DNA of 64,000 bases, taken from contig CP073042.1 in the NCBI GenBank assembly GCA_018114805.1, forward strand, positions 4,881,501 through 4,945,500. Reading direction: 5' to 3'. A model generated the notes under the pieces. That model ran no database searches. It was not told the origin of the DNA and worked only from the letters and a program-made list of their open reading frames with translations. The position numbers were made by a program, and so were the translations under genes. This document shows, in pieces, positions 1-64,000 of this stretch. The stretch is from Candidatus Streptomyces philanthi (GTDB taxonomy: Bacteria; Actinomycetota; Actinomycetes; Streptomycetales; Streptomycetaceae). Position 1 is the first letter of the stretch. Each line of letters starts with the position of its first letter.

Positions 1-405
1 GCCGTCCAGGACACGCACCGAGGGGTGACCGGCCCAGCGCAGCAGCCACCAGGCGCGCGCGGCGGCCCAACCACCGGAAGGCGACGGCGGGTCGCCCGCT
101 CCCCCGTCGTAGACGACCACCGGATGCTGGGCACGCACCCCGGCCCGGCGCATCGCCGCGCCGAAGACCTCCAGGTCGGGCAACAGGTGGCGGCCCGCGG
201 GGCCGGGCGGGCCGGCGAGTTCGGTCTCCAGGTCGACGAAGACGGCACCGGGCAGGTGCCCCCCCTCGTACGCGGCGCGACCGGACCTCTCACCCTCGGC
301 GCGACCGCCGGGCGGCGTCATCTGCCAGCGGATGTCGAGCAGCAGCGGGGGGCGGTCGGCGGCCAGTTCGGCGGCGAGTTCGCGAGGCGTGATGGTGGCG
401 TTCAT
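1..405 (-). CDS. Sulfurtransferase (rhodanese family), C-terminus cut off by window edge
   Basis: The reading frame starts at an ATG whose complement lies at 403-405 and runs off the left end of the window. The translation begins MNATITPRELAAELA, then LLLDIRW, a typical start of the first rhodanese domain of thiosulfate/3-mercaptopyruvate sulfurtransferases, followed by GHLPGAVFVDLETEL and VVVYDGG. Proteins of this family move sulfane sulfur from thiosulfate or mercaptopyruvate to an acceptor such as cyanide through a cysteine in the second domain, which is outside the window, so activity cannot be judged. A GAGG ribosome site lies just upstream of the ATG. The gene is divergent from the VOC gene at 681, so 406-680 should hold both promoters. 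Confidence 0.8.
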   Translation of the reverse strand, partial: MNATITPRELAAELAADRPPLLLDIRWQMTPPGGRAEGERSGRAAYEGGHLPGAVFVDLETELAGPPGPAGRHLLPDLEVFGAAMRRAGVRAQHPVVVYDGGAGDPPSPSGGWAAARAWWLLRWAGHPSVRVLDG

Positions 406-680
406 GGTCCTCATCCTCGCGTAAGCGCGCCCGCGCCGTACGAATCACGCCGAACCTCACGTACGACCGATCGACACCGGCCCGCTACCTCGGCGCATGA
501 GGTGCGCCGTGCCGCAGCGGGCATGGTTCGAGGGGAACCCGGGCAGTGCGGCGCGGTCGCGGAGCGCGCCGCGACCGCTACTGCGAGCATCTGGGAAGTC
601 CCGTTCCGTAACAACCCCGCGTGCCGCGTCGGCACGGGGGTAATCAGGCCCCACGACGACGTTCCAAGGAGACGAAGACG

Positions 681-1559
681 ATGACCGAGGCACGGCGGTC
701 CCCCGAGTGGCACCACCCCGGGGTCAGCCCGGGTGCTCCCACCGTACGCGGCGTCCGGGAAGGTTCCGGTGGCGAGGTCGGCCTGAGTGGGCGCGAGCCC
801 GCCCGGCGCACGCCGGGGACGCCCTGCTGGACGAGCCTGATGGTGCACGGCCTGGCCGCGACGCAGGAGTTCTACCAGGGCCTGTTCGGCTGGGAGTTCC
901 AGCCCGGGCCCTCCCAGTTCGGCCCATACGTGCGGGCGTTGCTCGACGGGCGTCCGGTCGCCGGGATCGGGGAGCTGGCACCGGGGTTGCGGCTTGCCGT
1001 GGCCTGGACGACGTTCCTGGCCAGCGACAACGCGGACGCCACGGCCGAGCAGATCCGCTGCTGCGGCGGCACGGTGGCGGTCGGCCCGCTGGACTCCGGG
1101 GACGAGGGCAGGATGGCCATCGCCTCCGACCCGCTAGGCGCGGTGTTCGGCGTCTGGCAGGCGCGCGGCCACCTCGGCAGCGAGGGGGGCGGCGAGCCGG
1201 GGACACCCGTGTGGACGGAGTTGCTGACGCCGCAGACGGCGAGCGTCGACAAGTTCTACCAGACGGTCTTCGGCTGCGCAGGCGAGCAACTCGCGGCGTC
1301 CGACGAGGACTACGTGACGCTGACGGTGCGCGGTCACCCGGTCGCGGCGGTGCACGGCGTCGGCCAGTCCCTCCCCCGTGACCGGGGCCCGCACTGGGTG
1401 ACGTACTTCGAGGTCGCGGACCCGGACCAGGCGGCCAGCCGGGTCGCGGAGCTGGGCGGGCGCGTGGTGAGCGGCCCGCGGGCCACGGCGACCGGCGACT
1501 GCGTGCAGGTCACCGACCCGGAGGGCGCGGCGCTCACCCTGGTGCGGACGGAGCACTGA
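681..1559 (+). CDS. VOC (glyoxalase/bleomycin resistance) family protein, two-domain
   Basis: The start at 681 is chosen because AAGGAG at 666-671 sits at ideal spacing; an upstream in-frame ATG at 621 lacks a ribosome site. The 292-residue protein has two tandem VOC modules. The first contains CWTSLMVHGLAATQEFY and GWEF, the second PVWTELLTPQTASVDKFYQ and GPHWVTYFEV. This pattern is common in Streptomyces two-domain VOC proteins of unknown substrate. VOC folds bind a metal and act as dioxygenases, glyoxalases or drug-binding proteins; I cannot pick one. Expect a cytoplasmic protein with no signal peptide. It stands alone, divergent from the sulfurtransferase. Confidence 0.8.
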   Translation: MTEARRSPEWHHPGVSPGAPTVRGVREGSGGEVGLSGREPARRTPGTPCWTSLMVHGLAATQEFYQGLFGWEFQPGPSQFGPYVRALLDGRPVAGIGELAPGLRLAVAWTTFLASDNADATAEQIRCCGGTVAVGPLDSGDEGRMAIASDPLGAVFGVWQARGHLGSEGGGEPGTPVWTELLTPQTASVDKFYQTVFGCAGEQLAASDEDYVTLTVRGHPVAAVHGVGQSLPRDRGPHWVTYFEVADPDQAASRVAELGGRVVSGPRATATGDCVQVTDPEGAALTLVRTEH

Positions 1560-1869
1560 CCACGGTACGGACGCGCGGCCAGGCGGCCGAGCGCACTCGG
1601 CGCGCGCACGGCGCACGCTACGGCCGCGGCCGGCCGGTACGCCGGGCGGCGGGGCGCGACCCCACGGGACGCGGGCGCGGCGGGCCGGGCGGGGTAGCAG
1701 CCCGCGCCGCCGGGCGCGGACGGGAGGAGGAGGCCGCGCGGGCGAGGCGCGGCGGTCGCGGCGGTCGCGAACGGCGACGGACGGCGACGGACGGCCAGCG
1801 ACGAGCCGTCACGGGGGGGCGCCGCTCGCCACGAGCCGTGCGCTCGGGTGGGGCGCTACGGGCGGTGCG
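1560..1869. other. Gene-free stretch, extreme GC, short repeats
   Basis: About 310 bases between the VOC gene and the convergent thymidine kinase. It is almost pure G and C and carries direct repeats of ACGGCGACGG near 1772-1796. Open frames here are long only because stop codons are rare at this composition. I see no credible gene or clean terminator. Confidence 0.5.
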
Positions 1870-2670
1870 CTACGGGTGGAGCCCGCTGGTGGGCGCCGCG
1901 ACGACGGCGCGGGCCCCGGTGGCGGGCTGGACGCCGTCCACGGGCAGCACCTCGGGGGAGAGCGCGGCGGCGCGGGCGGCGGAGGCCGTCATGCGGCGCC
2001 GGTGGTGGCGCCGGCACAGCACCTCGTAGCCCACCTCGGTGGCGCCGTCGGCGCCGGCCACGCCGCTTGTAGCCGCGTCCCGCGCGGCGTCCGGTGCGCT
2101 CGTCGGGTCGGCGTCGTCGGTGCCCTCGCCGTGGGCCGGCTTGTGCACGTCGCCGACGACGACCTGGGCCCCCTCGACGACCATCCGGCCGCCCACGGTG
2201 CGCGCATTGTGCGTGGCGCGGGCGCCGCACCAGCACAGCGCCTCGACCTGGAGCACCTCGATCCGGTCGGCGAGTTCGACCAGCCGCTGCGAGCCGGGGA
2301 AGAGCTTGCTGCGGAAGTCGGTGGTGATGCCGAAGGCGAAGACGTCGAGGCCCAGGTCGTCGACGATGCGGGCGAGTTGGTCGATCTGTTCCGCGGCGAG
2401 GAACTGGGCCTCGTCGGCGATCACGTAGTTGGCCCGGCCGCCCGCGCTCAACTGCGCGACGAGGTAGGCGTAGAAGTCGAAGCCCTCGTGCGCCTCGATG
2501 ACCTCGGTCTCCAGGCCGAGCCGCGAGGAGAGACGCCCCTCCCCCGCCCGGTCGTCCCGGGTGAAGATCATGCCCTGGAGGCCGCGTGCCGAGCGGTTGT
2601 GCTCGATCTGCAGAGCAAGCGTGGACTTTCCGCAGTCCATCGTTCCGCTGAAGAAAACCAGCTCGGGCAT
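1870..2670 (-). CDS. tdk: Thymidine kinase (TK1-like, type II)
   Basis: Phosphorylates thymidine to dTMP with ATP in the pyrimidine salvage pathway. The 266-residue product has the P-loop GTMDCGKST at residues 9-17, the DEAQF motif with the catalytic glutamate at about residue 87, the lasso-side sequence GITTDFRSKLFPGS, and zinc ligands CWC at 146-148 and a later CRRHH. Between the last helix and CRRHH lies an Ala/Asp-rich insertion of about 40 residues (about 176-216) that makes the protein longer than the usual 190-220 residues. It stops with TAG. Transcribed alone; the next gene on the same strand is 120 bases upstream. Confidence 0.93.
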   Translation of the reverse strand: MPELVFFSGTMDCGKSTLALQIEHNRSARGLQGMIFTRDDRAGEGRLSSRLGLETEVIEAHEGFDFYAYLVAQLSAGGRANYVIADEAQFLAAEQIDQLARIVDDLGLDVFAFGITTDFRSKLFPGSQRLVELADRIEVLQVEALCWCGARATHNARTVGGRMVVEGAQVVVGDVHKPAHGEGTDDADPTSAPDAARDAATSGVAGADGATEVGYEVLCRRHHRRRMTASAARAAALSPEVLPVDGVQPATGARAVVAAPTSGLHP

Positions 2671-2793
2671 GGGGGAACACGGGCCTTTCGGTCGTTGTGG
2701 AGGTCACGGCGCCGTCCCGCGCCTCGTCGCCCGCGCCGGGGGCGCGCGGGGGTGTCGTACGCGGGCGCGGGCGCCTGGCGCGCGGCCGATGAG

Positions 2794-4029
2794 CTACGTG
2801 CGTACTTCGAGGAGCGGCACGAGTTGTTCGACGGGGGTCATGGAACCGTGCAGGCCCACCATGGCCGACTCGTTCGGTTCGGTGCGGCTGGCCACGACGG
2901 CGACGTCGTCACGGGCGGCGGCGACCACGTCCCCGATGCGCCCGTACACTCGCTCGTCCACGCCGTCCCCCGGCCGTCCGAACCAGCCGGCCGCGATCGC
3001 CTCGTCCCGGCTGGCCACCCACATCCGGTCGCCGAGCACCTCGCGCCAGACGGCGAGCACGTCCCCGGCCGCCCCCGGCACGGCGTACACGTGGCGGGCC
3101 CGGCCCTCGCCGCCGAGCAGGGCGACGCCCGCGCGCAGCTCCCAGTCCTCGTCGAAGTCGATGCGCGAGCCCGGGTCGAAGGGCAGGTCGATCATGCCGT
3201 GGTCGGCGGTGACGTAGAGCGCGGAGCGCGGCGGCAGCTGCTCGGCGAGCCGCTGCGCGAGGCCGTCCACGTACATCAACTGGCCGCGCCAGTCGTCGGA
3301 GTCCACGCCGAACCGGTGCCCCTTGCCGTCCACCTCGCTGTAGTACGTGTAGACCAAGGTGCGGCCGGCGGCACCGGTCTGGGTCGCGGTGAAGTCCATC
3401 CGCTCCTCGCCGGAGAGCCGGCCGTGGAAGGCGCCGCCGCTGAGCGCGATCCTGGTGAGCGGGGTGTGCTGGAAGGCGGGCGCGGACACCTGGCAGGTGT
3501 GCACGCCGGCGGCGTCAGCGAGTTGGAAGACCGTGGGGTACGGCTGCCAGGCGTGCGGGTCGGTCCACGGCTGCCAGCGGAGCTGGTTCATCAGCGCCCC
3601 GGTGGCCGGGTCGACGACCGTGTAGCCGGGCAGGCCGTGCGCGCCGGGCGGCAGTCCCGTGCCCACCGAGGCCAGCGAGGTCGCCGTGGTGGAGGGGAAG
3701 CCGGCGGTCAGCGGGCGGCCCGTGCCGTTCCGGGAGCTGGGGAGGAGCGAGGTCAGGAACGGCGCCTCGGCGGGGTGTGCCCGCAGCAGCTCCCAGCCGA
3801 GCCCGTCGATGAGGAAGACGCACACCCGGTTGGCCGGCGCCAGGTCCAGGCCCGGCGTGCCGGTGAGGCCCGGCACCTCCTGGCCGACCACGACGGCGGG
3901 CAGCAGATCACTGAGCGAGCCCGTGCCGTACTGCGGCAGCGGGGCGGTGGCGGGGTCGAGGGTCGCGCCCTGGGGCTGCCACTCGGGCCAGGTCGCACTG
4001 GTGGCGGGGCCCGCGCTGGAATCCGACAT
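2794..4029 (-). CDS. Alkaline-phosphatase superfamily nucleotide pyrophosphatase/phosphodiesterase
   Basis: 411 residues without a signal peptide. VFLIDGLGWELL near residue 71 supplies the first metal-binding Asp. GFPSTTATSL near 110 carries the Thr nucleophile expected for nucleotide pyrophosphatase/phosphodiesterase relatives. YVTADHGMIDLP near residue 265 supplies the second metal site (Asp-His). The family hydrolyses phosphodiesters or phosphomonoesters; the natural substrate is unknown. Its ATG overlaps the stop of the upstream DUF5998 gene by one base (TGATG), so the two are translationally coupled and probably cooperate. Ends with TAG. Confidence 0.85.
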   Translation of the reverse strand: MSDSSAGPATSATWPEWQPQGATLDPATAPLPQYGTGSLSDLLPAVVVGQEVPGLTGTPGLDLAPANRVCVFLIDGLGWELLRAHPAEAPFLTSLLPSSRNGTGRPLTAGFPSTTATSLASVGTGLPPGAHGLPGYTVVDPATGALMNQLRWQPWTDPHAWQPYPTVFQLADAAGVHTCQVSAPAFQHTPLTRIALSGGAFHGRLSGEERMDFTATQTGAAGRTLVYTYYSEVDGKGHRFGVDSDDWRGQLMYVDGLAQRLAEQLPPRSALYVTADHGMIDLPFDPGSRIDFDEDWELRAGVALLGGEGRARHVYAVPGAAGDVLAVWREVLGDRMWVASRDEAIAAGWFGRPGDGVDERVYGRIGDVVAAARDDVAVVASRTEPNESAMVGLHGSMTPVEQLVPLLEVRT

Positions 4030-4616
4030 CAGCGGCTGGTCGCCGTGGTCGCCTCGGACAGCGCCTGCGCGAACGCCAACGTCTGGCGCACACTGTCGGG
4101 CCCGTCGCCCGCCTCGCTCACGCGCAGCGACAGGTCGTCGGCGGTGGACGAGCCGGTGTAGCAGTGGTGCGCCTCGCAGTTGGGGTCCCCACAGCTCGCG
4201 GGCTCCAGGTCGAGCCTGCTCACCGCGCCCCAGCCGATGGTCAGCACCACCTCGCGGGGCAGCATGCCCGGCGCGTACGACTCGGGGTTGGCGACGACTC
4301 GGCTGAGCACCACCGAGGAGATCCGGTTGAGCTTCACGGACTCGGTGGAGGTCGTGGCGTACGGGGTCGCGGAGCTGTCGTCGGCGGCCTGCTCGTCGGT
4401 GTGGCTCACGATGAAGCGGGTGGCGGTGAGCACGAGGACCGTGACGTGGCGGCGGACCTCGTTGGAGTCGAAGGTCGTCTCCTGGTGCACCAGGAACGCC
4501 ACCACCGGTTCGCCGCCCACGGCGCCCTCGACCGCCTCGGCAACGAGGGCCGGGTAGTAGCCGCTGCGCTCGATCGCCGCGCGCAGCCCCTGGGTCGTCG
4601 TACCGGTCTTCGCCAT
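4029..4616 (-). CDS. DUF5998 family protein
   Basis: A 195-residue protein beginning MAKTGTTTQGLRAAIERSGYYP. I recognise it as the conserved actinobacterial family annotated DUF5998, with no known function. It has no membrane segment. A patch CGDPNCEAHHCYTG near residue 145 contains three Cys and two His and could bind a metal (inference). A second in-frame ATG nine bases upstream (4625) is possible. The gene is immediately upstream of, and coupled to, the phosphodiesterase gene. The frame stays open far upstream into the broken acetyltransferase gene, but that is a composition effect. Confidence 0.75.
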   Translation of the reverse strand: MAKTGTTTQGLRAAIERSGYYPALVAEAVEGAVGGEPVVAFLVHQETTFDSNEVRRHVTVLVLTATRFIVSHTDEQAADDSSATPYATTSTESVKLNRISSVVLSRVVANPESYAPGMLPREVVLTIGWGAVSRLDLEPASCGDPNCEAHHCYTGSSTADDLSLRVSEAGDGPDSVRQTLAFAQALSEATTATSR

Positions 4617-4743
4617 GCGTCCCATCCTACGGGCCCAGGCCGGTCCACATCCCCTCCCCTGTCGCCACCCGCGTCGAGCCGCCCTCGCCGCCGGGCCCCG
4701 GCCGGCCCACCACGCGCCCGCGCCGGGCCTGGGACGGCGCGGC

Positions 4744-7310
4744 TCAGTACGCGGGGCCAGTCGCAGGGACGCGCCCAGGACGGACAGCCCGCGCGGGGCC
4801 ACGACCACCGGCTCCAGGTGCACGGCCACCATATCGGGGTGGTCGTCGACCAACCGGGAGACGCGCAGCAGCAACTCCTCCAGGGCCGCGGTGTCCACCG
4901 GTCGCGAGCCGCGCCAGCCGAACAGCAGCGGCGCGGTGCGCACCGACCTGATCAGCTCGGCGACGTCGCGGCCGGTGGCCGGTATGAGCCGGTGGGCGGT
5001 GTCGCCAAGGAGCTCGGAGGGGGCGCCGGCCAGACCGAAGGAGAGCACGGCTCCCGCGGCCGGGTCGATGGCGGCTCGGACCACCGTGTCCACGCCGCGC
5101 GGGGCCATCCGCTGGACGACCAGGCGCAGCTCGTCGGGGCCGCCGAGCAGGGTGGTCAACTCGGCGTAGGCGCGGCGCAGTTCCCGTTCGCCGCCGAGGT
5201 CGAGCCGGAATGCGCCGAGGTCGGCGCGGTGTCGCAGGTGGGGGGCGGTGGGCTTGAGGGCCACCGGGTAGCCGAGCCGGGCGGCGGCCCGCGCCGCGCC
5301 GTCGGGGTCCGGCGCGGGCAGGGCGGGCAGCACGCTGATGCCGTAGCGGGCCAGCAGGCGCTGGGTGTCCGGCGCGGAGAGCGCGAAACTGCGCGCCGGG
5401 TGGTGCGCGCGCCCCCGCTCCCCGGCGGGCCGGGCGACCCGCGCGGTGCCGGGGGCAGCGGGTCCGGTGGGGTGGGCGGCCTGCCGCGCGGCGCCGGCGG
5501 ACGGCGGGGGCGCGGCCTGCGCCGGGGCGGGGGCGCATCGCAGGGCGGGGGCGGAGGGGCGACCGGGGCCGGCGGGCGGCGGGGTGCGACCGGGCTCGGG
5601 GCGTGCTCGGAGGCGGGGGCGGGGCCTGCTCGGCGTCCTCGTGGGCGTGCGCGGCGAGCAGCACGTCGATGTCGGCCCCGGCGCCGGCCTCGTCGATGTC
5701 GTCGTACTCGGGCACCCGGCCCGGCTCGGCGGCCTGGCGCCGCCAGTGCGCGTACCGCACGGCCTCGGCCAGCGCGCGCACCGCGCGCTCGGCCGCCGGA
5801 TACGCCAGTACGCGGCTCCCGCCCGTCGGGCCGTCCGGCGCCGCGGGCGAGCCGGCCACGGGCTCGCCACCCGTGGCGGGGGCGCCCGCGAAGTCTCGGA
5901 CGGGGGGCGCGCCGGTCACGGGCGGGCGCTCCCGCCCCGCGTCCGGGGGGCCGGGCTGGGCCAGCGCGGCGGCCAGGCCCGGGATCTCCAGGTGCACCAC
6001 GACCACCGGCTTGGCCACGTCGCTCGCGGCGGCCGACTCCCGGATCGCCCGCGCCAGCTCCGTGGCGGGCTCCTCGTCGACGGCAGGGATGGCCGTGACG
6101 ACAACGGCATGGCACAGGTCGTCGGCCAGGGCCCGGTCGAGGGCAGCGCGGAAGTCGGCCGGCTGGGCGGCCGTGGTCAGGTCGAGCGGCGGTAGCGGGC
6201 GCAGACCCTCGGTCAGGCAGGCGTCGTAGCTGATCAGGCCGAGCGACTCCGAGTTGCCGAGGATCGCCACCCGGGGGCCGCGCGGCAGGGGCTGCGCGGC
6301 CAGGAACAGGCCCACGTCGGCCAGCTCGGTGACCGTGTCCACGCGGATGACGCCCGCCTGTCGGAACAGCGCGGAGACCGTGGCGTCGGGGATGCGGGTC
6401 GTGGGCACCGCGTGCCCGGGGGGCTCGCTGCCGCTGTGCCGGGCGCCCTTGACGACCACGACCGGCTTTGAGGACCGCGGTGCGCTTGGCGAGCCGGGTG
6501 AACTTTCGGGGGTTGCCGATGGACTCCAGGTACAACAGCGCCACGTGCGTGTGGGGGTCGTCGTGCCAGTACTGGAGCAGGTCGTTGCCCGAGACGTCGG
6601 CCCGGTTGCCGGCCGAGACGAAGGTGGAGATGCCGAAGAGGCCGGAGCCGCGCCGGTGCAGCCCCGACAGCAGGGCGATGCCGATCGCGCCGGACTGGGT
6701 GAACAGGCCCAGGTTGCCGGCCGGTGGCATCTGGGGCGACAGGGAGGCGTTCATCCGTACCCCGTCGGCCGTGTTGATGATCCCCAGGGCGCCGGGGCCG
6801 ATCAGCCGCATCCCGTACGACCTGACCTGGCGGACCAGCTCCCGCTGTCGCTCCAGGCCCGCCGGCCCGCTCTCGGCGTACCCGGAAGAGACCACGACCA
6901 GGCCCTGCACACCGCGCTCACCGCAGTCGGCGATGACGGCGGGCACCTGCTTCGGCCGGGACCGCGATGACGGCCAGGTCCACCGGCTCCTCGATGTCGT
7001 GCAACGAGCAGTAGGCGGCGACGCCCGTCGCCCCGTCGGCGGAGCCCCCCTCGGCGGGCGTCCCGTCGGCGTGGGTCCCTTCGGCGGGCGGCCCGGCCGG
7101 CTCCGCGTCGCGGCGGGGCAGCGGGCCCGCGCCGGCGGGTTCCGGTGCCGCACCGACCGCGCCGGGGGCGCCCGCCGCCACCCGTGGCGCGGCTTCGGCG
7201 GCGCGGCGGGCCTGGGCCAGGTCGGCGCCCGTCAGCCAGGAGCGCCCCGGAGCAAAGGCGTGGTTGACCGCGCACGCCCGGCCCGTGTAGTTGCCGCGGG
7301 TGTCCGGCAC
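4744..7310 (-). pseudogene. Broken protein acetyltransferase / ADP-forming acyl-CoA synthetase-like gene, GNAT domain missing
   Basis: Family members in Streptomyces are about 950 residues: an N-terminal GNAT acetyltransferase, a CoA-binding and ligase-CoA region and a C-terminal ATP-grasp domain. Here the coding sequence jumps frame at least four times. VDLAVIAVPAE (about 6960) continues out of frame as QVPAVIADCGERGVQGLVVV. RLAKRTAVLK (about 6470) continues as KPVVVVKGARHSG. An Ala/Pro-rich linker near 5600 changes frame before LLARYGISVLPALPAPDPDG. The last frame change near 4755 is needed to reach ATGPAY and its stop. Upstream, homology begins only at YTGRACAVN (about 7290), so the whole GNAT domain that should precede it is absent. 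As written it cannot make the enzyme. One-base errors could explain the frameshifts but not the missing domain. Confidence 0.75.
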
Positions 7311-8301
7311 CGGGTCGCCCGAGGCCCGAACGGGCGCCGACGCCGACCGCACCTGGGCGCTGCGCCACGTGGACCAGACGACGCGGCGGCTGCGCCGGCC
7401 CGAGGTCGCTGGCGAGGTGTCGGGGGCGACCGCCGACGAGTTCACCGACGCCAGCACGCACGGCACCCGGTGGCGGGGCGGCAGGCGCCTGGCAGTGGCC
7501 GCGCTCGGTGTGTTCCTGCTGGCCATGGCGCTGATCACGGGCATCGAGTGGGCCGCGGGCGGGCCGGTGTCCAACGTGTGGGGCGACGACAAGAGCGGCA
7601 CCACGTTCGGCAACAGCGTCTCCCGGAGCGCGGACCGGCCGACCCGACCCGACCCGGCGCCCACCACGGAGCGGCCGGCGACCGGCGAGGACGACCGGCC
7701 GCGCGAGGAGGGGCGCGACCCGGACGCGACGCGGCCCGACGGCGGCGCCACCGACCCCACCCGCACGCCGACCACCCCGCCCGCCCCCGCCCCCACGGGT
7801 GGCGGCGCCGACCAGCGGACGCCCGGGCCCAGCGCCCCGTCGAAGCCCGGCACGTCCTCGACGCCAGGCACCACCGCCCCCACGCCGCCCGGCACCGGAG
7901 GCGAGAGCGGCACGGGCACCGACGGCGGGGGCGCCACGGCGGAGGGGGACGGCGCCGCCCCCGGCGCCGACCGCGTACGCACACGCGTGGTCGGGAGCGA
8001 CGGCGCCCGGCCCGTGCGGACCGGGCGAAGCTCCGAGGCCCGGGGCGGACCAACCCCGCGGCTGGCTCAGTCGCCGAGCACCCGGCGCAGGTACGCGTTG
8101 CCGAACCCGCGGTGGGGGTCGAGCCGGTCGCGGAGCGCCGTGAACTCGCCGAACCGCGGGTACACGCCGGACAGGTACTCCGCGTCCCGGCTGTGCAGCT
8201 TGCCCCAGTGCGGCCGGCCGCTGAGCGCTGTCATGATGCGCTCCGCCGCGCTGAAGTACGCCTCGTGCGGGGTGCCGCGGTACATGTGCACCGCCAGGTA
8301 G
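7291..8301 (+). CDS. Hypothetical single-pass membrane protein with Thr/Pro-rich tail
   Basis: The frame opens at TTG 7291 (GTG at 7300 is also possible). It encodes a charged N-terminus, one clear membrane segment LAVAALGVFLLAMALIT near residue 70, then GGPVSNVWGDDKSGTTFGN and a long Thr/Pro/Gly-rich disordered tail. The layout (short cytoplasmic N-terminus, one helix, GSTTFG-like motif, low-complexity exterior) is common in uncharacterised Streptomyces proteins. The last 235 bases overlap the convergent oxidase gene, so the true stop probably lies near 8060 and a frameshift is likely. The start abuts the point where the neighbouring acetyltransferase loses its N-terminus, so this gene may also be 5'-truncated. 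Confidence 0.45.
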   Translation: MPRVSGTGSPEARTGADADRTWALRHVDQTTRRLRRPEVAGEVSGATADEFTDASTHGTRWRGGRRLAVAALGVFLLAMALITGIEWAAGGPVSNVWGDDKSGTTFGNSVSRSADRPTRPDPAPTTERPATGEDDRPREEGRDPDATRPDGGATDPTRTPTTPPAPAPTGGGADQRTPGPSAPSKPGTSSTPGTTAPTPPGTGGESGTGTDGGGATAEGDGAAPGADRVRTRVVGSDGARPVRTGRSSEARGGPTPRLAQSPSTRRRYALPNPRWGSSRSRSAVNSPNRGYTPDRYSASRLCSLPQCGRPLSAVMMRSAALKYASCGVPRYMCTAR

Positions 8302-9428
8302 GCCGTGTCGCGCCCGGACGCGGTGGACAGCGGGATGTCGTCGGCGGGCGCGGTGCGCACCTCCACCGGGAAGCTGACCCGCGCCCCCGTGCGCTCGACC
8401 ATCGCCCGCAGCTTGCGCAGCGCCCCGATGGCCGCCGCGCGCGGCAGCGCGTACTCGCACTCGACGAACCGGACCCGGCGCGGGCTGGTGAACACCTTGT
8501 ACGGGATGTCCGTGTACGTGCGGGCGGACAGCGCGCGGCTGGAGACCTGGGCGATACCGGGGATGGTCGCAGGAACCGCGCGGCCCACGGCGCACGCGGC
8601 CTGGAAGAGCCCGTTGGAGAGCAGTTCGTCCTCCACCCAGGCGCTGATCCGGCCGGCCGGGGCGATGGGGCCCGCGCTGCGGTTGTTGCGCTTGGTGAGG
8701 CAGTTTCCGGTGTGCGGGAACCAGTAGAACTCGAAGTGCTCGTTCTCGGTCACCAACTGCTCGAAATCCTCGGTGACCTGGTCGAACGTCATCGGTTCCT
8801 CGCGGGCGGTCAGCAGGAACTGGGGCTCCATCGCGAAGGTGAGGGCCGTCACGACGCCGAGCGCCCCGAGGCCGACGCGGGCGCTGGCGAAGACGTCCGG
8901 GTTCTCGGTGGCCGAGCAGCGCAGCACCTCGCCCTCGGCCGTCACCAGCTCCAGGGCGGTGAGCTGGGCCGAGAGCGAGGCGGAGGCACGGCCGGTGCCG
9001 TGCGTGCCGGTAGCGGTGGCGCCGGCGGCCGTCTGCTCCATGATGTCGCCCATGTTGGCCAGCGACAGGCCGTGCGCGGCCAGCGTCGCGTTCAGCCGTT
9101 TGACCGAGGTCCCGGCGCCGACGGTGACGGTGCCGGCCGCCGTGTCCAGGGCGTGCACTCCGGTCAGCCGCTCCGGCCGGATGAGCAGCCCGTCGGTGGC
9201 GGCCGTCGCGGTGAACGAGTGCCCCGTGCCGACGGCCTTGACCGGCAGCCCCGCGTCGACCGCCGACCGCACCACGTCGACGACCTCCGCCGTGCTGGCC
9301 GGCGTGACGACCCGGGCCGGCCGGGCCGTCACGTTCCCCGCCCAGTTACGCCACGGGCTGGGAGTGCCGCCCGCCCTCCTCGCGACCATCGTTCTCGCGC
9401 CGTTCGCCACCGTCCTGGCCATCCGCAT
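8067..9428 (-). CDS. FAD-linked oxidase, D-arabinono-1,4-lactone oxidase family
   Basis: Up to 453 residues. WRNWAGN followed by ARPARVVTPAS and VKAVGTGHSFT form the start of a PCMH-type FAD domain (the His of GHSFT is the usual flavin-contact site). GDIMEQTAAGATATGTHGTG is the second FAD loop, and the C-terminal ALO domain ends with HWGKLHSRD. Members oxidise aldonolactones or sugar alcohols with oxygen. Homologs start close to WRNWAGN, so an ATG at 9389 may be the true start; the longer start overlaps the MFS gene by 83 bases. Same-strand overlap suggests an operon with the exporter. Confidence 0.85.
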   Translation of the reverse strand: MRMARTVANGARTMVARRAGGTPSPWRNWAGNVTARPARVVTPASTAEVVDVVRSAVDAGLPVKAVGTGHSFTATAATDGLLIRPERLTGVHALDTAAGTVTVGAGTSVKRLNATLAAHGLSLANMGDIMEQTAAGATATGTHGTGRASASLSAQLTALELVTAEGEVLRCSATENPDVFASARVGLGALGVVTALTFAMEPQFLLTAREEPMTFDQVTEDFEQLVTENEHFEFYWFPHTGNCLTKRNNRSAGPIAPAGRISAWVEDELLSNGLFQAACAVGRAVPATIPGIAQVSSRALSARTYTDIPYKVFTSPRRVRFVECEYALPRAAAIGALRKLRAMVERTGARVSFPVEVRTAPADDIPLSTASGRDTAYLAVHMYRGTPHEAYFSAAERIMTALSGRPHWGKLHSRDAEYLSGVYPRFGEFTALRDRLDPHRGFGNAYLRRVLGD

Positions 9429-10659
9429 CAGTCCCTCCCTGTGCCGGCAGTATGGACTCCGCCCGCTGTGCCGGTACGACGTGGCGATAGCCCAGGAAGG
9501 CGAGCGCCACCGCGGCCACCCCGGCGACCCCCGGTACCGCGTACGCCACCTCGGCCCCCGCCTTGTCCACCACCCGCCCCGAGGCGAACGCGCCGAGCGC
9601 GACGCCCGTCGCGATCCCCGTGCTGGCCCAGGTCATGCCCTCGGTCAGCTTGGCGCGGGGCACGTGGTGCTGGATGAGGGACATGATGGTCACGCCCGTC
9701 GGCGCGATGGCAAGGCCCGCGATGAACAGCACCCCGGTGAGCCAGCCCAGACCCCCCACGAACGGCAGTGGCAGCACGCTCGCGGCCATCGCGCACACGC
9801 CGAGCAGCCAGCGGCGCGCCGGCGGTCCCGTGAGGTGCATCAACCCGAAGACGGCGCCGGCCAGGCACGAGCCGGCGGCGTAGGTCGCCAGGACCAGGCT
9901 CGCCCCCGACTTGTGGCCCTGCTCCTCGGCGAAGGCCACCGTGACCACGTCGACCGAGCTGAAGATCACCCCGCTGAACACGCCGGTGGTCACCAGGATG
10001 CGCAGCGCGGGGGAGCGCAGCGCCGACCGCCGGGAGTGGTCGTCGCCGCGCGGCTGCGGCGTCGGCTCGGTGGCTCGCTGCGCGGTGAGCCAGAACACGC
10101 CGCTGGCCAGGAAGCACGCGGCCACCAGCGGCCCGGCCTCCGGGAACCAGGTGGTGGACAGGCCGATGGCGATGATGGGGCCGAGGATGAAGCACAGCTC
10201 GTCCACGACGGACTCGAAGGAGTACGCAGTGTGCAGTCGGCGCGGCTCGCCACGGTAGATGTTCGCCCAGCGAGACCTGATCATGGAGCCGAGCGAGGGC
10301 ACGCAGCCGCCGCAGGCCGCGCACACGAACATCAGCCAGTCCGGCCAGCCGCGCTCGGCGCTCAGCAGCAGGCCGGCGATCGCGGTCAGCGCGACGAGCA
10401 CGGCCGGCCGCAGCACGCGGCGCTGGCCGTGGAGGTCCACGAGCCGGGAGACCTGCGGGCCGATCACCGCGCCCGACAGCGCCAGCGTGGCGGCGAGCGC
10501 CCCGGCCAGCCCGTACCGACCGGTGATCTCCGAGACCATCGTCACCACGCCGATGCTCATCATCGCCACCGGCATGCGGCCGAGGAACCCCGCGGCGGAG
10601 AAGCCCGCAGCGCCGGGTACGGCGAAGATCTCGCGATACGGGTTGGGCACGGGGCGCAC
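9346..10659 (-). CDS. MFS transporter
   Basis: A 437-residue, GTG-started protein with about twelve hydrophobic helices: first half [11 protein letters not shown] to GVFWLT, a polar loop [20 protein letters not shown] near residue 205, then a second half. [13 protein letters not shown] after helix 2 matches the loop 2-3 signature of drug/sugar exporters. The hydrophilic tail [20 protein letters not shown] is unusual and overlaps the next gene. No substrate can be assigned. It is divergent from ferrochelatase across a 130-base promoter region. Confidence 0.85.
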
Positions 10660-10789
10660 TCCGCCGATCGAGGGGCCGCTGGGGGACCGGCCGGTAAGGG
10701 ATGTCTTGGGCCCATACAGCTTACGGCGCGCGGCGACGCGACGCAGGGGTATTTCCCGGCTGTCAGACCCGGGTGGCAGGATCGATCAC

Positions 10790-11965
10790 ATGTCAGCCGA
10801 GTCCCCTTCCGCACACCCCGTTCCAGCCACCTCCGCTGCCCCGTACGACGCGTTGCTCCTGCTGTCCTTCGGCGGCCCCGAGGGCCCCGACGACGTGGTG
10901 CCCTTCCTGGAGAACGTGACGCGCGGCCGGGGCATCCGCCGCGAACGGCTGAAAGAGGTCGGCCAGCACTACTTCCTGTTCGGTGGGGTCAGCCCGATCA
11001 ACGAGCAGAACCGCGAGCTGCTGCGGGCGCTGCGCGAGGACTTCGCCCAGTACGGCCTTGACCTGCCCGTCTACTGGGGCAACCGCAACTGGGCGCCGTA
11101 CCTCACCGACACCCTGCGCGAGCTGGTCCGCGACGGCCACCGCCGGGTCCTCACGCTGGCCACCAGCGCCTACGCCTCCTACTCGGGCTGCCGGCAGTAC
11201 CGCGAGAACCTCGCCGACGCGCTCGCCACCCTCGCCGCCGAGGGCCTCGAACCGCCGCGTGTCGACAAGATCCGGCACTACTTCAACCACCTGGGGTTCG
11301 TCGAGCCGATGGTGGACGCGACGCTCGCGGCCCTGGCCGAGCTGCCCGAGCGGGCCCGCGCCGAGGCGCACCTGGCGTTCACCACCCACTCGATCCCCAC
11401 GGCCGCGGCCGACACCTCCGGCCCCGTCCCGGTGCACACCGAGGGCGGGGAGGGTGGCGCGTACGTGGCCCAGCACCGGGACGTGGCGCGGGTGATCGTG
11501 GACGCGGTGCGCGAGCGGACCAGCGTCGAGTACCCGTGGCGGCTGGTCTACCAGTCGCGCAGCGGCGCCCCGCATATCCCCTGGCTCGAACCGGACGTCT
11601 GCGACCACCTGGAGGAGCTGCACGGCGCCGGGGTGTCCGGGGCCGTGATGGTCCCGATCGGCTTCGTCTCGGACCACATGGAGGTCAAGTACGACCTGGA
11701 CACCGAGGCCCGGGCCAAGGCCGCCGAGCTGGGCCTGCCGGTGACCCGGGCGGCGACCGTCGGGGCCGACCCGCGGTTCGCCGCCGCGGTGCGCGATCTG
11801 GTCCTCGAGCGGGCCGCCACCGAGCGGTTCGCCGCGGCGCCCACGCCGTGCTCGGCCCCGCCCGAGCGGTATGCGCTGGGCGCGCTCGGGCCCAGCCACG
11901 ACGTCTGCCCGGTGGGCTGCTGCCCGGCGCGCACTCCACGGCCGGCTGCCGCCGGAGCCGAGTGA
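10790..11965 (+). CDS. hemH: Ferrochelatase (coproporphyrin III ferrochelatase)
   Basis: Inserts ferrous iron into the porphyrin near the end of haem synthesis; in actinobacteria the substrate is coproporphyrin III. The 391-residue product contains [18 protein letters not shown] at the N-terminus, FTTHSIP with the proposed catalytic His, YQSRSG and [12 protein letters not shown] with the conserved Glu region. Near the C-terminus the cysteines in CSAPP and CPVGCC fit the [2Fe-2S] ligands of actinobacterial ferrochelatases. The ATG at 10790 is preceded by GGCAGGA. The IMPase gene follows 85 bases downstream on the same strand. Confidence 0.95.
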
Positions 11966-12050
11966 CCGGCCGGACCCCGAGACTGGCCGCGGTGGCCGTG
12001 GCGCGGCCACCATCGAGGAACACCGTCGTCAGCCCACCGCGAGGAGCACC

Positions 12051-12875
12051 GTGAACGACCAGCCGACCGGCGAACTCAAGGCCGAACTCCTGACCGTCGC
12101 CCTGGAGGCGGCCCACCGCGCGGGCGCCCTGCTGCGCGACGGCCGCCCCGCCGACCTGGGCGTCGCCGCCACCAAGACCAGCCCCATCGACGTCGTCACC
12201 GAGATGGACATCGCGGCCGAGCGACTAATCACCGACTTCGTCGGCGAGCGACGCCCGGACGACGGGCTGCTCGGCGAGGAGGGCGCGAGCCGGGCGGGCA
12301 CCAGCGGCGTGCGCTGGGTGATCGACCCGATCGACGGCACGGTGAACTACCTCTACGGGCTGCCCTCGTGGTCCGTCAGCATCGCCGCCGAGGCGCACGG
12401 GCAGACGCTCGTCGGCGTGGTGGAGGTGCAGATGCGCGGCGAGACCTTCCGCGCCGTGGCCGGCGCCGGCGCCCACCTCGGCGACCGGCCGATACGGGTC
12501 CGCCCGGCGCCGCCCTTCGAGCAGTCGCTGGTCGGTACGGGCTTCAGCTACCTCACCGAGCGCAAGGTGGCCCAGGCCGAGGTCGTACGGGCGCTGCTGC
12601 CGCAGGTGCGGGACATCCGCCGGGGCGGCTCGGCCGCCATCGACCTGTGCGACGTGGCCTGCGGCCGGCTCGACGGCTACTACGAGCGCGGACTCAACGC
12701 CTGGGACTACGCGGCGGGCGACCTCATCGCCCGGGAGGCCGGCGCGCACACGGGCGGCCGCTCGGGCGAGCCCCTCTCCCCGGAGCTGGCCGTGGCCGCC
12801 ACGCCGGGCCTCTTCGGCCCCCTCCAGAGCCGCCTGGAAGCCCTGGGAGCCTGGCACGACGAGCCGCGAGACTAG
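12051..12875 (+). CDS. Inositol monophosphatase family protein (SuhB-like)
   Basis: A 274-residue Mg-dependent phosphatase. LLGEEG (residue about 75) and WVIDPIDGTVNY (about 95) are the metal-binding motifs; NAWDYAAGDLIAREAGA near residue 220 is the third. Substrates include inositol-1-phosphate and related sugar phosphates. Start GTG 12051 follows GAGGAG at 12041. It follows hemH and ends at a strong hairpin. The same family sits near dut and DUF3710 in mycobacteria (suhB), which supports the conserved neighbourhood. Confidence 0.92.
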   Translation: MNDQPTGELKAELLTVALEAAHRAGALLRDGRPADLGVAATKTSPIDVVTEMDIAAERLITDFVGERRPDDGLLGEEGASRAGTSGVRWVIDPIDGTVNYLYGLPSWSVSIAAEAHGQTLVGVVEVQMRGETFRAVAGAGAHLGDRPIRVRPAPPFEQSLVGTGFSYLTERKVAQAEVVRALLPQVRDIRRGGSAAIDLCDVACGRLDGYYERGLNAWDYAAGDLIAREAGAHTGGRSGEPLSPELAVAATPGLFGPLQSRLEALGAWHDEPRD

Positions 12876-12923
12876 CCGCCAGCTCCGAGCGGGAGGTGCG
12901 CTGCGCCCCGTGTGCGGACGCGA

Positions 12924-12958
12924 CGACGCCCCGGTACCGGCCGGGTACCGGGGCGTCG
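12924..12958. terminator. Bidirectional hairpin terminator
   Basis: A perfect 15-bp stem, CGACGCCCCGGTACC at 12924-12938 and its complement at 12944-12958, with a five-base loop. It lies between two convergent genes, so it can end transcription from both sides. Confidence 0.8.
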
Positions 12959-12965
12959 GGCCGGG

Positions 12966-13136
12966 TCAGGCGGTGGCGGTGACCTGGACGCCGTGTTCGG
13001 CGGCCAGTCGGCGGAGATCGTCCAGTTCCGCCTGCTCCACCTCGACCAGGAAGTCGTCGCCCGTCTCGCGGGCGCGGGTCAGGTCGGTTTCGGTGGCCTC
13101 TATGCGCTGCAGAAGTCCTGCGGTGAACGCGTCCAT
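12966..13136 (-). CDS. Small conserved hypothetical protein, 56 aa
   Basis: Begins MDAFTAGLLQRIEATETDL and ends EHGVQVTATA. It is highly charged, helical throughout and probably a coiled coil. I recall near-identical short proteins beside cutRS in other Streptomyces, which supports it as a real gene. A longer start at 13259 is possible but less convincing. Function unknown. Confidence 0.75.
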   Translation of the reverse strand: MDAFTAGLLQRIEATETDLTRARETGDDFLVEVEQAELDDLRRLAAEHGVQVTATA

Positions 13137-13605
13137 GGTGCGCCCCTCGTCGTGGGTCGGCTCGGTGGCACGGGCTGTGCCCTGGAGGTCCCCGCTCGCT
13201 GGCGGGAGGACGATCACGTACGCCGTCCCTGAAAGCGGCGAACGCTGTGAGAACGACAAACCCAGTCGAGTGCCACAGTCAGGGCATGATCGCGGGGTGT
13301 GCAGTCGTTTTCCCCAGCGCTTCGCGCCGAGAAACCTCGCCCTCCCAAAGAAATCCCCGGCGCTTGCTCCGGCCCGGAGGACCGGTTCCGCGCTCCCGTC
13401 AGGTCGTCCCTTACCGCCGGTTTATCGGGCTTGGGGGCAGGATGGAGACGCTCAGCAGTCGTTCGCGCGGTGCGCCGCCCACCGGCAGATGGCCGCGGGG
13501 CGAGCGCGCGGCGAACGTCGGACCAGCAGGCGGTGAACGCCGAGCACATTCAGTCGGCCCCCACAGGGCCAGCCGCCCATCGGGGCGTAGGGAAAGGACA
13601 GCACC
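13137..13605. promoter_or_regulatory. Divergent control region upstream of cutR
   Basis: 469 bases between the small protein gene (minus) and cutR (plus). No convincing frame is present. The gap is long enough to hold promoters and operators for both genes. GGAAAGGA just before 13606 is the cutR ribosome site. I could not single out a reliable -35/-10 pair. Confidence 0.4.
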
Positions 13606-14259
13606 GTGCGTGTACTCGTCGTCGAGGACGAGCAGCTTCTCGCGGACGCGGTGGCCACCGGGCTGCGGCGCGAGGCCATGGCCGTCGACGTCGTCTACGA
13701 CGGCGCCGCCGCGTTGGAGCGGATCGCCGTCAACGACTACGACGTTGTGGTACTCGACCGCGACCTGCCCCTGGTGCACGGCGACGAGGTGTGCCGCAAG
13801 CTCGTCGATCTCGGCCTGCCCACCCGGGTCCTGATGCTCACCGCCTCCGGCGACGTGAGCGACCGTGTGGAGGGGCTGGAGATCGGGGCCGACGACTACC
13901 TCCCCAAGCCCTTCGCGTTCAGCGAGCTGATCGCCCGGGTGCGCGCGCTCGGCCGCCGCACGACCCTGGCGCTGCCGCCGGTCCTGGAGCGGGCCGGGAT
14001 CAAGCTGGACCCCAACCGCCGCGAGGTCTTCCGCGACGGCCAGGAGATCCAGCTCGCGCCGAAGGAGTTCGCGGTCCTGGAGGTGCTGCTGCGTAGCGAG
14101 GGCGCCGTGGTCTCGGCGGAGCAGCTCCTGGAGAAGGCGTGGGACGAGAACACCGACCCGTTCACCAACGTCGTCCGGGTGACCGTGATGACGCTCCGCC
14201 GCAAACTGGGTGAGCCCGCCGTGATCGTGACCGTGCCCGGCTCCGGATACCGGATCTGA
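13606..14259 (+). CDS. cutR: Response regulator CutR (OmpR family)
   Basis: 217 residues, GTG start. The receiver domain has acidic residues at VVEDE (5-9), the phospho-acceptor Asp51 in VVVLDRDLP and Lys101 in YLPKPFAF. The C-terminal winged helix (about 125-217) ends VPGSGYRI. The sequence matches what I know of CutR from S. lividans and S. coelicolor closely. CutRS was first linked to a copper-dependent phenotype and actinorhodin repression and later to envelope/secretion stress. Its partner kinase follows after six bases. Confidence 0.93.
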   Translation: MRVLVVEDEQLLADAVATGLRREAMAVDVVYDGAAALERIAVNDYDVVVLDRDLPLVHGDEVCRKLVDLGLPTRVLMLTASGDVSDRVEGLEIGADDYLPKPFAFSELIARVRALGRRTTLALPPVLERAGIKLDPNRREVFRDGQEIQLAPKEFAVLEVLLRSEGAVVSAEQLLEKAWDENTDPFTNVVRVTVMTLRRKLGEPAVIVTVPGSGYRI

Positions 14260-14265
14260 CCGGGC

Positions 14266-15513
14266 ATGGCCGCGACCCCTCCCCCCACCCCGCCGCTGCC
14301 CACCGCGCCCCCCAAGCCCCACTGGTCCCCCTCCGAGCTGGGCCGCCCGCTGCCCTGGCTGCGCCCGACCATCCGGATACGGCTGACGCTGCTGTACGGC
14401 GGCATGTTCCTGATGGCCGGCATCCTGCTGCTGTCGATCATCTACCTGCTGGCCGCCGACGCCCTGCACAAGGGCAACGAGCTGCCGTTCCAGATCATCA
14501 ACGCCGACTACCGGGCCACCAGTGACGTCTGCGACCTGCCCGACCGTGGTAACAGCGCGCAGTTCAACCACGCCGTGGCGCAGTGCATGCAGGGGCAGCG
14601 CGAGATGGCGCTGGACGGTCTGCTGCGCAGGTCGCTGCTGGCGCTGCTGGGGCTGACCGTGGTCGCCTTCGCCTTCGGGTACGCGATGGCCGGGCGCGTC
14701 CTGTCGCCGCTGGGCCGCATCACGCGCACCGCCCGCCAGGTGGCCGGCTCGGACCTGTCCCGGCGCATCGAGCTGGGCGGCCCGGACGACGAGCTCAAGG
14801 AGCTCTCGGACACCTTCGACGAGATGCTGGAGCGGCTCGGCCGGGCCTTCACGGCCCAGCAGCGCTTCGTCGCCAACGCCTCGCACGAGCTGCGCACCCC
14901 GCTGGCCATCAACCGCACTCTCCTGGAGGTGCAGCTCTCGGACCCGGACGCCTCGCCGGAGCTCACCCAGCTCGGCAAGACGCTGCTGGCCACCAATGAG
15001 CGCAGCGAGCAACTTGTGGAGGGGTTGTTGCTGCTCGCCCGCAGCGACAACGAGATCGTGGACCGCAAGTCGGTGGACCTGGCCGAGGTCGCCACCCAGG
15101 CGGTCGACCAGGCGCGTACGGAGGCCCAGGCCAAGGGGGTGGAGCTGCGCGGCGAGCGGCAGCCCGCGGTCCTGCAGGGCAACGGCGTGCTGCTGGAGCG
15201 GGTCGCGCTGAACCTGGTGCAGAACGCGGTGCGCTACAACGCCCCCGACGGCTGGGTGCGTGTGGACACCGTGCTGGAGCGCGCGGAGGCGGTGCTGGTG
15301 GTCTCGAACACGGGCCCGGTGGTTCCCGCGTACGAGGTGGACAACATCTTCGAGCCCTTCCGCCGGTTGCGGACTGAGCGGACCGGTAGCGACAAGGGCG
15401 TGGGGCTCGGCCTGTCGATCGTGCGGTCGGTGGTGCGGGCGCACGGCGGGCGGATCACGGCCGTGCCGCGCGAGGGGGGCGGACTGGTGATCCAGGTCTC
15501 CTTCCCGGTGTGA
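14266..15513 (+). CDS. cutS: Sensor histidine kinase CutS
   Basis: 415 residues. Cytoplasmic proline-rich N-terminus, TM1 about 41-62, a short extracellular sensor about 63-120, TM2 about 121-142, HAMP, then the H-box ASHELRTPLA with phospho-His207 and the N, G1 and G2 boxes (NLVQNAVRYN, GLGLSIV). The small sensor loop has exactly two cysteines, Cys89 and Cys107. Paired extracellular cysteines have been proposed to let CutS sense disulphide status. Co-transcribed with cutR. Confidence 0.92.
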   Translation: MAATPPPTPPLPTAPPKPHWSPSELGRPLPWLRPTIRIRLTLLYGGMFLMAGILLLSIIYLLAADALHKGNELPFQIINADYRATSDVCDLPDRGNSAQFNHAVAQCMQGQREMALDGLLRRSLLALLGLTVVAFAFGYAMAGRVLSPLGRITRTARQVAGSDLSRRIELGGPDDELKELSDTFDEMLERLGRAFTAQQRFVANASHELRTPLAINRTLLEVQLSDPDASPELTQLGKTLLATNERSEQLVEGLLLLARSDNEIVDRKSVDLAEVATQAVDQARTEAQAKGVELRGERQPAVLQGNGVLLERVALNLVQNAVRYNAPDGWVRVDTVLERAEAVLVVSNTGPVVPAYEVDNIFEPFRRLRTERTGSDKGVGLGLSIVRSVVRAHGGRITAVPREGGGLVIQVSFPV

Positions 15514-15576
15514 CCGCGCGGGTCGCGGACCGGGCGCGACGTGCGACGCGTCACCCCGGCGAGCGGTGGCGGGCGC

Positions 15577-15618
15577 TTCCCAGGGGGCGCACCGGGCCCT
15601 GGGAATTTGTCTGCTTTT
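15577..15618 (+). terminator. Rho-independent terminator of cutRS
   Basis: TTCCCAGGG at 15577-15585 pairs perfectly with CCCTGGGAA at 15597-15605, followed by a T-rich run to 15618. It lies about 60 bases after the cutS stop. Confidence 0.75.
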
Positions 15619-15977
15619 AGCGGAATTATCCCGACGGGGCGAGATTCATCGTCATGTGTTTTCGATCACACGGGCGAATTTTCGGCCACGTACTCTCCGT
15701 AGCCGCCGAGAGTGGTGCAAAGCCGGGAAAATCCGGGTTTCCGGGGGTCCCGATCACGGGAAGTACCGGTGAGGGCGCGTGTGAAGGACCCCCCGCGCAT
15801 CGTGTACCGTCCGACCGCCATCCAAGCCGATCACCTCTTCAGGGGGCCGGTTGGGTGTCGATTGAGTAACAGACCTTGATGTGAGGCAAAATCTCCGCCT
15901 CAGGTCGGGCACAAGTCCGGCCTCTAACGCGTTACGTGCGCTGGAGACACCGCAGATACCCAGAGGGGGAGAGCGAC
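15619..15977 (+). promoter_or_regulatory. Gene-free leader of the DUF4193 gene
   Basis: About 360 bases, AT-richer than its surroundings between 15620 and 15740. I see no credible gene. The position and composition suggest promoter and 5' leader sequence for the strongly conserved DUF4193 gene; GGGGGAGAG before 15978 is its ribosome site. Confidence 0.45.
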
Positions 15978-16277
15978 ATGGCAACGGACTACGACACCCC
16001 ACGTAAGACCGATGACGACGTCAACGAGGACAGCATTGAGGAGCTGAAGGCACGGCGGAACGACAAGTCCGCGTCCACCGTGGACGTGGACGAGTTCGAG
16101 CAGGCGGAGGGCCTTGAGCTGCCCGGCGCCGACCTCTCGAACGAGGAGCTGTCGGTGCGCGTGCTGCCGCGCCAGGCGGACGAGTTCACCTGCATGAGCT
16201 GCTTCCTCGTGCACCACCGGAGCCAGCTGGCCGCCGAGAAGAACGGCCAGCCGATCTGCCGCGACTGCGCGGCCTGA
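15978..16277 (+). CDS. DUF4193 family protein (zinc-ribbon)
   Basis: 99 residues starting MATDYDTPRKTDDD, acidic first half, then FTCMSCFLVHHRSQL and ICRDC: four cysteines in two CxxC pairs, a zinc-ribbon arrangement. The family is nearly universal in actinobacteria and always near dut/DUF3710. Function unknown. The ATG at 15978 has a good ribosome site; an upstream in-frame start at 15936 lies in the leader. Confidence 0.9.
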   Translation: MATDYDTPRKTDDDVNEDSIEELKARRNDKSASTVDVDEFEQAEGLELPGADLSNEELSVRVLPRQADEFTCMSCFLVHHRSQLAAEKNGQPICRDCAA

Positions 16278-16281
16278 GGTA

Positions 16282-17235
16282 CGGCTCCCTTACGGTGCGG
16301 GACGTTTCCAGCGGGATGACGCGAACGTCGAGCGGGGCCGTGCGGCCTCGCTCGCGGACGCCGTCGGCCGGGGCACCAAGGCCGCCGGCAGCGGAATCAG
16401 GCGGACCGGTCGGGGTGTACGGGCGGGCGCGACCGCCGTCGCCAACCGGATCATCGCGAGGTCGCCGACCGGATCATCGCGAGCGCGCCCCGTGTTCCGG
16501 TGCGGGACCTCGCGACGCTGCGAGCGCAGTTCCCGGGGCTCGGCCCCGACGAGATTGCGGACAAGCTCGTCGCGGGCGCCGTGGGCGCCACCTCGACCGT
16601 GGGCGCGGGCGTGCGCGCCGCGGTTATGCTGCCCGTTCCGCCCGCCATGCCCGCCGAGCTGGCCACCGAGATCGTCGGCGTGGTCACCATCGAGTTTAAG
16701 CTCATCGCCGAGCTGCACGGGGTCTACGGCGTGCGCGCGGCCGGCACCCTGCCCCAGCGCAGCGCCGCCTACCTCACGGCGTGGACCCAGGAGTGGGGCA
16801 TCGACGTCGTCAAGCCCGCCAGTTTCAACGCGGCCCTGTCCGGGCCCGTCAAGCGCGAGCTGCGGCAGCGCATCGTCAAGCGCACCTTCCGCAACCTGCC
16901 CAACCTCGCCCCGTTCATGATCGGCGCGGCCGTCGGAGCGATGATGAACCGGCGCGAGACCAAGCGGCTCGCCGAGAAGGTCCGCAAGGACCTGCGGGCC
17001 CGCCAGGTCCCCTGGGACCAGCTCCCGCCCCCGGAGCAGGCGGAGCGGGCCGCGCGAGCTGTCGCCCGCAGAGCCCCCACAGGCCCCCACCCCGCCCGGA
17101 CCCGGCGGCACGGCTTCCGGTGCCTCCCACGACGAAGCGCCGCCGCCTGGGCCGTCGCCGCCCCCGCGGCTGAGCCGCCGTCCCGGCCTCGGCGCCGCGC
17201 CGGCGTCCACGCGCGCCCCCGGGCGGAACGGCTAG
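16282..17235 (+). pseudogene. Conserved actinobacterial hypothetical gene broken by a 23-bp duplication and a second frameshift
   Basis: The main body reads VPVRDLATLRAQFPGLGPDE, then AVMLPVPPAMPAELATEI and NLPNLAPFMIGAAVGAMM, a conserved Streptomyces protein of unknown function beside dut. The upstream part (FQRDDANVERGRAASLADAV to VANRII, about 16306-16457) is in a different frame, and a 23-bp tandem duplication at 16438-16483 accounts exactly for the shift. The natural tail, rich in Pro and Gly and ending TAG at 17235, is reached only after another shift near 17070. No clear start codon was found, so the 5' end is approximate. If the duplication is real the protein is not made intact. Confidence 0.65.
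16438..16483 (+). repeat. 23-bp tandem duplication inside a gene
   Basis: GTCGCCAACCGGATCATCGC and the next three bases (16438-16460) are repeated at 16461-16483 with one A/G difference. Because 23 is not a multiple of three, the duplication shifts the reading frame. Confidence 0.9.
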
Positions 17236-17678
17236 CTCGCGCGCACCGCGGCGATGGCCTGGGCCAGCTTCTTCGGGTGACGCGTGGACAGGTACAGGTA
17301 GGGCGTCGGGTCAGCCGGGTCGGTGACCTTGATCCGCAGCGCGGTGGGGATGTAGCTGCGCAGCAGCATGAATGCTCGCGGGTCGGCCTTGGGGCCGCGC
17401 CAGGCGGCGGCCTCCGCCGGGTCGAGGACCTGGGCCTCGCCCAGCGCCTCCACCGGAATCCTAGCGTCCCCGGCGACCAGCGAACCCGCCACCACCCGGA
17501 TGCGGACCGAGCCGTACGCGCTGATCGCGACGCTGGCCAGGGCCGATGCGCCGATCAGCCCGCCGAGCATGGCCAGGGTCCCCAGCGGCAGCAGGATCAG
17601 CGCCCCCGCCACACCGGTCAGGGCGGCGATGAACCACCAGAATCGGGGTGCGGTCAGGCGTTCCTCGTAAGGCTGCAT
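17232..17678 (-). CDS. DUF3093 family membrane protein
   Basis: 148 residues beginning MQPYEERLTAPRFWWF, two adjacent membrane helices (about 13-55), then a PH-like beta domain with IRVVAGSLVAG and YLYLSTRHPKKLA. Conserved in actinobacteria next to dut and DUF4193 (Rv2698 in M. tuberculosis by gene order). Function unknown. It is convergent with the preceding broken gene; the two stop codons overlap. Confidence 0.88.
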   Translation of the reverse strand: MQPYEERLTAPRFWWFIAALTGVAGALILLPLGTLAMLGGLIGASALASVAISAYGSVRIRVVAGSLVAGDARIPVEALGEAQVLDPAEAAAWRGPKADPRAFMLLRSYIPTALRIKVTDPADPTPYLYLSTRHPKKLAQAIAAVRAS

Positions 17679-17737
17679 GGTTTTCAGCTTGGCACGACGG
17701 AGCCCGCCGCCCACCAGTGCGGGTAAGGTCTGCACCC

Positions 17738-18322
17738 GTGAGTGGACGAACGACATCGCTGACGCCGCCGGTCGATGCCGCGGCGCCGGTGCGACACCCC
17801 GAAGCGCCGGCGCCCGGCGAGCTGCTTGGCGCGCACTACGAACAGTGCTTCGGCTGCGGCGACGCACAGCCGCACGGCCTGCACCTGGCGATCCGGGCGG
17901 GCGATGGCGTGGGCGTCACCGCGCGGTTCACGGTCAAGCGGGCCCACCAGGGCGCCCCCGGGCTCGCGCACGGCGGGGTGCTGGCCACGGCTCTGGACGA
18001 GACGCTGGGCTCGCTCGGCTGGCTGCTGCGGGTGATCGCGGTGACCGGACGCCTGGAGACCGACTTCGTACGTCCGGTACCGGTCGACACCGAGCTGTAC
18101 CTGGACGCCCACGTGGTGGCGGTGCACGGGCGCAAGATCTACTCCACGGCGACCGGTCGGATCGGCGGGCCCGACGGGCCGGTCGCCGTCCGCGCGGACG
18201 CCCTGTTCATCGATGTGAAGGTGGACCACTTCATCGAGAACGGCCGGCCGGAAGAGATCAACGCGGCCCTCTCCGACCCGGACCAGATCAAGGTCGCGCG
18301 TGCCTTTGAGGTGAATCCGTGA
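17738..18322 (+). CDS. PaaI-type hotdog thioesterase
   Basis: 194 residues, GTG start. CFGCGDAQPHGLHL and GLAHGGVLATALDETLG are the hotdog-fold signatures, with the Asp/Glu of ALDETLG as the likely catalytic acid. Such proteins hydrolyse small acyl-CoA thioesters. Its TGA overlaps the GTG of dut by four bases, so the two are coupled. A divergent DUF3093 gene lies 59 bases upstream. Confidence 0.85.
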   Translation: MSGRTTSLTPPVDAAAPVRHPEAPAPGELLGAHYEQCFGCGDAQPHGLHLAIRAGDGVGVTARFTVKRAHQGAPGLAHGGVLATALDETLGSLGWLLRVIAVTGRLETDFVRPVPVDTELYLDAHVVAVHGRKIYSTATGRIGGPDGPVAVRADALFIDVKVDHFIENGRPEEINAALSDPDQIKVARAFEVNP

Positions 18323-18834
18323 GCCGTGAGCCCGTAGACGTCCTGATCCGGCGGGTGGACCCGTCGGTTCCGCTCCCCGCCTACGGGCATCCCGGCGACG
18401 CCGGGGCGGATCTGGTCACCACCGAGGCGGCCGAACTCGCCCCCGGCGAGCGCGCGGTGCTGCCCACCGGGGTGTCCGTCGCGCTCCCGGACGGGTACGC
18501 GGCCTTCGTACACCCCCGCTCGGGGCTCGCCGCACGCTGTGGTGTCGCCCTGGTGAATGCTCCGGGCACGGTGGATGCCGGGTACCGTGGGGAGATCAAG
18601 GTCATCGTGGTCAACCTGGACCCGCGCGAGAGCGTGCGGTTCGAGCGGTTCGACCGGGTCGCCCAGCTCATCGTCCAGCAGGTGGAGAAGGTGCGCTTCC
18701 ACGAGGTGGCGGAGCTTCCCGGCTCGGCGCGCGCCGACGGGGGCTTCGGGTCCACGGGGGGCCATGCCGCGGTGGGCGGCTCATCGGGTGGGAATGGATA
18801 CTCTTCGGTCGGTGCCGACCGGGAAGGACAGTGA
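18319..18834 (+). CDS. dut: dUTP diphosphatase
   Basis: 171 residues. All five trimeric dUTPase motifs are visible: AGADL (about 30), PRSGLA (about 66), GTVDAGYRGEI (about 83, catalytic Asp), RVAQLIV (about 114) and the glycine-rich GGFGSTGG (about 140). Converts dUTP to dUMP, keeping uracil out of DNA and feeding thymidylate synthesis. The tail after motif 5 is longer than usual. Confidence 0.95.
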   Translation: MSREPVDVLIRRVDPSVPLPAYGHPGDAGADLVTTEAAELAPGERAVLPTGVSVALPDGYAAFVHPRSGLAARCGVALVNAPGTVDAGYRGEIKVIVVNLDPRESVRFERFDRVAQLIVQQVEKVRFHEVAELPGSARADGGFGSTGGHAAVGGSSGGNGYSSVGADREGQ

Positions 18835-18835
18835 C

Positions 18836-19603
18836 GTGTTCGGACGTCGACGCAAGCGCAGTGAGGACGCCGTCGACCAGGTCGACAAGGGCGTGGCCGC
18901 CGAGGAGTTGGCCGAGGACACGGCGGACGACGTGGCCGCGGAGCAGGTAAGCCTGCCGCCCGCGCCTCGCCCCGACGGACCGTGGGACATCTCCGAGGTC
19001 AGCAACCCCGGCGAGGGCCGCGTGGACCTCGGCGGGCTGTTCGTGCCCGGGGTCGAGGGCATGGAGCTGCGGGTCGAGGTCGCCGGGGACTCGATCGTCG
19101 CCGCGACCGTCGTGCTGCGGGACAGCGCGGTGCAGTTGCAGGGCTTCGCCGCCCCCAAGAACGAGGGCATCTGGCGCGAGGTGCGCGAGGAGATCGCCAG
19201 CGGCATCACCCAGCAGGGCGGCGTCATCGACGAGGTGGAGGGCCCGCTCGGCTGGGAGCTGCGGGCCCAGGTCCCGGTGCAACTGCCGGACGGTACCAAC
19301 GGCGTGCAGCTCGTGCGGTTCGTCGGCGTGGACGGGCCGCGCTGGTTCCTGCGCGGCGTGATCTCGGGGCATGGCGCGGTCCAGCCCCAGGCGGCCGGGC
19401 TCCTTGAGCAGATTGTCCGCGACACCGTCGTGGTGCGCGGCGAGTCGCCGATGGCCCCGCGCGATCCGATCGTCCTCAAGCTGCCCGACGACGCGCAGAT
19501 GGTCGCCGAGGGCGGCGTGCAGCAGGACGAGGCGGCCGGCTCGCGGTTCGCGGGCGGCGTCGACCAGCTCCAGCGCGGCCCCGAGATCACCGAGGTCCGC
19601 TAG
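18836..19603 (+). CDS. DUF3710 family protein
   Basis: 255 residues, GTG start after GGGAAGGA. Begins MFGRRRKRSED, an acidic linker, then the conserved core GPWDISEV, GRVDLGGLFVPG and GWELRAQVPV. A conserved actinobacterial protein always just downstream of dut; function unknown. Ends with TAG, followed by a very strong terminator that separates it from the kdp operon. Confidence 0.9.
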   Translation: MFGRRRKRSEDAVDQVDKGVAAEELAEDTADDVAAEQVSLPPAPRPDGPWDISEVSNPGEGRVDLGGLFVPGVEGMELRVEVAGDSIVAATVVLRDSAVQLQGFAAPKNEGIWREVREEIASGITQQGGVIDEVEGPLGWELRAQVPVQLPDGTNGVQLVRFVGVDGPRWFLRGVISGHGAVQPQAAGLLEQIVRDTVVVRGESPMAPRDPIVLKLPDDAQMVAEGGVQQDEAAGSRFAGGVDQLQRGPEITEVR

Positions 19604-19650
19604 CCGGAGCGCGCGAGGACGGCCCAGGTCATGGCCGGAAACTGACCCTT

Positions 19651-19696
19651 AGCGGTGGGCTCCACTCCGCGGAACGGAGTGGAGCCCACCGCTTTT
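19651..19696 (+). terminator. Strong rho-independent terminator
   Basis: A perfect 19-bp stem (19651-19669 with 19675-19693), loop CGGAA, followed by TTTT. It closes the dut/DUF3710 transcript. Confidence 0.92.
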
Positions 19697-19837
19697 GTGC
19701 AGGTGGTGGCGGTGCGCGTAGGCAATCCGTCAACGCGGCGCGGGTGGCCGTATGAGAGCCGTCAACGGACGACTCGACGTGTTCCGCGGGGGGTTTGCTC
19801 TAGGGGTCCGAACGGCTTTACGAACCTCTAGGAGCTC
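19697..19837 (+). promoter_or_regulatory. kdp promoter region with a spaced direct repeat
   Basis: CCGTCAACG occurs at 19727-19735 and again at 19759-19767, 32 bases apart, about three helical turns. The pair lies between the terminator and the first kdp frame. It is a candidate KdpE site, by position only. GGAG before 19838 is the ribosome site. Confidence 0.4.
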
Positions 19838-19924
19838 ATGATGGCCGACCTGGCCTTCGTCGTCACCACGATCGCGGTCTTCGTGTTGGTGGCACTCGTC
19901 GCCAAGGGGGTGACGAAGCTGTGA
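19838..19924 (+). CDS. 28-aa membrane peptide upstream of kdpF
   Basis: Reads MMADLAFVVTTIAVFVLVAL then VAKGVTKL. One transmembrane helix with a short basic C-terminus. AGGAG lies just before the first ATG; the second ATG could also serve. Its TGA overlaps the GTG of kdpF by four bases, so it is coupled to the pump genes. I recall similar short frames ahead of kdpF in other Streptomyces, usually unannotated. It may be a second KdpF-like stabilising peptide (inference). Confidence 0.65.
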   Translation: MMADLAFVVTTIAVFVLVALVAKGVTKL

Positions 19925-20010
19925 CCGCCGAGAACGTCGTCGGCCTGATCGTGGCCGTCGCCCTGCTGGGCTACCTGGTCCTCGCCCTCGTCTTCCCGGA
20001 GAGGTTCTGA
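19921..20010 (+). CDS. kdpF: KdpF, small subunit of the K+-transporting ATPase
   Basis: 29 residues, GTG start: VTAENVVGLIVAVALLGYLV then LALVFPERF. Typical KdpF: one helix, C-terminal PERF. KdpF stabilises the KdpABC complex in the membrane. Followed seven bases later by kdpA. Confidence 0.85.
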   Translation: MTAENVVGLIVAVALLGYLVLALVFPERF

Positions 20011-20017
20011 GCTCGAC

Positions 20018-21733
20018 ATGAGTCCTGTCCTCGCGGGAGTGCTCCAGCTCGCCGCCCTCGTCGGGGCGCTGGCCCTGGTGCACCGACCTCTGGGCGACTA
20101 CCTGGCCGCCGTCTACAGCTCCACCCGGCACCTCCGCGTGGAGAAGTGGATCTACCGCTGCATCGGCGCTAACCCGTCCGTGCGACTGTGCTGGCCCGCC
20201 TACCTGCGCTCGGTCCTCGCCTTCTCGCTGGCCGGCGTCCTCTTCCTCTACCTGCTCCAGCGCGTCCAGGGCAGCCTGCCGCTCTCGTACGGCTTCACCT
20301 CCATATCGCCGCACCAGGCGTTCAACACCGCCGCCTCCTTCGTGGCCAACACCAACTGGCAGTCCTACTCGGGCGAGCAGTCGATGGGCCACGTCGTACA
20401 GACCGGCGGGCTCGCGGTGCAGAACTTCCTCTCGGCCGCCGTCGGCATCGCCGTGGCCATCGCGCTGGTCCGCGGCTTCGCCGTGGCCATCGCGCTGGTC
20501 CGCGGCTTCGCCGGGTCCCGCACCGGCGAACTCGGCAACTTCTGGGCCGACCTGGCGCGCGGCCTGGTCCGGGTGCTGATCCCGATGGCGGTCATCGGCG
20601 CGCTCGTGCTGGTCGCCCGCGGCGTCATCCAGAACTTCGCCGGCATCCACGAGATCGGCTAGTTCGACGGCGGCGTCCAGCAGACCAACGGCGGAGCGGT
20701 CGCCTCCCAGGAGGTGATCAAGGAGCTGGGAACCAACGGCGGCGGCTACTTCAACGCCAACTCCGCGCACCCCTTCGAGAACCCCGACGGGCTGTCCAAC
20801 CTCTTCGAGATCTTCCTGATCCTGGTCATCCCCGTCTCGCTGACCCGCACCTTCGGCCGCATGGTCGGCAGCACGCGCCAGGGCTACGCGATCCTCGGCA
20901 CGATGGGCCTGATCTGGCTCGGCTTCTCCGCGTTGATGCTGTGGACCGAGTGCCACCACGGTGGCGCGGCGCTCCAGGAGGCCGCCGGCGCCATGGAGGG
21001 CAAGGAGACCCGGTTCGGCGTCGCGGGCTCCGCCCTGTTTTCCGCGACCACCACGCTGACCTCCACCGGCGCGGTCAACTCCTTCCACTCCTCCAACACC
21101 GGCCTTGGCGGCGGCCTCGACCTGCTCGGCATGATGCTGGGCGAGATCGCCCCCGGCGGCGTGGGCTCCGGCCTGTACGGCATGTTGATCATGGCCGTCA
21201 TAGCGGTGTTCATCGCGGGCCTGATGGTCGGCCGTACGCCCGAGTACCTGGGCAAGAAGATCGGCACCCGCGAGATCAAGTTCGCCGCCTGCTACATCCT
21301 GGTCACCTCGACCCTCGTGCTCGGCTTCACCGCCGCGTCGCTGGCCCTGGCCACGCCGCCGGACTCGGTCCTCAACACCGCCGGGAACTCCGTGCACGGC
21401 AGCGGCGCGCACGGCTTCTCCGAGATCCTGTACGCCTTCACCTCCGGCGCCAACAACAACGGCTCGGCCTTCGCCGGGCTGAACGCCAACACGCAATGGT
21501 ACAACACCACGTTCGGCCTGGCCATGCTGCTCGGCCGCTTCCTGCCGATGGTCTTCGTCCTCGCCCTGGCCGGCTCGCTGGCCGAGCAGCAGCCCGTACC
21601 GAAGACGGCGGGCACCCTGCGCACCGAGCAGCCGCTGTTCGCCGGGCTCCTGGTGGGCGCGATCCTGATCATCACCGGGCTCACCTTCTTCCCCGCGCTC
21701 GCCCTCGGACCGCTGGCGGAGGGCCTGGCATGA
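20018..21733 (+). pseudogene. kdpA: kdpA, potassium-binding subunit, interrupted by an in-frame TAG and carrying a 10-residue duplication
   Basis: KdpA is the channel-like subunit that binds and passes K+ in the Kdp pump. The frame is full length with about ten helices and the selectivity-filter loops ([47 protein letters not shown]). Codon 215 at 20660-20662 is TAG, between FAGIHEIG and [17 protein letters not shown]; a Gln or similar residue is expected, so CAG to TAG is the simple explanation. Upstream, VAIALVRGFA is present twice because of a 30-bp tandem duplication (20451-20510). Read literally, only a 214-residue fragment is made. The stop overlaps kdpB by four bases. Confidence 0.88.
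20451..20510 (+). repeat. Perfect 30-bp tandem duplication in kdpA
   Basis: CCGTGGCCATCGCGCTGGTC and the next ten bases occur twice back to back without mismatch. It adds ten residues in frame in or next to a membrane helix of KdpA. Confidence 0.95.
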
Positions 21734-23880
21734 GCCGCACACCCACCACGACCGACCTTCCCGAGGAAGCCATGCCCACTGCCACCACCACCCGCCCGGC
21801 GCCGGGCGGCCCCGCGGCGCCGAGCGAGCACGCGGAGCCCGGGCGCGTCGCCGGCGGTCTCTTTGACGCGGGCCAACTGCTGCGCTCGCTGCCCGAGGCG
21901 CTGCGCAAGCTCGACCCGCGCGCGCAGGTCAAGGCGCCCGTCATGTTCGTCGTCGAGGTCGGCTCGATCCTCACCACCGTGCTCGCCATGTCCGATCCCG
22001 GCGACTGGTTCGGCTGGGCCATCGCCGGCTGGCTGTGGCTGACCGTGCTCTTCGCCAACCTGGCCGAGGCCGTCGCCGAGGGGCGCGGCAAGGCACAGGC
22101 CGACACGCTGCGCAAGGCCAAGACCGACACCGTCGCCCGCCGCCTGGCCACCGCTGGCCCCGGCGCCGCCGAGGAGCGGGTGCCCGGCACCGAGCTGCGC
22201 GTCGGGGAACTGGTGGTCTGCGAGGCGGGCGACATCATTCCCGGCGACGGTGACGTCGTAGCGGGCGTCGCCTCCATGGACGAGTCGGCCATCACCGGCG
22301 AGTCGGCCCCGGTCATCCGCGAGTCCGGCGGCGACAGGTCGGCCGCCATGGGCGGCACGAGGGTGCTCTCCGACCGCGTCGTCATCCAGATCACCACCAA
22401 GCCGGGTGAGACGTTCATCGACCGGATGATCAACCTGGTGTAGGGCGCGGCCCGGCAGAAGACGCCGAACGAGATCGCGCTGAACATCCTGCTGGCCTCG
22501 CTCACCGTCGTCTTCCTGCTCGCCGTGGTCACCCTGCAGCCGTTCGCGATGTACGCGGGCGGGCGACAGGACATGATCGTGCTGGCCGCGCTCCTCGTGT
22601 GCCTGATCCCGACCACCATCGGGGCGCTGCTGTCCGCCATCGGCATCGCGGGCATGGACCGCCTGGTGCAGCGCAACGTGCTGGCCATGTTGGGACGCGC
22701 GGTCGAGGCCGCCGGCGACGTGTCCACCCTGCTGCTCGACAAGACCGGCACCATCACGCTGGGCGACCGGCAGGCGGACCGGTTCGTGCCGGTGGACGGC
22801 GTGCACGAGACGGAGCTGGCCGACGAGACGCCCGAGGGCCGCTCCGTCGTCGTGCTGGCCAAGGAGCAGTACGGGCTGCGGGCCCGCCACGAGGGGGAGT
22901 TGGGCCACGCCGCCTTCGTGCCCTTCACCGCGCAGACCCGGATGTCGGGCGTGGACCTCACCGGCGACGACGGCGCGGTGCGCCGGGTCCGCAAGGGTGC
23001 GGCGGCGGCTGTCACCGGCTGGGTGGTCGAGCGCGGCGGCAGCGTGTCCCCGGACGCGCGGGAGAAGGTGGACGGCATCTCCGCGGCGGGCGGTACCCCG
23101 CTGCTGGTCGCCGTCGACGACGTCGACGGGCCGCGGGTGCTCGGCGTCATCCACCTCAAGGACGTCGTCAAGGAGGGCATGCGGGAGCGGTTCGACGAGC
23201 TGCGCCGGATGGGCATCAAGACCGTCATGATCACCGGCGACAACCCGCTGACCGCCAAGGCCATCGCCGACGAGGCGGGCGTGGACGACTTCCTCGCCGA
23301 GGCCACGCCCGAGGACAAGATGGCGCTGATCAAGCGGGAGCAGGCCGGTGGCCAACTGGTCGCGATGGCCGGCGACGGCACCAACGACGCCCCCGCGCTG
23401 GCCCAGGCGGACGTGTGCGTGGCGATGAACACCGGCACCTCGGCCGCCAAGGAGGCCGGGAACATGGTGGACCTGGACTCCAACCCCACCAAACTCATCG
23501 AGATCGTGGAGATCGGCAAGCAGTTGCTGATCACCCGTGGCGCGCTGACCACCTTCTCGATCGCCAACGACGTCGCCAAGTACTTCGCGATCATCCCCGC
23601 GATGTTCGCCGGTGTCGCCGGCTACGAGGGCCTGGACACCCTCAACGTCATGCGGCTCGCCTCGTCGCAGTCCGCGATCCTCTCGGCGGTGATCTTCAAC
23701 GCGCTGATCATCATCGCGCTGGTGCCGCTGTCGCTGCGCGGCGTGCGCTACCGGCCGATGAGCGCCGACCAGATGCTCCGCCGCAACCTTGCCGTCTACG
23801 GCCTCGGCGGTCTGGTCGCCCCCTTCGTCGGCATCAAACTCATCGACCTGCTCATCTCCCTCATCCCTGGCATCGGGTGA
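21730..23880 (+). pseudogene. kdpB: kdpB, catalytic P-type ATPase subunit, interrupted by an in-frame TAG
   Basis: KdpB hydrolyses ATP to drive K+ uptake. All P-type motifs are present: SAITGESAPV (actuator), DKTGTI with phospho-Asp337, KGAAAAV in the nucleotide domain, [10 protein letters not shown] and [12 protein letters not shown]. Codon 238 (22441-22443) is TAG between DRMINLV and [13 protein letters not shown]; other KdpB proteins have Glu there (GAG to TAG). A second oddity is [11 protein letters not shown] near residue 365, where homologs read ELA, about nine more residues, then [10 protein letters not shown]. That looks like a deletion between two LAD repeats. Read literally the product stops after the actuator domain. 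Confidence 0.88.
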
Positions 23881-23885
23881 CACTC

Positions 23886-24546
23886 ATGAACTCATCCCTC
23901 CGCGGCATGACCCGCCTGGCGACGGCGGGGCTGCGAGCCCTGCTGGTGCTGACCCTGGTGTGCGGCGTGCTCTATCCGCTGGCGGTCGCCGGCATCGCCC
24001 AGGCCCTCTTCCCTGACGAGGCCAACGGCTCGAAGATCAAGGAGAACGGGAAGGTCGTCGGCTCCGAGCTGATCGGGCAGAGCTTCACGCTCGACGCCAA
24101 GGACAAGGACGGCAACCCGCTGCCCGACCCCAGGTGGTTCCAGCCCCGCCCGTCGGCAGCCGGCGAGAACGTCTACAACACCGGGTACTCCCTCGTAGTT
24201 TCCGGCGCCTCCAACCTGGCTGCCGACAGCAAGGTCCTCAAGGAGCAGGTCATCGCCCGCCGCGCCGCGATAGCCCGGTTCAACGGCGTGCCGCGGCGGG
24301 ACGTGCCGGTGGACTCGCTCACCGCCTCCGCCTCCGGCGTCGACCCGCACATCTCGCCCGCCTACGCGGACCTCCAGGTGGGCCGGGTGGCCAGGGAGCA
24401 CGGGCTGCCCCGGCAGGGCCGTGCAACGCCTGGTCGAGCGGCACACCGACGGCCGGCTGGCTGGCTTCCTGGGCGAGCCGCACGTCAACGTGGTGAAGCT
24501 GAACCTGGCCCTGCGGCACCTGGCAGCGGGGGAGCGGGGTGACTGA
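23886..24546 (+). pseudogene. kdpC: kdpC, K+-ATPase accessory subunit, frameshifted near the C-terminus
   Basis: KdpC has one N-terminal membrane helix (LLVLTLVCGVLYPLAVAGIA) and a periplasmic domain with WFQPRPSA, NTGYSLVVSGASNL and [14 protein letters not shown]. After REHGLPRQG (about 24415) the natural ending [20 protein letters not shown] then LNLAL continues in another frame and stops at TGA 24544-24546. One base gained or lost explains it. Without correction the last 40 residues are replaced. Confidence 0.85.
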
Positions 24547-24635
24547 CCGCGGCTGCCGCTGCCGGCTGCCGGTGAGCGGCGGGCGTCGGGGCCGGTCGCC
24601 CGCGCCCCGCCGCTCTCGCCGCCCCCGGCCGCGGC

Positions 24636-25615
24636 TCAGGGCACGCTGGCGAGCACCTCGGCCACCGGGCGCCGGGGCGTGCTCGGGCCGGCCGGGCCGT
24701 AGCCCAGCCGCAGCACCATGTGCACCTGGCCCGGGGCGGACACCGGATCGCGCGCGGCCCAGCGCAGGTCGGACCACTCCAGTGGGTGCGAGGCCAGCGA
24801 GGTGGCCAGGCCGTCGAGGGTAGCCCGGAGCAGCACCCGCTCCAGGGCCTGGCCCGCGCGCAACCAGTCGGTCTGCCGAGCAGGGCGAGCTGGGGCGCCG
24901 CCTCGAAGGTCGCGGCGCCCCGCCCGGGCACCTCCCGCCGGCCGGCGAAGTCGCGTACCGGGGCCCGCCCGTCGTACTTGCGGGGCCCGAAGGCGTGCGG
25001 TGGAACGCCCTCGACCTCGGCCCGGGCACCCTCGACGCGCGTCCAGCGCGCCGTCTCGTCGGCCGCGTCGGGGTCGGCCGCGTACGGGGCCTCGCGTTCC
25101 TCGGCGTTGCGCACCAGGTCCAGCACCGTCTCCACGTGCCAGGCGTCGGGGAACAGCAGCCGCGCGCCCTCCGCCCGCGCGGCCTCGCGCGGGCCCGCCC
25201 GGACGTCCTCGGGCACCGGTTCGGCGGAGAATGGGGCGCGGCTGGAGCGGCGGCGGCCGATCGCTGGGTGCAGCGCGGCCAGGGCGCCGGTGGCGGGCGC
25301 CGGGTCGAGCGCGCGCACGGTCGCCAGCGGATGGGCGTCGAGCGGACCCGGCAGCAGCGTGGTGGCCGTCTCCCAGCCCGCGTGCGCGAGCGCGACGCGC
25401 AGGTTGAACAGCGCCGCTCCGCAGCCCAGGTGCTGGGCCCGGGCGTCGGGGTCCAGGTGCGGCATGGCCCGCTCCGGGGCGTGGTGGACCTCGAAGAGGC
25501 GCTCGGCGGTGCGGTAGACGAAGCGCCAGGGTTGCGCGTTGTCCAGGGACGGGGCCGCCGTGGCCGCCCTGACCAGTTCCGTGACGGACGCGTCCGTCAG
25601 CGGTTGCGCGGACAT
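24636..25615 (-). pseudogene. Nitroreductase, Acg-like FMN-binding family, frameshifted
   Basis: Begins MSAQPLTDASVTELVRAAT then PSLDNAQPWRFVYR, the FMN-binding signature of Acg-type nitroreductases. After AAPQLALLGR (about 24885) the natural continuation DWLRAGQALERVLLRATLDG is in another frame, ending VLASVP and TGA at 24636. In mycobacteria the family is dormancy- or hypoxia-induced; its substrate is unclear. It lies convergent to kdpC and divergent from the dehydrogenase gene. Confidence 0.75.
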
Positions 25616-25826
25616 CTGTGCCGCCCTTCCCGTCCGGGGGTCCGATGGCCCGGCGCGCCACCGCGAGCGTCCACGTGGCGCGCGCTCCTCCAGGCTCCAC
25701 CACAGTGCCCTGTTTCGCCATATGTGAAGTGCTATGTCACCCTGTGGGAGGCGGTAGGCGGGACCCGCGCCCCCGGCCGGGGCCGCGCGCCGACGCACCC
25801 GTGTTCCAGCGGCGAGGGAGACGCCT

Positions 25827-26819
25827 GTGGAGGTCCTGGCGTTCGGAGTGCTGGCCGACGAACGGCCGCTCCTCGAGGCGGCGTTGGGCGATCGGCTCGG
25901 CGTGCGGTGCCTGGAGACGTTCCTCAGCCGGGACACGGCGGCGCTGGCCGAGGGACACGAGATCGTCAGCAGCGGCGTCAACGACGTCCTGGACGCCGAC
26001 GTGCTCACCGCGCTGGCCGCCGGCGGCACCCGGCTGATCACCCAGCGCTCGACCGGCCACAACAACATCGACCTGAGGCGCGCCCGCGGACTGGGCCTGA
26101 CCGTGGCGCGGGTCGCGCACTACTCGCCGTACGCGGTGGCCGAGTTCGCCTGGGCGCTGGCGCTGGCCGTCAACCGCCGCACGGTGCGGGCCGTGGGCCG
26201 CACCCGGGAGTTCGACTTCCGGCTGACGGGGCTGATGGGCTGGAACTTCCACGGCCGCACCGCGGGGGTGCTGGGCACCGGCCAGATCGGGGCGGCCTTC
26301 GCACGCGTCGCGCACGGCTTCGGGATGCGCCTGCTCGGCTGGGACGTGGCCGAGAACCCGGAGTGCCGGGCCCTGGGCATGACGTACGTGGACAGCGAGC
26401 GGCTGTTCGCCGAGGCCGACCTGATCAGCCTGCACGTGCCGTTGCTGCCCGAGACCCACCACCTGGTGGACGCCGCCGCGCTGGCCCGGATGAAGGACGG
26501 GGCCATCCTGATCAACACCGGTCGGGGCGGGCTGATGGATGCGCGGGCGCTGGTGGACACGTTGAAGCGGGGCCGGCTGGACGGCGTGGGGCTCGACGTC
26601 TACGACGAGGAGGTCGGGGTCTTCTACGTCGACCACTCGATGGAGGCCATGCCCTACGATGTGCTGGCCCGCCGCATGACCTTCCGCAACGTCCTGATCA
26701 CCTCCCACCAGGCGTACTTCACCCGGGACGCGGTGCGCCAGATCATCGCCGCCACCGCCGCCAACATCGAAGACTACCTGGCCGGCCGCGCGGGCGAGAA
26801 CGTCCTGGTGGCCGGCTGA
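25827..26819 (+). CDS. D-lactate dehydrogenase-like 2-hydroxyacid dehydrogenase
   Basis: 330 residues, GTG start. NAD-binding loop GVLGTGQIG at about 150, STGHNNIDL in the N-terminal domain, and the catalytic series INTGRGGLMDA (Arg), DVYDEE (Glu) and TSHQAYFT (His). The spacing matches fermentative D-lactate dehydrogenases (LdhA type), which reduce pyruvate to D-lactate. The divergent neighbour is an Acg-type nitroreductase, hinting at a low-oxygen theme (inference). Confidence 0.9.
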   Translation: MEVLAFGVLADERPLLEAALGDRLGVRCLETFLSRDTAALAEGHEIVSSGVNDVLDADVLTALAAGGTRLITQRSTGHNNIDLRRARGLGLTVARVAHYSPYAVAEFAWALALAVNRRTVRAVGRTREFDFRLTGLMGWNFHGRTAGVLGTGQIGAAFARVAHGFGMRLLGWDVAENPECRALGMTYVDSERLFAEADLISLHVPLLPETHHLVDAAALARMKDGAILINTGRGGLMDARALVDTLKRGRLDGVGLDVYDEEVGVFYVDHSMEAMPYDVLARRMTFRNVLITSHQAYFTRDAVRQIIAATAANIEDYLAGRAGENVLVAG

Positions 26820-26970
26820 CCGCCGAGCACGTGCGCTGCCCGCCGAACGCGTGCAACCAGACCGCGCCCAAAGCGGCCGCCCGCGGAGCCTGTCCGTACC
26901 GGGGGTGCGTGACGTAGCGTCGGCGTGATCGGTTACGGCCGGCCGGGGGCCGGGAGGGGAGCGGCGGGCG

Positions 26971-27684
26971 ATGAGCGAGCAGACGCTACAGCGGGCGGAC
27001 ATGGTGCGGGTGCGGGACCTGCGGCGGACCTACGGCAGCGGCCCGGCCGCCGTGCACGCGCTGCGCGGGGTCTCCTTCGACGTCCCGCGCGGCGAACTCG
27101 TCGCGCTCAAGGGCCGCTCCGGCTCCGGGAAGACCACGCTGCTCAACCTCATCGGCGGGCTCGACACCCCCGACGCGGGCGAGATCCTCGTGGACGACAC
27201 CGATGTCGTCGGCCTTGGCGAGAGCGGTCTGCTCCAGTTGCGGCGGGACCGGATCGTCTTCATCTTCCAGTTCTTCGGCCTGATCCCGATCCTGAGCGCC
27301 GCCGAGAACGTCGGCGTCCCGATGCGGCTGCGCAAGGCGCCGGCGGCCGAGCGGGAGGAGCGGGTCGCCCTGCTGCTGTCCCTGGTGGGCCTGGCCGACC
27401 ACGCGGAGCAGCGACCCGGCGAGCTGTCTGGTGGGCAGCAGCAGCGCGTGGCCATCGCCCGGGCGCTGGCCAACCGGCCGGCGCTGCTGATCGCGGACGA
27501 GCCGACCGGGCAGTTGGACGCGGAGACCGGGCTCGCGGTGATGGAACTGCTGCGCGCGGTGGTGCGCAGCGAGGGCGTCACCGCCCTGGTCGCCACGCAC
27601 GACGCCAACCTGCTCGGCCTCGCCGACCGGGTCCTGGAGCTGAGCGACGGGCACATCACCGAGGACCGCACTCAGACTGGCTGA
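26971..27684 (+). CDS. ABC transporter ATP-binding protein (MacB/LolD type)
   Basis: 237 residues. Walker A GRSGSGKTT (about 46), Q-loop FQFFGLIPILSAAENV, signature LSGGQQQRVAIARAL, Walker B LLIADEPTGQLD and switch ATHD. The type is usually paired with a FtsX-like permease, but none lies next to it; the next gene runs the other way. It may serve a permease elsewhere. Confidence 0.88.
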   Translation: MSEQTLQRADMVRVRDLRRTYGSGPAAVHALRGVSFDVPRGELVALKGRSGSGKTTLLNLIGGLDTPDAGEILVDDTDVVGLGESGLLQLRRDRIVFIFQFFGLIPILSAAENVGVPMRLRKAPAAEREERVALLLSLVGLADHAEQRPGELSGGQQQRVAIARALANRPALLIADEPTGQLDAETGLAVMELLRAVVRSEGVTALVATHDANLLGLADRVLELSDGHITEDRTQTG

Positions 27685-27864
27685 CACCTGGCTGTCCGAC
27701 GCCTTGCTGTCCGACACCTCGGGCCTGCCTGGTCGGCCGCGTGACCCCACAGGCCCTCTCGGCTCCCCGGCGCCGCCCGCCCCGGGGCCGGGCGGCCCAC
27801 GACCCCCGTACGCGGGCCCGCCCGGCGGTCGGCGGTCCGGGGCGCCGTCACGGGCGCCCGGTCA

Positions 27865-28395
27865 CTACACGTCGCCCTCGCGCCAGTCGCAGGTCAGCTC
27901 GCCGGACAGGTCGAGGGGCACCCCGAGGGGCAGGACGAAGGTGCTCTCGTCGTCCTCCTCGGTACGCCGCACGCCGGTGGGCGCGAGCACCGACGTGCGG
28001 CCCCGCCACCGCTGCCAGCCCAGCCGCTGGTAGAACACGTCGGCGCCGTCGGCCGCGGACAGGGCGCCCACCTCGTAGCCGCCGCGCAGCACCGGCCCCA
28101 GGGCCGCCATCACGGCCGTCCCCTTGCCGACCCCGCGCCGGTCGGCCCGCACCGCGACGCCCTCCACGTATCCGGCGCGCAGCGCCCGGCCGCCGTGCAG
28201 CCGCCGCCGCTGCACCACGGCGCCGTGCGCGATCAACTCGCTGCCCTCCCACAGGAGGGCGTGCATCCCGCCGACCGTGTGGTCCCAGTCGGCGTCGTCG
28301 AAGTCGCCCTCGAAGGCGTCGTCGAGCAGGGCCCGGACGGCCGCCAGCGCGGCGGAGTCCAGCCCCGAGGTGTGTGTCACGCGTACGTCTGCCAT
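27865..28395 (-). CDS. Aminoglycoside 2'-N-acetyltransferase-like GNAT protein, AAC(2')-I family
   Basis: 176 residues. The pattern FEGDFDDADWDHTVGGMHAL, then YVEGVAVRADRRGVGKG (acetyl-CoA loop), TSVLAPTG and LTCDWREGDV follows AAC(2')-Ic of M. tuberculosis along most of its length. Such enzymes acetylate the 2'-amino group of gentamicin and related drugs; chromosomal copies in actinobacteria may have another primary role. Start MADVRV at 28395, stop TAG. Convergent with the ABC gene and divergent from kdpD. Confidence 0.82.
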   Translation of the reverse strand: MADVRVTHTSGLDSAALAAVRALLDDAFEGDFDDADWDHTVGGMHALLWEGSELIAHGAVVQRRRLHGGRALRAGYVEGVAVRADRRGVGKGTAVMAALGPVLRGGYEVGALSAADGADVFYQRLGWQRWRGRTSVLAPTGVRRTEEDDESTFVLPLGVPLDLSGELTCDWREGDV

Positions 28396-28618
28396 ACGGG
28401 CGATGTACGCAGGGCGCGGCCGGTTCGTCGCGTGTATTACGAGCCGGCGGGCGACAGCCCGGGCGACGCCGCTCGGCGGAGCGGACGGGGGCCGGGCAGC
28501 CGGGCGGCAAGACGGGTCCGCGCAGCGATGTCCGCGACGTTTGTCCGATTCGCTGGTCGTAGAGTCAACAGAGCGCACGGAGGGCGCGCGGCACGAAAGA
28601 CAATGAGACAATGAGGAC

Positions 28619-31327
28619 ATGGCACGCGGCAAGCTTCGGATCTACCTCAGTGCGGCACCGGGCGTCGGCAAGACGTACGCGATGCTCTCCGAGGGGCATC
28701 GGCGGGCCGAGCGCGGCACGGACCTCGTGGTGGGCTTCGTCGAGGACCACGGCCGGCCGCGTACCGAGGTGATGCTGCACGGCTTGGAAGCGGTAACCCG
28801 TCGTGAGCTCACCTACCGGGACGCCACGTTCACCGAGATGGACGTCGACGCCGTACTCGCCAGGCGGCCCGCCGTCGCGCTGGTCGACGAACTCGCGCAC
28901 ACCAACGTGCCCGGTTCGCGCAACGCCAAGCGGTGGCAGGACGTCGAGGAACTGCTCCAGGCCGGCATCGACGTCATATCCGCCGTCAACATCCAGCACC
29001 TGGAATCGCTGGGCGACGTGGTCGAGTCGATAACGGGCGTGCGGCAGCGGGAGACGGTGCCCGACGAGGTGGTGCGCCGCGCCGACCAGATCGAACTGGT
29101 CGACATGTCGCCCCAGGCGCTGCGCCGCCGCATGGCGCACGGCAACATCTACGCGCCCGACAAGGTCAACGCGGCCCTGTCCAACTACTTCCGCCCCGGG
29201 AACCTGACCGCGCTGCGCGAGCTGGCGCTGCTGTGGACCGCGGACCGGGTCGACGAGTACCTCCAGCAGTACCGCTCCGAGCACCGCATCCGCTTCACCT
29301 GGCAGGCGCGCGAGCGCATTGTGGTGGGCCTGACCGGCGGGCCCGAGGGCCGCACGCTGATCCGCCGGGCCTCCCGGATGGCGGCCAAGGGCTCGGGCAG
29401 CGAGGTGCTCGCCGTCTACATAGCCCGCAGCGACGGGCTGACCTCTGCCTCGCCCAAGGAACTGGCCGTCCAGCGCACCCTGGTCGAGGACCTCGGCGGC
29501 ACCTTCCACCACGTGATCGGCGAGGACGTCCCGAGCGCCCTCCTGGAGTTCGCGCGCGGCGTCAACGCCACCCAGATCGTGCTCGGCTCCAGCCGCCGCA
29601 AGGCGTGGCAGTACGTCTTCGGCCCCGGCGCCGGCGCGACCGTCGCCCGCGAGTCGGGGCCCGACCTCGACGTGCACATCGTCACCCACAGCGAGGTGGC
29701 CAAGGGGCGCGGGCTGCCGCTGGCCCGGGGCGCGCGGCTCGGCCGGTCCCGCATCCTGGCGGGCTGGCTCACCGGGGTCGGTGGACCGGCGCTGCTGACC
29801 GTGCTGCTCACGGTCCTGCACGACGGCCCGGGGCTCGCCAACGACGTGCTGCTGTTCCTGTTCCTGACGGTGCTGGCCGCGCTGCTCGGTGGCCTGCTGC
29901 CCGCGCTGGCCTCAGCGGCCGTCGGCTCGATGCTGCTCAACTTCTACTTCACGCCGCCCAAGTACACCCTGACCGTGCAGGACCCGAAGAACCTCGTCGC
30001 CATCGTGATCTTCTTCGCGGTGGCCGTCGCGGTGGCCTCTGTGGTGGACTTGGCGGCCCGCCGCACCCACCAGGCGGCCAGACTGCGGGCCGAGTCCGAG
30101 ATCCTGTCCTACCTCGCGGGCAGCGTGCTGCGCGGGGAGACCAGCCTGGAGGCCCTGCTGGAACGGGTGCGGGAGACCTTCGGCATGGAATCGGTGGCGC
30201 TCCTCGAACGGGAGTCCGACACCGCCCCGTGGACCTGCGCGGGCAGCGCCGCCGCCTCCTCGGCCGCGCCCACCGCCGACGGCGAGTCGGCCGCCGGCGG
30301 CAAGACCCCGGCCCCCTCCCGCGAGGGCGCGACCGCCGGCAGCGCGGGCCCGGCCAGCGGCAAGGCCCCGGCCCTCTCCTGCGAGGGCGCGCTTGCCCCG
30401 GGCGCCGCGGCCCCCGGCGCCCGTGTGCCGCTGCGGCCCGAGGAAGCCGACGTGGACATGCCCGTGGGCGACCACCTCGCGCTGGCCCTCAACGGCCGGG
30501 TGCTGCCGGCCGAGGACCGGCGCGTGCTCGCCGCGTTCGCCGCCCAGGCCGCCGTCGTCCTGGACCGACAGCGCCTTATGGGCGAGGCCGAGCAGGCGCG
30601 CGAGCTGGCCGAGGGCAACCGCATCCGCACCGCGCTGCTCGCCGCCGTCAGCCACGACCTGCGCACCCCGCTGGCCGGGATCAAGGCCGCGGTGACCTCG
30701 CTGCGCTCCGACGACGTCGCCTGGTCGGACGAGGACGAGGCGGAACTGCTCGCCAGCATCGAGGACGGCGCGGACCGGCTCGACCACCTCGTGGGCAACC
30801 TGCTCGACATGTCGCGCCTCCAGACCGGCACTGTCACCCCGCTGATCCGCGAGATCGACCTCGACGAGGTGGTCCCCATGGCGCTCGGCGGCGTACCCGA
30901 GGGCAGCGTGACCCTGGACATCCCCGAGGAACTGCCGATGGTCGCCGTCGACCCGGGGCTCCTGGAGCGCGGCGTCGCCAACATCGTCGAGAACGCCGTG
31001 AAGTACAGCCCGCCGGGCCAGCCCGTCCTGGTGGCGGCGAGCGCGCTGGGCAACCGGGTCGAGGTGCGCGTCGCCGACCGCGGGCCCGGCGTCCCCGACA
31101 GCGCCAAGGACCGCATCTTCGAGCCCTTCCAGCGCTACGGCGACGCCCCGCGCGGCGCCGGCGTGGGCCTCGGCCTCGCCGTCGCGCGCGGCTTCGCCGA
31201 GGCGATGGGCGGCACCCTGACCGCCGAGGACACCCCGGGCGGCGGCATGACCATGGCCCTCACCCTGAGCACCGCCGCCGGCCGCCCGCCTGCCGCCCCC
31301 GACCTCCCGGCCCAGTTCACCTCATGA
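28619..31327 (+). CDS. kdpD: Sensor kinase KdpD
   Basis: 902 residues. N-terminal KdpD domain with Walker A APGVGKT (13-19) and VDELAHTNVPG, then a universal-stress-protein-like domain (about 230-370), four close membrane helices (about 380-480), a GAF region, H-box AAVSHDLRTPLAG with His679, and N, G1 and G2 boxes. KdpD senses low K+ or osmotic stress and phosphorylates KdpE. The GAF region holds an extra Gly/Ala/Pro-rich stretch (about 545-605) with two near copies of GKxPAxSxEGA, which explains the length above the usual 830-860. It reads through intact, unlike kdpABC. Confidence 0.95.
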   Translation: MARGKLRIYLSAAPGVGKTYAMLSEGHRRAERGTDLVVGFVEDHGRPRTEVMLHGLEAVTRRELTYRDATFTEMDVDAVLARRPAVALVDELAHTNVPGSRNAKRWQDVEELLQAGIDVISAVNIQHLESLGDVVESITGVRQRETVPDEVVRRADQIELVDMSPQALRRRMAHGNIYAPDKVNAALSNYFRPGNLTALRELALLWTADRVDEYLQQYRSEHRIRFTWQARERIVVGLTGGPEGRTLIRRASRMAAKGSGSEVLAVYIARSDGLTSASPKELAVQRTLVEDLGGTFHHVIGEDVPSALLEFARGVNATQIVLGSSRRKAWQYVFGPGAGATVARESGPDLDVHIVTHSEVAKGRGLPLARGARLGRSRILAGWLTGVGGPALLTVLLTVLHDGPGLANDVLLFLFLTVLAALLGGLLPALASAAVGSMLLNFYFTPPKYTLTVQDPKNLVAIVIFFAVAVAVASVVDLAARRTHQAARLRAESEILSYLAGSVLRGETSLEALLERVRETFGMESVALLERESDTAPWTCAGSAAASSAAPTADGESAAGGKTPAPSREGATAGSAGPASGKAPALSCEGALAPGAAAPGARVPLRPEEADVDMPVGDHLALALNGRVLPAEDRRVLAAFAAQAAVVLDRQRLMGEAEQARELAEGNRIRTALLAAVSHDLRTPLAGIKAAVTSLRSDDVAWSDEDEAELLASIEDGADRLDHLVGNLLDMSRLQTGTVTPLIREIDLDEVVPMALGGVPEGSVTLDIPEELPMVAVDPGLLERGVANIVENAVKYSPPGQPVLVAASALGNRVEVRVADRGPGVPDSAKDRIFEPFQRYGDAPRGAGVGLGLAVARGFAEAMGGTLTAEDTPGGGMTMALTLSTAAGRPPAAPDLPAQFTS

Positions 31328-31383
31328 CCCGCACGCGGCTCCGTACGTACCCGCGTCCGCACCCGGCCAGAAAGGCAGGCACC

Positions 31384-32100
31384 ATGCTGAGCTCCTCCGA
31401 GGGGCAATCCAGGGCCCCCGGTCGCGCGCTCGTCGTCGACGACGAGCCGCAGATCGTGCGCGCCCTGGTCATCAACCTGAAGGCGCGCAAGTACGAGGTC
31501 GACGCCGCCCCCGACGGTGCGACGGCCCTGCAACTGGCCGCCGCCCGCCACCCCGACGTCATCGTCCTTGACCTCGGCCTGCCCGACATGGACGGCGTCG
31601 AGGTGATCAGGGGGCTGCGCGGCTGGACCCGGGTGCCCATCCTGGTGCTCTCCGCGCGCCAGACCTCGGACGAGAAGGTGGAGGCGCTGGACGCCGGGGC
31701 CGACGGCTACGTCGCCAAGCCCTTCGGCATGGACGAACTGCTGGCCAGGTTGCGGGCCGCCGTCCGGCGCGCCGAGCCCACCGGGCGCGGCGAGGACGCG
31801 GTGGTCATCGAGACCGACAGCTTCTCCGTCGACCTGGCCGCCAAGAAGGCGCACCGCGAGGGCGCCGACGTGCGCCTCACGCCCACCGAGTGGCACCTCC
31901 TCGGGGTACTGGTCCGCAACGCAGGCCGGCTGGTCAGCCAGAAGCAGCTCCTCCAGGAGGTCTGGGGCCCCTCGTACGGCACCGAGACCAACTACCTGCG
32001 CGTCTACATGGCGCAACTACGCCGCAAGCTGGAGCGCGACCCCTCGCACCCGCGGCACTTCATCACCGAGCCGGGCATGGGGTACCGCTTCGAGCGGTGA
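31384..32100 (+). CDS. kdpE: Response regulator KdpE
   Basis: 238 residues, OmpR family. Acidic pair at Asp19-Asp20, phospho-Asp63 in VIVLDLGLPDMDG, Lys112 in YVAKPFG and a C-terminal winged helix ending EPGMGYRFER. Start ATG 31384 follows AGAAAGG; 56 bases separate it from kdpD. It should activate the kdpFABC promoter about 11 kb upstream. Confidence 0.94.
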   Translation: MLSSSEGQSRAPGRALVVDDEPQIVRALVINLKARKYEVDAAPDGATALQLAAARHPDVIVLDLGLPDMDGVEVIRGLRGWTRVPILVLSARQTSDEKVEALDAGADGYVAKPFGMDELLARLRAAVRRAEPTGRGEDAVVIETDSFSVDLAAKKAHREGADVRLTPTEWHLLGVLVRNAGRLVSQKQLLQEVWGPSYGTETNYLRVYMAQLRRKLERDPSHPRHFITEPGMGYRFER

Positions 32101-32132
32101 GTGGTCCGCAGGCCGCGGGTACCCTGGGCCGT

Positions 32133-33458
32133 ATGAGTGCCCCATCCCGCCCCGATAAGCCGGCCGGTCAGCTGCGCCGGCTGCTCGACCGGCTGTCCAC
32201 GTCGCAGGACGACCTGCACTCCGCGGAGCTGCGGCAGGACGCCGAGGACGCCGGGTGCGTCAAGATCGGCGAGTGCGGTGACCGCCAGGTCGTCAAGGTC
32301 ACCGGTACGCTACGCACCGTCACGCTGCGGCCCCGCGCGGGCGTGCCCGCGCTGGAGGCGGAGCTGTTCGACGGGACGGCCGCGCTGGACGTGGTCTGGC
32401 TCGGCAGGCGCTCCATCGTCGGCGTCGAGCCGGGCCGCAGGCTGATCGCCTCCGGTCGGATATCGATGAGCCACGGCCGCCGCGTGCTGTTCAACCCCAA
32501 GTACGAACTCCGACCGCTCGGACAGGAGTACCGGGTGACGTCTGACGACAAGTGGGCCTCCGACGGGGCCGGACCTCCCGGCGGGGCCACACGCGGGGCG
32601 GAGCACCCCCCGGCGCGGGCCGAGGGTGCCCCCGACGTGCACGAGACGGCCGAGGGGGCCGACGCTGCACGCAGCAAGGCGGCCGCCGACACCGCGCTCC
32701 TCGAGGCGTTCGGCGGGGTGCGCGGCATGGTGGACACCACCGTGCCCGGGCTGGTCTTCGTCCTGATCTACATGATCAAGCGGGACATACACGTGGCGGC
32801 CATCGCGGCGCTTGCGCTGACGGTGCTGCTCGCGGTGGCCCGGCTGGCCCGCAAGGAGACCCTCAAGCACGCCTTCAGCGGCGTCTTCGGGGTGGCCTTC
32901 GGCGCCGTCTTCGCGATGATGTCCGGCGACGCGAAGAACTTCTACCTGCCGGGCATGCTGTACACGCTGGGGCTCGCCGTGGCGTACGTGCTCTCCGCGA
33001 TCTTCCGGTTCCCGCTGATCGGCGTGTTGCTCGGGCCGATCCTGAAGGAGAACCTGTCCTGGCGCACGCGCAACCCGGGCCGGTTGCGCGCGTACACCAA
33101 GGCCACCTGGGCGTGGGGCCTGATCCTGCTCGGCAAGTCGGCGATCCTCTTCCCGCTGTACTGGTGGGGGGACGCCACCCAGCTCGGCTGGGTCAAGGTC
33201 GCCCTCGGCATCCCGCCCTTCCTGCTCTGCGTCTACCTGACCTGGATCTTCCTGGCCAAGGCGCCGCCGCCGATCGACGTGATCGCCGAGATGGAGGCGG
33301 AGGAGGCCGAGCGCGAGCGCGCCGAGCGGGAGCGGGAGGCGCAGCGGGCGGTCACCGACGCGGTGGTCGAGAGCGTGGCCCGGCAGACCACCGACGCGGT
33401 CCTGGAACGCCTGACCACGGACCCGGACCGGGCCCGCCGCGACGGCTCCGCGCGCTGA
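32133..33458 (+). CDS. Fused OB-fold nucleic-acid-binding protein and DUF3159 membrane protein
   Basis: The first 133 residues (MSAPSRPDKPAGQ to YELRPLGQE) are the OB-fold protein and residues after about 135 are the DUF3159 protein, with FGGVRGMVDTTVPG, several membrane helices and LSWRTRNPGR. In other actinobacteria these are two adjacent genes. Here GAGTACCGG joins them: adding one G (GAGTGACC) restores a TGA after LGQE and leaves GTG 32535 as the DUF3159 start, with AGGAG just before it. So the fusion is best explained by a one-base deletion at the stop codon, real or artefactual. OB-fold partners bind single-stranded nucleic acid; DUF3159 function is unknown. Confidence 0.8.
   Translation: MSAPSRPDKPAGQLRRLLDRLSTSQDDLHSAELRQDAEDAGCVKIGECGDRQVVKVTGTLRTVTLRPRAGVPALEAELFDGTAALDVVWLGRRSIVGVEPGRRLIASGRISMSHGRRVLFNPKYELRPLGQEYRVTSDDKWASDGAGPPGGATRGAEHPPARAEGAPDVHETAEGADAARSKAAADTALLEAFGGVRGMVDTTVPGLVFVLIYMIKRDIHVAAIAALALTVLLAVARLARKETLKHAFSGVFGVAFGAVFAMMSGDAKNFYLPGMLYTLGLAVAYVLSAIFRFPLIGVLLGPILKENLSWRTRNPGRLRAYTKATWAWGLILLGKSAILFPLYWWGDATQLGWVKVALGIPPFLLCVYLTWIFLAKAPPPIDVIAEMEAEEAERERAEREREAQRAVTDAVVESVARQTTDAVLERLTTDPDRARRDGSAR
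32524..32537 (+). promoter_or_regulatory. Retained internal ribosome site and GTG of DUF3159
   Basis: AGGAG at 32524-32528 with GTG at 32535-32537. This is the likely native start of the DUF3159 gene inside the fused frame, so the membrane protein could still be made alone. Confidence 0.55.
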
Positions 33459-33461
33459 CAG

Positions 33462-33498
33462 CCGCCGGGCCCGGTCGCCGAGGCCGGGTCCGGCGGCG
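33462..33498 (+). terminator. GC-rich hairpin after DUF3159
   Basis: GCCGCCGGGCCCGG pairs with CCGGGTCCGGCGGC (one G-T pair) across a short loop, directly after the stop codon. No T run. Confidence 0.55.
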
Positions 33499-33553
33499 CG
33501 ACGAAGCGGTCACGCCCTCGCCGGCGCTCTCGCGGGGCGGGGCTGGACGACAC

Positions 33554-33602
33554 AAGGCGCCGGGCGCGTCGGAGTGACGCACCCCGACCCACCCGGCGCC
33601 TT
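33554..33602. terminator. Second hairpin between convergent genes
   Basis: AAGGCGCCGGG at 33554-33564 pairs with CCCGGCGCCTT at 33592-33602. It lies midway between DUF3159 and the convergent trkA gene, so it may act in both directions. Confidence 0.55.
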
Positions 33603-33649
33603 CGTCGTCCCGCGCTCCCGGGCTTGCGCCCGGTGCGGCTGGTCCGCGA

Positions 33650-34327
33650 TTAGTCCACCGCGTCCTCGCGACGCAGCGACAGCAGGTCCTCAAGCTGTTC
33701 CTCGCGGGCCTGGGCCGCCACGAACAGCAGCTCGTCGCCGGCCTCCAGGACGTCGTCCCAGCTGGGCGTGAGCACCCGCGTGCCGCGGATGATCGTGACC
33801 AGGGACGTGTCCTCGGGCCAGGCCACGTCGCCGACCCGGGTGCCCGCGAGCGCGGCCTCCGGGGGCAGCGTCAGCTCCACCAGGTTGGCGTCGCCGTGGC
33901 TGAAGCGCAGCAGCCGCACCAGGTCGCCGACGCTCACGGCCTCCTCGACCAGCGCTGACATCAGGCGCGGCGTGGAGACGGCGACGTCGACGCCCCACGC
34001 CTCGGTGAACAGCCACTCGTTCTTCGGGTTGTTCACCCGGGCCACCACCCGGGGCACGCCGTACTCGGTCTTGGCGAGCAGCGACACCACCAGGTTGACC
34101 TTGTCGTCGCCGGTGGCGGCGATGACCACGTTGCAGCGCTGGAGCGCGGCCTCGTCCAGCGAGGTGATCTCGCAGGCGTCGGCGAGCAGCCACTCGGCCT
34201 GCGGCACCCGCTCCACCGAGATGGCGGTGGGTGCCTTGTCGATGAGCAGCACCTCGTGCCCGTTCTCCAGCAGTTCCCCCGCGATGGAGCGCCCCACGGC
34301 GCCCGCTCCGGCGATAGCGACCCTCAT
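33650..34327 (-). CDS. TrkA-type K+ uptake regulator (RCK domain), second gene of pair
   Basis: 225 residues. GAGAVGRSIAGELLENGHEV is the Rossmann nucleotide loop, Asp of LLIDKA follows the second strand, and IAATGDDKVNLVVSLLAKTEY is the RCK-N core; a TrkA-C domain occupies about 140-215. It gates a membrane K+ transporter in response to NAD(H) or c-di-AMP. It is downstream of a second TrkA gene, as CeoC/CeoB are in mycobacteria. Ends with TAA. Confidence 0.88.
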   Translation of the reverse strand: MRVAIAGAGAVGRSIAGELLENGHEVLLIDKAPTAISVERVPQAEWLLADACEITSLDEAALQRCNVVIAATGDDKVNLVVSLLAKTEYGVPRVVARVNNPKNEWLFTEAWGVDVAVSTPRLMSALVEEAVSVGDLVRLLRFSHGDANLVELTLPPEAALAGTRVGDVAWPEDTSLVTIIRGTRVLTPSWDDVLEAGDELLFVAAQAREEQLEDLLSLRREDAVD

Positions 34328-34427
34328 GCCGCCGCCTCCTTGTCCGCCTCGCCGCGCCAGCGGCTGCTGATCCCGCCAGCGGCTGCGCCGCGGCCCGCCT
34401 CGCCCGCGCCCCGGGCGCGCCCGCGGC

Positions 34428-35093
34428 TCACGAGCCGGCCTCCGGACCCTTGGCGAACGCCGCCTCGACCGACTCGACCTCGTTGGTGCGCATCATCACG
34501 TGGACGAGGTCGCCCTCCTGGAGCACCGTCTGCGAGGTCGGCAGGATCGCCTCGCCCAACCGGGTGAGGAAGGCCACCCGGACCCCGGTCTCCTCCTGGA
34601 GGCGGCTCACCTTGTGGCCCACCCACGCGGGCGAGGTGTGCACCTCCGCGAGCTGCACGTCACCGCTCGGGTCGCGCCACAGCGTCTCCGCCCCCGAGGG
34701 CAGCAGCCGGCGCAGCATCTGGTCGGCCGTCCAGCGGACGGTGGCCACGGTGGGAATGCCCAGGCGCTGGTATACCTCGGCGCGGCGGGGATCGTAGATG
34801 CGGGCGGCGACGTTCTCGACGCCGAACATCTCGCGGGCCACCCGGGCGGCGATGATGTTGGAGTTGTCACCGCTGCTGACCGCGGCGAACGCCCCGGCCT
34901 CCTCGATGCCCGCCTCGCGCAGCGTGTCCTGGTCGAAGCCCACGCCGGTCACCCGGCGCCCGCTGAAGCCCGCGCCGAGCCGTCGGAAGGCCATCGGCTC
35001 CTGGTCCACGACGGCGACCGTGTGCCCCTGCCGCTCCAGCGTCTGGGCGAGCGCGGCCCCCACCCGACCGCAGCCCATGATGACGATGTGCAT
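34428..35093 (-). CDS. TrkA-type K+ uptake regulator (RCK domain), first gene of pair
   Basis: 221 residues. MGCGRVGAALAQTLERQGHT is the nucleotide-binding loop, Asp of VAVVDQ follows, and AVSSGDNSNIIAARVAREMF is the RCK core; TrkA-C follows (about 140-215). The two TrkA proteins probably form a heteromer. No TrkH channel gene is in the window; the nearest candidate transporter is the KimA-like protein at 41244, now separated from them by the conservon. Confidence 0.88.
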   Translation of the reverse strand: MHIVIMGCGRVGAALAQTLERQGHTVAVVDQEPMAFRRLGAGFSGRRVTGVGFDQDTLREAGIEEAGAFAAVSSGDNSNIIAARVAREMFGVENVAARIYDPRRAEVYQRLGIPTVATVRWTADQMLRRLLPSGAETLWRDPSGDVQLAEVHTSPAWVGHKVSRLQEETGVRVAFLTRLGEAILPTSQTVLQEGDLVHVMMRTNEVESVEAAFAKGPEAGS

Positions 35094-35635
35094 CGGCCTC
35101 TACCCCGCACTCCTGGTCGGCGCGCTGTCCTGCGTGAAAATCCTGCTCATATCTTCCTTCCAGTCCTTCCAGGCATCCGGCGCGACAACGAGGCGGCTGG
35201 CCCCGGCGATGACGGTACGCGGCAGGAGCGAGTGTCGTCCGGCCAGACGTCCTGCACAACGGTAGCCGCACCGCCGAGGGCCCCGGCGCTGCCCCCGCGC
35301 CTGGCCACCGCCCGCGCCCGCGCGGCTCTGCCCGGCCCGCGCGGGCGCCGCCCGGCCAGGCCCGCCGCGCGCCGTCCCGCCCGCCACCGCGCGACGGGCC
35401 CCGGCCGCCGCGGACGCACCGGCCGGGCGGGGCCGGGCCGGCCCCGCCACCCGACGGGGGAGCGCGCCCGCTCCCGGACCCGTGTCGAGGGCGGCCCAGC
35501 CGGGTACGCGATCCCAGCAATTCCCGTGCCCTATCCCGCCAGAAGACCACCTTGCCGGAGATCGTTCTGGCTAGGATGATCGCCCGTATTCCGCTTCGGC
35601 GGACGCGTTACCCACCCCCGTCGCATGAGGACTTG
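35094..35635 (+). promoter_or_regulatory. Gene-free control region before the conservon
   Basis: About 540 bases, very GC-rich from 35270 to 35520, then a more AT-balanced stretch 35520-35635 that should hold the conservon promoter. It also serves the divergent trkA pair. I see no gene. GAGG near 35627 is the kinase ribosome site. Confidence 0.45.
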
Positions 35636-36370
35636 ATGACACAACACATATCGGAGGTGGTGTTCTGGTGTGTGGCCGCCGTGCTGCTGATCGTCGCCGT
35701 GCTGCTGCTCCGCCAGCGGCAGATCACGACCGGCCTGCGTAAGCACAACGCCGCCCTGGAGGCCAGCCTGCGAGCCCGGGACGAGGAGGCGCGCTACCTG
35801 GTCGAGGTCAGACTGCCGGCGGCCGAGGACTCGGGGCACCAGTCGCTGCCGGCGCCCGGCCTCCTGGACGAGCAGTTGACCGGCACCGCCTACGCCTGGC
35901 ACCTCCAGCAGGCCACCGAGCAGTTCGCCGGTGCCGTGGAGAAGGCGCAGACCCGCGCCGAACAGGCCGCGAAGGCCGCGCTCAAGGCGTCCATGCGGGC
36001 CCTGCAGGGCCTCGCGCACGAGCAGCAGCTCTCCATCTCCAGCATGCAGGACCGGCACGACAACCCCGACGTGCTGCGTGACCTGCTGGAGATCGACCAC
36101 GCCAACTCCCAGTTCGGCCGCCGGGCCCAGGCCATCGCCGTCCTGTGCGGCTCCTGGCCGGGCCGCCAGCGCGCCGCGTCGCCACTGCTCGACGTGGTGC
36201 GCGGGGCTACGTCGCGGATCAGGGACTACCGACGGCTGCGCGTGTACGCCCAGGTCGACATCGCTGTCGCCAGCCGGGCCGTCGAGCCCGTCGTGCTCGC
36301 CGTGGCCGAACTCCTGGACAACGCGGCGCGCCACTCGCAGCCGAACACCGCCGTCGAGGTCAACCTCCAC

Positions 36371-36425
36371 CCGTCCATACCGACCCCGGCGTCGTCGATG
36401 ACGACGCCGGGGTCGGTATGGACGG
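36371..36425. repeat. Perfect 26-bp inverted repeat with 3-base loop inside the kinase gene
   Basis: 36371-36396 is the exact reverse complement of 36400-36425; loop GAT. The right arm encodes the conserved DDAGVGMDG motif of the ATP-binding site, so it is the original and the left arm is an inverted copy of it. Confidence 0.95.
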
Positions 36426-36703
36426 CCAGGAGATCGAGCGCGCCACCCGGCTGCTGTCCGGCCGCCAGTCCGTGGACGTCTCCCGGCTCGGTGACCCGCC
36501 GCAGTTCGGCTTCGCCGCCATCGGCATCCTCGCCGCCCGCTACGGTTTCAACGTCTCGGTGGACACCCGCTCCCCGTACGGTGGCGTGCGCGCGGTGCTC
36601 TTCCTGCCGAGCGTGCTGCTCACGCACATCACCGAGGACGGGCCGAGCACGGTGGCGGCGATCACCCCGCCCGCCGTCCCCTCGATCATCGCCACCGGGA
36701 CGG

Positions 36704-36746
36704 CCCCCACCCACACCCGCCCCCCACCCACACCCGCCCCCCACCC
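36704..36746 (+). repeat. 17-bp tandem repeat, about 2.5 copies
   Basis: CCCCACCCACACCCGCC is repeated with period 17 (A at 36709, 36726 and 36743; G at 36719 and 36736). It sits in the proline-rich tail of the kinase gene and alters the frame. Confidence 0.85.
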
Positions 36747-37044
36747 AGGCCTGCCCGCAGGCCGCCGCGGCGCGACCCGCCGCACCGCGTACGCCGACCG
36801 ACCACGAGGACGGAGAGCCGGTCATCCACGGTTCGACAGCGGGCGGCCTCCCCAAGCGCCGCCGCCGACAGCCGGCCCCGGGCCGCGCGACCGTCGCCGC
36901 CACGCCCGCCGCCCCGCTGCCCCCAGCCGAGCAGGCACCGGCGCGGACGGCGGAGGAGACGGCGCGCCGCATGGGTGCTTTCGCCCGCGGTACCAGGTCA
37001 GGGCGCGCCACCAACCCCAACGACGAGGAAGGGAACTCCCCGGC

Positions 37045-37461
37045 ATGACCAATGTGAACGATCACATGACCAACGACCTGGGCTGGATGCTCGACGAGGC
37101 CGTGCGGATGCCGGAGGCGAGCCACGCGATCCTTCTCTCGTCCGACGGCATGCTGCGCGCGCACTCGCAGGGCATCGGCAGGGACGAGGCGGAGCGACAG
37201 GCCGCCGCGCTGTCCGGGCTCCAGTCGATCAGCCGCAGCACCGCCGAGTTCTGCGCCGAGGGGGACACCCCCTGGCAGCAGACCCTGGTCGAGTTCGCCG
37301 ACGGCTACGTCTTCCTGGTGGCCGCCGGGCAGGGCGCCTACCTGGCGGTCTCGGCCACGGCCGAGGTCGACATGGAGGCCGTGATGTACCGCATGCAGAA
37401 GCTGGTGGACCGGCTCGGCAAGGAGCTCACCAGCCCGCCCCGGTTTGGTAGTTCGGCATGA
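37045..37461 (+). CDS. CvnB-type roadblock/LC7 protein
   Basis: 138 residues starting MTNVNDHMTNDLGWMLDEAV, then ASHAILLSSDGML and DGYVFLVAAGQGAYLAV: a compact roadblock/LC7 fold. In conservons this protein is the GTPase-activating or docking partner of the CvnD GTPase. It overlaps the kinase stop and the DUF742 start by ATGA on both sides. Intact. Confidence 0.9.
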   Translation: MTNVNDHMTNDLGWMLDEAVRMPEASHAILLSSDGMLRAHSQGIGRDEAERQAAALSGLQSISRSTAEFCAEGDTPWQQTLVEFADGYVFLVAAGQGAYLAVSATAEVDMEAVMYRMQKLVDRLGKELTSPPRFGSSA

Positions 37462-37827
37462 CCCCGCCTCGGCGCGAGCGGGGTTTAGTACGGCCCTACG
37501 TCGTCACCGGCGGCCGGGCCTATCCGACCCGCAACACCTTCGACCTGGTCACGCTCGTCATCGCGCAGCACGACCGGCCGCTCAGCGAGCTGAACTCGGA
37601 GCAGCGGCGACTCGTGGAGCTGTGCCGGGGCGGCGCCCTGTCGGTGGCCGAGTCGCGGGACACCTGGAGTTGGCGGTCAGCGTCACCAAGGTGCTCCTCG
37701 GCGACCTCGTCGACAGCGGGCACATCGTCACCCGGGCCCCAAGGCCCAACTCCCCGAATCCCAGCTCTTGCAGGAGGTGCTCGATCTCTTGCAGGAGGTG
37801 CTCGATGGGCTCCGCGCCAGCCTCTGA
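37458..37827 (+). pseudogene. CvnC-type DUF742 protein, two frameshifts and a 7-residue duplication
   Basis: Starts MTPPRRERGLVRPYVVTGG, then RNTFDLVTLV and LCRGGALSVAE. Natural continuation GHLELAVSVTKVLLGDLVDS needs one extra G at about 37665 (GAGGTCGCG expected, GAGTCGCG present). A missing C in the run near 37737 again shifts the frame before KAQLPESQLLQEVLD. LLQEVLD then appears twice because of a 21-bp tandem duplication, and the protein ends GLRASL with TGA at 37825-37827. DUF742 proteins are winged-helix-like partners in the conservon complex. Confidence 0.75.
37765..37806 (+). repeat. Perfect 21-bp tandem duplication in the DUF742 gene
   Basis: CTCTTGCAGGAGGTGCTCGA plus T occurs at 37765-37785 and again at 37786-37806. 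In frame it repeats LLQEVLD near the C-terminus. Confidence 0.95.
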
Positions 37828-38409
37828 CGACGTCTACTTGCGGCAGACGATCCGCACCGCGGCCAAGCTCCTGGTCGTGGGCCACTTCGCGGTCGGCAAG
37901 ACCACGTTCGTCGGGTCCCTCTCGGAGATCAAGCCGCTGCGCACCGAGGAGACCATGACGCAGGCCGGCGCCCTGGTGGACGACCTGGCCGGGATCGACG
38001 GCAAGTCCACGACCACCGTCGCCATGGACTTCGGCCGGCTGACCCTCAGCGACCAACTCGTGCTCTACCTGTTCGGCGCCCCGGGCCAGAAGCGGTTCAC
38101 CCGCCTGTGGCAGGACATGACGCAGGGGGCGCTCGGCGCCCTGGTGCTCGCCGACACCCGCCGCCTCGACCAGTCCTTCGACGTCATGGGCCTGCTGGAG
38201 GAGCACGACCTGCCGTACGCGGTCGCCGTCAACCACTTTCGACGGCGCGCCCAGCTACGCCGAGGAGGAGATACGCGAGGCGCTCGACCTGCTGCCCGAC
38301 ACGCCGCTGGTCACCTGCGACTCCCGGGACCGCATCTCCTCCACCCACGCGCTGATCGCCCTCGTTGCAGTACCTCCAAGCCCGCAACGCGCACCAGATG
38401 CACTTCTGA
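37805..38409 (+). pseudogene. CvnD-type small GTPase, two one-base insertions in the C-terminal part
   Basis: Starts MGSAPASDDVYLRQT. G1 GHFAVGKTTFVG, switch region TTTVAMDFGRL, G3-like LFGAPGQKRF and G4-like AVNHFDG are visible, as in conservon Ras-like ATP/GTP-binding proteins. After NHF an extra T (about 38240) and later an extra G (about 38366) shift the frame; corrected, the protein continues REALDLLPDTPLVTCDSRDR and ends QYLQARNAHQMHF with TGA at 38407-38409. The start lies inside the DUF742 gene, overlapping it by 23 bases. Confidence 0.78.
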
Positions 38410-38636
38410 CCCCCGTCGCGGCGACCCTCCGGCGCCGGGCCGTCCGGCGGACGCGCACCCCCACCGCGCGCCCACCGCGGCGACCCACACCGTCGGCCCC
38501 GCACTGCGGCCACTCCCCCGCTGCTGCCCGTACCCGACCGCTCACCCCCCGCGTCCGCGCCGAGCGGTCGGCCGGCGCCGTCCACCGGTTCCCGCCCCCG
38601 TTCCACCCGCCCCTCCCGTTCCGATCAGGAGCACGA

Positions 38637-39930
38637 GTGATCTCTCACCCCGATGTCGGCACCGGGCCGCCGCCAGGCTGCCCCGCCCACACCGGCCGGC
38701 CCAGCGGCGAGCCGATCTACGGACCCGACTTCGCCACCGACCCGTCCGCCGCCTACGAACGGATGCGCCGCTTCGGCTCGGCGGCCCCGGTCCAGCTCGC
38801 CCCCGGCGTGGACGCCACGCTGGTCATCGGCTACCAGGTGGCCCTGAGCGTGCTGCGCAGCCCGGAGACCTTCGTCAAGGACCCGCGCCGCTGGCGGGCC
38901 CTGGCCGACGGCACGGTGCCGATGGACAGCCCGGTCGTGCCGATGATGATGTACCGGCCCAACTGCCTGTTCGCCGACGGCGAGGAACACCGCCGGCTGC
39001 GCCAGGCCGTCACCGACTCCCTGGAGTGCGTGGACCCCAACGCGCTGCGCGGTTACGTCGAGGAGAGCGCGGACACCCTCATCGACCGGTTCTGCGCGCG
39101 CGGCGAGGCGGACCTGCTGGTGGAGTACGCGCGGATCATCCCGATGCTCGTCTCCAACCACATGTTCGGCTGCCCGCCCGAGATCGGCGAGCGGCTGGTC
39201 GCCGGCATGTCCGGCATCTTCGACGGGATCAACCCCGAGCAGGCCAACGCCCAGCTCACCGAGGCGCTCGTCGAGCTGGTGGCGCTCAAGCGCGCCAAGC
39301 CGGGCGCGGACGTCATCTCCTGGATGAGGGCCCACCCCGCACAGCTGACCGACGAGGAGATGCTCCACCAGTTGGTGGTGCTCATGGGCGCGGGCACCGA
39401 GCCCGAGCAGAACCTGATCGCCAACGGGCTGCGGCTGCTGCTGTCCGACGACCGGTTCGCCGGCAGCCTGGCCGGCGGCAGCCTGCCGGTGGACGACGCC
39501 CTGGACGAGGTTCTGTGGACCGACCCGCCGATGGCCAACTACGCTGTCCACTACCCGGTGCACGACGTGGACCTGGACGGACTGCGGCTGCGCGAGGGCG
39601 AGCCGGCCGTCATCAGCTTCGCCGCCACCAACACCGACTCCTCCCTCGCCTCCGACCAGCGCGCGGGCAACCGCGCGCACCTGGCCTGGAGCGCCGGCCC
39701 GCACGCCTGCCCGGCGCAGAGCAGCGCCCGACTGGCCGCCTCGGTCGCCGTCGAGGAGCTGCTCGACCGGCTCCGGACATCGAACTCGCGACGCCTTGGA
39801 GTGGCGGCCGGGGCCGTTCCACCGCGCGCTCAGCGCCCTGCCCGTCCGCTTCCCGCTGGTCCCCGTGGGCACCTCGCACGCACCCGTCAGTTCAGCGCCC
39901 GCCACTTTCGACGCGACCTCTGGAGACACC
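38637..39930 (+). pseudogene. CvnE-type cytochrome P450, CYP157-like, frameshifted near the C-terminus
   Basis: GTG start. Conserved stretches include FADGEEHRRLRQAVTDSLE (helix C), GAGTEPEQNLIANGLRLLL (I-helix, without the usual acid-Thr pair) and heme loop AWSAGPHACPA with the Cys ligand. The K-helix reads DEVLW: the ExxR motif is absent, as described for the CYP157 family that belongs to conservons. After EELLDRL (about 39776) the natural end WRPGPFHRALSALPVRF lies in another frame; one missing C accounts for part of this. The exact stop is unclear. Confidence 0.75.
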
Positions 39931-39932
39931 TC

Positions 39933-41172
39933 ATGGAAGCCCAGTCCTGCCCCGTCGCCATCGACCCCACCGGCCGCGACATCCACGGGGAGGGAGCCCG
40001 GCTCCGCGCCCGGGGGCCGGCGACGCTGGTGGAACTCCCTGGCGGGGTGGGTGGCGTGGGCAGTGACACAGCAGGCCATGCTCAAGGACCTGCTGGCCGA
40101 CCCCCGCGTCTCCAAGGACCCGCGCCAGCACTGGCCCGCGTGGATCAACGGTGAGATATCCCAGGAGTGGCCGCTGTTCACCTGGGTCGCGGTGCAGAAC
40201 ATGTTCACCGCGTACGGCAGCGACCACATGCGGCTGCGCACGCTGGTCTCCAAGGCGTTCACGCTGCGCCGCTCCAACGCGCTGCGCCCGCGCATCGAAC
40301 AGATCACCACGGACCTGCTCGACGGGCTCGCCGACACCCCGCCGGGCGGCTTCGTGGACCTGCGCGAGGGCTACGCGTACCCGATCCCGATCCAGGTCAT
40401 CTGCGAGCTGTTCGGCGTCACGGACACCGGCATGCGCGATCGCCTGCACGCCTGCGTGGACTCCATCTTCCACACCTCGGCCGACCCCGAGGAGGTCACC
40501 CGCACCTACGCCGAGATCTACCAGTTGCTCGGCTAGCTGATCACCGCCAAGCGCGCCGCGCCCGCCGACGACATGACCAGCGGGCTGATCGCGGCCCGCG
40601 ACGAGGACGGCGACTCGCGGCTGAGCGAGCAGGAACTGCTCGACACCCTGCTGCTGATGCTCAGCGCCGGGCACGAGGCGACCGTCAACCTGCTCGACAA
40701 CGCGCTGCACGCGCTGCTCACCCACCCCAAGCAGCTCGCCCTCGTCCGCTCCGGCGAGGTGAGCTGGGACGACATCATCGACGAGACGCTGCGCGTCCAG
40801 GCCCCGGTGGCCAACCTCCCGCTGCGCTACGCGGTGGAGGACATCGAGCTGGCCGGGGTGACCATCCGCAAGGGCGAGGCCATCCTCGTCTCGTACGCCG
40901 CCGCCGGGCGCGACCCGGAGGTGCACGGCCCGGACGCCGACCAGTTCGACGCTACCCGGCCCAACAAGGACCACATCTCCTTCGGGCACCGCGTGCACTT
41001 CTGCGTGGGCATGTCGCTGGCCCGCCTGGAGGCGACCATCGCGCTGCCCGCGCTCTTCGAGCGCTACTCGGACGTGGAGCTGGCCGTGGCCCTGGAGGAA
41101 CTGCTCCCGGTGGACTCGTTCATCTCCAACGGCCACCGCGACCTCCCGGTGCGACTGCGCCGGCACCCCTAG
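39933..41172 (+). pseudogene. Second cytochrome P450 (CYP154-like), one frameshift and one in-frame TAG
   Basis: Starts MEAQSCPVAIDPTGRDIHGE. An extra G at about 40051 shifts the frame after ELPGGV; the rest continues VAWAVTQQAMLKDLLADP. At 40534-40536 a TAG interrupts AEIYQLLG / LITAKRAAPADDMTS, where homologs have Glu. Downstream, SAGHEATVNLLDN (I-helix), ETLR (K-helix ExxR) and the heme loop FGHRVHFCVG are intact. In S. coelicolor a CYP157 and a CYP154 gene also sit side by side in a conservon, which supports the assignment. The final stop is itself TAG. Confidence 0.82.
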
Positions 41173-41243
41173 GAAAGAGCAGGGGGACCGCCGTACGGGT
41201 GGCGGGTGGGCGGCCCGCGAGCCGACCGCCTACGATCCTCTGC

Positions 41244-43295
41244 GTGTCCAAACTGACCGACCTGCCAAAACGGATCTTGATCGGCAGGGCGCTGCGCAGC
41301 GACAAACTGGGTGAGACCCTTCTCCCCAAGCGCATCGCCCTGCCGGTCTTCGCCTCCGATCCGCTCTCCTCCGTCGCCTACGCGCCGGGCGAGGTCCTCC
41401 TCGTGCTATCGGTGGCAGGCGTGTCGGCCTACCACTTCAGCCCGTGGATCGCCGTCGCCGTCGTCGTGCTGATGTTCACGGTGGTCGCCTCGTACCGCCA
41501 GAACGTGCGCGCCTACCCGAGCGGCGGCGGGGACTACGAGGTGGCCAACACCAACCTCGGCCCCAAGGCCGGCCTCACCGTGGCCAGCGCCCTCCTGGTC
41601 GACTACGTCCTCACGGTCGCGGTGTCGATCTCCTCCGGCGTGGAGAACCTCGGCTCCGCGGTGCCGTTCGTCATCGAGCACAAGACGCTGTGCGCGGTGG
41701 GCACCATCGCGCTGCTGACGCTGATGAACCTGCGCGGCGTCAAGGAGTCGGGCAAGCTCTTCGCGATCCCCACCTACGTCTTTGTCGGGGGCGTCTTCCT
41801 GCTGATCGCCTGGGGCGCCTTCCGCGGCCTGGTGCTCGGCGACTCCATGCACGCGCCCACCTCCGACTACGAGATCCACGCGGAGAAGACCGGACTCGCC
41901 GGCTTCGCGCTGATCTTCCTGCTGCTGCGCGCGTTCTCCTCCGGCTGCGCGGCGCTCACCGGCGTCGAGGCCATCAGCAACGGCGTGCCCGCCTTCCGCA
42001 AGCCCAAGAGCAAGAACGCGGCCACCACGCTGCTGCTGATGGGCACCCTGGCGGTCACCATGTTCTGCGGCATCATCGGCCTGGCCATGGCCACCGACGT
42101 CAAGATGGCGGAGAACCCGGCCAAGGACCTGCTGCACGACGGCGAGCCAGTCGGCGCCGCCTTCACCCAGGACCCGGTCATCTCGCAGGTCGCGGCGGCC
42201 GTCTTCGGCGACGGGTCGTTCCTGTTCGTGGTGCTCGCCGCGGCGACCGCGCTCGTGCTGTTCCTGGCCGCCAACACCGCGTACAACGGCTTCCCGCTGC
42301 TCGGCTCGATCCTGGCCCAGGACCGCTACCTGCCGCGCCAGCTCCACACCCGCGGCGACCGCCTCGCCTTCTCCAACGGCATCGTGCTGCTGGCGCTCGC
42401 GGCGGCCATACTGGTCTACATCTACGGGGCCGACTCCACCAAGCTCATCCAGCTCTACATCGTCGGCGTCTTCGTGTCCTTCACGCTCAGCCAGATCGGC
42501 ATGGTCCGGCACTGGAACCGACACCTGGCCAGCGAGAAGGACCCGGCCAAGCGCCGCCACATGATCCGCTCCCGCGCGATCAACACCTTCGGCGCCTCCT
42601 TCACCGGCCTGGTCCTGATCGTGGTGCTGGTCACCAAGTTCACCCACGGCGCCTGGGTCGCCCTGCTCGGCATGGTCATCTTCTACGTGACGATGAGCGC
42701 GATCCGCCGCCACTACGACCGGGTCGCCGAGGAACTGGCCACCGACGAGGAGCCCGAGGACTCCGCGCGCCCCTCCCGGGTGCACTCCATCGTCCTCGTC
42801 TCCAAGATCCACAAGCCCACGCTGCGGGCCCTGGCCTACGCGAAGCTGATGCGCTCCGACCGGCTGGAGGCCCTGAGTATCAGCGTGGACCCGGCCGAGA
42901 CCAAGGCGCTCCAGGCCGAGTGGAGCGAGCGCGGCATCGACGTACCGCTGAAGATCCTCGACTCGCCCTACCGCGAGATCACCCGCCCGGTGATCGACTA
43001 CGTCAAGGGCCTGCGCCGGGAGAGCCCGCGCGAGGTGATCAGCGTCTACATCCCCGAGTACGTGGTCGGCCGCTGGTACGAGCAACTGCTGCACAACCAG
43101 AGCGCCCTGCGCCTCAAGGGCCGCCTGCTGTTCACCCCCGGCGTCATGGTCACCTCGGTCCCCTGGCAGCTCGACTCCTCCGAGGCGGCCAAGCTGCGGG
43201 CGCGCAAGCGCGCCGAGTGGAACCCGCCGGGGGCGGTACGCCGCGGCCCCGCGCCCCGCGCCTCGCGCCGCGAGAAGGCGGGCAGCGAGAAGTAG
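41244..43295 (+). CDS. APC-superfamily permease, KimA-like K+/H+ symporter
   Basis: 683 residues, GTG start. FASDPLSSVAYAPGEVLLVL in helix 1, about twelve helices to residue 490, then a cytoplasmic domain with HSIVLVSKIHKPTLRALAYA and PGVMVTSVPWQL. This layout (APC core plus a USP-like C-terminal domain) fits the KimA/YdaO group of high-affinity K+ symporters that bind c-di-AMP. In M. tuberculosis the homologous gene (Rv2690c) is adjacent to the two TrkA genes ceoBC, supporting a role with the TrkA pair upstream. Function is inferred, not proven. Ends with TAG. Confidence 0.83.
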   Translation: MSKLTDLPKRILIGRALRSDKLGETLLPKRIALPVFASDPLSSVAYAPGEVLLVLSVAGVSAYHFSPWIAVAVVVLMFTVVASYRQNVRAYPSGGGDYEVANTNLGPKAGLTVASALLVDYVLTVAVSISSGVENLGSAVPFVIEHKTLCAVGTIALLTLMNLRGVKESGKLFAIPTYVFVGGVFLLIAWGAFRGLVLGDSMHAPTSDYEIHAEKTGLAGFALIFLLLRAFSSGCAALTGVEAISNGVPAFRKPKSKNAATTLLLMGTLAVTMFCGIIGLAMATDVKMAENPAKDLLHDGEPVGAAFTQDPVISQVAAAVFGDGSFLFVVLAAATALVLFLAANTAYNGFPLLGSILAQDRYLPRQLHTRGDRLAFSNGIVLLALAAAILVYIYGADSTKLIQLYIVGVFVSFTLSQIGMVRHWNRHLASEKDPAKRRHMIRSRAINTFGASFTGLVLIVVLVTKFTHGAWVALLGMVIFYVTMSAIRRHYDRVAEELATDEEPEDSARPSRVHSIVLVSKIHKPTLRALAYAKLMRSDRLEALSISVDPAETKALQAEWSERGIDVPLKILDSPYREITRPVIDYVKGLRRESPREVISVYIPEYVVGRWYEQLLHNQSALRLKGRLLFTPGVMVTSVPWQLDSSEAAKLRARKRAEWNPPGAVRRGPAPRASRREKAGSEK

Positions 43296-43656
43296 CCACC
43301 CGGCGCCGGCGGCCACCCGACCCGGCGCGGCGGTGCCGGGCCGGACCAGCCGGCGCCGCCGCGCCGCGCGTGGGCGTTGCGTGGGCGTGGTCCGGGCCTG
43401 GCGTGGGGGTGGTCTGGGCGTGGTCCGGGTGTGACGAGGGGCCGGGCCTCGGTGGTGGGCGGCCGGAGCCGGCGCGGGCACGTAAACTGGTGAACTTGGC
43501 GTTCTTCCGCCGCCCCTCCAGCGGCTCCGGGTCACCCCGGAAACCGCCCCGGCGACCCGCTCGCCCCGCACCCGCCCACTCCGACCACCTCCTCCCCGCC
43601 CCGCCCGACCACGAGCCCGCCCCCCGTATTCCTCTCCCGTCAGGAGCCCGTCCGCC
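43296..43656 (+). promoter_or_regulatory. Intergenic region with degenerate GGGCGTGGT repeats
   Basis: 360 bases between the permease and the methyltransferase. From 43370 to 43435 units like GGGCGTGG and GGTCCGGG recur imperfectly. A GC-rich inverted repeat near 43305-43360 may be the permease terminator. The stretch near 43480-43500 is the least GC-rich and the likeliest promoter. No gene. Confidence 0.4.
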
Positions 43657-45090
43657 GTGACACACCGCACGAACCGTACGCACCGGCCGAGCGCGAGCCA
43701 CGCGCGGCAGCGAGCCGCCGGCGCCGACACCGGGCACGGGCGCGCCGCGGGCGCCGGCGAGCCCGCCTCGCTGGTCGGCGAGCGCTACGAGGTGGAGATC
43801 GGCCCCGTGGCGCACGGCGGGCACTGCGTCGCCCGGACCACCCTGCCCGGCGAGGAGCGCCCCCGGGTGCTGTTCGTCCGCCACACCCTGCCGGGGGAGC
43901 GGGTCGTGGCACAGGTCACCGAGGGCGACGCGGACTCCCGCTTCCAGCGGGCCGACGCAGTCGAGGTACTGGAGCCCTCGCCGGACCGGGTGCCGGCGCC
44001 CTGCCCGTTCTCCGGCCCCGGCGCCTGCGGCGGCTGCGACTGGCAACACGTGGCGCCGGGCGCGCAGCGCCGCCTGAAGGTCGAGGTGATCACCGAACAG
44101 CTCGCCAGGCTGGCCGGCCTCACCCTGCAGGAGGCGGGCTGGAACGGCACGGTCGAGCCGGCCCCCGGCGACAAGCTGCCCAAGGGCGAGGTGCCCGCGT
44201 GGCGCACCCGGGTGCAGTACGCGGTGGACCAGGACGGCTACGCCGGCCTGCGCCGCCACCGCTCGCACGAGGTCCAGCGCATCGACCGCTGCCTGATCGC
44301 TGCGCCCGGCGTCAGCGAACTGGGCATCGAGTCCCGCGAGTGGCCCGGCGCGGCCGGCGTGCAGGCCATCGCCGCCACCGGCTCGTCGGACCGGCAGGTC
44401 CTGGTGGAGCCGCAGCCGGGCGAGCGGCTGCCCATCGTGGAGCTGGACAAGCCGGTCTCGGTGCTGCGGATCGACGAGCACGACGGCGGGGTCCACCGCG
44501 TCCACGGCCGCGGCTTCGTCCGCGAACGCGCCGACGGCCGTACCTACCGCGTCGGCTCCGGCGGCTTCTGGCAGATCCACCCGAAGGCCCCCGACGTACT
44601 GGTCGAGGCCGTGATGCAGGGCCTGACCCCGCGCAAGGGCGAGATGGCGCTCGACCTGTACTGCGGGGTCGGCCTCTTCGCCGGCGCGATCGCCGAACGG
44701 GTCGGGGAACGCGGCGCCGTGCTCGGCATCGAGTCGGGCAAGCGCGCGGTCGAGGACGCCCGCCACAACCTGCGCGACCTGGAGCGCGTCCGCGTCGAAC
44801 ACGGCAAAGTCGAATCCGTGCTGCCGCGCACCGGCATCACGGAGGTCGACATCGTCGTCCTCGACCCGCCCCGCGCCGGCGCCGGCCAACAGACGGTGAC
44901 CCACCTCGCCTCCCTGTCCCCCCGCCGCATCGCCTACGTCGCCTGCGACCCAGCCGCCCTGGCCCGCGACCTCGCCTACTTCAAGGAAGCGGGCTACCGC
45001 CCGCGGTTCCTACGGGCGTTCGACCTGTTCCCGATGACGCAGCATGTGGAGTGCGTGGCCATCCTCGAACCGGCCGCGAAGGGCTCCTGA
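43657..45090 (+). CDS. TrmA/RumA-family RNA (uracil-5-)methyltransferase with TRAM domain
   Basis: 477 residues, GTG start. N-terminal TRAM domain (GERYEVEIGPVAHGGHCVAR), an iron-sulfur-type cysteine cluster CPFSGPGACGGCDWQH around 116-130, SAM-binding LDLYCGVGLFAGAIAERVG, DPPRAGAG and the catalytic region YVACDPAALARD. SAM-dependent, transfers methyl to C5 of uracil in rRNA or tRNA. It is the last conserved gene before the accessory region. Confidence 0.9.
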   Translation: MTHRTNRTHRPSASHARQRAAGADTGHGRAAGAGEPASLVGERYEVEIGPVAHGGHCVARTTLPGEERPRVLFVRHTLPGERVVAQVTEGDADSRFQRADAVEVLEPSPDRVPAPCPFSGPGACGGCDWQHVAPGAQRRLKVEVITEQLARLAGLTLQEAGWNGTVEPAPGDKLPKGEVPAWRTRVQYAVDQDGYAGLRRHRSHEVQRIDRCLIAAPGVSELGIESREWPGAAGVQAIAATGSSDRQVLVEPQPGERLPIVELDKPVSVLRIDEHDGGVHRVHGRGFVRERADGRTYRVGSGGFWQIHPKAPDVLVEAVMQGLTPRKGEMALDLYCGVGLFAGAIAERVGERGAVLGIESGKRAVEDARHNLRDLERVRVEHGKVESVLPRTGITEVDIVVLDPPRAGAGQQTVTHLASLSPRRIAYVACDPAALARDLAYFKEAGYRPRFLRAFDLFPMTQHVECVAILEPAAKGS

Positions 45091-45150
45091 ACTGCGATTT
45101 CACCTGTGCGCATTATGTGCGGTGTGGGCGTTACGGGCGATATCTTGACG

Positions 45151-45180
45151 CTCAAATGACGCTCGTGGCGCTCATTTGAG
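45151..45180. terminator. Inverted repeat downstream of the methyltransferase gene
   Basis: CTCAAATGA at 45151-45159 pairs with TCATTTGAG at 45172-45180; inner GC pairs extend the stem. Likely a terminator, although no T run follows. Confidence 0.45.
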
Positions 45181-45807
45181 GCTCGTTCTGATGAGTTGTC
45201 AGATATGTTGTGGCGCTGATCAGCTGGCCTGATGGCAAGTCCGCGAGGCCGGGGGCCGAAGATGTCTGGTGTGAAACAAGTCATGCTCAGCCGCATCAGC
45301 AGAGCGCCCAGTAGGTTCTGGTCTGCTGGTGGTACATGGGCCGCATCCGTCCTGACCAGGGAAAACGGGCGCCGAGCTATAAGCGACGTCGAGGCTGGCC
45401 CGTGAATGGCCCAAATCTTGGTCATCGTAGCCGTCTCTGAGGCGGGCTCGGCGGGAGCGTCAGCCGGTCGTGAAGGTCCTGAGGTTGCCGGCGCCCTGCT
45501 GGCTCACCCGAAACCTTCGCGGGATCGCCGCCGGTCCGGGCGTAAGCGTGAGGAGATCTTCTTGCAGTCGTCTACCGCACCCCGCCCACCAGGGGGTTCG
45601 CCTCTTGATGACGTTTTGACCTGCGCTAATGCGTATTTCAGGCTCTTTCAGAGCCGTACGGTCTTGTGCGGCCGATTGCCCCCAGTCGCTCCCCAGCGGG
45701 TTCAATCCTCCCCAGATTCTCCCCACCGGGTCTAGGGCGGGAGTGTCATAGGGAGGTACGGGCTCGCCTTGCGCTGTCACGTTGCGTGCAGATGAAACCT
45801 CGGGCGT
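45181..45807. other. Gene-free stretch of accessory DNA
   Basis: About 630 bases of ordinary GC with only short frames. I recognise no protein or RNA. The hairpin GGCTC TTTCA GAGCC near 45643 is the only clear structure. It marks the change from conserved chromosome to accessory DNA. Confidence 0.4.
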
Positions 45808-46018
45808 CAGAACACCTCTGCTCGCGCCGCGGAGCGGACCGATGACGCGACCGCAGTTGTCCTACGGCGGACGGAACACCTTTGCTCGCGCGGAGCGAAC
45901 ACACCCTCGGCAGGCCCGGAGTTCCGGGGGCCGGAACACCTCCGCTCTCGCGGAGCGAACGCGAAAACCACGACACCTGGGCGCGGTGCCGGGATACTTC
46001 CGCTCGCGCGGAGGTGTC
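45808..46018 (-). CRISPR. Short decayed CRISPR-like array, type I-E-like repeat, four repeat copies
   Basis: Repeat 2 (45872-45900) and repeat 3 (45932-45960) are 29 bases: on the plus strand CGGAACACCTYYGCTC, then a CG-rich centre, then GGAGCGAAC. Repeat 1 (45808-45839) is the same with a three-base insertion, and repeat 4 (45990-46018) is degenerate. Spacers are 29-32 bases, giving a period near 60-61. On the minus strand the repeat reads like actinobacterial type I-E repeats (CGCTCCGCGC, a small hairpin, ending GGTGTTCCG). No cas gene is in the window and no leader is evident, so this is an orphan or relict array. Confidence 0.6.
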
Positions 46019-46026
46019 CCGGCACC

Positions 46027-46446
46027 GTGAGCAACGTCGTTCCTGCCGAGGCACACGTCGAACTTGACGTGAGGGTGTCGGTTCCCGAGAAAGCCGTGCG
46101 AGTGGACGAGGAGCTGCGGGGTCTGACAGCCACCGTGCCGGGGACGGAGGTCTCGGTCACCGGCGGTCCGAGCCGGCCGCCGTTTCCGGCCACGTCGAGT
46201 GCCACGCTGTACGCGCGTGCGGCGGCTCTCGCCGACAGGCTCGGCCTCGGCCCGGTGGATGGGGTCGCGGTGGGCGGTGCTTCCGACGGCAACTTCACTG
46301 CCGCGGTGGGGTGCCCCACGCTCGACGGCCTGGGTGCCGTGGGCGGCGGAGCCCACGCCGAGGACGGGTATGTCGACATCGCGGCGATGCCCGAACGCGC
46401 GGCTCTGCTGGCCGAGCTGATCAACGGCCTGTGCGCGGTGGACTGA
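46027..46446 (+). pseudogene. C-terminal piece of an M20 family peptidase
   Basis: The 139-residue frame contains NVVPAEAHVELDVRVSVP (dimerisation-domain strand) and DGLGAVGGGAHAEDGYVDI then ALLAELI, the C-terminal metal-binding part of M20 carboxypeptidases. The N-terminal catalytic half is absent: the CRISPR-like repeats abut the fragment directly. GTG 46027 is only an apparent start. It cannot be an active peptidase. Confidence 0.7.
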
Positions 46447-46448
46447 CC

Positions 46449-47030
46449 GTGGGTGACAACAACCGCCCTGTTGCCGTGGTCGTGGACGGCTACTCCTCAG
46501 GAAACCACCTTCCTGCGGCCTTCGCGGCCCTGGGCGTGGATGCAGTGCACATCCGCAGCACACCTGAGTTGCTAACCGCCTGGCGGCAACCGGAACCGAC
46601 CGCCTACCAAGGCAATCTGATGTTCACCTCGCTGGAGGAGAGCGCCTCCCGGCTCGCCGCGTTCTCACCGCTCTGCGTGGTCGCGGGACAGGAACCGGGG
46701 GTCATGCTGGCCGACCGGCTCTCCGAGCGGCTCGGGCTCGCGACCAATGGGACGGCACTCTCCGCCGCCAGGCGTGACAAATACGAGATGATCGAAGCGC
46801 TCCGGCGGGCCGGTGTCAGGTGTGCCCGGCAACTGGAGAGCGGTGACGCCGGGACACTCGTGGCGTGGGCCGAGGCCACCGGCTATCCGGTCGTAGTCAA
46901 GCCCCTCGCCTCGGCCGCCAGCGACGGAGTCGCCATCTGCCGGACGCGGGAAGAGGTGCGCGCGGCAGTCGAGGGGATCCTGCGGACGCCCTCCATCTTC
47001 GACGACCGCAACCACCAGGTACTGGTCCGG
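46449..47030 (+). pseudogene. 5' part of an ATP-grasp carboxylate-amine ligase gene
   Basis: GTG 46449 follows the peptidase stop by two bases. The translation NNRPVAVVVDGYSSGNHLP, CVVAGQEPGVMLADRLSERL, RRDKYEMIEALRRAGV and TGYPVVVKPLASAASDGV is the preATP-grasp and ATP-lid part of this superfamily. After DDRNHQVLV the homology ends at about 47030 and IS debris begins, so the catalytic C-terminus is lost. Such ligases with M20 peptidases occur in small-molecule amide clusters (family knowledge); here both are truncated. Confidence 0.65.
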
Positions 47031-47115
47031 TCTTCTCGTACCGTCGCGCCCGCGCCACCTCCGAGAACACCGCTCCCGAACTGGCGCCCGAGTCCGACGG
47101 CCCGGGGAAGCCCGG

Positions 47116-47430
47116 CCCGGAACGATCACGACACCGCGGCCTTCGCGGCGGAATCGATCCGCCGCTGGCGGCTAGGTTTGCCGACGTTGACCCGCCCGGT
47201 GTTCGCCGCCAGGGCCTAGATGCCGTTCGGGATCGCCTTGCCCAGCTTCGGGTCAGCGAAGTCGTGGACGTGCACCGCCACCGGTCCACCGGTAGGCCGC
47301 CACTGCCGGCCGCTGTTCTTGAACTCTCCGACAAGTTCCTTCTTCTTGGTATCCACGCTGATCACCGGCTGTTCGTTGAGGTAACGGAACTGGGCATCGC
47401 TGTCGGGGTGCTGGCTGCCCTCGATGAGAC
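47116..47430 (-). pseudogene. ISAzo13-like transposase fragments, partly inverted
   Basis: On the minus strand, DAQFRYLNEQ is followed by PVISVDTKKKELVGEFKNSG and VHVHDFADPKLGKAIPNGI, then TAG (47216-47218) and AANTGRVNVG: the catalytic core of ISAzo13-type transposases with a deletion of about ten residues and a stop where Tyr is usual. The next expected segment, DHDTAAFAAESIRRW, is on the plus strand at about 47119-47166, so that piece is inverted. Confidence 0.6.
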
Positions 47431-47439
47431 GCAGTAGAC

Positions 47440-47689
47440 CAGCGACCCTTCTTCTTGATGTGTGGGTAGCCCCATGTCGAGGAGCCGCACCGCAGGACGA
47501 TGAAAGGTGCAGGGCCGACCTCAGGGCCCCGTCGTAGGTACGGATGACCTTCGATTCGGCGGCGTGGGCACACGGGTCCTTCCCGGCTCGTTCCGCTGCT
47601 GACTGTTCGGTAAGACCTGCTGTGGGAGTCGACTTAGCGCGGATGGCTCCAGTCCCTCCGATGAGGGCGGCAACGGCAGTAATGATCAA
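47440..47689 (-). pseudogene. Possible remnant of a small secreted DUF2690-like protein
   Basis: The frame starts MIITAVAALIGGTGAIRAKS, resembling a signal peptide, then AGKDPCAHAAESKVIRTYDG and LHLSSSCGAA. GKDP, a Cys and the S-x-x-C-G-A ending recall the DUF2690 pattern in Streptomyces. The frame then runs into the ISAzo13 fragment and loses its natural end. Weak call. Confidence 0.35.
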
Positions 47690-48519
47690 CGTGTGCGTAA
47701 GCGTATGTTCCTCTCGAGTCAGAGCTGGGAAGAAATGCAGTAAGAGTCCCGCATCTTTCTTTCAATGAGAGGCCGGGCATAGGCGGTTAATGCCCTCCGG
47801 TCGAGAGTGAGAACGTACACGCCTTTCCTGGGCCTAGATGCAAGGAATTTTCGTTACCCCGGTATCTTTCCCCTCTCGCCGCTCGGCAGGAGGAGGCACG
47901 GGTGTGAGTGGGCGTGTTGGTGGCACTCGAGCGGTCAGACGCTCCGGGCTTTGGAGACGGCGCGAGTCCGCATGGCCCTTATCCGAGCGGCAAGCGTACG
48001 CCCGTCAATCCAGGGCGCCTACGCGGTGCCGGGCCTGATGATCGCCTCGGCGGACGACCTGGACCGTCATGTCGACCCGCAGGCCGCCAACATCCTCCTG
48101 CGGCAGCCGCCCTCACACATCGTCGGCTGCGACGCCCTTCTCGACCGTCTCGCTCGCGTGGTCCGCAAGCACCGTCCCTCCTGGGCCTTCGGAGAGCGGT
48201 ATGGACGCGCCGCCATAGACCACGCCTGGCAGCTCCCCCGCCAAGGCCCCTCGTACCGAAGCCACGGCCGCGCAGCCAGCCAACACCGTCTCACACTCGC
48301 CGGTGGCCGCGGTCGTGTTGTCCGCGCCGAACCCAGGTCGACACCGTCGTCTCCACTCCGGAGCGGGGCCCACCGACTTCGGTGGTAGGCGCCGGCCACC
48401 GCGCCGTTGCGCTGCCGGATCCGAGTGCCTGCTGGCCGCACTCCACCTCACGGCCCTAGTCTTTCCTGACAGGTCTGCGCGCGAGGGCGTGCCCCAAGGC
48501 TGAAGAGACCGTTCGCCGC
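47690..48519. other. Unassigned accessory stretch
   Basis: About 830 bases. One plus-strand frame around 48030-48240 (MIASADDLDRHVDPQAANIL, then ALLDRLARVVRKHRPSWAFG) looks protein-like but I do not recognise it and its ends are unclear. The remainder holds only composition-driven frames. Confidence 0.35.
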
Positions 48520-49056
48520 TCACAGCTTTCGAGCGGACTCCACCACCTTCTCGCCGGCCGTGTCCGGGCGGTCTTGTAGGGCCTTCGCGATCAGGTCGTG
48601 GATGAGGTATTCGCCGGGGGCTCGGTTCCCTCTGAGGCGGGGGAGGTCGTCGGGGCAGAACCAGTCGTAGGCGGTGTGTTTGGACCATTCCAGGGCGGGG
48701 TGGTCCAGGTCCCCGTCGACCTCGACGAGGTAGTCGGCCTCGTGCCGCATTCCGTCCCCGTCGTCGCCGGTCCAGGTGGTGATCCCAAGGAGGCGCCGGA
48801 CGCGGCGCAGACGCCAGCCGCTCTCCTCTTCCACCTCGCGGGCGATGGTGTCCAGTAGGGATTCGCTCGGTTCGACGTGGCCGCCGACGATGTCCCAGCA
48901 GTCGGGGAAGAGCCGCCGGGCAGGGCTGCGTCTCTGGGCGAAGGCGTGGCCGTCCTGATTGAGGATGACGGCCCCAACCGCCCACACCTCACCGTCGGCG
49001 GGCGCGGGGATCTCGACGCCGTTGTCCACGGCCACGCGGTGCTGATCGTCTGGCAT
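48520..49056 (-). CDS. NUDIX hydrolase
   Basis: 178 residues starting MPDDQHRVAVDNGVE. The NUDIX box GGHVEPSESLLDTIAREVEE then ESG is complete (G-x5-E-x7-REV-x-EE-x-G). Preceded by WAVGAVILNQDGHAFAQRR. Hydrolyses a nucleoside diphosphate linked to another group; substrate unknown. An intact gene in otherwise broken surroundings. It is divergent from the IS5 fragment. Confidence 0.88.
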   Translation of the reverse strand: MPDDQHRVAVDNGVEIPAPADGEVWAVGAVILNQDGHAFAQRRSPARRLFPDCWDIVGGHVEPSESLLDTIAREVEEESGWRLRRVRRLLGITTWTGDDGDGMRHEADYLVEVDGDLDHPALEWSKHTAYDWFCPDDLPRLRGNRAPGEYLIHDLIAKALQDRPDTAGEKVVESARKL

Positions 49057-49098
49057 GTCCTTCACTGTAGGGCCGTGTCCGGCTGCTGGCCTGGAGCG

Positions 49099-49830
49099 TT
49101 GACCGTGGCGTGGCGTGGCGATCCTTCGGACGGGCGGTGGCAGCGGTTGGAGCCGCTGCTGCCGGCGAGTAACAACCGGTGCGGGTGGTGGCGAGGCCAC
49201 CGGCAGGTGGTCAACGGGATACTGCACCGGGTCCGGACCGGGGTGCCGTGACGGGACCTTCCGGAACGGTTAGGGCCCTGGAAGACCGTGTATGAGAGGC
49301 AGCGGCTGTGGTCGGCCGACGGTACCTGGGAGCGGCTGTTCCAGCAGGCTCAGGCCGCCGACGCGGACGGCGCGATCGGCTGGGACATCTCACGGTGATG
49401 CGGGCTCACCAGCACGCCGCCGGCGCCCACAGAACCCCGCCGCCGATACGGGGCCGCCCCAAAGGGGCTGCCGCGCTGGAACATCTAAGCGTGAGACTCT
49501 GGTTGAGGCTGCCCGGCCGCATGGTGGCGGGGGTGCGGCGGGTGGAGGGCCTGGGGCGTTCCCGCAGCGGGTTCACCACCAAGCGTCGATGGCCGCTGCC
49601 GCCTACTGTCCTTGACCGCCAAACCCGGGCAGCGGGCGGACTGCACCCAGTTCGAACCGGTCATGGATAAGATCCGAGTACCCCGGGCCGGACTCGGGCC
49701 GTCCGCGACGGCGCCCGGACAGCCTCAGCGCGGACAAGGCGTACAGCCACCACACCATCCGCGCCTACCTGCGACGACGCGGCATCCACCATGTCACCCG
49801 AGAAGGAGGACCACAAGGTCGCCCGCCGGC
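49099..49830 (+). pseudogene. IS5 family transposase remnant
   Basis: Pieces in several frames follow the IS5 transposase order: DGRWQRLEPLLPASNN, VNGILHRVRTGVP, then TGA at 49249 where Trp is expected, RDLPERLGPWKTVYERQ, VMRAHQHAAGAH, and RADCTQFEPVMDKIRVPR. Further on SADKAYS and RAYLRRRGIHH are recognisable. Multiple frameshifts; inactive. Confidence 0.7.
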
Positions 49831-49898
49831 GCCGAGATCACCATCGCGGCCGGCACGAAAAGGCCGATCGCGACGTGACTGGCCGTCCTGCACATCAG

Positions 49899-50999
49899 CT
49901 ACCTGGGCTGGTCTTCTGAGTCGGGGATTCTGTTCAGATATGAGGCGAGGTGTTTGAGGATCTCGTCTGCGGTCTTGGTCCAGACGTAGGGTTTGGGGTC
50001 GGTATTCCAGGCAGCGATCCAGGTCTGGATGTCCTGCTCTAGGGCCTGGACGGTCTTGTGGACGTTTCGCCGTATCCGCTTGTTCGTCAGCTCGGCGAAC
50101 CACCGCTCGACCAGGTTGAGCCAGGATGATCCGGTCGGGGTGACATGCATGTGGAAGCGGGGATGGGCCAGCAGCCAGGTCTTGATGGCCGGGGTCTTGT
50201 GGGTGGCGTAGTTGTCCAGCACCAGGTGGACATCAAGGCTGGCGGGGACTTCCTTGTCGAGCTTGAGGAGGAACTTCTTGAACTCCTCGGTCCGGTGGCG
50301 GTGGTGGAGTGAGCCGATCACCTTGCCGGTGGCGACCTCGAGGGCGGCGAACAGGGTGGTGGTGCCGGTCCGGACGTAGTCGTGCGTGACGCGCTGGGGC
50401 ACTCCGGGCATCATCGGCAGCACCGGCTGCGAGCGGTCCAGGGCCTGGATCTGCGACTTCTCGTCGACGCAGAAGACCAGCGTCCGCTCCGGCCGGTCCA
50501 GATAGAGGCCGACGACGTCGTGAACCTTGTCGACCAAGTACGGGTCCCTCGACAGCTTGAACATCTGCGAGCGGTGCTGCTGCAGGCCGAACGCCCGCCA
50601 GACCCGGGACACGGTCGACTGCGACAGGCCCAGTTCCTTCGCCATCGACCGTGTCGACCAGTGCGTCGCGTTCTTCGGGGTGGACTCCAGCGTTCGCTTC
50701 ACCAGCGTGGCAACCTGCTCGTCGGTGACCGACCGGGGGCCACCGGGGCGGAGCATGTCGCCCAGGCAGGCGATCCGGTGCTCGACAAACCTGGCCCGCC
50801 ACCGGCCCACCGCATGCGCGGTCGAGTCGAGCCGGGCCGCCACGTCTTTGTTCGAAGCACCTTCGGCACACGCCAGGACGATCCGACACCTCAGAGCCGA
50901 CGCCTGCGGCGTGGAACGGCGCCGCACCCATCCCTCAAGCGCGGCCCGTTCCTCATCCGACAGGATCAACTCGGCCTTCGGCCGCCCGGTACGTGCCAC
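49899..50999 (-). CDS. IS630 family transposase
   Basis: 366 residues. N-terminal helix-turn-helix region (GWVRRRSTPQASALRCRIV, KDVAARLDSTAHAVGRWRAR), then the DDE domain: VFCVDEKSQIQ (Asp), DVHLVLDNYATHK (Asp) and SSWLNLVERWFAELT (Glu). All three catalytic acids are present and the frame is intact, so the element may still be active. The stop lies slightly beyond the left inverted repeat. Confidence 0.92.
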   Translation of the reverse strand: MARTGRPKAELILSDEERAALEGWVRRRSTPQASALRCRIVLACAEGASNKDVAARLDSTAHAVGRWRARFVEHRIACLGDMLRPGGPRSVTDEQVATLVKRTLESTPKNATHWSTRSMAKELGLSQSTVSRVWRAFGLQQHRSQMFKLSRDPYLVDKVHDVVGLYLDRPERTLVFCVDEKSQIQALDRSQPVLPMMPGVPQRVTHDYVRTGTTTLFAALEVATGKVIGSLHHRHRTEEFKKFLLKLDKEVPASLDVHLVLDNYATHKTPAIKTWLLAHPRFHMHVTPTGSSWLNLVERWFAELTNKRIRRNVHKTVQALEQDIQTWIAAWNTDPKPYVWTKTADEILKHLASYLNRIPDSEDQPR

Positions 51000-51043
51000 A
51001 GGCCAAGGTTATACATCTGAACAGAATTCCCGACTCAGAAGAC
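49911..51043 (-). mobile_element. Complete IS630 family insertion sequence, 1133 bp
   Basis: Ends are 29-bp inverted repeats (49911-49939 and 51015-51043) with one mismatch, core GTCTTCTGAGTCGGG. The right flank begins TA, the IS630 target; the left flank is TG, so the target copy there is lost or the left neighbour has been rearranged. The transposase inside is intact. A partial identical copy lies at 54900. Confidence 0.85.
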
Positions 51044-51300
51044 TAGTATTGCAGTCAGAAATTGTTGCCTGAGCTGGTTGGTTTCGTTGGTCAAGGCATG
51101 GTGGGAATGGGTGACGCTGGTCTGTAGGCGGCTGGACTGGAGTCGGTGTTTGCGCGGGTGGCGGGCGCTTTCCGGCGAGTGGATCTGCGGTGGCGTAAGC
51201 GGGACTACCCGGCCGCGGGCCGCGTGGAAGGCGCCACAGTTGGCGACGCGGTCGATGCGCCAGGTCAGCAAGCTGCGGCGCATACGTGAACCCCGCCACG
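51044..51300 (+). mobile_element. IS701-like end and remnant
   Basis: CAGTCAGAAATTGTTGCCTG at 51053-51072 and following GAGCTGGTT closely resemble the sequence at 55187 that borders the IS701-like transposase. A frame reading FARVAGAFRRVDLRWRKRDY near 51150 resembles the N-terminus of IS701 transposases. Nothing complete remains. Confidence 0.4.
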
Positions 51301-51379
51301 ATGAGCAGCCGAAGACAATGCCGCTGTGGCTCGCGGTGTCCGTGACGATCATCTCCGGGCGCTTGCCGCCATCGTGGCC

Positions 51380-51735
51380 CTAGAGGACGTCCAGCACGTC
51401 GCGGACGGCATCACCTGGCGGGCGATGCCTGCGGACTTCCCCGCGTGGGACTGCGCCTACGCCTTTTCCGGCGCTGGCGGGACAAGTGCCTGGCCGAGTT
51501 CCACGACCGGCTGCGCGACAAGGTCCGCTCGGTCACGGGCCGGGACCCGGAGCCGACGGCGGGCATCATCGACGCGCAGTCGGTGAAGGCAGCCGCGTCG
51601 GTGCCTGCCGTCACCAGGAGCTTCGACGGCGGGAAGAAGGTCAACGGCCGCAAGCGGCCCATCGTGGTGGACACCCTCGGACTGCTGCTGGCCGTGATGG
51701 CGACTGCGGCCTCGGTCACCGACCGGGACTGGCCC
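51380..51735 (+). pseudogene. IS5 family transposase fragment
   Basis: GITWRAMPADFPAWDCAYAF is followed after a frameshift by RRWRDKCLAEFHDRLRDKVR, then IIDAQSVKAAASVPA and DGGKKVNGRKRPIVVDTLG with LLLAVMATAASVTDRD. This is the DDE core of an IS5 transposase. It stops abruptly after ASVTDRD and joins unrelated sequence. Inactive. Confidence 0.7.
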
Positions 51736-51944
51736 ATCCCGGCGCGCGGGGAACAGTCCACGCTCAGCATGTTCGGCGGCGGATCACGCGGTGGGCAGCC
51801 AGACAAGAGGACGGATGACGGTCGGCTGATCGTGAAGCCCGCGAGCCGGCGCAGGAGGGGGTCGCTGTCGCCCACCGTGGGGTCAGCGTATGGGCCGGGG
51901 CCGGCGGGCCCCGCTTTTCCCGGTGAGCGGCGCGGCCGGTACGG

Positions 51945-52580
51945 TCAGGACGCGGCGGGGGCCACCGCGTCGAGACCTCGGGAGGCGACGAGTTGGGCGC
52001 TGCCGTCGGCCAGGCGGTAGGATAGCCCCACCACCGCCAGGCGGCCGTCAGCCACCGCCTCGGCCAGGACGCGGGAGCGTTCGAGTAGCAGGTCCACGGT
52101 GTGCTCGATGTGCTCGGCCAGGATCTCCTCGGCCGTCTCGCGTCCGGCGGCGCGGGCCGCCAGCACGCTCGGGGTCACCCGTTCAACGATGTCCCGGACG
52201 AAGCCGCCCGGTGTCTGCCCGTCCTGCAGGGCCGAGCAGGCCGCAGCGACGGCCCCGCACGAGTCATGGCCGAGGACGACGACCAGAGGCGCCTTGAGAA
52301 CGCTCACGCCGAACTCGATGGAGCCAAGGACCTCCGTGCCGGTGACATGGCCGGCGGTGCGGACGACGAACAGGTCGCCCAGGCCGCGGTCGAAGATGAT
52401 CTCGGCGGCCAGGCGGGAGTCGGAACACCCGAACAGCACGGCGAAGGGCTGCTGGGACGGTGCCGTCTCGGTGCGGCGGGTAGCGTCCTGGTTCGGGTGC
52501 TCGGAGGTGCCGGAGACGAAGCGCTCGTTACCGGCCATGAGCAGCTCGAAGGCGTCGCGGGGCGTCTGGGTCGCAGTCAT
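51945..52580 (-). CDS. Beta-class carbonic anhydrase
   Basis: 211 residues. Zinc and catalytic motifs are complete: GCSDSR with Cys52, Asp54 and Arg56, and GHDSCGAV with His105 and Cys108; RTAGHV follows the first motif. Interconverts CO2 and bicarbonate in the cytoplasm. Intact and isolated between IS fragments on both sides, so it behaves like cargo. The C-terminal ADGRLAVVGLSYRLADG is typical. Confidence 0.93.
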   Translation of the reverse strand: MTATQTPRDAFELLMAGNERFVSGTSEHPNQDATRRTETAPSQQPFAVLFGCSDSRLAAEIIFDRGLGDLFVVRTAGHVTGTEVLGSIEFGVSVLKAPLVVVLGHDSCGAVAAACSALQDGQTPGGFVRDIVERVTPSVLAARAAGRETAEEILAEHIEHTVDLLLERSRVLAEAVADGRLAVVGLSYRLADGSAQLVASRGLDAVAPAAS

Positions 52581-53185
52581 GGCCGTAGCCTACGAGGCAG
52601 CACCAGCCCTGACTGTGACCGGTCCCGCCGGAGGGCACCGTCTCAGGTGATGATGCCGAACCCAGCATGAGCACCAGGCGCCGGGCCGGGGTGCCCTTCG
52701 AGGCCGCATCTCCGCGCGGTGCAGGGCCCACCTCCGCTCGCGAAGGATGCTTGGCACCCGGCAGGCCGGAACTTAGACCGTAGTGCCTCCGTATACCACG
52801 GGATCACGGGAAATGCAGAGCCTGCCGCTGACGAGGCTCACCGTCGGCCCTCGCGCCTGGCGGCGCGAGCAGCGGACGGCCGAAGTGCGAGCAGCGACTA
52901 TGAAATCCCTGCATGCTGCAGCATTTTGATCATGAGTGTGAAAGCTAATTCCTTTCTAGGGGTCGGAAAATCCCTTATTCGATGACTTTTTTCGATGAGC
53001 GAGATTAGTTATCTTGAGTGGTGTGGAGTGTGACCTCGAACGGTTGGACTACTAATGGCGGTATAGGCCGGATGCGGAGTTCGCCGATAAATGACTGCCT
53101 TGCTCGAAAGTAAAAGGGGTGCCATGTGTATATAAGTGCGCACTCTTAAATTTCGCCCACCATGGAAAAATGAAAGGAATTGAGG
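52581..53185 (+). promoter_or_regulatory. Gene-free, AT-rich stretch upstream of a secreted-protein gene
   Basis: About 600 bases. GC drops clearly after 52880, with runs such as TGACTTTTTTCGATG near 52982. No credible gene. TTGAGG just before 53186 is a ribosome site, and the AT-rich part probably contains its promoter. Confidence 0.4.
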
Positions 53186-53582
53186 ATGCGAATGCGTCGA
53201 GTGTTGGGGATATCGGCATCACTTGTGGCTGTGCTCGGCAGCGCGGTAACATTTGCTCCGTAGGCCAGCGCTACGGCTGCAGGATGCGGAGAGCTATTAA
53301 ATGGGACGCTCTGTATTAAAGATGGGAAAATCGGCGAGACTGGTTTCGTTTACGTGGAGAATCCGATACGTTCGCCAGAAGGACGGTGAGATAACTTTCA
53401 AGCTTGGCTCTCAACGCAAGAACTCTCACGTAGAAGCAAACGAACTGTGGTTCGGGATGATTAAAACGAAGAATTGCGTGGCTGAGCTCAAGAAGAAGCA
53501 CGAGAACAACTCGGACGAGTGTATCCGCGGTGTAATGGAGCACGGTGGCAAGGTTTATAGGACGAAGTGGCGCTGCCACTGA
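53186..53582 (+). pseudogene. Small secreted protein gene with in-frame TAG and a frameshift
   Basis: ATG 53186 opens MRMRRVLGISASLVAVLGSA then VTFAP, a signal peptide, then TAG at 53261-53263 exactly before ASATAAGCGELLNGTLCIKD. CAG (Gln, APQASA) is the likely original. The mature part continues GETGFVYVE and, in another frame, YVRQKDGEITFKLGSQRKNS to GGKVYRTKWRCH with TGA near 53580. Mature protein about 105 residues, basic, four or more Cys. I do not know the function. GC is lower than the core. Confidence 0.6.
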
Positions 53583-53678
53583 GGCGGCTAATTCTGGCTG
53601 CTCGCGTCTATCGTCCTACTGCTTCTAGTGCTGGTTCGGTGCACACCTCGGATACTGAACCCGCGCTAGGATGTACAC

Positions 53679-54254
53679 ATGTGGCAAGTGCTCCTTTACA
53701 TCAATCCGACGATCTTTTTTATATTTCTTGCTGTAGTCGCGGTAATGTCATTTGTCTGCGCTATGTGGATTTACCGTAACGACGGCAGTCGGCTTGTGGG
53801 GGTGATCCGCCTGGCCCTTCTTCTCTGGATCGTCGTGATTCTGCGAGCCACTGTATACTCCGATGCGCCCCTAGGTTCCTCAACGGAGCAGGCGATCTCT
53901 TGGATTCCGGGAGAAGGACTCTGGCAGCCCAGCGGCCATGCCCTTCTGGGAATATCTTCCGAGGAACGCGCAATGATCTTTCGCCTGCAAGCTGCCAACG
54001 CTGCCATGTTCGTCCCTCTCGGCGCGCTCACCCTGTTTTCCTTCCCATCACTCAAGGCATCTCTTGCGGTTGCTTTTTGTTTCCTCGCCAGCGTGGCCGT
54101 GGAGGTCACGCAGTTCCTCATGGCAGCCGGTCGAGTCGTTGACGTAGACGACGTACTTTTTAACACCGCAGGAGCAGCCGTGGGCATACTCATTGTTCAG
54201 TTGTCCCGGCGTATTACGCTGCTCTCTTCCCCCGGAGGAAAGCACCGTCCCTAA
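53679..54254 (+). CDS. VanZ-like family membrane protein
   Basis: 191 residues with four or five hydrophobic helices (first MWQVLLYINPTIFFIFLAVV). NAAMFVPLGALTLFSF, SVAVEVTQFLMAAGRVVDVD and DVLFNTAGAAVGI are the VanZ signatures (the Q and RxxDxxDvxxNtxG motif). VanZ proteins raise teicoplanin resistance in some vancomycin operons, but most family members have unknown roles. Lower GC than the core; likely horizontally acquired. Confidence 0.85.
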   Translation: MWQVLLYINPTIFFIFLAVVAVMSFVCAMWIYRNDGSRLVGVIRLALLLWIVVILRATVYSDAPLGSSTEQAISWIPGEGLWQPSGHALLGISSEERAMIFRLQAANAAMFVPLGALTLFSFPSLKASLAVAFCFLASVAVEVTQFLMAAGRVVDVDDVLFNTAGAAVGILIVQLSRRITLLSSPGGKHRP

Positions 54255-54334
54255 GAGTTCGTAACACGATCTTGTAATGTTTGCTGGGGAGCGTGACCGG
54301 TACAACAATTCCGCCGTTCGTGAGGTGTGGGACG

Positions 54335-54428
54335 TCGGCTGTGGATCCTGGAGGATGAACTGCGGGCGCTGATCGAGCCGTTGCTGCCGCCCTAGCCGGG
54401 GAAAGCGCTCGGTCCGAAGCCTGAGCGC
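54335..54428 (+). pseudogene. IS5 family transposase N-terminal scrap
   Basis: LWILEDELRALIEPLLPP, then TAG at 54393-54395 where Trp is usual, then PGKALGPKP. Typical start of IS5/ISL2-type transposases. Confidence 0.6.
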
Positions 54429-54429
54429 C

Positions 54430-54823
54430 ATGGACCCGGCTGACCAGGAAGCCGACCCACTGGGCACCGCTTCCGTGCTCGCCTACGGCACCCTCCACAC
54501 CACCCAGCAGGCCTTGCCCGAGTACCGACGCTGCGCCCTGGCTATGCTGGGCCAGACCAAGGAGTCCGAAGCCGAGGCTCGACTGGCGTACCAGGCAGAG
54601 CAGCGCCGCCCCTGGTTCCAGTACCACCCGACCGGCGGGACGCCGTCGCCGCCGCCACGAAGCCGCCGAAGCAGCCCAGGAGCGCGTGGCTGAGCACCTG
54701 CGCGGACAGTTCGCCGCCCGCACCAAGACGGTCGCGGCCGCGCCGTGGGCGAAGCGGCTGCCGGAGCTTGCCGCACGTTCGCTGGACAGCGGTCTGGCCG
54801 GGGCGGTGAGCGCGTGAGCACCG
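54430..54823 (+). pseudogene. Unrecognised gene fragment, two frames
   Basis: QEADPLGTASVLAYGTLHTT, then YRRCALAMLGQTKESEAEAR and FQYHPTGG; after a shift, VAEHLRGQFAARTKTVAAA and LPELAARSLDSGLAGAVSA with TGA. Alanine-rich and helical. A further frame opening with GTG (STEPSGVGLAHQPLITAREV) is cut by the IS630 fragment. I cannot name either; a plasmid or integrative-element origin is possible. Confidence 0.35.
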
Positions 54824-54899
54824 AGCCGAGCGGGGTCGGCCTCGCTCACCAGCCGCTGATCACAGCCAGGGAGGTGGCGAAGAAGAATGGCGGCCCCTA

Positions 54900-55179
54900 G
54901 TCTTCTGAGTCGGGAATTCTGTTCAGATGTATAACCTTGGCCTGTGGCACGTACCGGGCGGCCGAAGGCCGAGTTGATCCTGTCGGATGAGGAACGGGCC
55001 GCGCTTGAGGGATGGGTGCGGCGCCGTTCCACGCCGCAGGCGTCGGCTCTGAGGTGTCGGATCGTCCTGGCGTGTGCCGAAGGTGCTTCGAACAAAGACG
55101 TGGCGGCCCGGCTCGACTCGACCGCGCATGCGGTGGGCCGGTGGCGGGCCAGGTTTGTCGAGCACCGGATCGCCTGCCT
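54900..55179 (+). mobile_element. Truncated IS630 copy, identical 5' end
   Basis: About 280 bases identical to the transposase-start end of the complete IS630 element but in opposite orientation: inverted repeat, then MARTGRPKAELILSDEERAA to EHRIACL. TA flanks the end at 54898-54899. At 55180 an IS701-like end interrupts it. Confidence 0.88.
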
Positions 55180-55275
55180 AGTACTCCAGTCAGAAAGCGT
55201 TGCCTGAGCTGGTTCTTCTTCGGTAGTGGTGGTGCCGGGCTGTGGCCTGGTGCCGTCTGCGCCAGTGGGACCAGC

Positions 55276-56140
55276 TCAGAGCGTGCGCGATGGGGCCGTT
55301 GTGGGGCTTGGGGCTGGGAAGTAGTACGTCCAGGAGCCGCCGGGCTTCTGCCGCGGTGATGGGGATGGTGCTGGTGGCGTCGTTTCTGCTGCCCCTTTTT
55401 CAGTGGCCTGGTCAGCCAGGAAGGCGTGGGCGAGCATGGCCAGGGTGATGTGCCGGTAGCAGCCCGGGTAACGGCGGACCTCGTACTGGTCCAGAGCGCA
55501 CTCGTTCTTGGCTGCCTGCAAGGCTTCCTCGATTGCCCAGCGGGCCCCGGCGACCTAGGCCAGGTTCCCGACCGCAGTGCCGTTGGGCGCGTAGGCGAGG
55601 TAGTAGGCGATCTCGTCGGGCCTGGTCAGGCTGCGGCGGGCCAACATCCACCGCTCGTGCGTCGGTGCGTCGCCATCGAAGACGTCGATGGCCGGAAGGC
55701 GAACGGCGGCCCAGTCATAGACCCGAGGGCCCTTGACCCCCTCGCCACAGGACAACCGCTCCCACACTTCCTTTGGCACTTGGGCGATGGCGTGGTCGAT
55801 CCGTGCGAAGGGAGCGTGAAGCTGCTGGCACTTCGGCACGGCAAGGACGTAGCCGACCGACACCGGCCTCCTCCAGGGCGCGGCGCATCCGCCATTCCTG
55901 CCCGTAGGCACAGTCGCCGCTCACCCAGGCGACGGGCAGGGACGAAGCCAGAGCCCGCAGGATCATCCCCCGGGCCAGCTCGCCTTTGGTCGCGAACTCC
56001 CGCTCTGCGGGAATTCCCGCCGCCCGGCACCGGGCCGCTTCGCCCGTCCAGGACTTCGGTAGGTACAACTCGCGGTCCACCAGCGCCCGGCCCTTGGCCG
56101 TCGTGTCGGTGGCGAAGACCCCGATCTGGCCTTTCCCCAC
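55276..56140 (-). pseudogene. IS701-like transposase remnant with in-frame TAG
   Basis: GRALVDRELYLPKSW, WVSGDCAYGQEWRMRRALEE, then (after a shift near 55860) VGYVLAVPKCQQL, YDWAAVRLPAIDVFDGDAPT, RPDEIAYYLAYAPNGT, TAG at 55555-55557 where Glu or similar is usual, then [20 protein letters not shown] and [19 protein letters not shown]. The N-terminal third is missing. The TAG falls just before the conserved catalytic Glu region (RWAIEE). Confidence 0.78.
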
Positions 56141-57226
<1,086 letters not shown>

Positions 57227-57640
57227 GGGCTTGCAGATCTTCAACGTATTGCTTTCGCTCTGGAGCTCGTTGCTGTGGTATACGCCTCCCGGTCGAGGCT
57301 CGTACCCAACTCGCTGCGGGGTTTCGGGTGTTGTGCCTGCATCTCGATGAGCGGCAACGGCGCCTGCTGAAGGCAGGGAAACAACGATCACTAAAGCCGA
57401 AAGAGACATACGTGGCACAGGTGAGCCACAAGTTCTGCATAGCTACACCTCAGCACGAGCACGACCCTGGCCACGGGCGCGGCACGACCCATGGCCCACT
57501 CCACCACTGCGAACTCCCGCGCGTCGCCTCCACTGCCGTCGACGCTCTGGATCTCTGACTCCGACGAGCTCAACGCCGCCCCTATCCCAGGCGCCGTGTT
57601 GCCTGCCTGGGCACGCGGTGCTTCCGGACCCAACACCACC
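57227..57640. other. Gene-free stretch
   Basis: About 410 bases between the protease remnant and a recombinase scrap. Only short frames; I see no recognisable product. Confidence 0.35.
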
Positions 57641-57730
57641 CACCGGCCGGCCCACACCTACGCGCTGCGCTCCTTCCTGTTCTGTGCCATCTGCCACCGC
57701 CGCATGTTCGGCAAGCTCCGCAGGGCACGC
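57641..57730 (+). pseudogene. Serine recombinase zinc-ribbon scrap
   Basis: HTYALRSFLFCAICHRRMFG then KLRRA matches the zinc beta-ribbon of large serine recombinases (aromatic-LR-S-hydrophobic-F-CxxC-RRMFG). The match ends within a base or two of the stop codon of the convergent tyrosine integrase. Confidence 0.5.
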
Positions 57731-58860
57731 TTATGCGACGATAGTGAGCGGGGTTTCCATGCGTTCCCAGGCTCCCAGCACGGCCTTGTGGGCGTCCGGC
57801 TGGAGGTGTGCGTAGCGCTGGGTGGTTTGGAAGCTCTCGTGGCCCAGAAGGTGTTGGACTTCGTAAAGCGAGACTCCCTTCTGTACCAGCCATGAGGCGC
57901 AGGTGTGGCGCATGGAGTGCGGCGGGTAGTGCGGGACGAGTTGCAACTCGCCGTCGTCGCCGAAGTGGTAGGCAGCCTCGACAGCAGGCCAACAGGTCTG
58001 CCGGCGCCAGTTGCTGTCGGCGAGGAGGCGTCCGGAGCGGCCCTTGGTGATGGTCGTGAAGACCACTGCGTCGCGGTCGAGCCGGTGGATGTGGCGTTGG
58101 GCCTCCAGTGCGTGGGGCGGGAGCGGGACTTCTCGGCGGCTCTTGGAGCTCTTGGGGTACTCTTTAATGCCGCTCTTGGTGTGGTGTTGACCTCCACTAC
58201 GAACAGGCGGGAGCGGCGAGTGTCGATGCGGTGGCGGTGCAGGCCGGAGAGTTCTCCCCAGCGCAGCCCGGTGTAGAAGCCGCGCAGGCACATCGTCCGC
58301 CAGGCAGGGGCGAGTCCGTCGAGGATGCTCTGCGCCTGGTCGGGCGTGAACCACTGCGGCGGTTTGACCGCGATGAGCGGTAGATCGAGACCGCGGCATG
58401 GGCTCACCGCGATCACATCGTTGTCGACCGCCGCGTGCATGATGGACGACGTCAGGTTGTAGGCCCGCTTGATCGCGGCAGTGCCTGCGCCCTTCTCGAC
58501 CAAGGAGCGGATCCAGCTCTGGACGTCCATGCGGGTGATGGCCCGCATTTGCCAGTTCGCCCAGTAGGGCATGACGTCGTTCTTGATGCTGGACCCGTCG
58601 CCCCGGAGGGTGTGGGTTTCGACGATGCGGGCGTTCCACCACCGATCGTGCCACTCGCGGAACGCGATCTCGCCGGCCCGCGGGTCGCGCATGCCGCCGC
58701 GGGCGAACTGGGTCTCCAGCTCGATGCCTCAGGCCCGCGCCTGGGCCTTGAGGGGGGAGGACGCGCTGAACCGGTCTCCGACCCGGTTACGAACGGTCGC
58801 CTGCCACTTGCCCGACTTCAGTTTTCGCAGGTACGCGGTACTACTCCTTTGTTCGGAAGC
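57731..58860 (-). pseudogene. Tyrosine recombinase/integrase of an integrative element, module 1
   Basis: Read from the minus strand: AYLRKLKSGKWQATVRNRVG (Arm-binding domain), TGA at 58729-58731, then IELETQFARGGMRDPRAGEI, core-binding domain, catalytic YTGLRWGEL (Arg I), a frameshift near 58190, then VPLPPHALEAQRHI, HSMRHTCASWL (His-Arg), LLGHESFQTTQRYAHL (His and Tyr nucleophile). All catalytic residues exist but two lesions break the frame. The start near 58860 is approximate. An excisionase gene lies just upstream. Confidence 0.72.
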
Positions 58861-58887
58861 GGTGAGGGCTGGACTGAGGGCGAGAGA

Positions 58888-59112
58888 TCACCGACGGGGA
58901 CGCGGGGAACCAACCAGCCTCCTGGCGATGAAGTCCTCGAGTCCGGCAGCAGGGACGCGGACGCGGGAGCGCTCCGACCCAGTACGTAGATCGACGACGG
59001 GGAGGTCTCCGGCGGCGATGAAGCGGTAGACGGTGCGGCGGTCGACGTCCAGGGCGGCGGCGACAGCGGGGATGGACAGCAAATGGGTGGGCGTGCGCGA
59101 GTCCTCGGACAC
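58888..59112 (-). CDS. Excisionase-type helix-turn-helix protein, module 1
   Basis: 74 residues: LLSIPAVAAALDVDRRTVYR is the winged HTH of excisionases, followed by FIAAGDLPVVDLRTGSERSR and VRVPAAGLEDFI. It binds DNA at the attachment site and directs excision by the neighbouring integrase. Intact, 30 bases upstream of the integrase region. Confidence 0.8.
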   Translation of the reverse strand: MSEDSRTPTHLLSIPAVAAALDVDRRTVYRFIAAGDLPVVDLRTGSERSRVRVPAAGLEDFIARRLVGSPRPRR

Positions 59113-59321
59113 AGAGAGGGAAGGGCCAAGCCAGCGAATGGATTCAGCCGGGCTGTCGGCGGTCCGTAGCGCAGGTCAACCCCCGGCCAGGGCAGTGGGA
59201 CCAGATCGCTGAGGGGCCGCGCCAGGTGACACGGCCACATGGAGCGGGGGCCGCCGACGTTCGGGATGCATGCGGCGGTGCTTCCGTGCTCGGATCGTGA
59301 GTCGGAGCGCGGGGCGGGAAA

Positions 59322-59990
59322 CTACCGCTCGGGAATGTCCGGAAGGCGCAGGACCTCTTCCAGGTGGTCCCAGTTGATCTCGATGTCTTCCTGTCGGAAG
59401 CGGTGCGGGTACCGCAACGCAATCCAGCTCGCACTCACGCCACCCCACTCGGCGACACCCCATGCAGGAACGCCCGCCTCGAGCCACCGGTCCAGACAGG
59501 AGTCGCGCAGGCTGGAGACCTGCTCCCCCAAGCCCGCCTGCACTTCGCCCGGGCGCAGCACCGCTTGGCGAGCTTGACTCCAGGCCCTCTTGTACTCGGA
59601 GGACGCCAACAGCCCACCCCGCTCGGCCGGGAACAGCAGATCTTCAGCTTCCAAACTCGCCTCGTCGATCCAGCGCCTCAGCACACCCACTATGTCAGGG
59701 GAGACAGCAACGCTCCGGCGCTCGCCGGCACGGACCAACACCTCTCTGAGCTCCCCGTCCGGGAGCGTCACGTCCTGCACTCGAAGCGAGGCCGCTTCGC
59801 CCTGCGGCAGCGCGGTCCTCGCCATGAAGGCGAGGAAAGGGAAAACGGCCCCCGAAGATGTCTCCTGAATCCACTCCAGAAGGGCGCGAACTTGGTCCGC
59901 AGAGAGCAAGGACGATTCGCCTATTGCCAGCTTCGACAAGCTATGACTCCTCACACGAGACATCGGGACGCGTCGGCATCCCCTGGTCAT
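59322..59990 (-). CDS. Tyrosine-recombinase-like protein lacking catalytic residues
   Basis: 222 residues, intact, covering only the catalytic half of the fold: LSADQVRALLEWIQE, ARTALPQGEAASLRVQDVTL, RSVAVSPDIVGVLRRWIDEA, LLFPAERGGLLASSEYKRAW, SSLRDSCLDRWLEAGVPAWG and VAEWGGVSASWIALRYPHRF. Compared with the element integrase at 60536 (FAGLRPEEAVGLRV, YDLRHTCLTTWL, WADNSVPVLLTIYARCI), the first catalytic Arg is replaced (TALPQGEA) and the region before Tyr is altered. It probably cannot recombine; a DNA-binding regulatory role is possible. Confidence 0.6.
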   Translation of the reverse strand: MTRGCRRVPMSRVRSHSLSKLAIGESSLLSADQVRALLEWIQETSSGAVFPFLAFMARTALPQGEAASLRVQDVTLPDGELREVLVRAGERRSVAVSPDIVGVLRRWIDEASLEAEDLLFPAERGGLLASSEYKRAWSQARQAVLRPGEVQAGLGEQVSSLRDSCLDRWLEAGVPAWGVAEWGGVSASWIALRYPHRFRQEDIEINWDHLEEVLRLPDIPER

Positions 59991-59991
59991 T

Positions 59992-60050
59992 CAATGGTCT
60001 GGAGAAGGGCCGGTTTGGCCAACCGGCGATCGACGGCTATGTTGCGCCCG
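59992..60050. repeat. Leader repeat copy A, upstream of the recombinase-like gene
   Basis: CAATGGTCT, a palindromic block CCGGTTTGGCCAACCGG, then CGGCTATGTTGCGC. It starts two bases upstream of the ATG of the minus-strand gene at 59990. Copy B is at 62438. The palindrome could be an operator. Confidence 0.55.
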
Positions 60051-60228
60051 TGACGTGCCTCTCGCGGTCCCGGCTGATGCGCAGAGAGCAGGTTCTGCTT
60101 TCCCAAGACCGTTCTAGGTTTGCTTCCTTCGGCGAGTTAATCCAGTCCGTATGGGACTCAATGTGTCTGCTGTCGGCGAATCTTCCCGAACCCACCCATA
60201 TCTGCCCCTCGACGGACAGGAAACGCGA

Positions 60229-60288
60229 GGATAGAGCAGGCGCCTTCTAAGCGCTTGGCCGCAGGTTCGAGTCCTGCCGGGGGCGCCA
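60229..60288 (+). other. 3' half of a tRNA-Arg(UCU) gene, probable attachment site
   Basis: GGATAGAGCA (3' side of the D-arm), anticodon stem GGCGC / GCGCT around loop CTTCTAA (anticodon TCT), a five-base variable loop, T-arm GCAGG TTCGAGT CCTGC, then the acceptor strand CGGGGGC and GCCA. The 5' D-stem half and a matching position 7 are missing, so this is not a full tRNA. It is the kind of 3' tRNA segment left at one end of an integrated element. It lies 250 bases from the stop of integrase 2. Confidence 0.62.
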
Positions 60289-60355
60289 CTGGCATCACGC
60301 CAGCTAGGCGATGTTTGCGCAGGTCAGGCTATGTCTCGCTGGCCTCTCAAGAGAA

Positions 60356-60392
60356 CCGGACTCGGACCCTCCGCTGGGGGGTCTGAGTCCGG
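60356..60392. terminator. Hairpin terminator beside the attachment site
   Basis: CCGGACTCGGACCC at 60356-60369 pairs with GGGTCTGAGTCCGG at 60379-60392 (one wobble pair). Confidence 0.65.
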
Positions 60393-60494
60393 CTGACGCC
60401 GACTAAAACCGAGTTTCTACGAGTGTCCGTCCCAGATACGTCCCACAAAATCAGAGCCCTGGCGGCCCCCCCCCGGCCACCCCGACACAGCAAA

Positions 60495-60533
60495 GCGGCC
60501 CCGGAGCCCGCTCTTCGCGGGGCCCGGGGCGCT
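60495..60533 (-). terminator. Hairpin at the end of the integrase gene
   Basis: GCCCCGGAGCCCGC pairs with GCGGGGCCCGGGGC around a short TCTT-type loop (two mismatches), immediately after the integrase stop on the minus strand. Confidence 0.6.
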
Positions 60534-60535
60534 CC

Positions 60536-61929
60536 TCAAGCCGCCACCTTTGGCAGGTCTTGGACGTCTTCGGTCCGTTTGAGGTAGTCATCCACTTGGC
60601 CGACGATGCAGCGCGCGTAGATCGTCAACAGGACGGGCACGCTGTTGTCCGCCCATTCTGCAACCTGGGCTGGTGGAATGCCGCTGTTGAGCCACGTCGT
60701 GAGGCAGGTGTGGCGCAGGTCGTATACGCGCTTGCCGGTTGGCGTCTTGAGTTCGTGTTCGGACAGAACCTCCTCGCGGGCCTTGGCCCAGACGCGCCGG
60801 AAGACGGAGCCTGCGAGCATGCCGCCCTTCTCCCCGGGGAAGAGGAGGTCGGCAGGCTTGAGGTCGTACTCCTTGATGATCTCTCGGAGGATCACGACGA
60901 GGGTGGGGTGGATGGGGACGGTGCGTGTGTCGCCCTCGCCCCGACCCTTGAGGTCGCGTTCCTCGTGCACCTCACCGGTGTCGGTCCACTGGCTGCCGAC
61001 TTCGGGCCGCGCCTCGTGGACGAGGAACTCGCCCCAGCCGGTCTCCGGCAGCGTCGCGTCTCCGACACGAAGACCGACGGCCTCTTCGGGGCGCAGCCCC
61101 GCGAAGTAGAGGGTCGCGAAGAAGGCCCGGTACAAGGGTCCACGTCGCGGACGCTTGCCTATCCAGTCCAGCATCTTCGCGACCAGGTCGCGGTTCAGCA
61201 GGCACCGTTTGTCGATGGCCTGCGCCACCTTCGGAGCGACGCGCTCGCCCTTGCCCTTCGGGAGCGGGTTGGCCTTCAGGCAGTTGTGTCTGATCGCGTA
61301 GCCCATGACCAGGTTCATGATCCGCTCGTTGCGGGTGACCGAACTGGCGGCTGCCGCAGTACCATCCAGTCGGGTGCTGAGCGCTGTGACGACCTTGTCG
61401 ATGTTCTCGGCCTTCTCCCAGGCGCTCATGGGGAGGGAGTTGCGCCTGACCCAGGCGAGTATCGTCTGGATTTCCCCTGGGACGGGCTTGTCGGGATCGT
61501 TACGTCGGTTGACGTTGAAGCCGTACTCTCGCAGCGCTGTGCGAACCTTCACCTGCTCGAAGTGGGCCGGTGGCGTCGTGCGCAGCAAGGCGATGGTCGC
61601 GGACGTCAGCGCCTTGGCCATGTTCTTGCGGGTGTTACCGGAGGCGCGCGCCTACTTCCAGTCGACGCACTCGACCGTGAACTGGAACCAGTTCACCTCG
61701 GAGGCCTTGGGCGACCATGAGATCGGCAGGCCAAGTTCGATGTCGAATGGCTCGCGCTTCCGGTGCGCGGCCATGAGCTTGGAGCGTTCGTCGTCTGCTA
61801 CCGCGCTTTTTTGTACGTTTTGCTGTGCTTCTTGTGGGCGACCTTCCACCGGAAGGTGTAGGAATGACCCTTGGCTCGCTCGTTCGTTTCGATCGGATAG
61901 AAACGAACGTCCAACGAGCTGGTGTCCAT
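60536..61929 (-). pseudogene. Tyrosine integrase of an integrative element, module 2, with frameshift and in-frame TAG
   Basis: ATG at 61929 overlaps the xis stop by one base and opens MDTSSLDVRFYPIETNE then YTFRWKVAHKKHSKTY, the AP2-like arm domain. In the A6 run near 61805 the frame shifts to ADDERSKLMAAHRKREPFDI and FTVECVDWK, then TAG at 61652-61654 where homologs have Trp (VDMKWPHAS-like). The rest is open for 361 residues: RASGNTRKN, ALSTRLDGTAAAASSVTRNE, FAGLRPEEAVGLRV (Arg I), YDLRHTCLTTWLNSGIPPAQ (Arg II) and LLTIYARCI (Tyr). The Asn in WADNSV replaces the usual His. Confidence 0.8.
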
Positions 61930-62126
61930 CAAGCTGTTTCCTCACACTCCATAAGCCAGTTCTCGAAATCTGCGCGCCGTATGCGGAGCGACCCGTTGGG
62001 TAGCCGGATGCAGCGCGGTCCGCGTCCTTTTTGTCGCCAGTAGTAGAAGGTGGAACGAGTGATTTGCAGCTCGGCGCATACTTCGTCCACGGTCAACTTC
62101 TGAGCGAGCCTCGTTGCTACCGCCAT
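61929..62126 (-). CDS. Excisionase (AlpA/MerR-type HTH), module 2
   Basis: 65 residues starting MAVATRLAQKLTVDEVCAEL, then QITRSTFYYWRQKGRGPRCI and RLPNGSLRIRRADFENWL: a textbook actinobacterial element excisionase. Its TGA overlaps the integrase ATG by one base, so the two are coupled. Intact. Confidence 0.88.
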   Translation of the reverse strand: MAVATRLAQKLTVDEVCAELQITRSTFYYWRQKGRGPRCIRLPNGSLRIRRADFENWLMECEETA

Positions 62127-63009
62127 GTGCTCATCACCCTCGCGAGGTGACCGGGGAGGTCGGCAGCCTCCGCGAGGGGCCGGGTTGCTGGGCACGAATA
62201 AGGGCAGGGTGTGTCACGGGTCGGTACATCGGTGGAATTTCCTTGCTCAGGTACGAGGAGCGACGGAGATTGCGACAGCACAACCTCACTCGATGTGCGC
62301 GAGGGCGATCGCCGGCAGGTGATCCGTGCGGCTCATCACAGGGCCGCCGTGGCAGAACTGCTCCGCCCCCTCGACTGTGCAGAATCGTCTGCGTTCGCCA
62401 TGGCCCCACCGCCAAGCGCAGCCGAACGCGAACACCCCAATGGTCTTTGCGATCGCCGGTCTGGTTAGCCGGCGTCGTCGGCTATGTTGCGCGTCGATCC
62501 CGAGTGCGCCCCTGTCGCAGCCGCGCAGAAAGCCAGCTGACGCGAATTCAGTGCTGAAGCCTCGCCCTACGAGACGGGCCTTGGCTGAACCGTTCTCCGT
62601 GAGCCTGTTGAAGCGACGCGCAGTAACCTCCTCACGAAGGTGAAGTGTGCGCAAAGCAAGGCGAGCGGACCGAACGTCGCATTTCAGAGAGGGCGCTCGT
62701 GAATAGGAACGGGGCAGCGAGATAACGCACTTGGTTAGGTGCTACTCCTGGCGCCAATCTGCTGCAACCCCGACATCTGACCTCATGTTTTCCCGCCAAT
62801 TACAGATTGGCATGGCCTCGGACGGGTGCTCAAGTCCTCTGAGAATTTCCCTCGTCTGCCGTAAGCGAATACCGACGCTGGGTCGAAGTATTCACGGCTC
62901 TCGACTCAACGAGAAGGTGGGAGCGATGCGCAGGCGCTGTTCGAGAGCAAGGCATCAGTTCGCTAAGGGCTGTACCGTGACTGCTTTTCACGGATGAGAT
63001 GATCTCGCC
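62127..63009. other. Unassigned stretch containing leader repeat copy B
   Basis: About 880 bases upstream of the excisionase. I recognise no gene. Frames on both strands near 62211-62654 are open but carry no known pattern. The promoter of the xis-int pair should lie in the first 200 bases. Confidence 0.35.
62438..62495. repeat. Leader repeat copy B
   Basis: CAATGGTCT, then GCCGGTCTGGTTAGCCGGC, then CGGCTATGTTGCGCG. It matches copy A at 59992 over about 58 bases, with GGCTATGTTGCGC identical, but no recombinase-like gene follows it. Confidence 0.55.
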
Positions 63010-63115
63010 GTGTTTGGTGTGATCACAGCGTCGGAGCCTTCCTGGATGGCCCCGTTCACCGGGCTGAGCCCGCGCCAGTTCGGCAAGCTGATCACCGCGC
63101 TCCGGCGCGAGAACC
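63010..63115 (+). pseudogene. IS5-like transposase N-terminal scrap
   Basis: VFGVITASEPSWMAPFTGLS then PRQFGKLITALRRE matches the N-terminal helix-turn-helix part of an IS5-group transposase. Nothing further in frame. Confidence 0.55.
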
Positions 63116-63313
63116 GGATCGAGGGTGCGGCCGCACGCCGTGAAGCCCGTGCCCTTACCCAAGTACGGCATTCCCGCTGGCCGGCTGTGGTGAGGATGAG
63201 GGGCGTCGGCCACCGACGTCGCTGGGCGCCGTATCGCTCAGGGCTTCACTCGTGCGGGTGAGCGCTAGCGCATGCTCCGAGCTGCGGCCTGCTGTCCAGG
63301 TAAAACCACAGGG

Positions 63314-63965
63314 GTGAAGAAAATTCTCGCGCCCGGTCTGGGCGCTCTGTGTCTTGCACTGCTGCCCCTCATCCTCCCAGGCCGCTGAGGTGCTCACGCT
63401 CAGCGACGCGGTCGGCCGTATCAAGACCGCTGAAGAGGACCGCGTCGGATACACCCGCTCCTCCTTCAAACACTGGAACGCCGGCGAAGACCGCGCCGAC
63501 GGATGCAACACCCGCAACGAGGTGCTGCTGGCCGAGGCCATCGTCGCGCCGGCCGTCGGCCCCGGCTGCAAGATCTCTGGCGGCACGTGGCGCTCGTACT
63601 ACGACGGGCAAGAGGTCAACGGGCCCGCTGGCCTGGACATCGACCACATGGTGCACCTGGCCGAGGCGTGGGACTCGGGGGCCTCGGCTTGGACGCCGGC
63701 CAAGCGCGAGGCGTACGCGAATGATCAGCGCGCAGCTACTTCTCTCGTCGCGGTAACCGCCCGAACCAACAGGCAAAAGGCGGACCAGGAGCCCGCCGAC
63801 TGGCTCCCGCCGGTGCCGGAGGTGCGGTACCGTTACGCGGCGGAGTGGGTCTCCACCAAGCTGCGCTGGCAGCTGAGTGCGGACCAGCCCGAGCTCGAAG
63901 CTCTCAAGGTCTTCGCCGAGGGCGCGTGCGAGGACACCGTGGTCCAGTACACCGTGGTCAAGTAG
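63314..63965 (+). pseudogene. Secreted HNH endonuclease family protein (DUF1524-like), frameshift in the signal peptide
   Basis: GTG 63314 opens VKKILAPGLGALCLALLPL, a signal peptide core. After it the frame hits TGA, while the mature part continues in another frame as PSSSQAAEVLTLSDAVGRIK. The rest is intact: YYDGQEVNGPAGLDIDHMVH then LAEAWDSGAS carries the HNH-like DxDH core, and NDQRAATSLVAVTARTNRQK follows. Homologs are extracellular nucleases of about 210 residues. One base near 63365 repairs it. Ends with TAG. Confidence 0.78.
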
Positions 63966-64000
63966 CTCGGCGTGCTCTGCCGTGGGCCGAGAAGGTGAGC

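Follow-up and report, generated by a model that had tools for sequence, protein, structure and literature searches.

Why would a genome keep an open reading frame with the fold of a tyrosine recombinase and an incomplete active site next to broken integrase genes? This question is raised by a locus of Candidatus Streptomyces philanthi lying in the window analysed here, i.e., the whole stretch of 64,000 nucleotides that forms bases 4881501-4945500 of a 7.34-Mb genome. An earlier note, made from the letters alone, described an intact protein of 222 residues. The open frame of 222 aa does exist (59322-59990, minus strand), but we favour a shorter product of the gene, which we call SHORT, starting at the TTG at 59939 and 205 aa long. 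This choice rests on the conservation of the DNA upstream, which in relatives continues 5' of the ATG as DNA blocks, on the ribosome-binding motif GAGGAG and on the start position common to the relatives, most often GAGGAG followed by TTG, GTG or ATG. Across the family the length is 205-234 aa. The features of the locus are collected in the table.

Table. Features of the SHORT locus, in positions of the window.
Feature	Position	Strand	Basis or remark
int-362-type integrase of the SHORT operon, broken	57731..58692	-	matches an intact relative in two pieces only, with TGA inside one
xis-like HTH gene of the SHORT operon, 74 aa	58888..59112	-	HTH_17, E 9.4e-10; relatives
SHORT, very probably dead tyrosine-recombinase catalytic domain, 205 aa	59322..59939 (coding 59325-59939 + stop; TTG start)	-	Pfam, start alignment, fold, catalytic table
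Shine-Dalgarno GAGGAG, 7 nt before TTG 59939	59947..59952	-	sequence; kept in alignment
Leader with 25-bp dyad, inner palindrome 60010-60026	59993..60050	-	pattern in 110 of 295 genomes
Conserved block between core and leader	60107..60182	-	alignment of 20 loci
60-nt copy of tRNA-Arg(TCT), D-loop to CCA	60229..60288	+	between SHORT and right-hand integrase; absent from the earlier note
Recombination core, 7-bp overlap CTTCTAA (minus strand TTAGAAG)	60244-60250	+	within the tRNA-Arg(TCT) copy
int464-type (tRNA-Arg) integrase, broken	60536..61945	-	split across two frames
xis-like HTH gene of the int464 pair, 88 aa	61929..62195	-	HTH_17, E 1e-11
Second leader, diverged, upstream of the int464 pair	about 62438..62495	-	shares 45 of 61 columns with the first leader

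That SHORT keeps the catalytic fold of the recombinases, as had been proposed, was confirmed in two ways. It matches the Pfam family Phage_integrase (E 4.6e-10), and structure prediction, the comparison with integrase that the note had called for, gave a tyrosine-recombinase catalytic domain: the best AlphaFold2 model, built with 25 aligned members, had a mean pLDDT of 80.4 and a pTM of 0.80 (the four others had pLDDT 52-60), and its top match among solved structures was XerA (5hxy_D, Z 17.7, rmsd 3.4, 173 aligned residues). The catalytic domain accounts for the alignment of all 205 residues, and neither an arm-binding nor a core-binding domain is present. The first catalytic arginine (Arg I), already noticed as missing, is a proline in the window protein, which retains Arg II and the tyrosine and has no catalytic lysine aligned. 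Among the 25 members, Arg I is lost in 17, including that of the window, and kept in eight, so the same residues are not always missing at this position; at another position they are, since the histidine after Arg II is replaced by Asp or Glu in all 25. Arg II is conserved throughout, the tyrosine is present in 21 and exchanged for Phe in four, and a catalytic lysine is aligned in none, with the reservation that the loop alignment is uncertain and that a lysine lies nearby in L038 and L040. The full-length integrases of the int464 type possess Arg I, Lys, Arg II and Tyr in 12/12 rows and the histidine in 11/12; rows with fewer than 250 aligned residues were unused, one gene is counted twice (L021, L049), and L020 itself has Asp after Arg II. 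We did not count the first-His and H/W positions against SHORT because they are non-canonical in int464 too. Thus, of what characterizes an active tyrosine recombinase, SHORT has the catalytic-domain fold, and it lacks the complete set of Arg I, Lys, Arg II and Tyr as well as the N-terminal core-binding domain; it is almost certainly, or at least very probably, unable to catalyse recombination. The family is heterogeneous in charge: the window clade is acidic (pI 4.5-5.0, 14 members), and a sub-clade including L038-L044 is near neutral (-4 to +2) and keeps Arg I in six of its seven members.

An incomplete active site could simply be the mark of a decaying gene. We compared dN/dS in seven SHORT pairs with a null obtained by dealing the same substitutions randomly over the gene (500 draws per pair): the observed values of 0.10-0.45 were below the null medians of 0.78-0.88 in all seven, and from 0 to 8 of the 500 draws were as low. 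The window copy gave 0.27-0.45 against 13 relatives and L035 gave 0.22-0.33 against 13 others. These low values, together with the Asp or Glu after Arg II common to all members, speak against random decay of SHORT, and the view of a repurposed, non-decayed recombinase is borne out by purifying selection, by joint inheritance with xis and int and by the very probable loss of catalysis. Individual copies are nevertheless broken or fragmentary (L045, L051 and L061, with a remnant in L161); L045, L046, L051 and L061 were omitted from the alignment A1 as broken or fragmentary. In S. griseofuscus, two copies of the unit (L056 and L061) lie on one chromosome, the second with truncated SHORT and int.

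For SHORT, fifteen of 295 genomes of the genus, including that of the window, hold a match at E <= 1e-37 (frames of 212-294 aa), and the best eight frames from 245 genomes of the order (E <= 1e-68, 213-286 aa) all belong to the window's genus; those relatives that carry a name are Streptomyces. Other collections gave matches in two phage records (23.7% identity) and four plasmid records (25-38%), and a search of viral contigs found none. In the tree, the SHORT proteins form one group with a support of 93/80, just under the star threshold of treekit; the int464 integrases adjoin this group (74/98), and the integrases of SHORT's own operons, int-362 and int-390, are placed far from it (100/98). 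From this phylogeny, SHORT appears to have descended from integrases of the int464 type, specific for tRNA-Arg(TCT). This parent family integrates at tRNA-Arg(TCT), as a gene or copy of that tRNA lies beside most long int464-type matches: in 13 such loci, a near-complete tRNA gene was found 214-270 nt from the int end in seven and at 1.2 kb in one, a copy of 58-59 nt in four (of which L021 and L049 are one gene) and nothing in one.

SHORT is the first gene of a leader-SHORT-xis-int operon. We read 29 loci, some of them near-identical (L033/L057; L056/L061 are one genome), so that counts are not numbers of independent events; L052, L055 and L062 repeat the contigs of L034, L032 and L046 and were not counted. 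The leader is present in 26 of these loci and an integrase directly follows in 28, 20 times of the int-362 type (at least 83% identity per matched piece) and eight times of another type (24-28%), usually with a xis-like HTH gene in between. SHORT had been described as lying between two broken integrase modules; both integrase genes are indeed broken, but the left module is the rest of SHORT's own operon. Other strains have intact units, such as those at L035 and L033. Many loci have a convergent gene of about 480 aa after int, and a second att copy was sought within the fetched loci and not found, which leaves the idea of a 2.6-kb minimal mobile element unsupported. The left flanks of L042 and L043 matched only themselves apart from short weak matches, L043 also having partial copies elsewhere in its own genome.

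The palindrome CCGGTT-N5-AACCGG of the leader is where the note had placed it. Its repetition at 62438 is also real in that a related leader precedes the other xis-int pair, but this second leader is a diverged copy. The dyad occurs in 110 of 295 genomes, and since the backwards-read control gave 0 in every row, the pattern is more than chance. Behind 30 leaders that we read, the genes were xis-int, XRE (L080, L084, L085) or others. Furthermore, of 20 int-362 units selected from genomes in which no close relative of SHORT was known, 17 have the leader 388-1094 nt before int. This distribution speaks against the leader as a private operator of SHORT, and the acidity of the window clade and its lack of arm- and core-binding domains likewise count against SHORT targeting it. 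The leader is rather a shared control site, probably a general promoter or operator of xis-int operons read by another regulator. Six of 43 distinct leaders show a change on both sides at one arm position, a pattern that would fit an operator bound by a dimer or a hairpin; a search for RNA families in 57000-64000 returned none at E <= 0.1. The form ATCGCCGGTT-N5-AACCGGC is widespread in Streptomyces xis-int operons, with up to six per strand count in one genome, and the other strand carries a conserved TATGTT resembling a -10 box. Small XRE-type regulator genes adjoin the leader, after it in L163 and L164 and upstream in L154, L162, L165 and L166; these regulators are candidate leader-binding proteins.

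What distinguishes the SHORT units is instead the tRNA-like core 5' of the leader. It reads ATAGAGCAGGCGC-TTAGAAG-GCGCCTGCTCTRT or close, and the TTAGAAG overlap is intact in 24 of the 29 loci. Its left arm is a palindrome (at least 9 of 13) in 16 loci, the 3' half of tRNA-Arg in five and other sequence in three; L048 was placed with the palindromic loci (10 of 13), although the inner part of its left arm equals the 3' half of the tRNA. Six further loci comprised five SHORT units, all with core, leader and xis, and one (L212) that was not such a unit. Around 56 oriented leaders elsewhere, the core accompanied all four with SHORT and one (L088) of the 52 without SHORT recognised within 1 kb; within 330 nt, it was found at none of the 17 leaders of the SHORT-poor int-362 units and at none of three int464 leaders. 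The conserved block between core and leader, which was not seen at the same 17 int-362 leaders, possibly contains arm sites of the recombinase or of Xis.

Several loci suggest that int464-type elements have joined at this core. One side of the tRNA copy in the window runs into the SHORT arm and the other into the int464 arm. The native tRNA-Arg(TCT) gene of this genome, which is intact, lies 3.8 Mb away. In six loci (that of the window, L033, L049, L053, L059 and L200), the junction with a tRNA-Arg half falls exactly on the overlap of the SHORT core, with int464 directly beside it in the first three of these and reduced to a remnant in L059; L053 and G432 have a gene of the int464 type at a distance of about 6 kb. 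If int464 integrated at the core, a reciprocal junction is expected in which the palindromic left half meets the int464 far arm. Searching 16 genomes for the palindromic left half with at most one mismatch gave ten matches, of which eight were SHORT loci; the other two (G000 at 6723703 and G099 contig 913) run, as judged by eye, into int464-like far arms with GTGGGAC-TATGTGGGAT repeats, and the G099 junction also carries the VSGLKLF gene known from int464 far ends. The reciprocal junction was thus found in two (G000, G099) of the four searched genomes with a tRNA half at the SHORT core, and in G092 and G432 it was sought and none was found. The two junctions of G000 are 1.78 Mb apart, which requires a later rearrangement or an independent event. 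SHORT itself is not the usual far-end gene of int464 elements: in 14 far-end loci (+-1.5 kb), 13 had the core and SHORT adjoined none. The VSGLKLF gene, of about 296 aa, lies just inside the far ends at L243, L245, L246 (truncated) and L261, with a longer frame in L243. The G000 site (L264, C1:6723703-6723720) also has a leader and a third, broken integrase as neighbours.

The reading we favour, to which we give somewhat less than an even chance, is that SHORT is an int464-type catalytic domain kept in its operon because it modulates recombination at the core by protein contact. It starts from what the sequences themselves show: active-site residues are lost, the proteins form a single conserved family within an operon, this operon is linked to the core, and the junctions are present. 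An integrase specific for tRNA-Arg(TCT) would have shed its DNA-binding domains together with active-site residues and been kept as the first gene of leader-SHORT-xis-int operons, whose start adjoins a tRNA-derived core, usually with near-palindromic arms round TTAGAAG, where int464-type elements have been joined. SHORT would then use the recombinase interface that it shares with integrases to enter or block their assemblies and thereby restrain or bias recombination at this core. Contact with integrase protomers is favoured by the linkage to the core, the descent, the recombinase domain kept with no DNA-binding domain and the acidity of the window clade. Against the model count the operon partners, which are of the int-362 or int-390 type and not int464, the near-neutral sub-clade that mostly keeps Arg I, the missing junctions in G092 and G432, the distance between those of G000 and the tree support of 93/80. 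A further point against it is that an int464 integrase need not be present, given that some SHORT genomes, e.g., G104, have no other SHORT match at E <= 0.001. SHORT possibly acts as a directionality factor; it differs from the Xis type, which comprises small wHTH proteins or other DNA-binding proteins needed for excision, in having the recombinase catalytic fold, and its operon has a separate HTH xis-like gene.

Dead recombinases with other roles offer alternatives. GinC (of GInts) and Tfp (of SEs) also combine the recombinase fold with a lack of catalytic residues, an operon with integrases and a place at an element end, and they are reported as needed for recombination. By analogy, SHORT might be an essential non-catalytic subunit of the recombination machine of its own operon, serving excision or integration by int-362 or int-390. 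We find this rather unlikely: the nearly constant integrase downstream speaks for it, but int-362 relatives occur in the 20 fetched units without a close SHORT relative, SHORT is distant from int-362 and int-390 in the tree, and it has no core-binding domain. GinC and Tfp are described with a core-site-binding domain, and Tfp homologs below 550 aa were filtered out as truncated by the authors, whereas SHORT is a catalytic domain alone. The operons differ as well (intA-tfp-intB-srap or ginABCD, that is, two catalytic integrases, a dead one and GinD/Srap, versus SHORT-xis-int with one integrase), and tfp-srap blocks are reported from Gammaproteobacteria only, GInts from Gamma- and Betaproteobacteria. 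MrpR/YopR of SPbeta and SroF of phi3T, which likewise have the recombinase fold without catalysis and are among the fold matches of SHORT (Z 11.2-11.5), would suggest a DNA-binding repressor of the leader or core. MrpR reportedly lacks, as SHORT does, Arg I and a His while retaining the Tyr; it no longer works as a recombinase and acts as a repressor (PMC10516654). SHORT moreover holds the first place after the leader, where L163 and L164 carry an XRE gene and other units have one just upstream. Such a role is nonetheless improbable, since the leader is common where SHORT is unseen, the window clade is acidic, and MrpR, described as a phage master repressor with core-binding and catalytic domains (PMC10516654), keeps the domain that SHORT, found in xis-int operons, lacks.

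Slightly more improbable still is that SHORT is an int464 relic, a passenger next to the core. The broken copies would agree with this, as would the broken int of the window unit and the window's dN/dS, somewhat above that of L035; against it stand the dN/dS below the null in every pair, the start, ribosome site and length common to the copies, and the active-site changes shared by all 25 members. Each known system has a defining feature (core-binding domain or operon make-up) that SHORT lacks, which makes SHORT a member of none of them, and we recognised no description of the SHORT protein among the papers listed by searches of the open-access literature; besides the papers cited above and below, PMC10214605, PMC5385486, PMC3218068 and PMC4057263 were consulted.

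The dead recombinases known as repressor (MrpR) or needed partners (GinC, Tfp) are described with a DNA-binding domain. A conserved version that consists of the catalytic domain alone and is linked to a landing site for other elements would give nature a compact means of controlling integrases. It could also explain how Streptomyces elements are stacked and held. Elements with different integrases are reported to be stacked at one tRNA-Arg site in Streptomyces (PMC9513070); here, in contrast, the docking core is a near-palindromic part-tRNA copy that lies apart from the tRNA gene and accompanies SHORT. A bolder form of the modulator model, which we hold to be unlikely, would make SHORT and its tRNA-anticodon-like core a cassette that controls traffic, joining on one element a landing site for tRNA-Arg elements with a dead integrase copy that acts in trans and decides whether they dock, stay or leave. 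If true, SHORT would be an integrase-derived anti-integrase entering the synaptic complexes of tRNA-Arg-specific elements.

Two further genes on the plus strand flank the locus in the window. At 56459-57150, split over two frames, lies what we take from its motifs to be a trypsin-like serine protease, and 63354-63965 encodes a protein with a match to GmrSD_C (E 1.3e-5).
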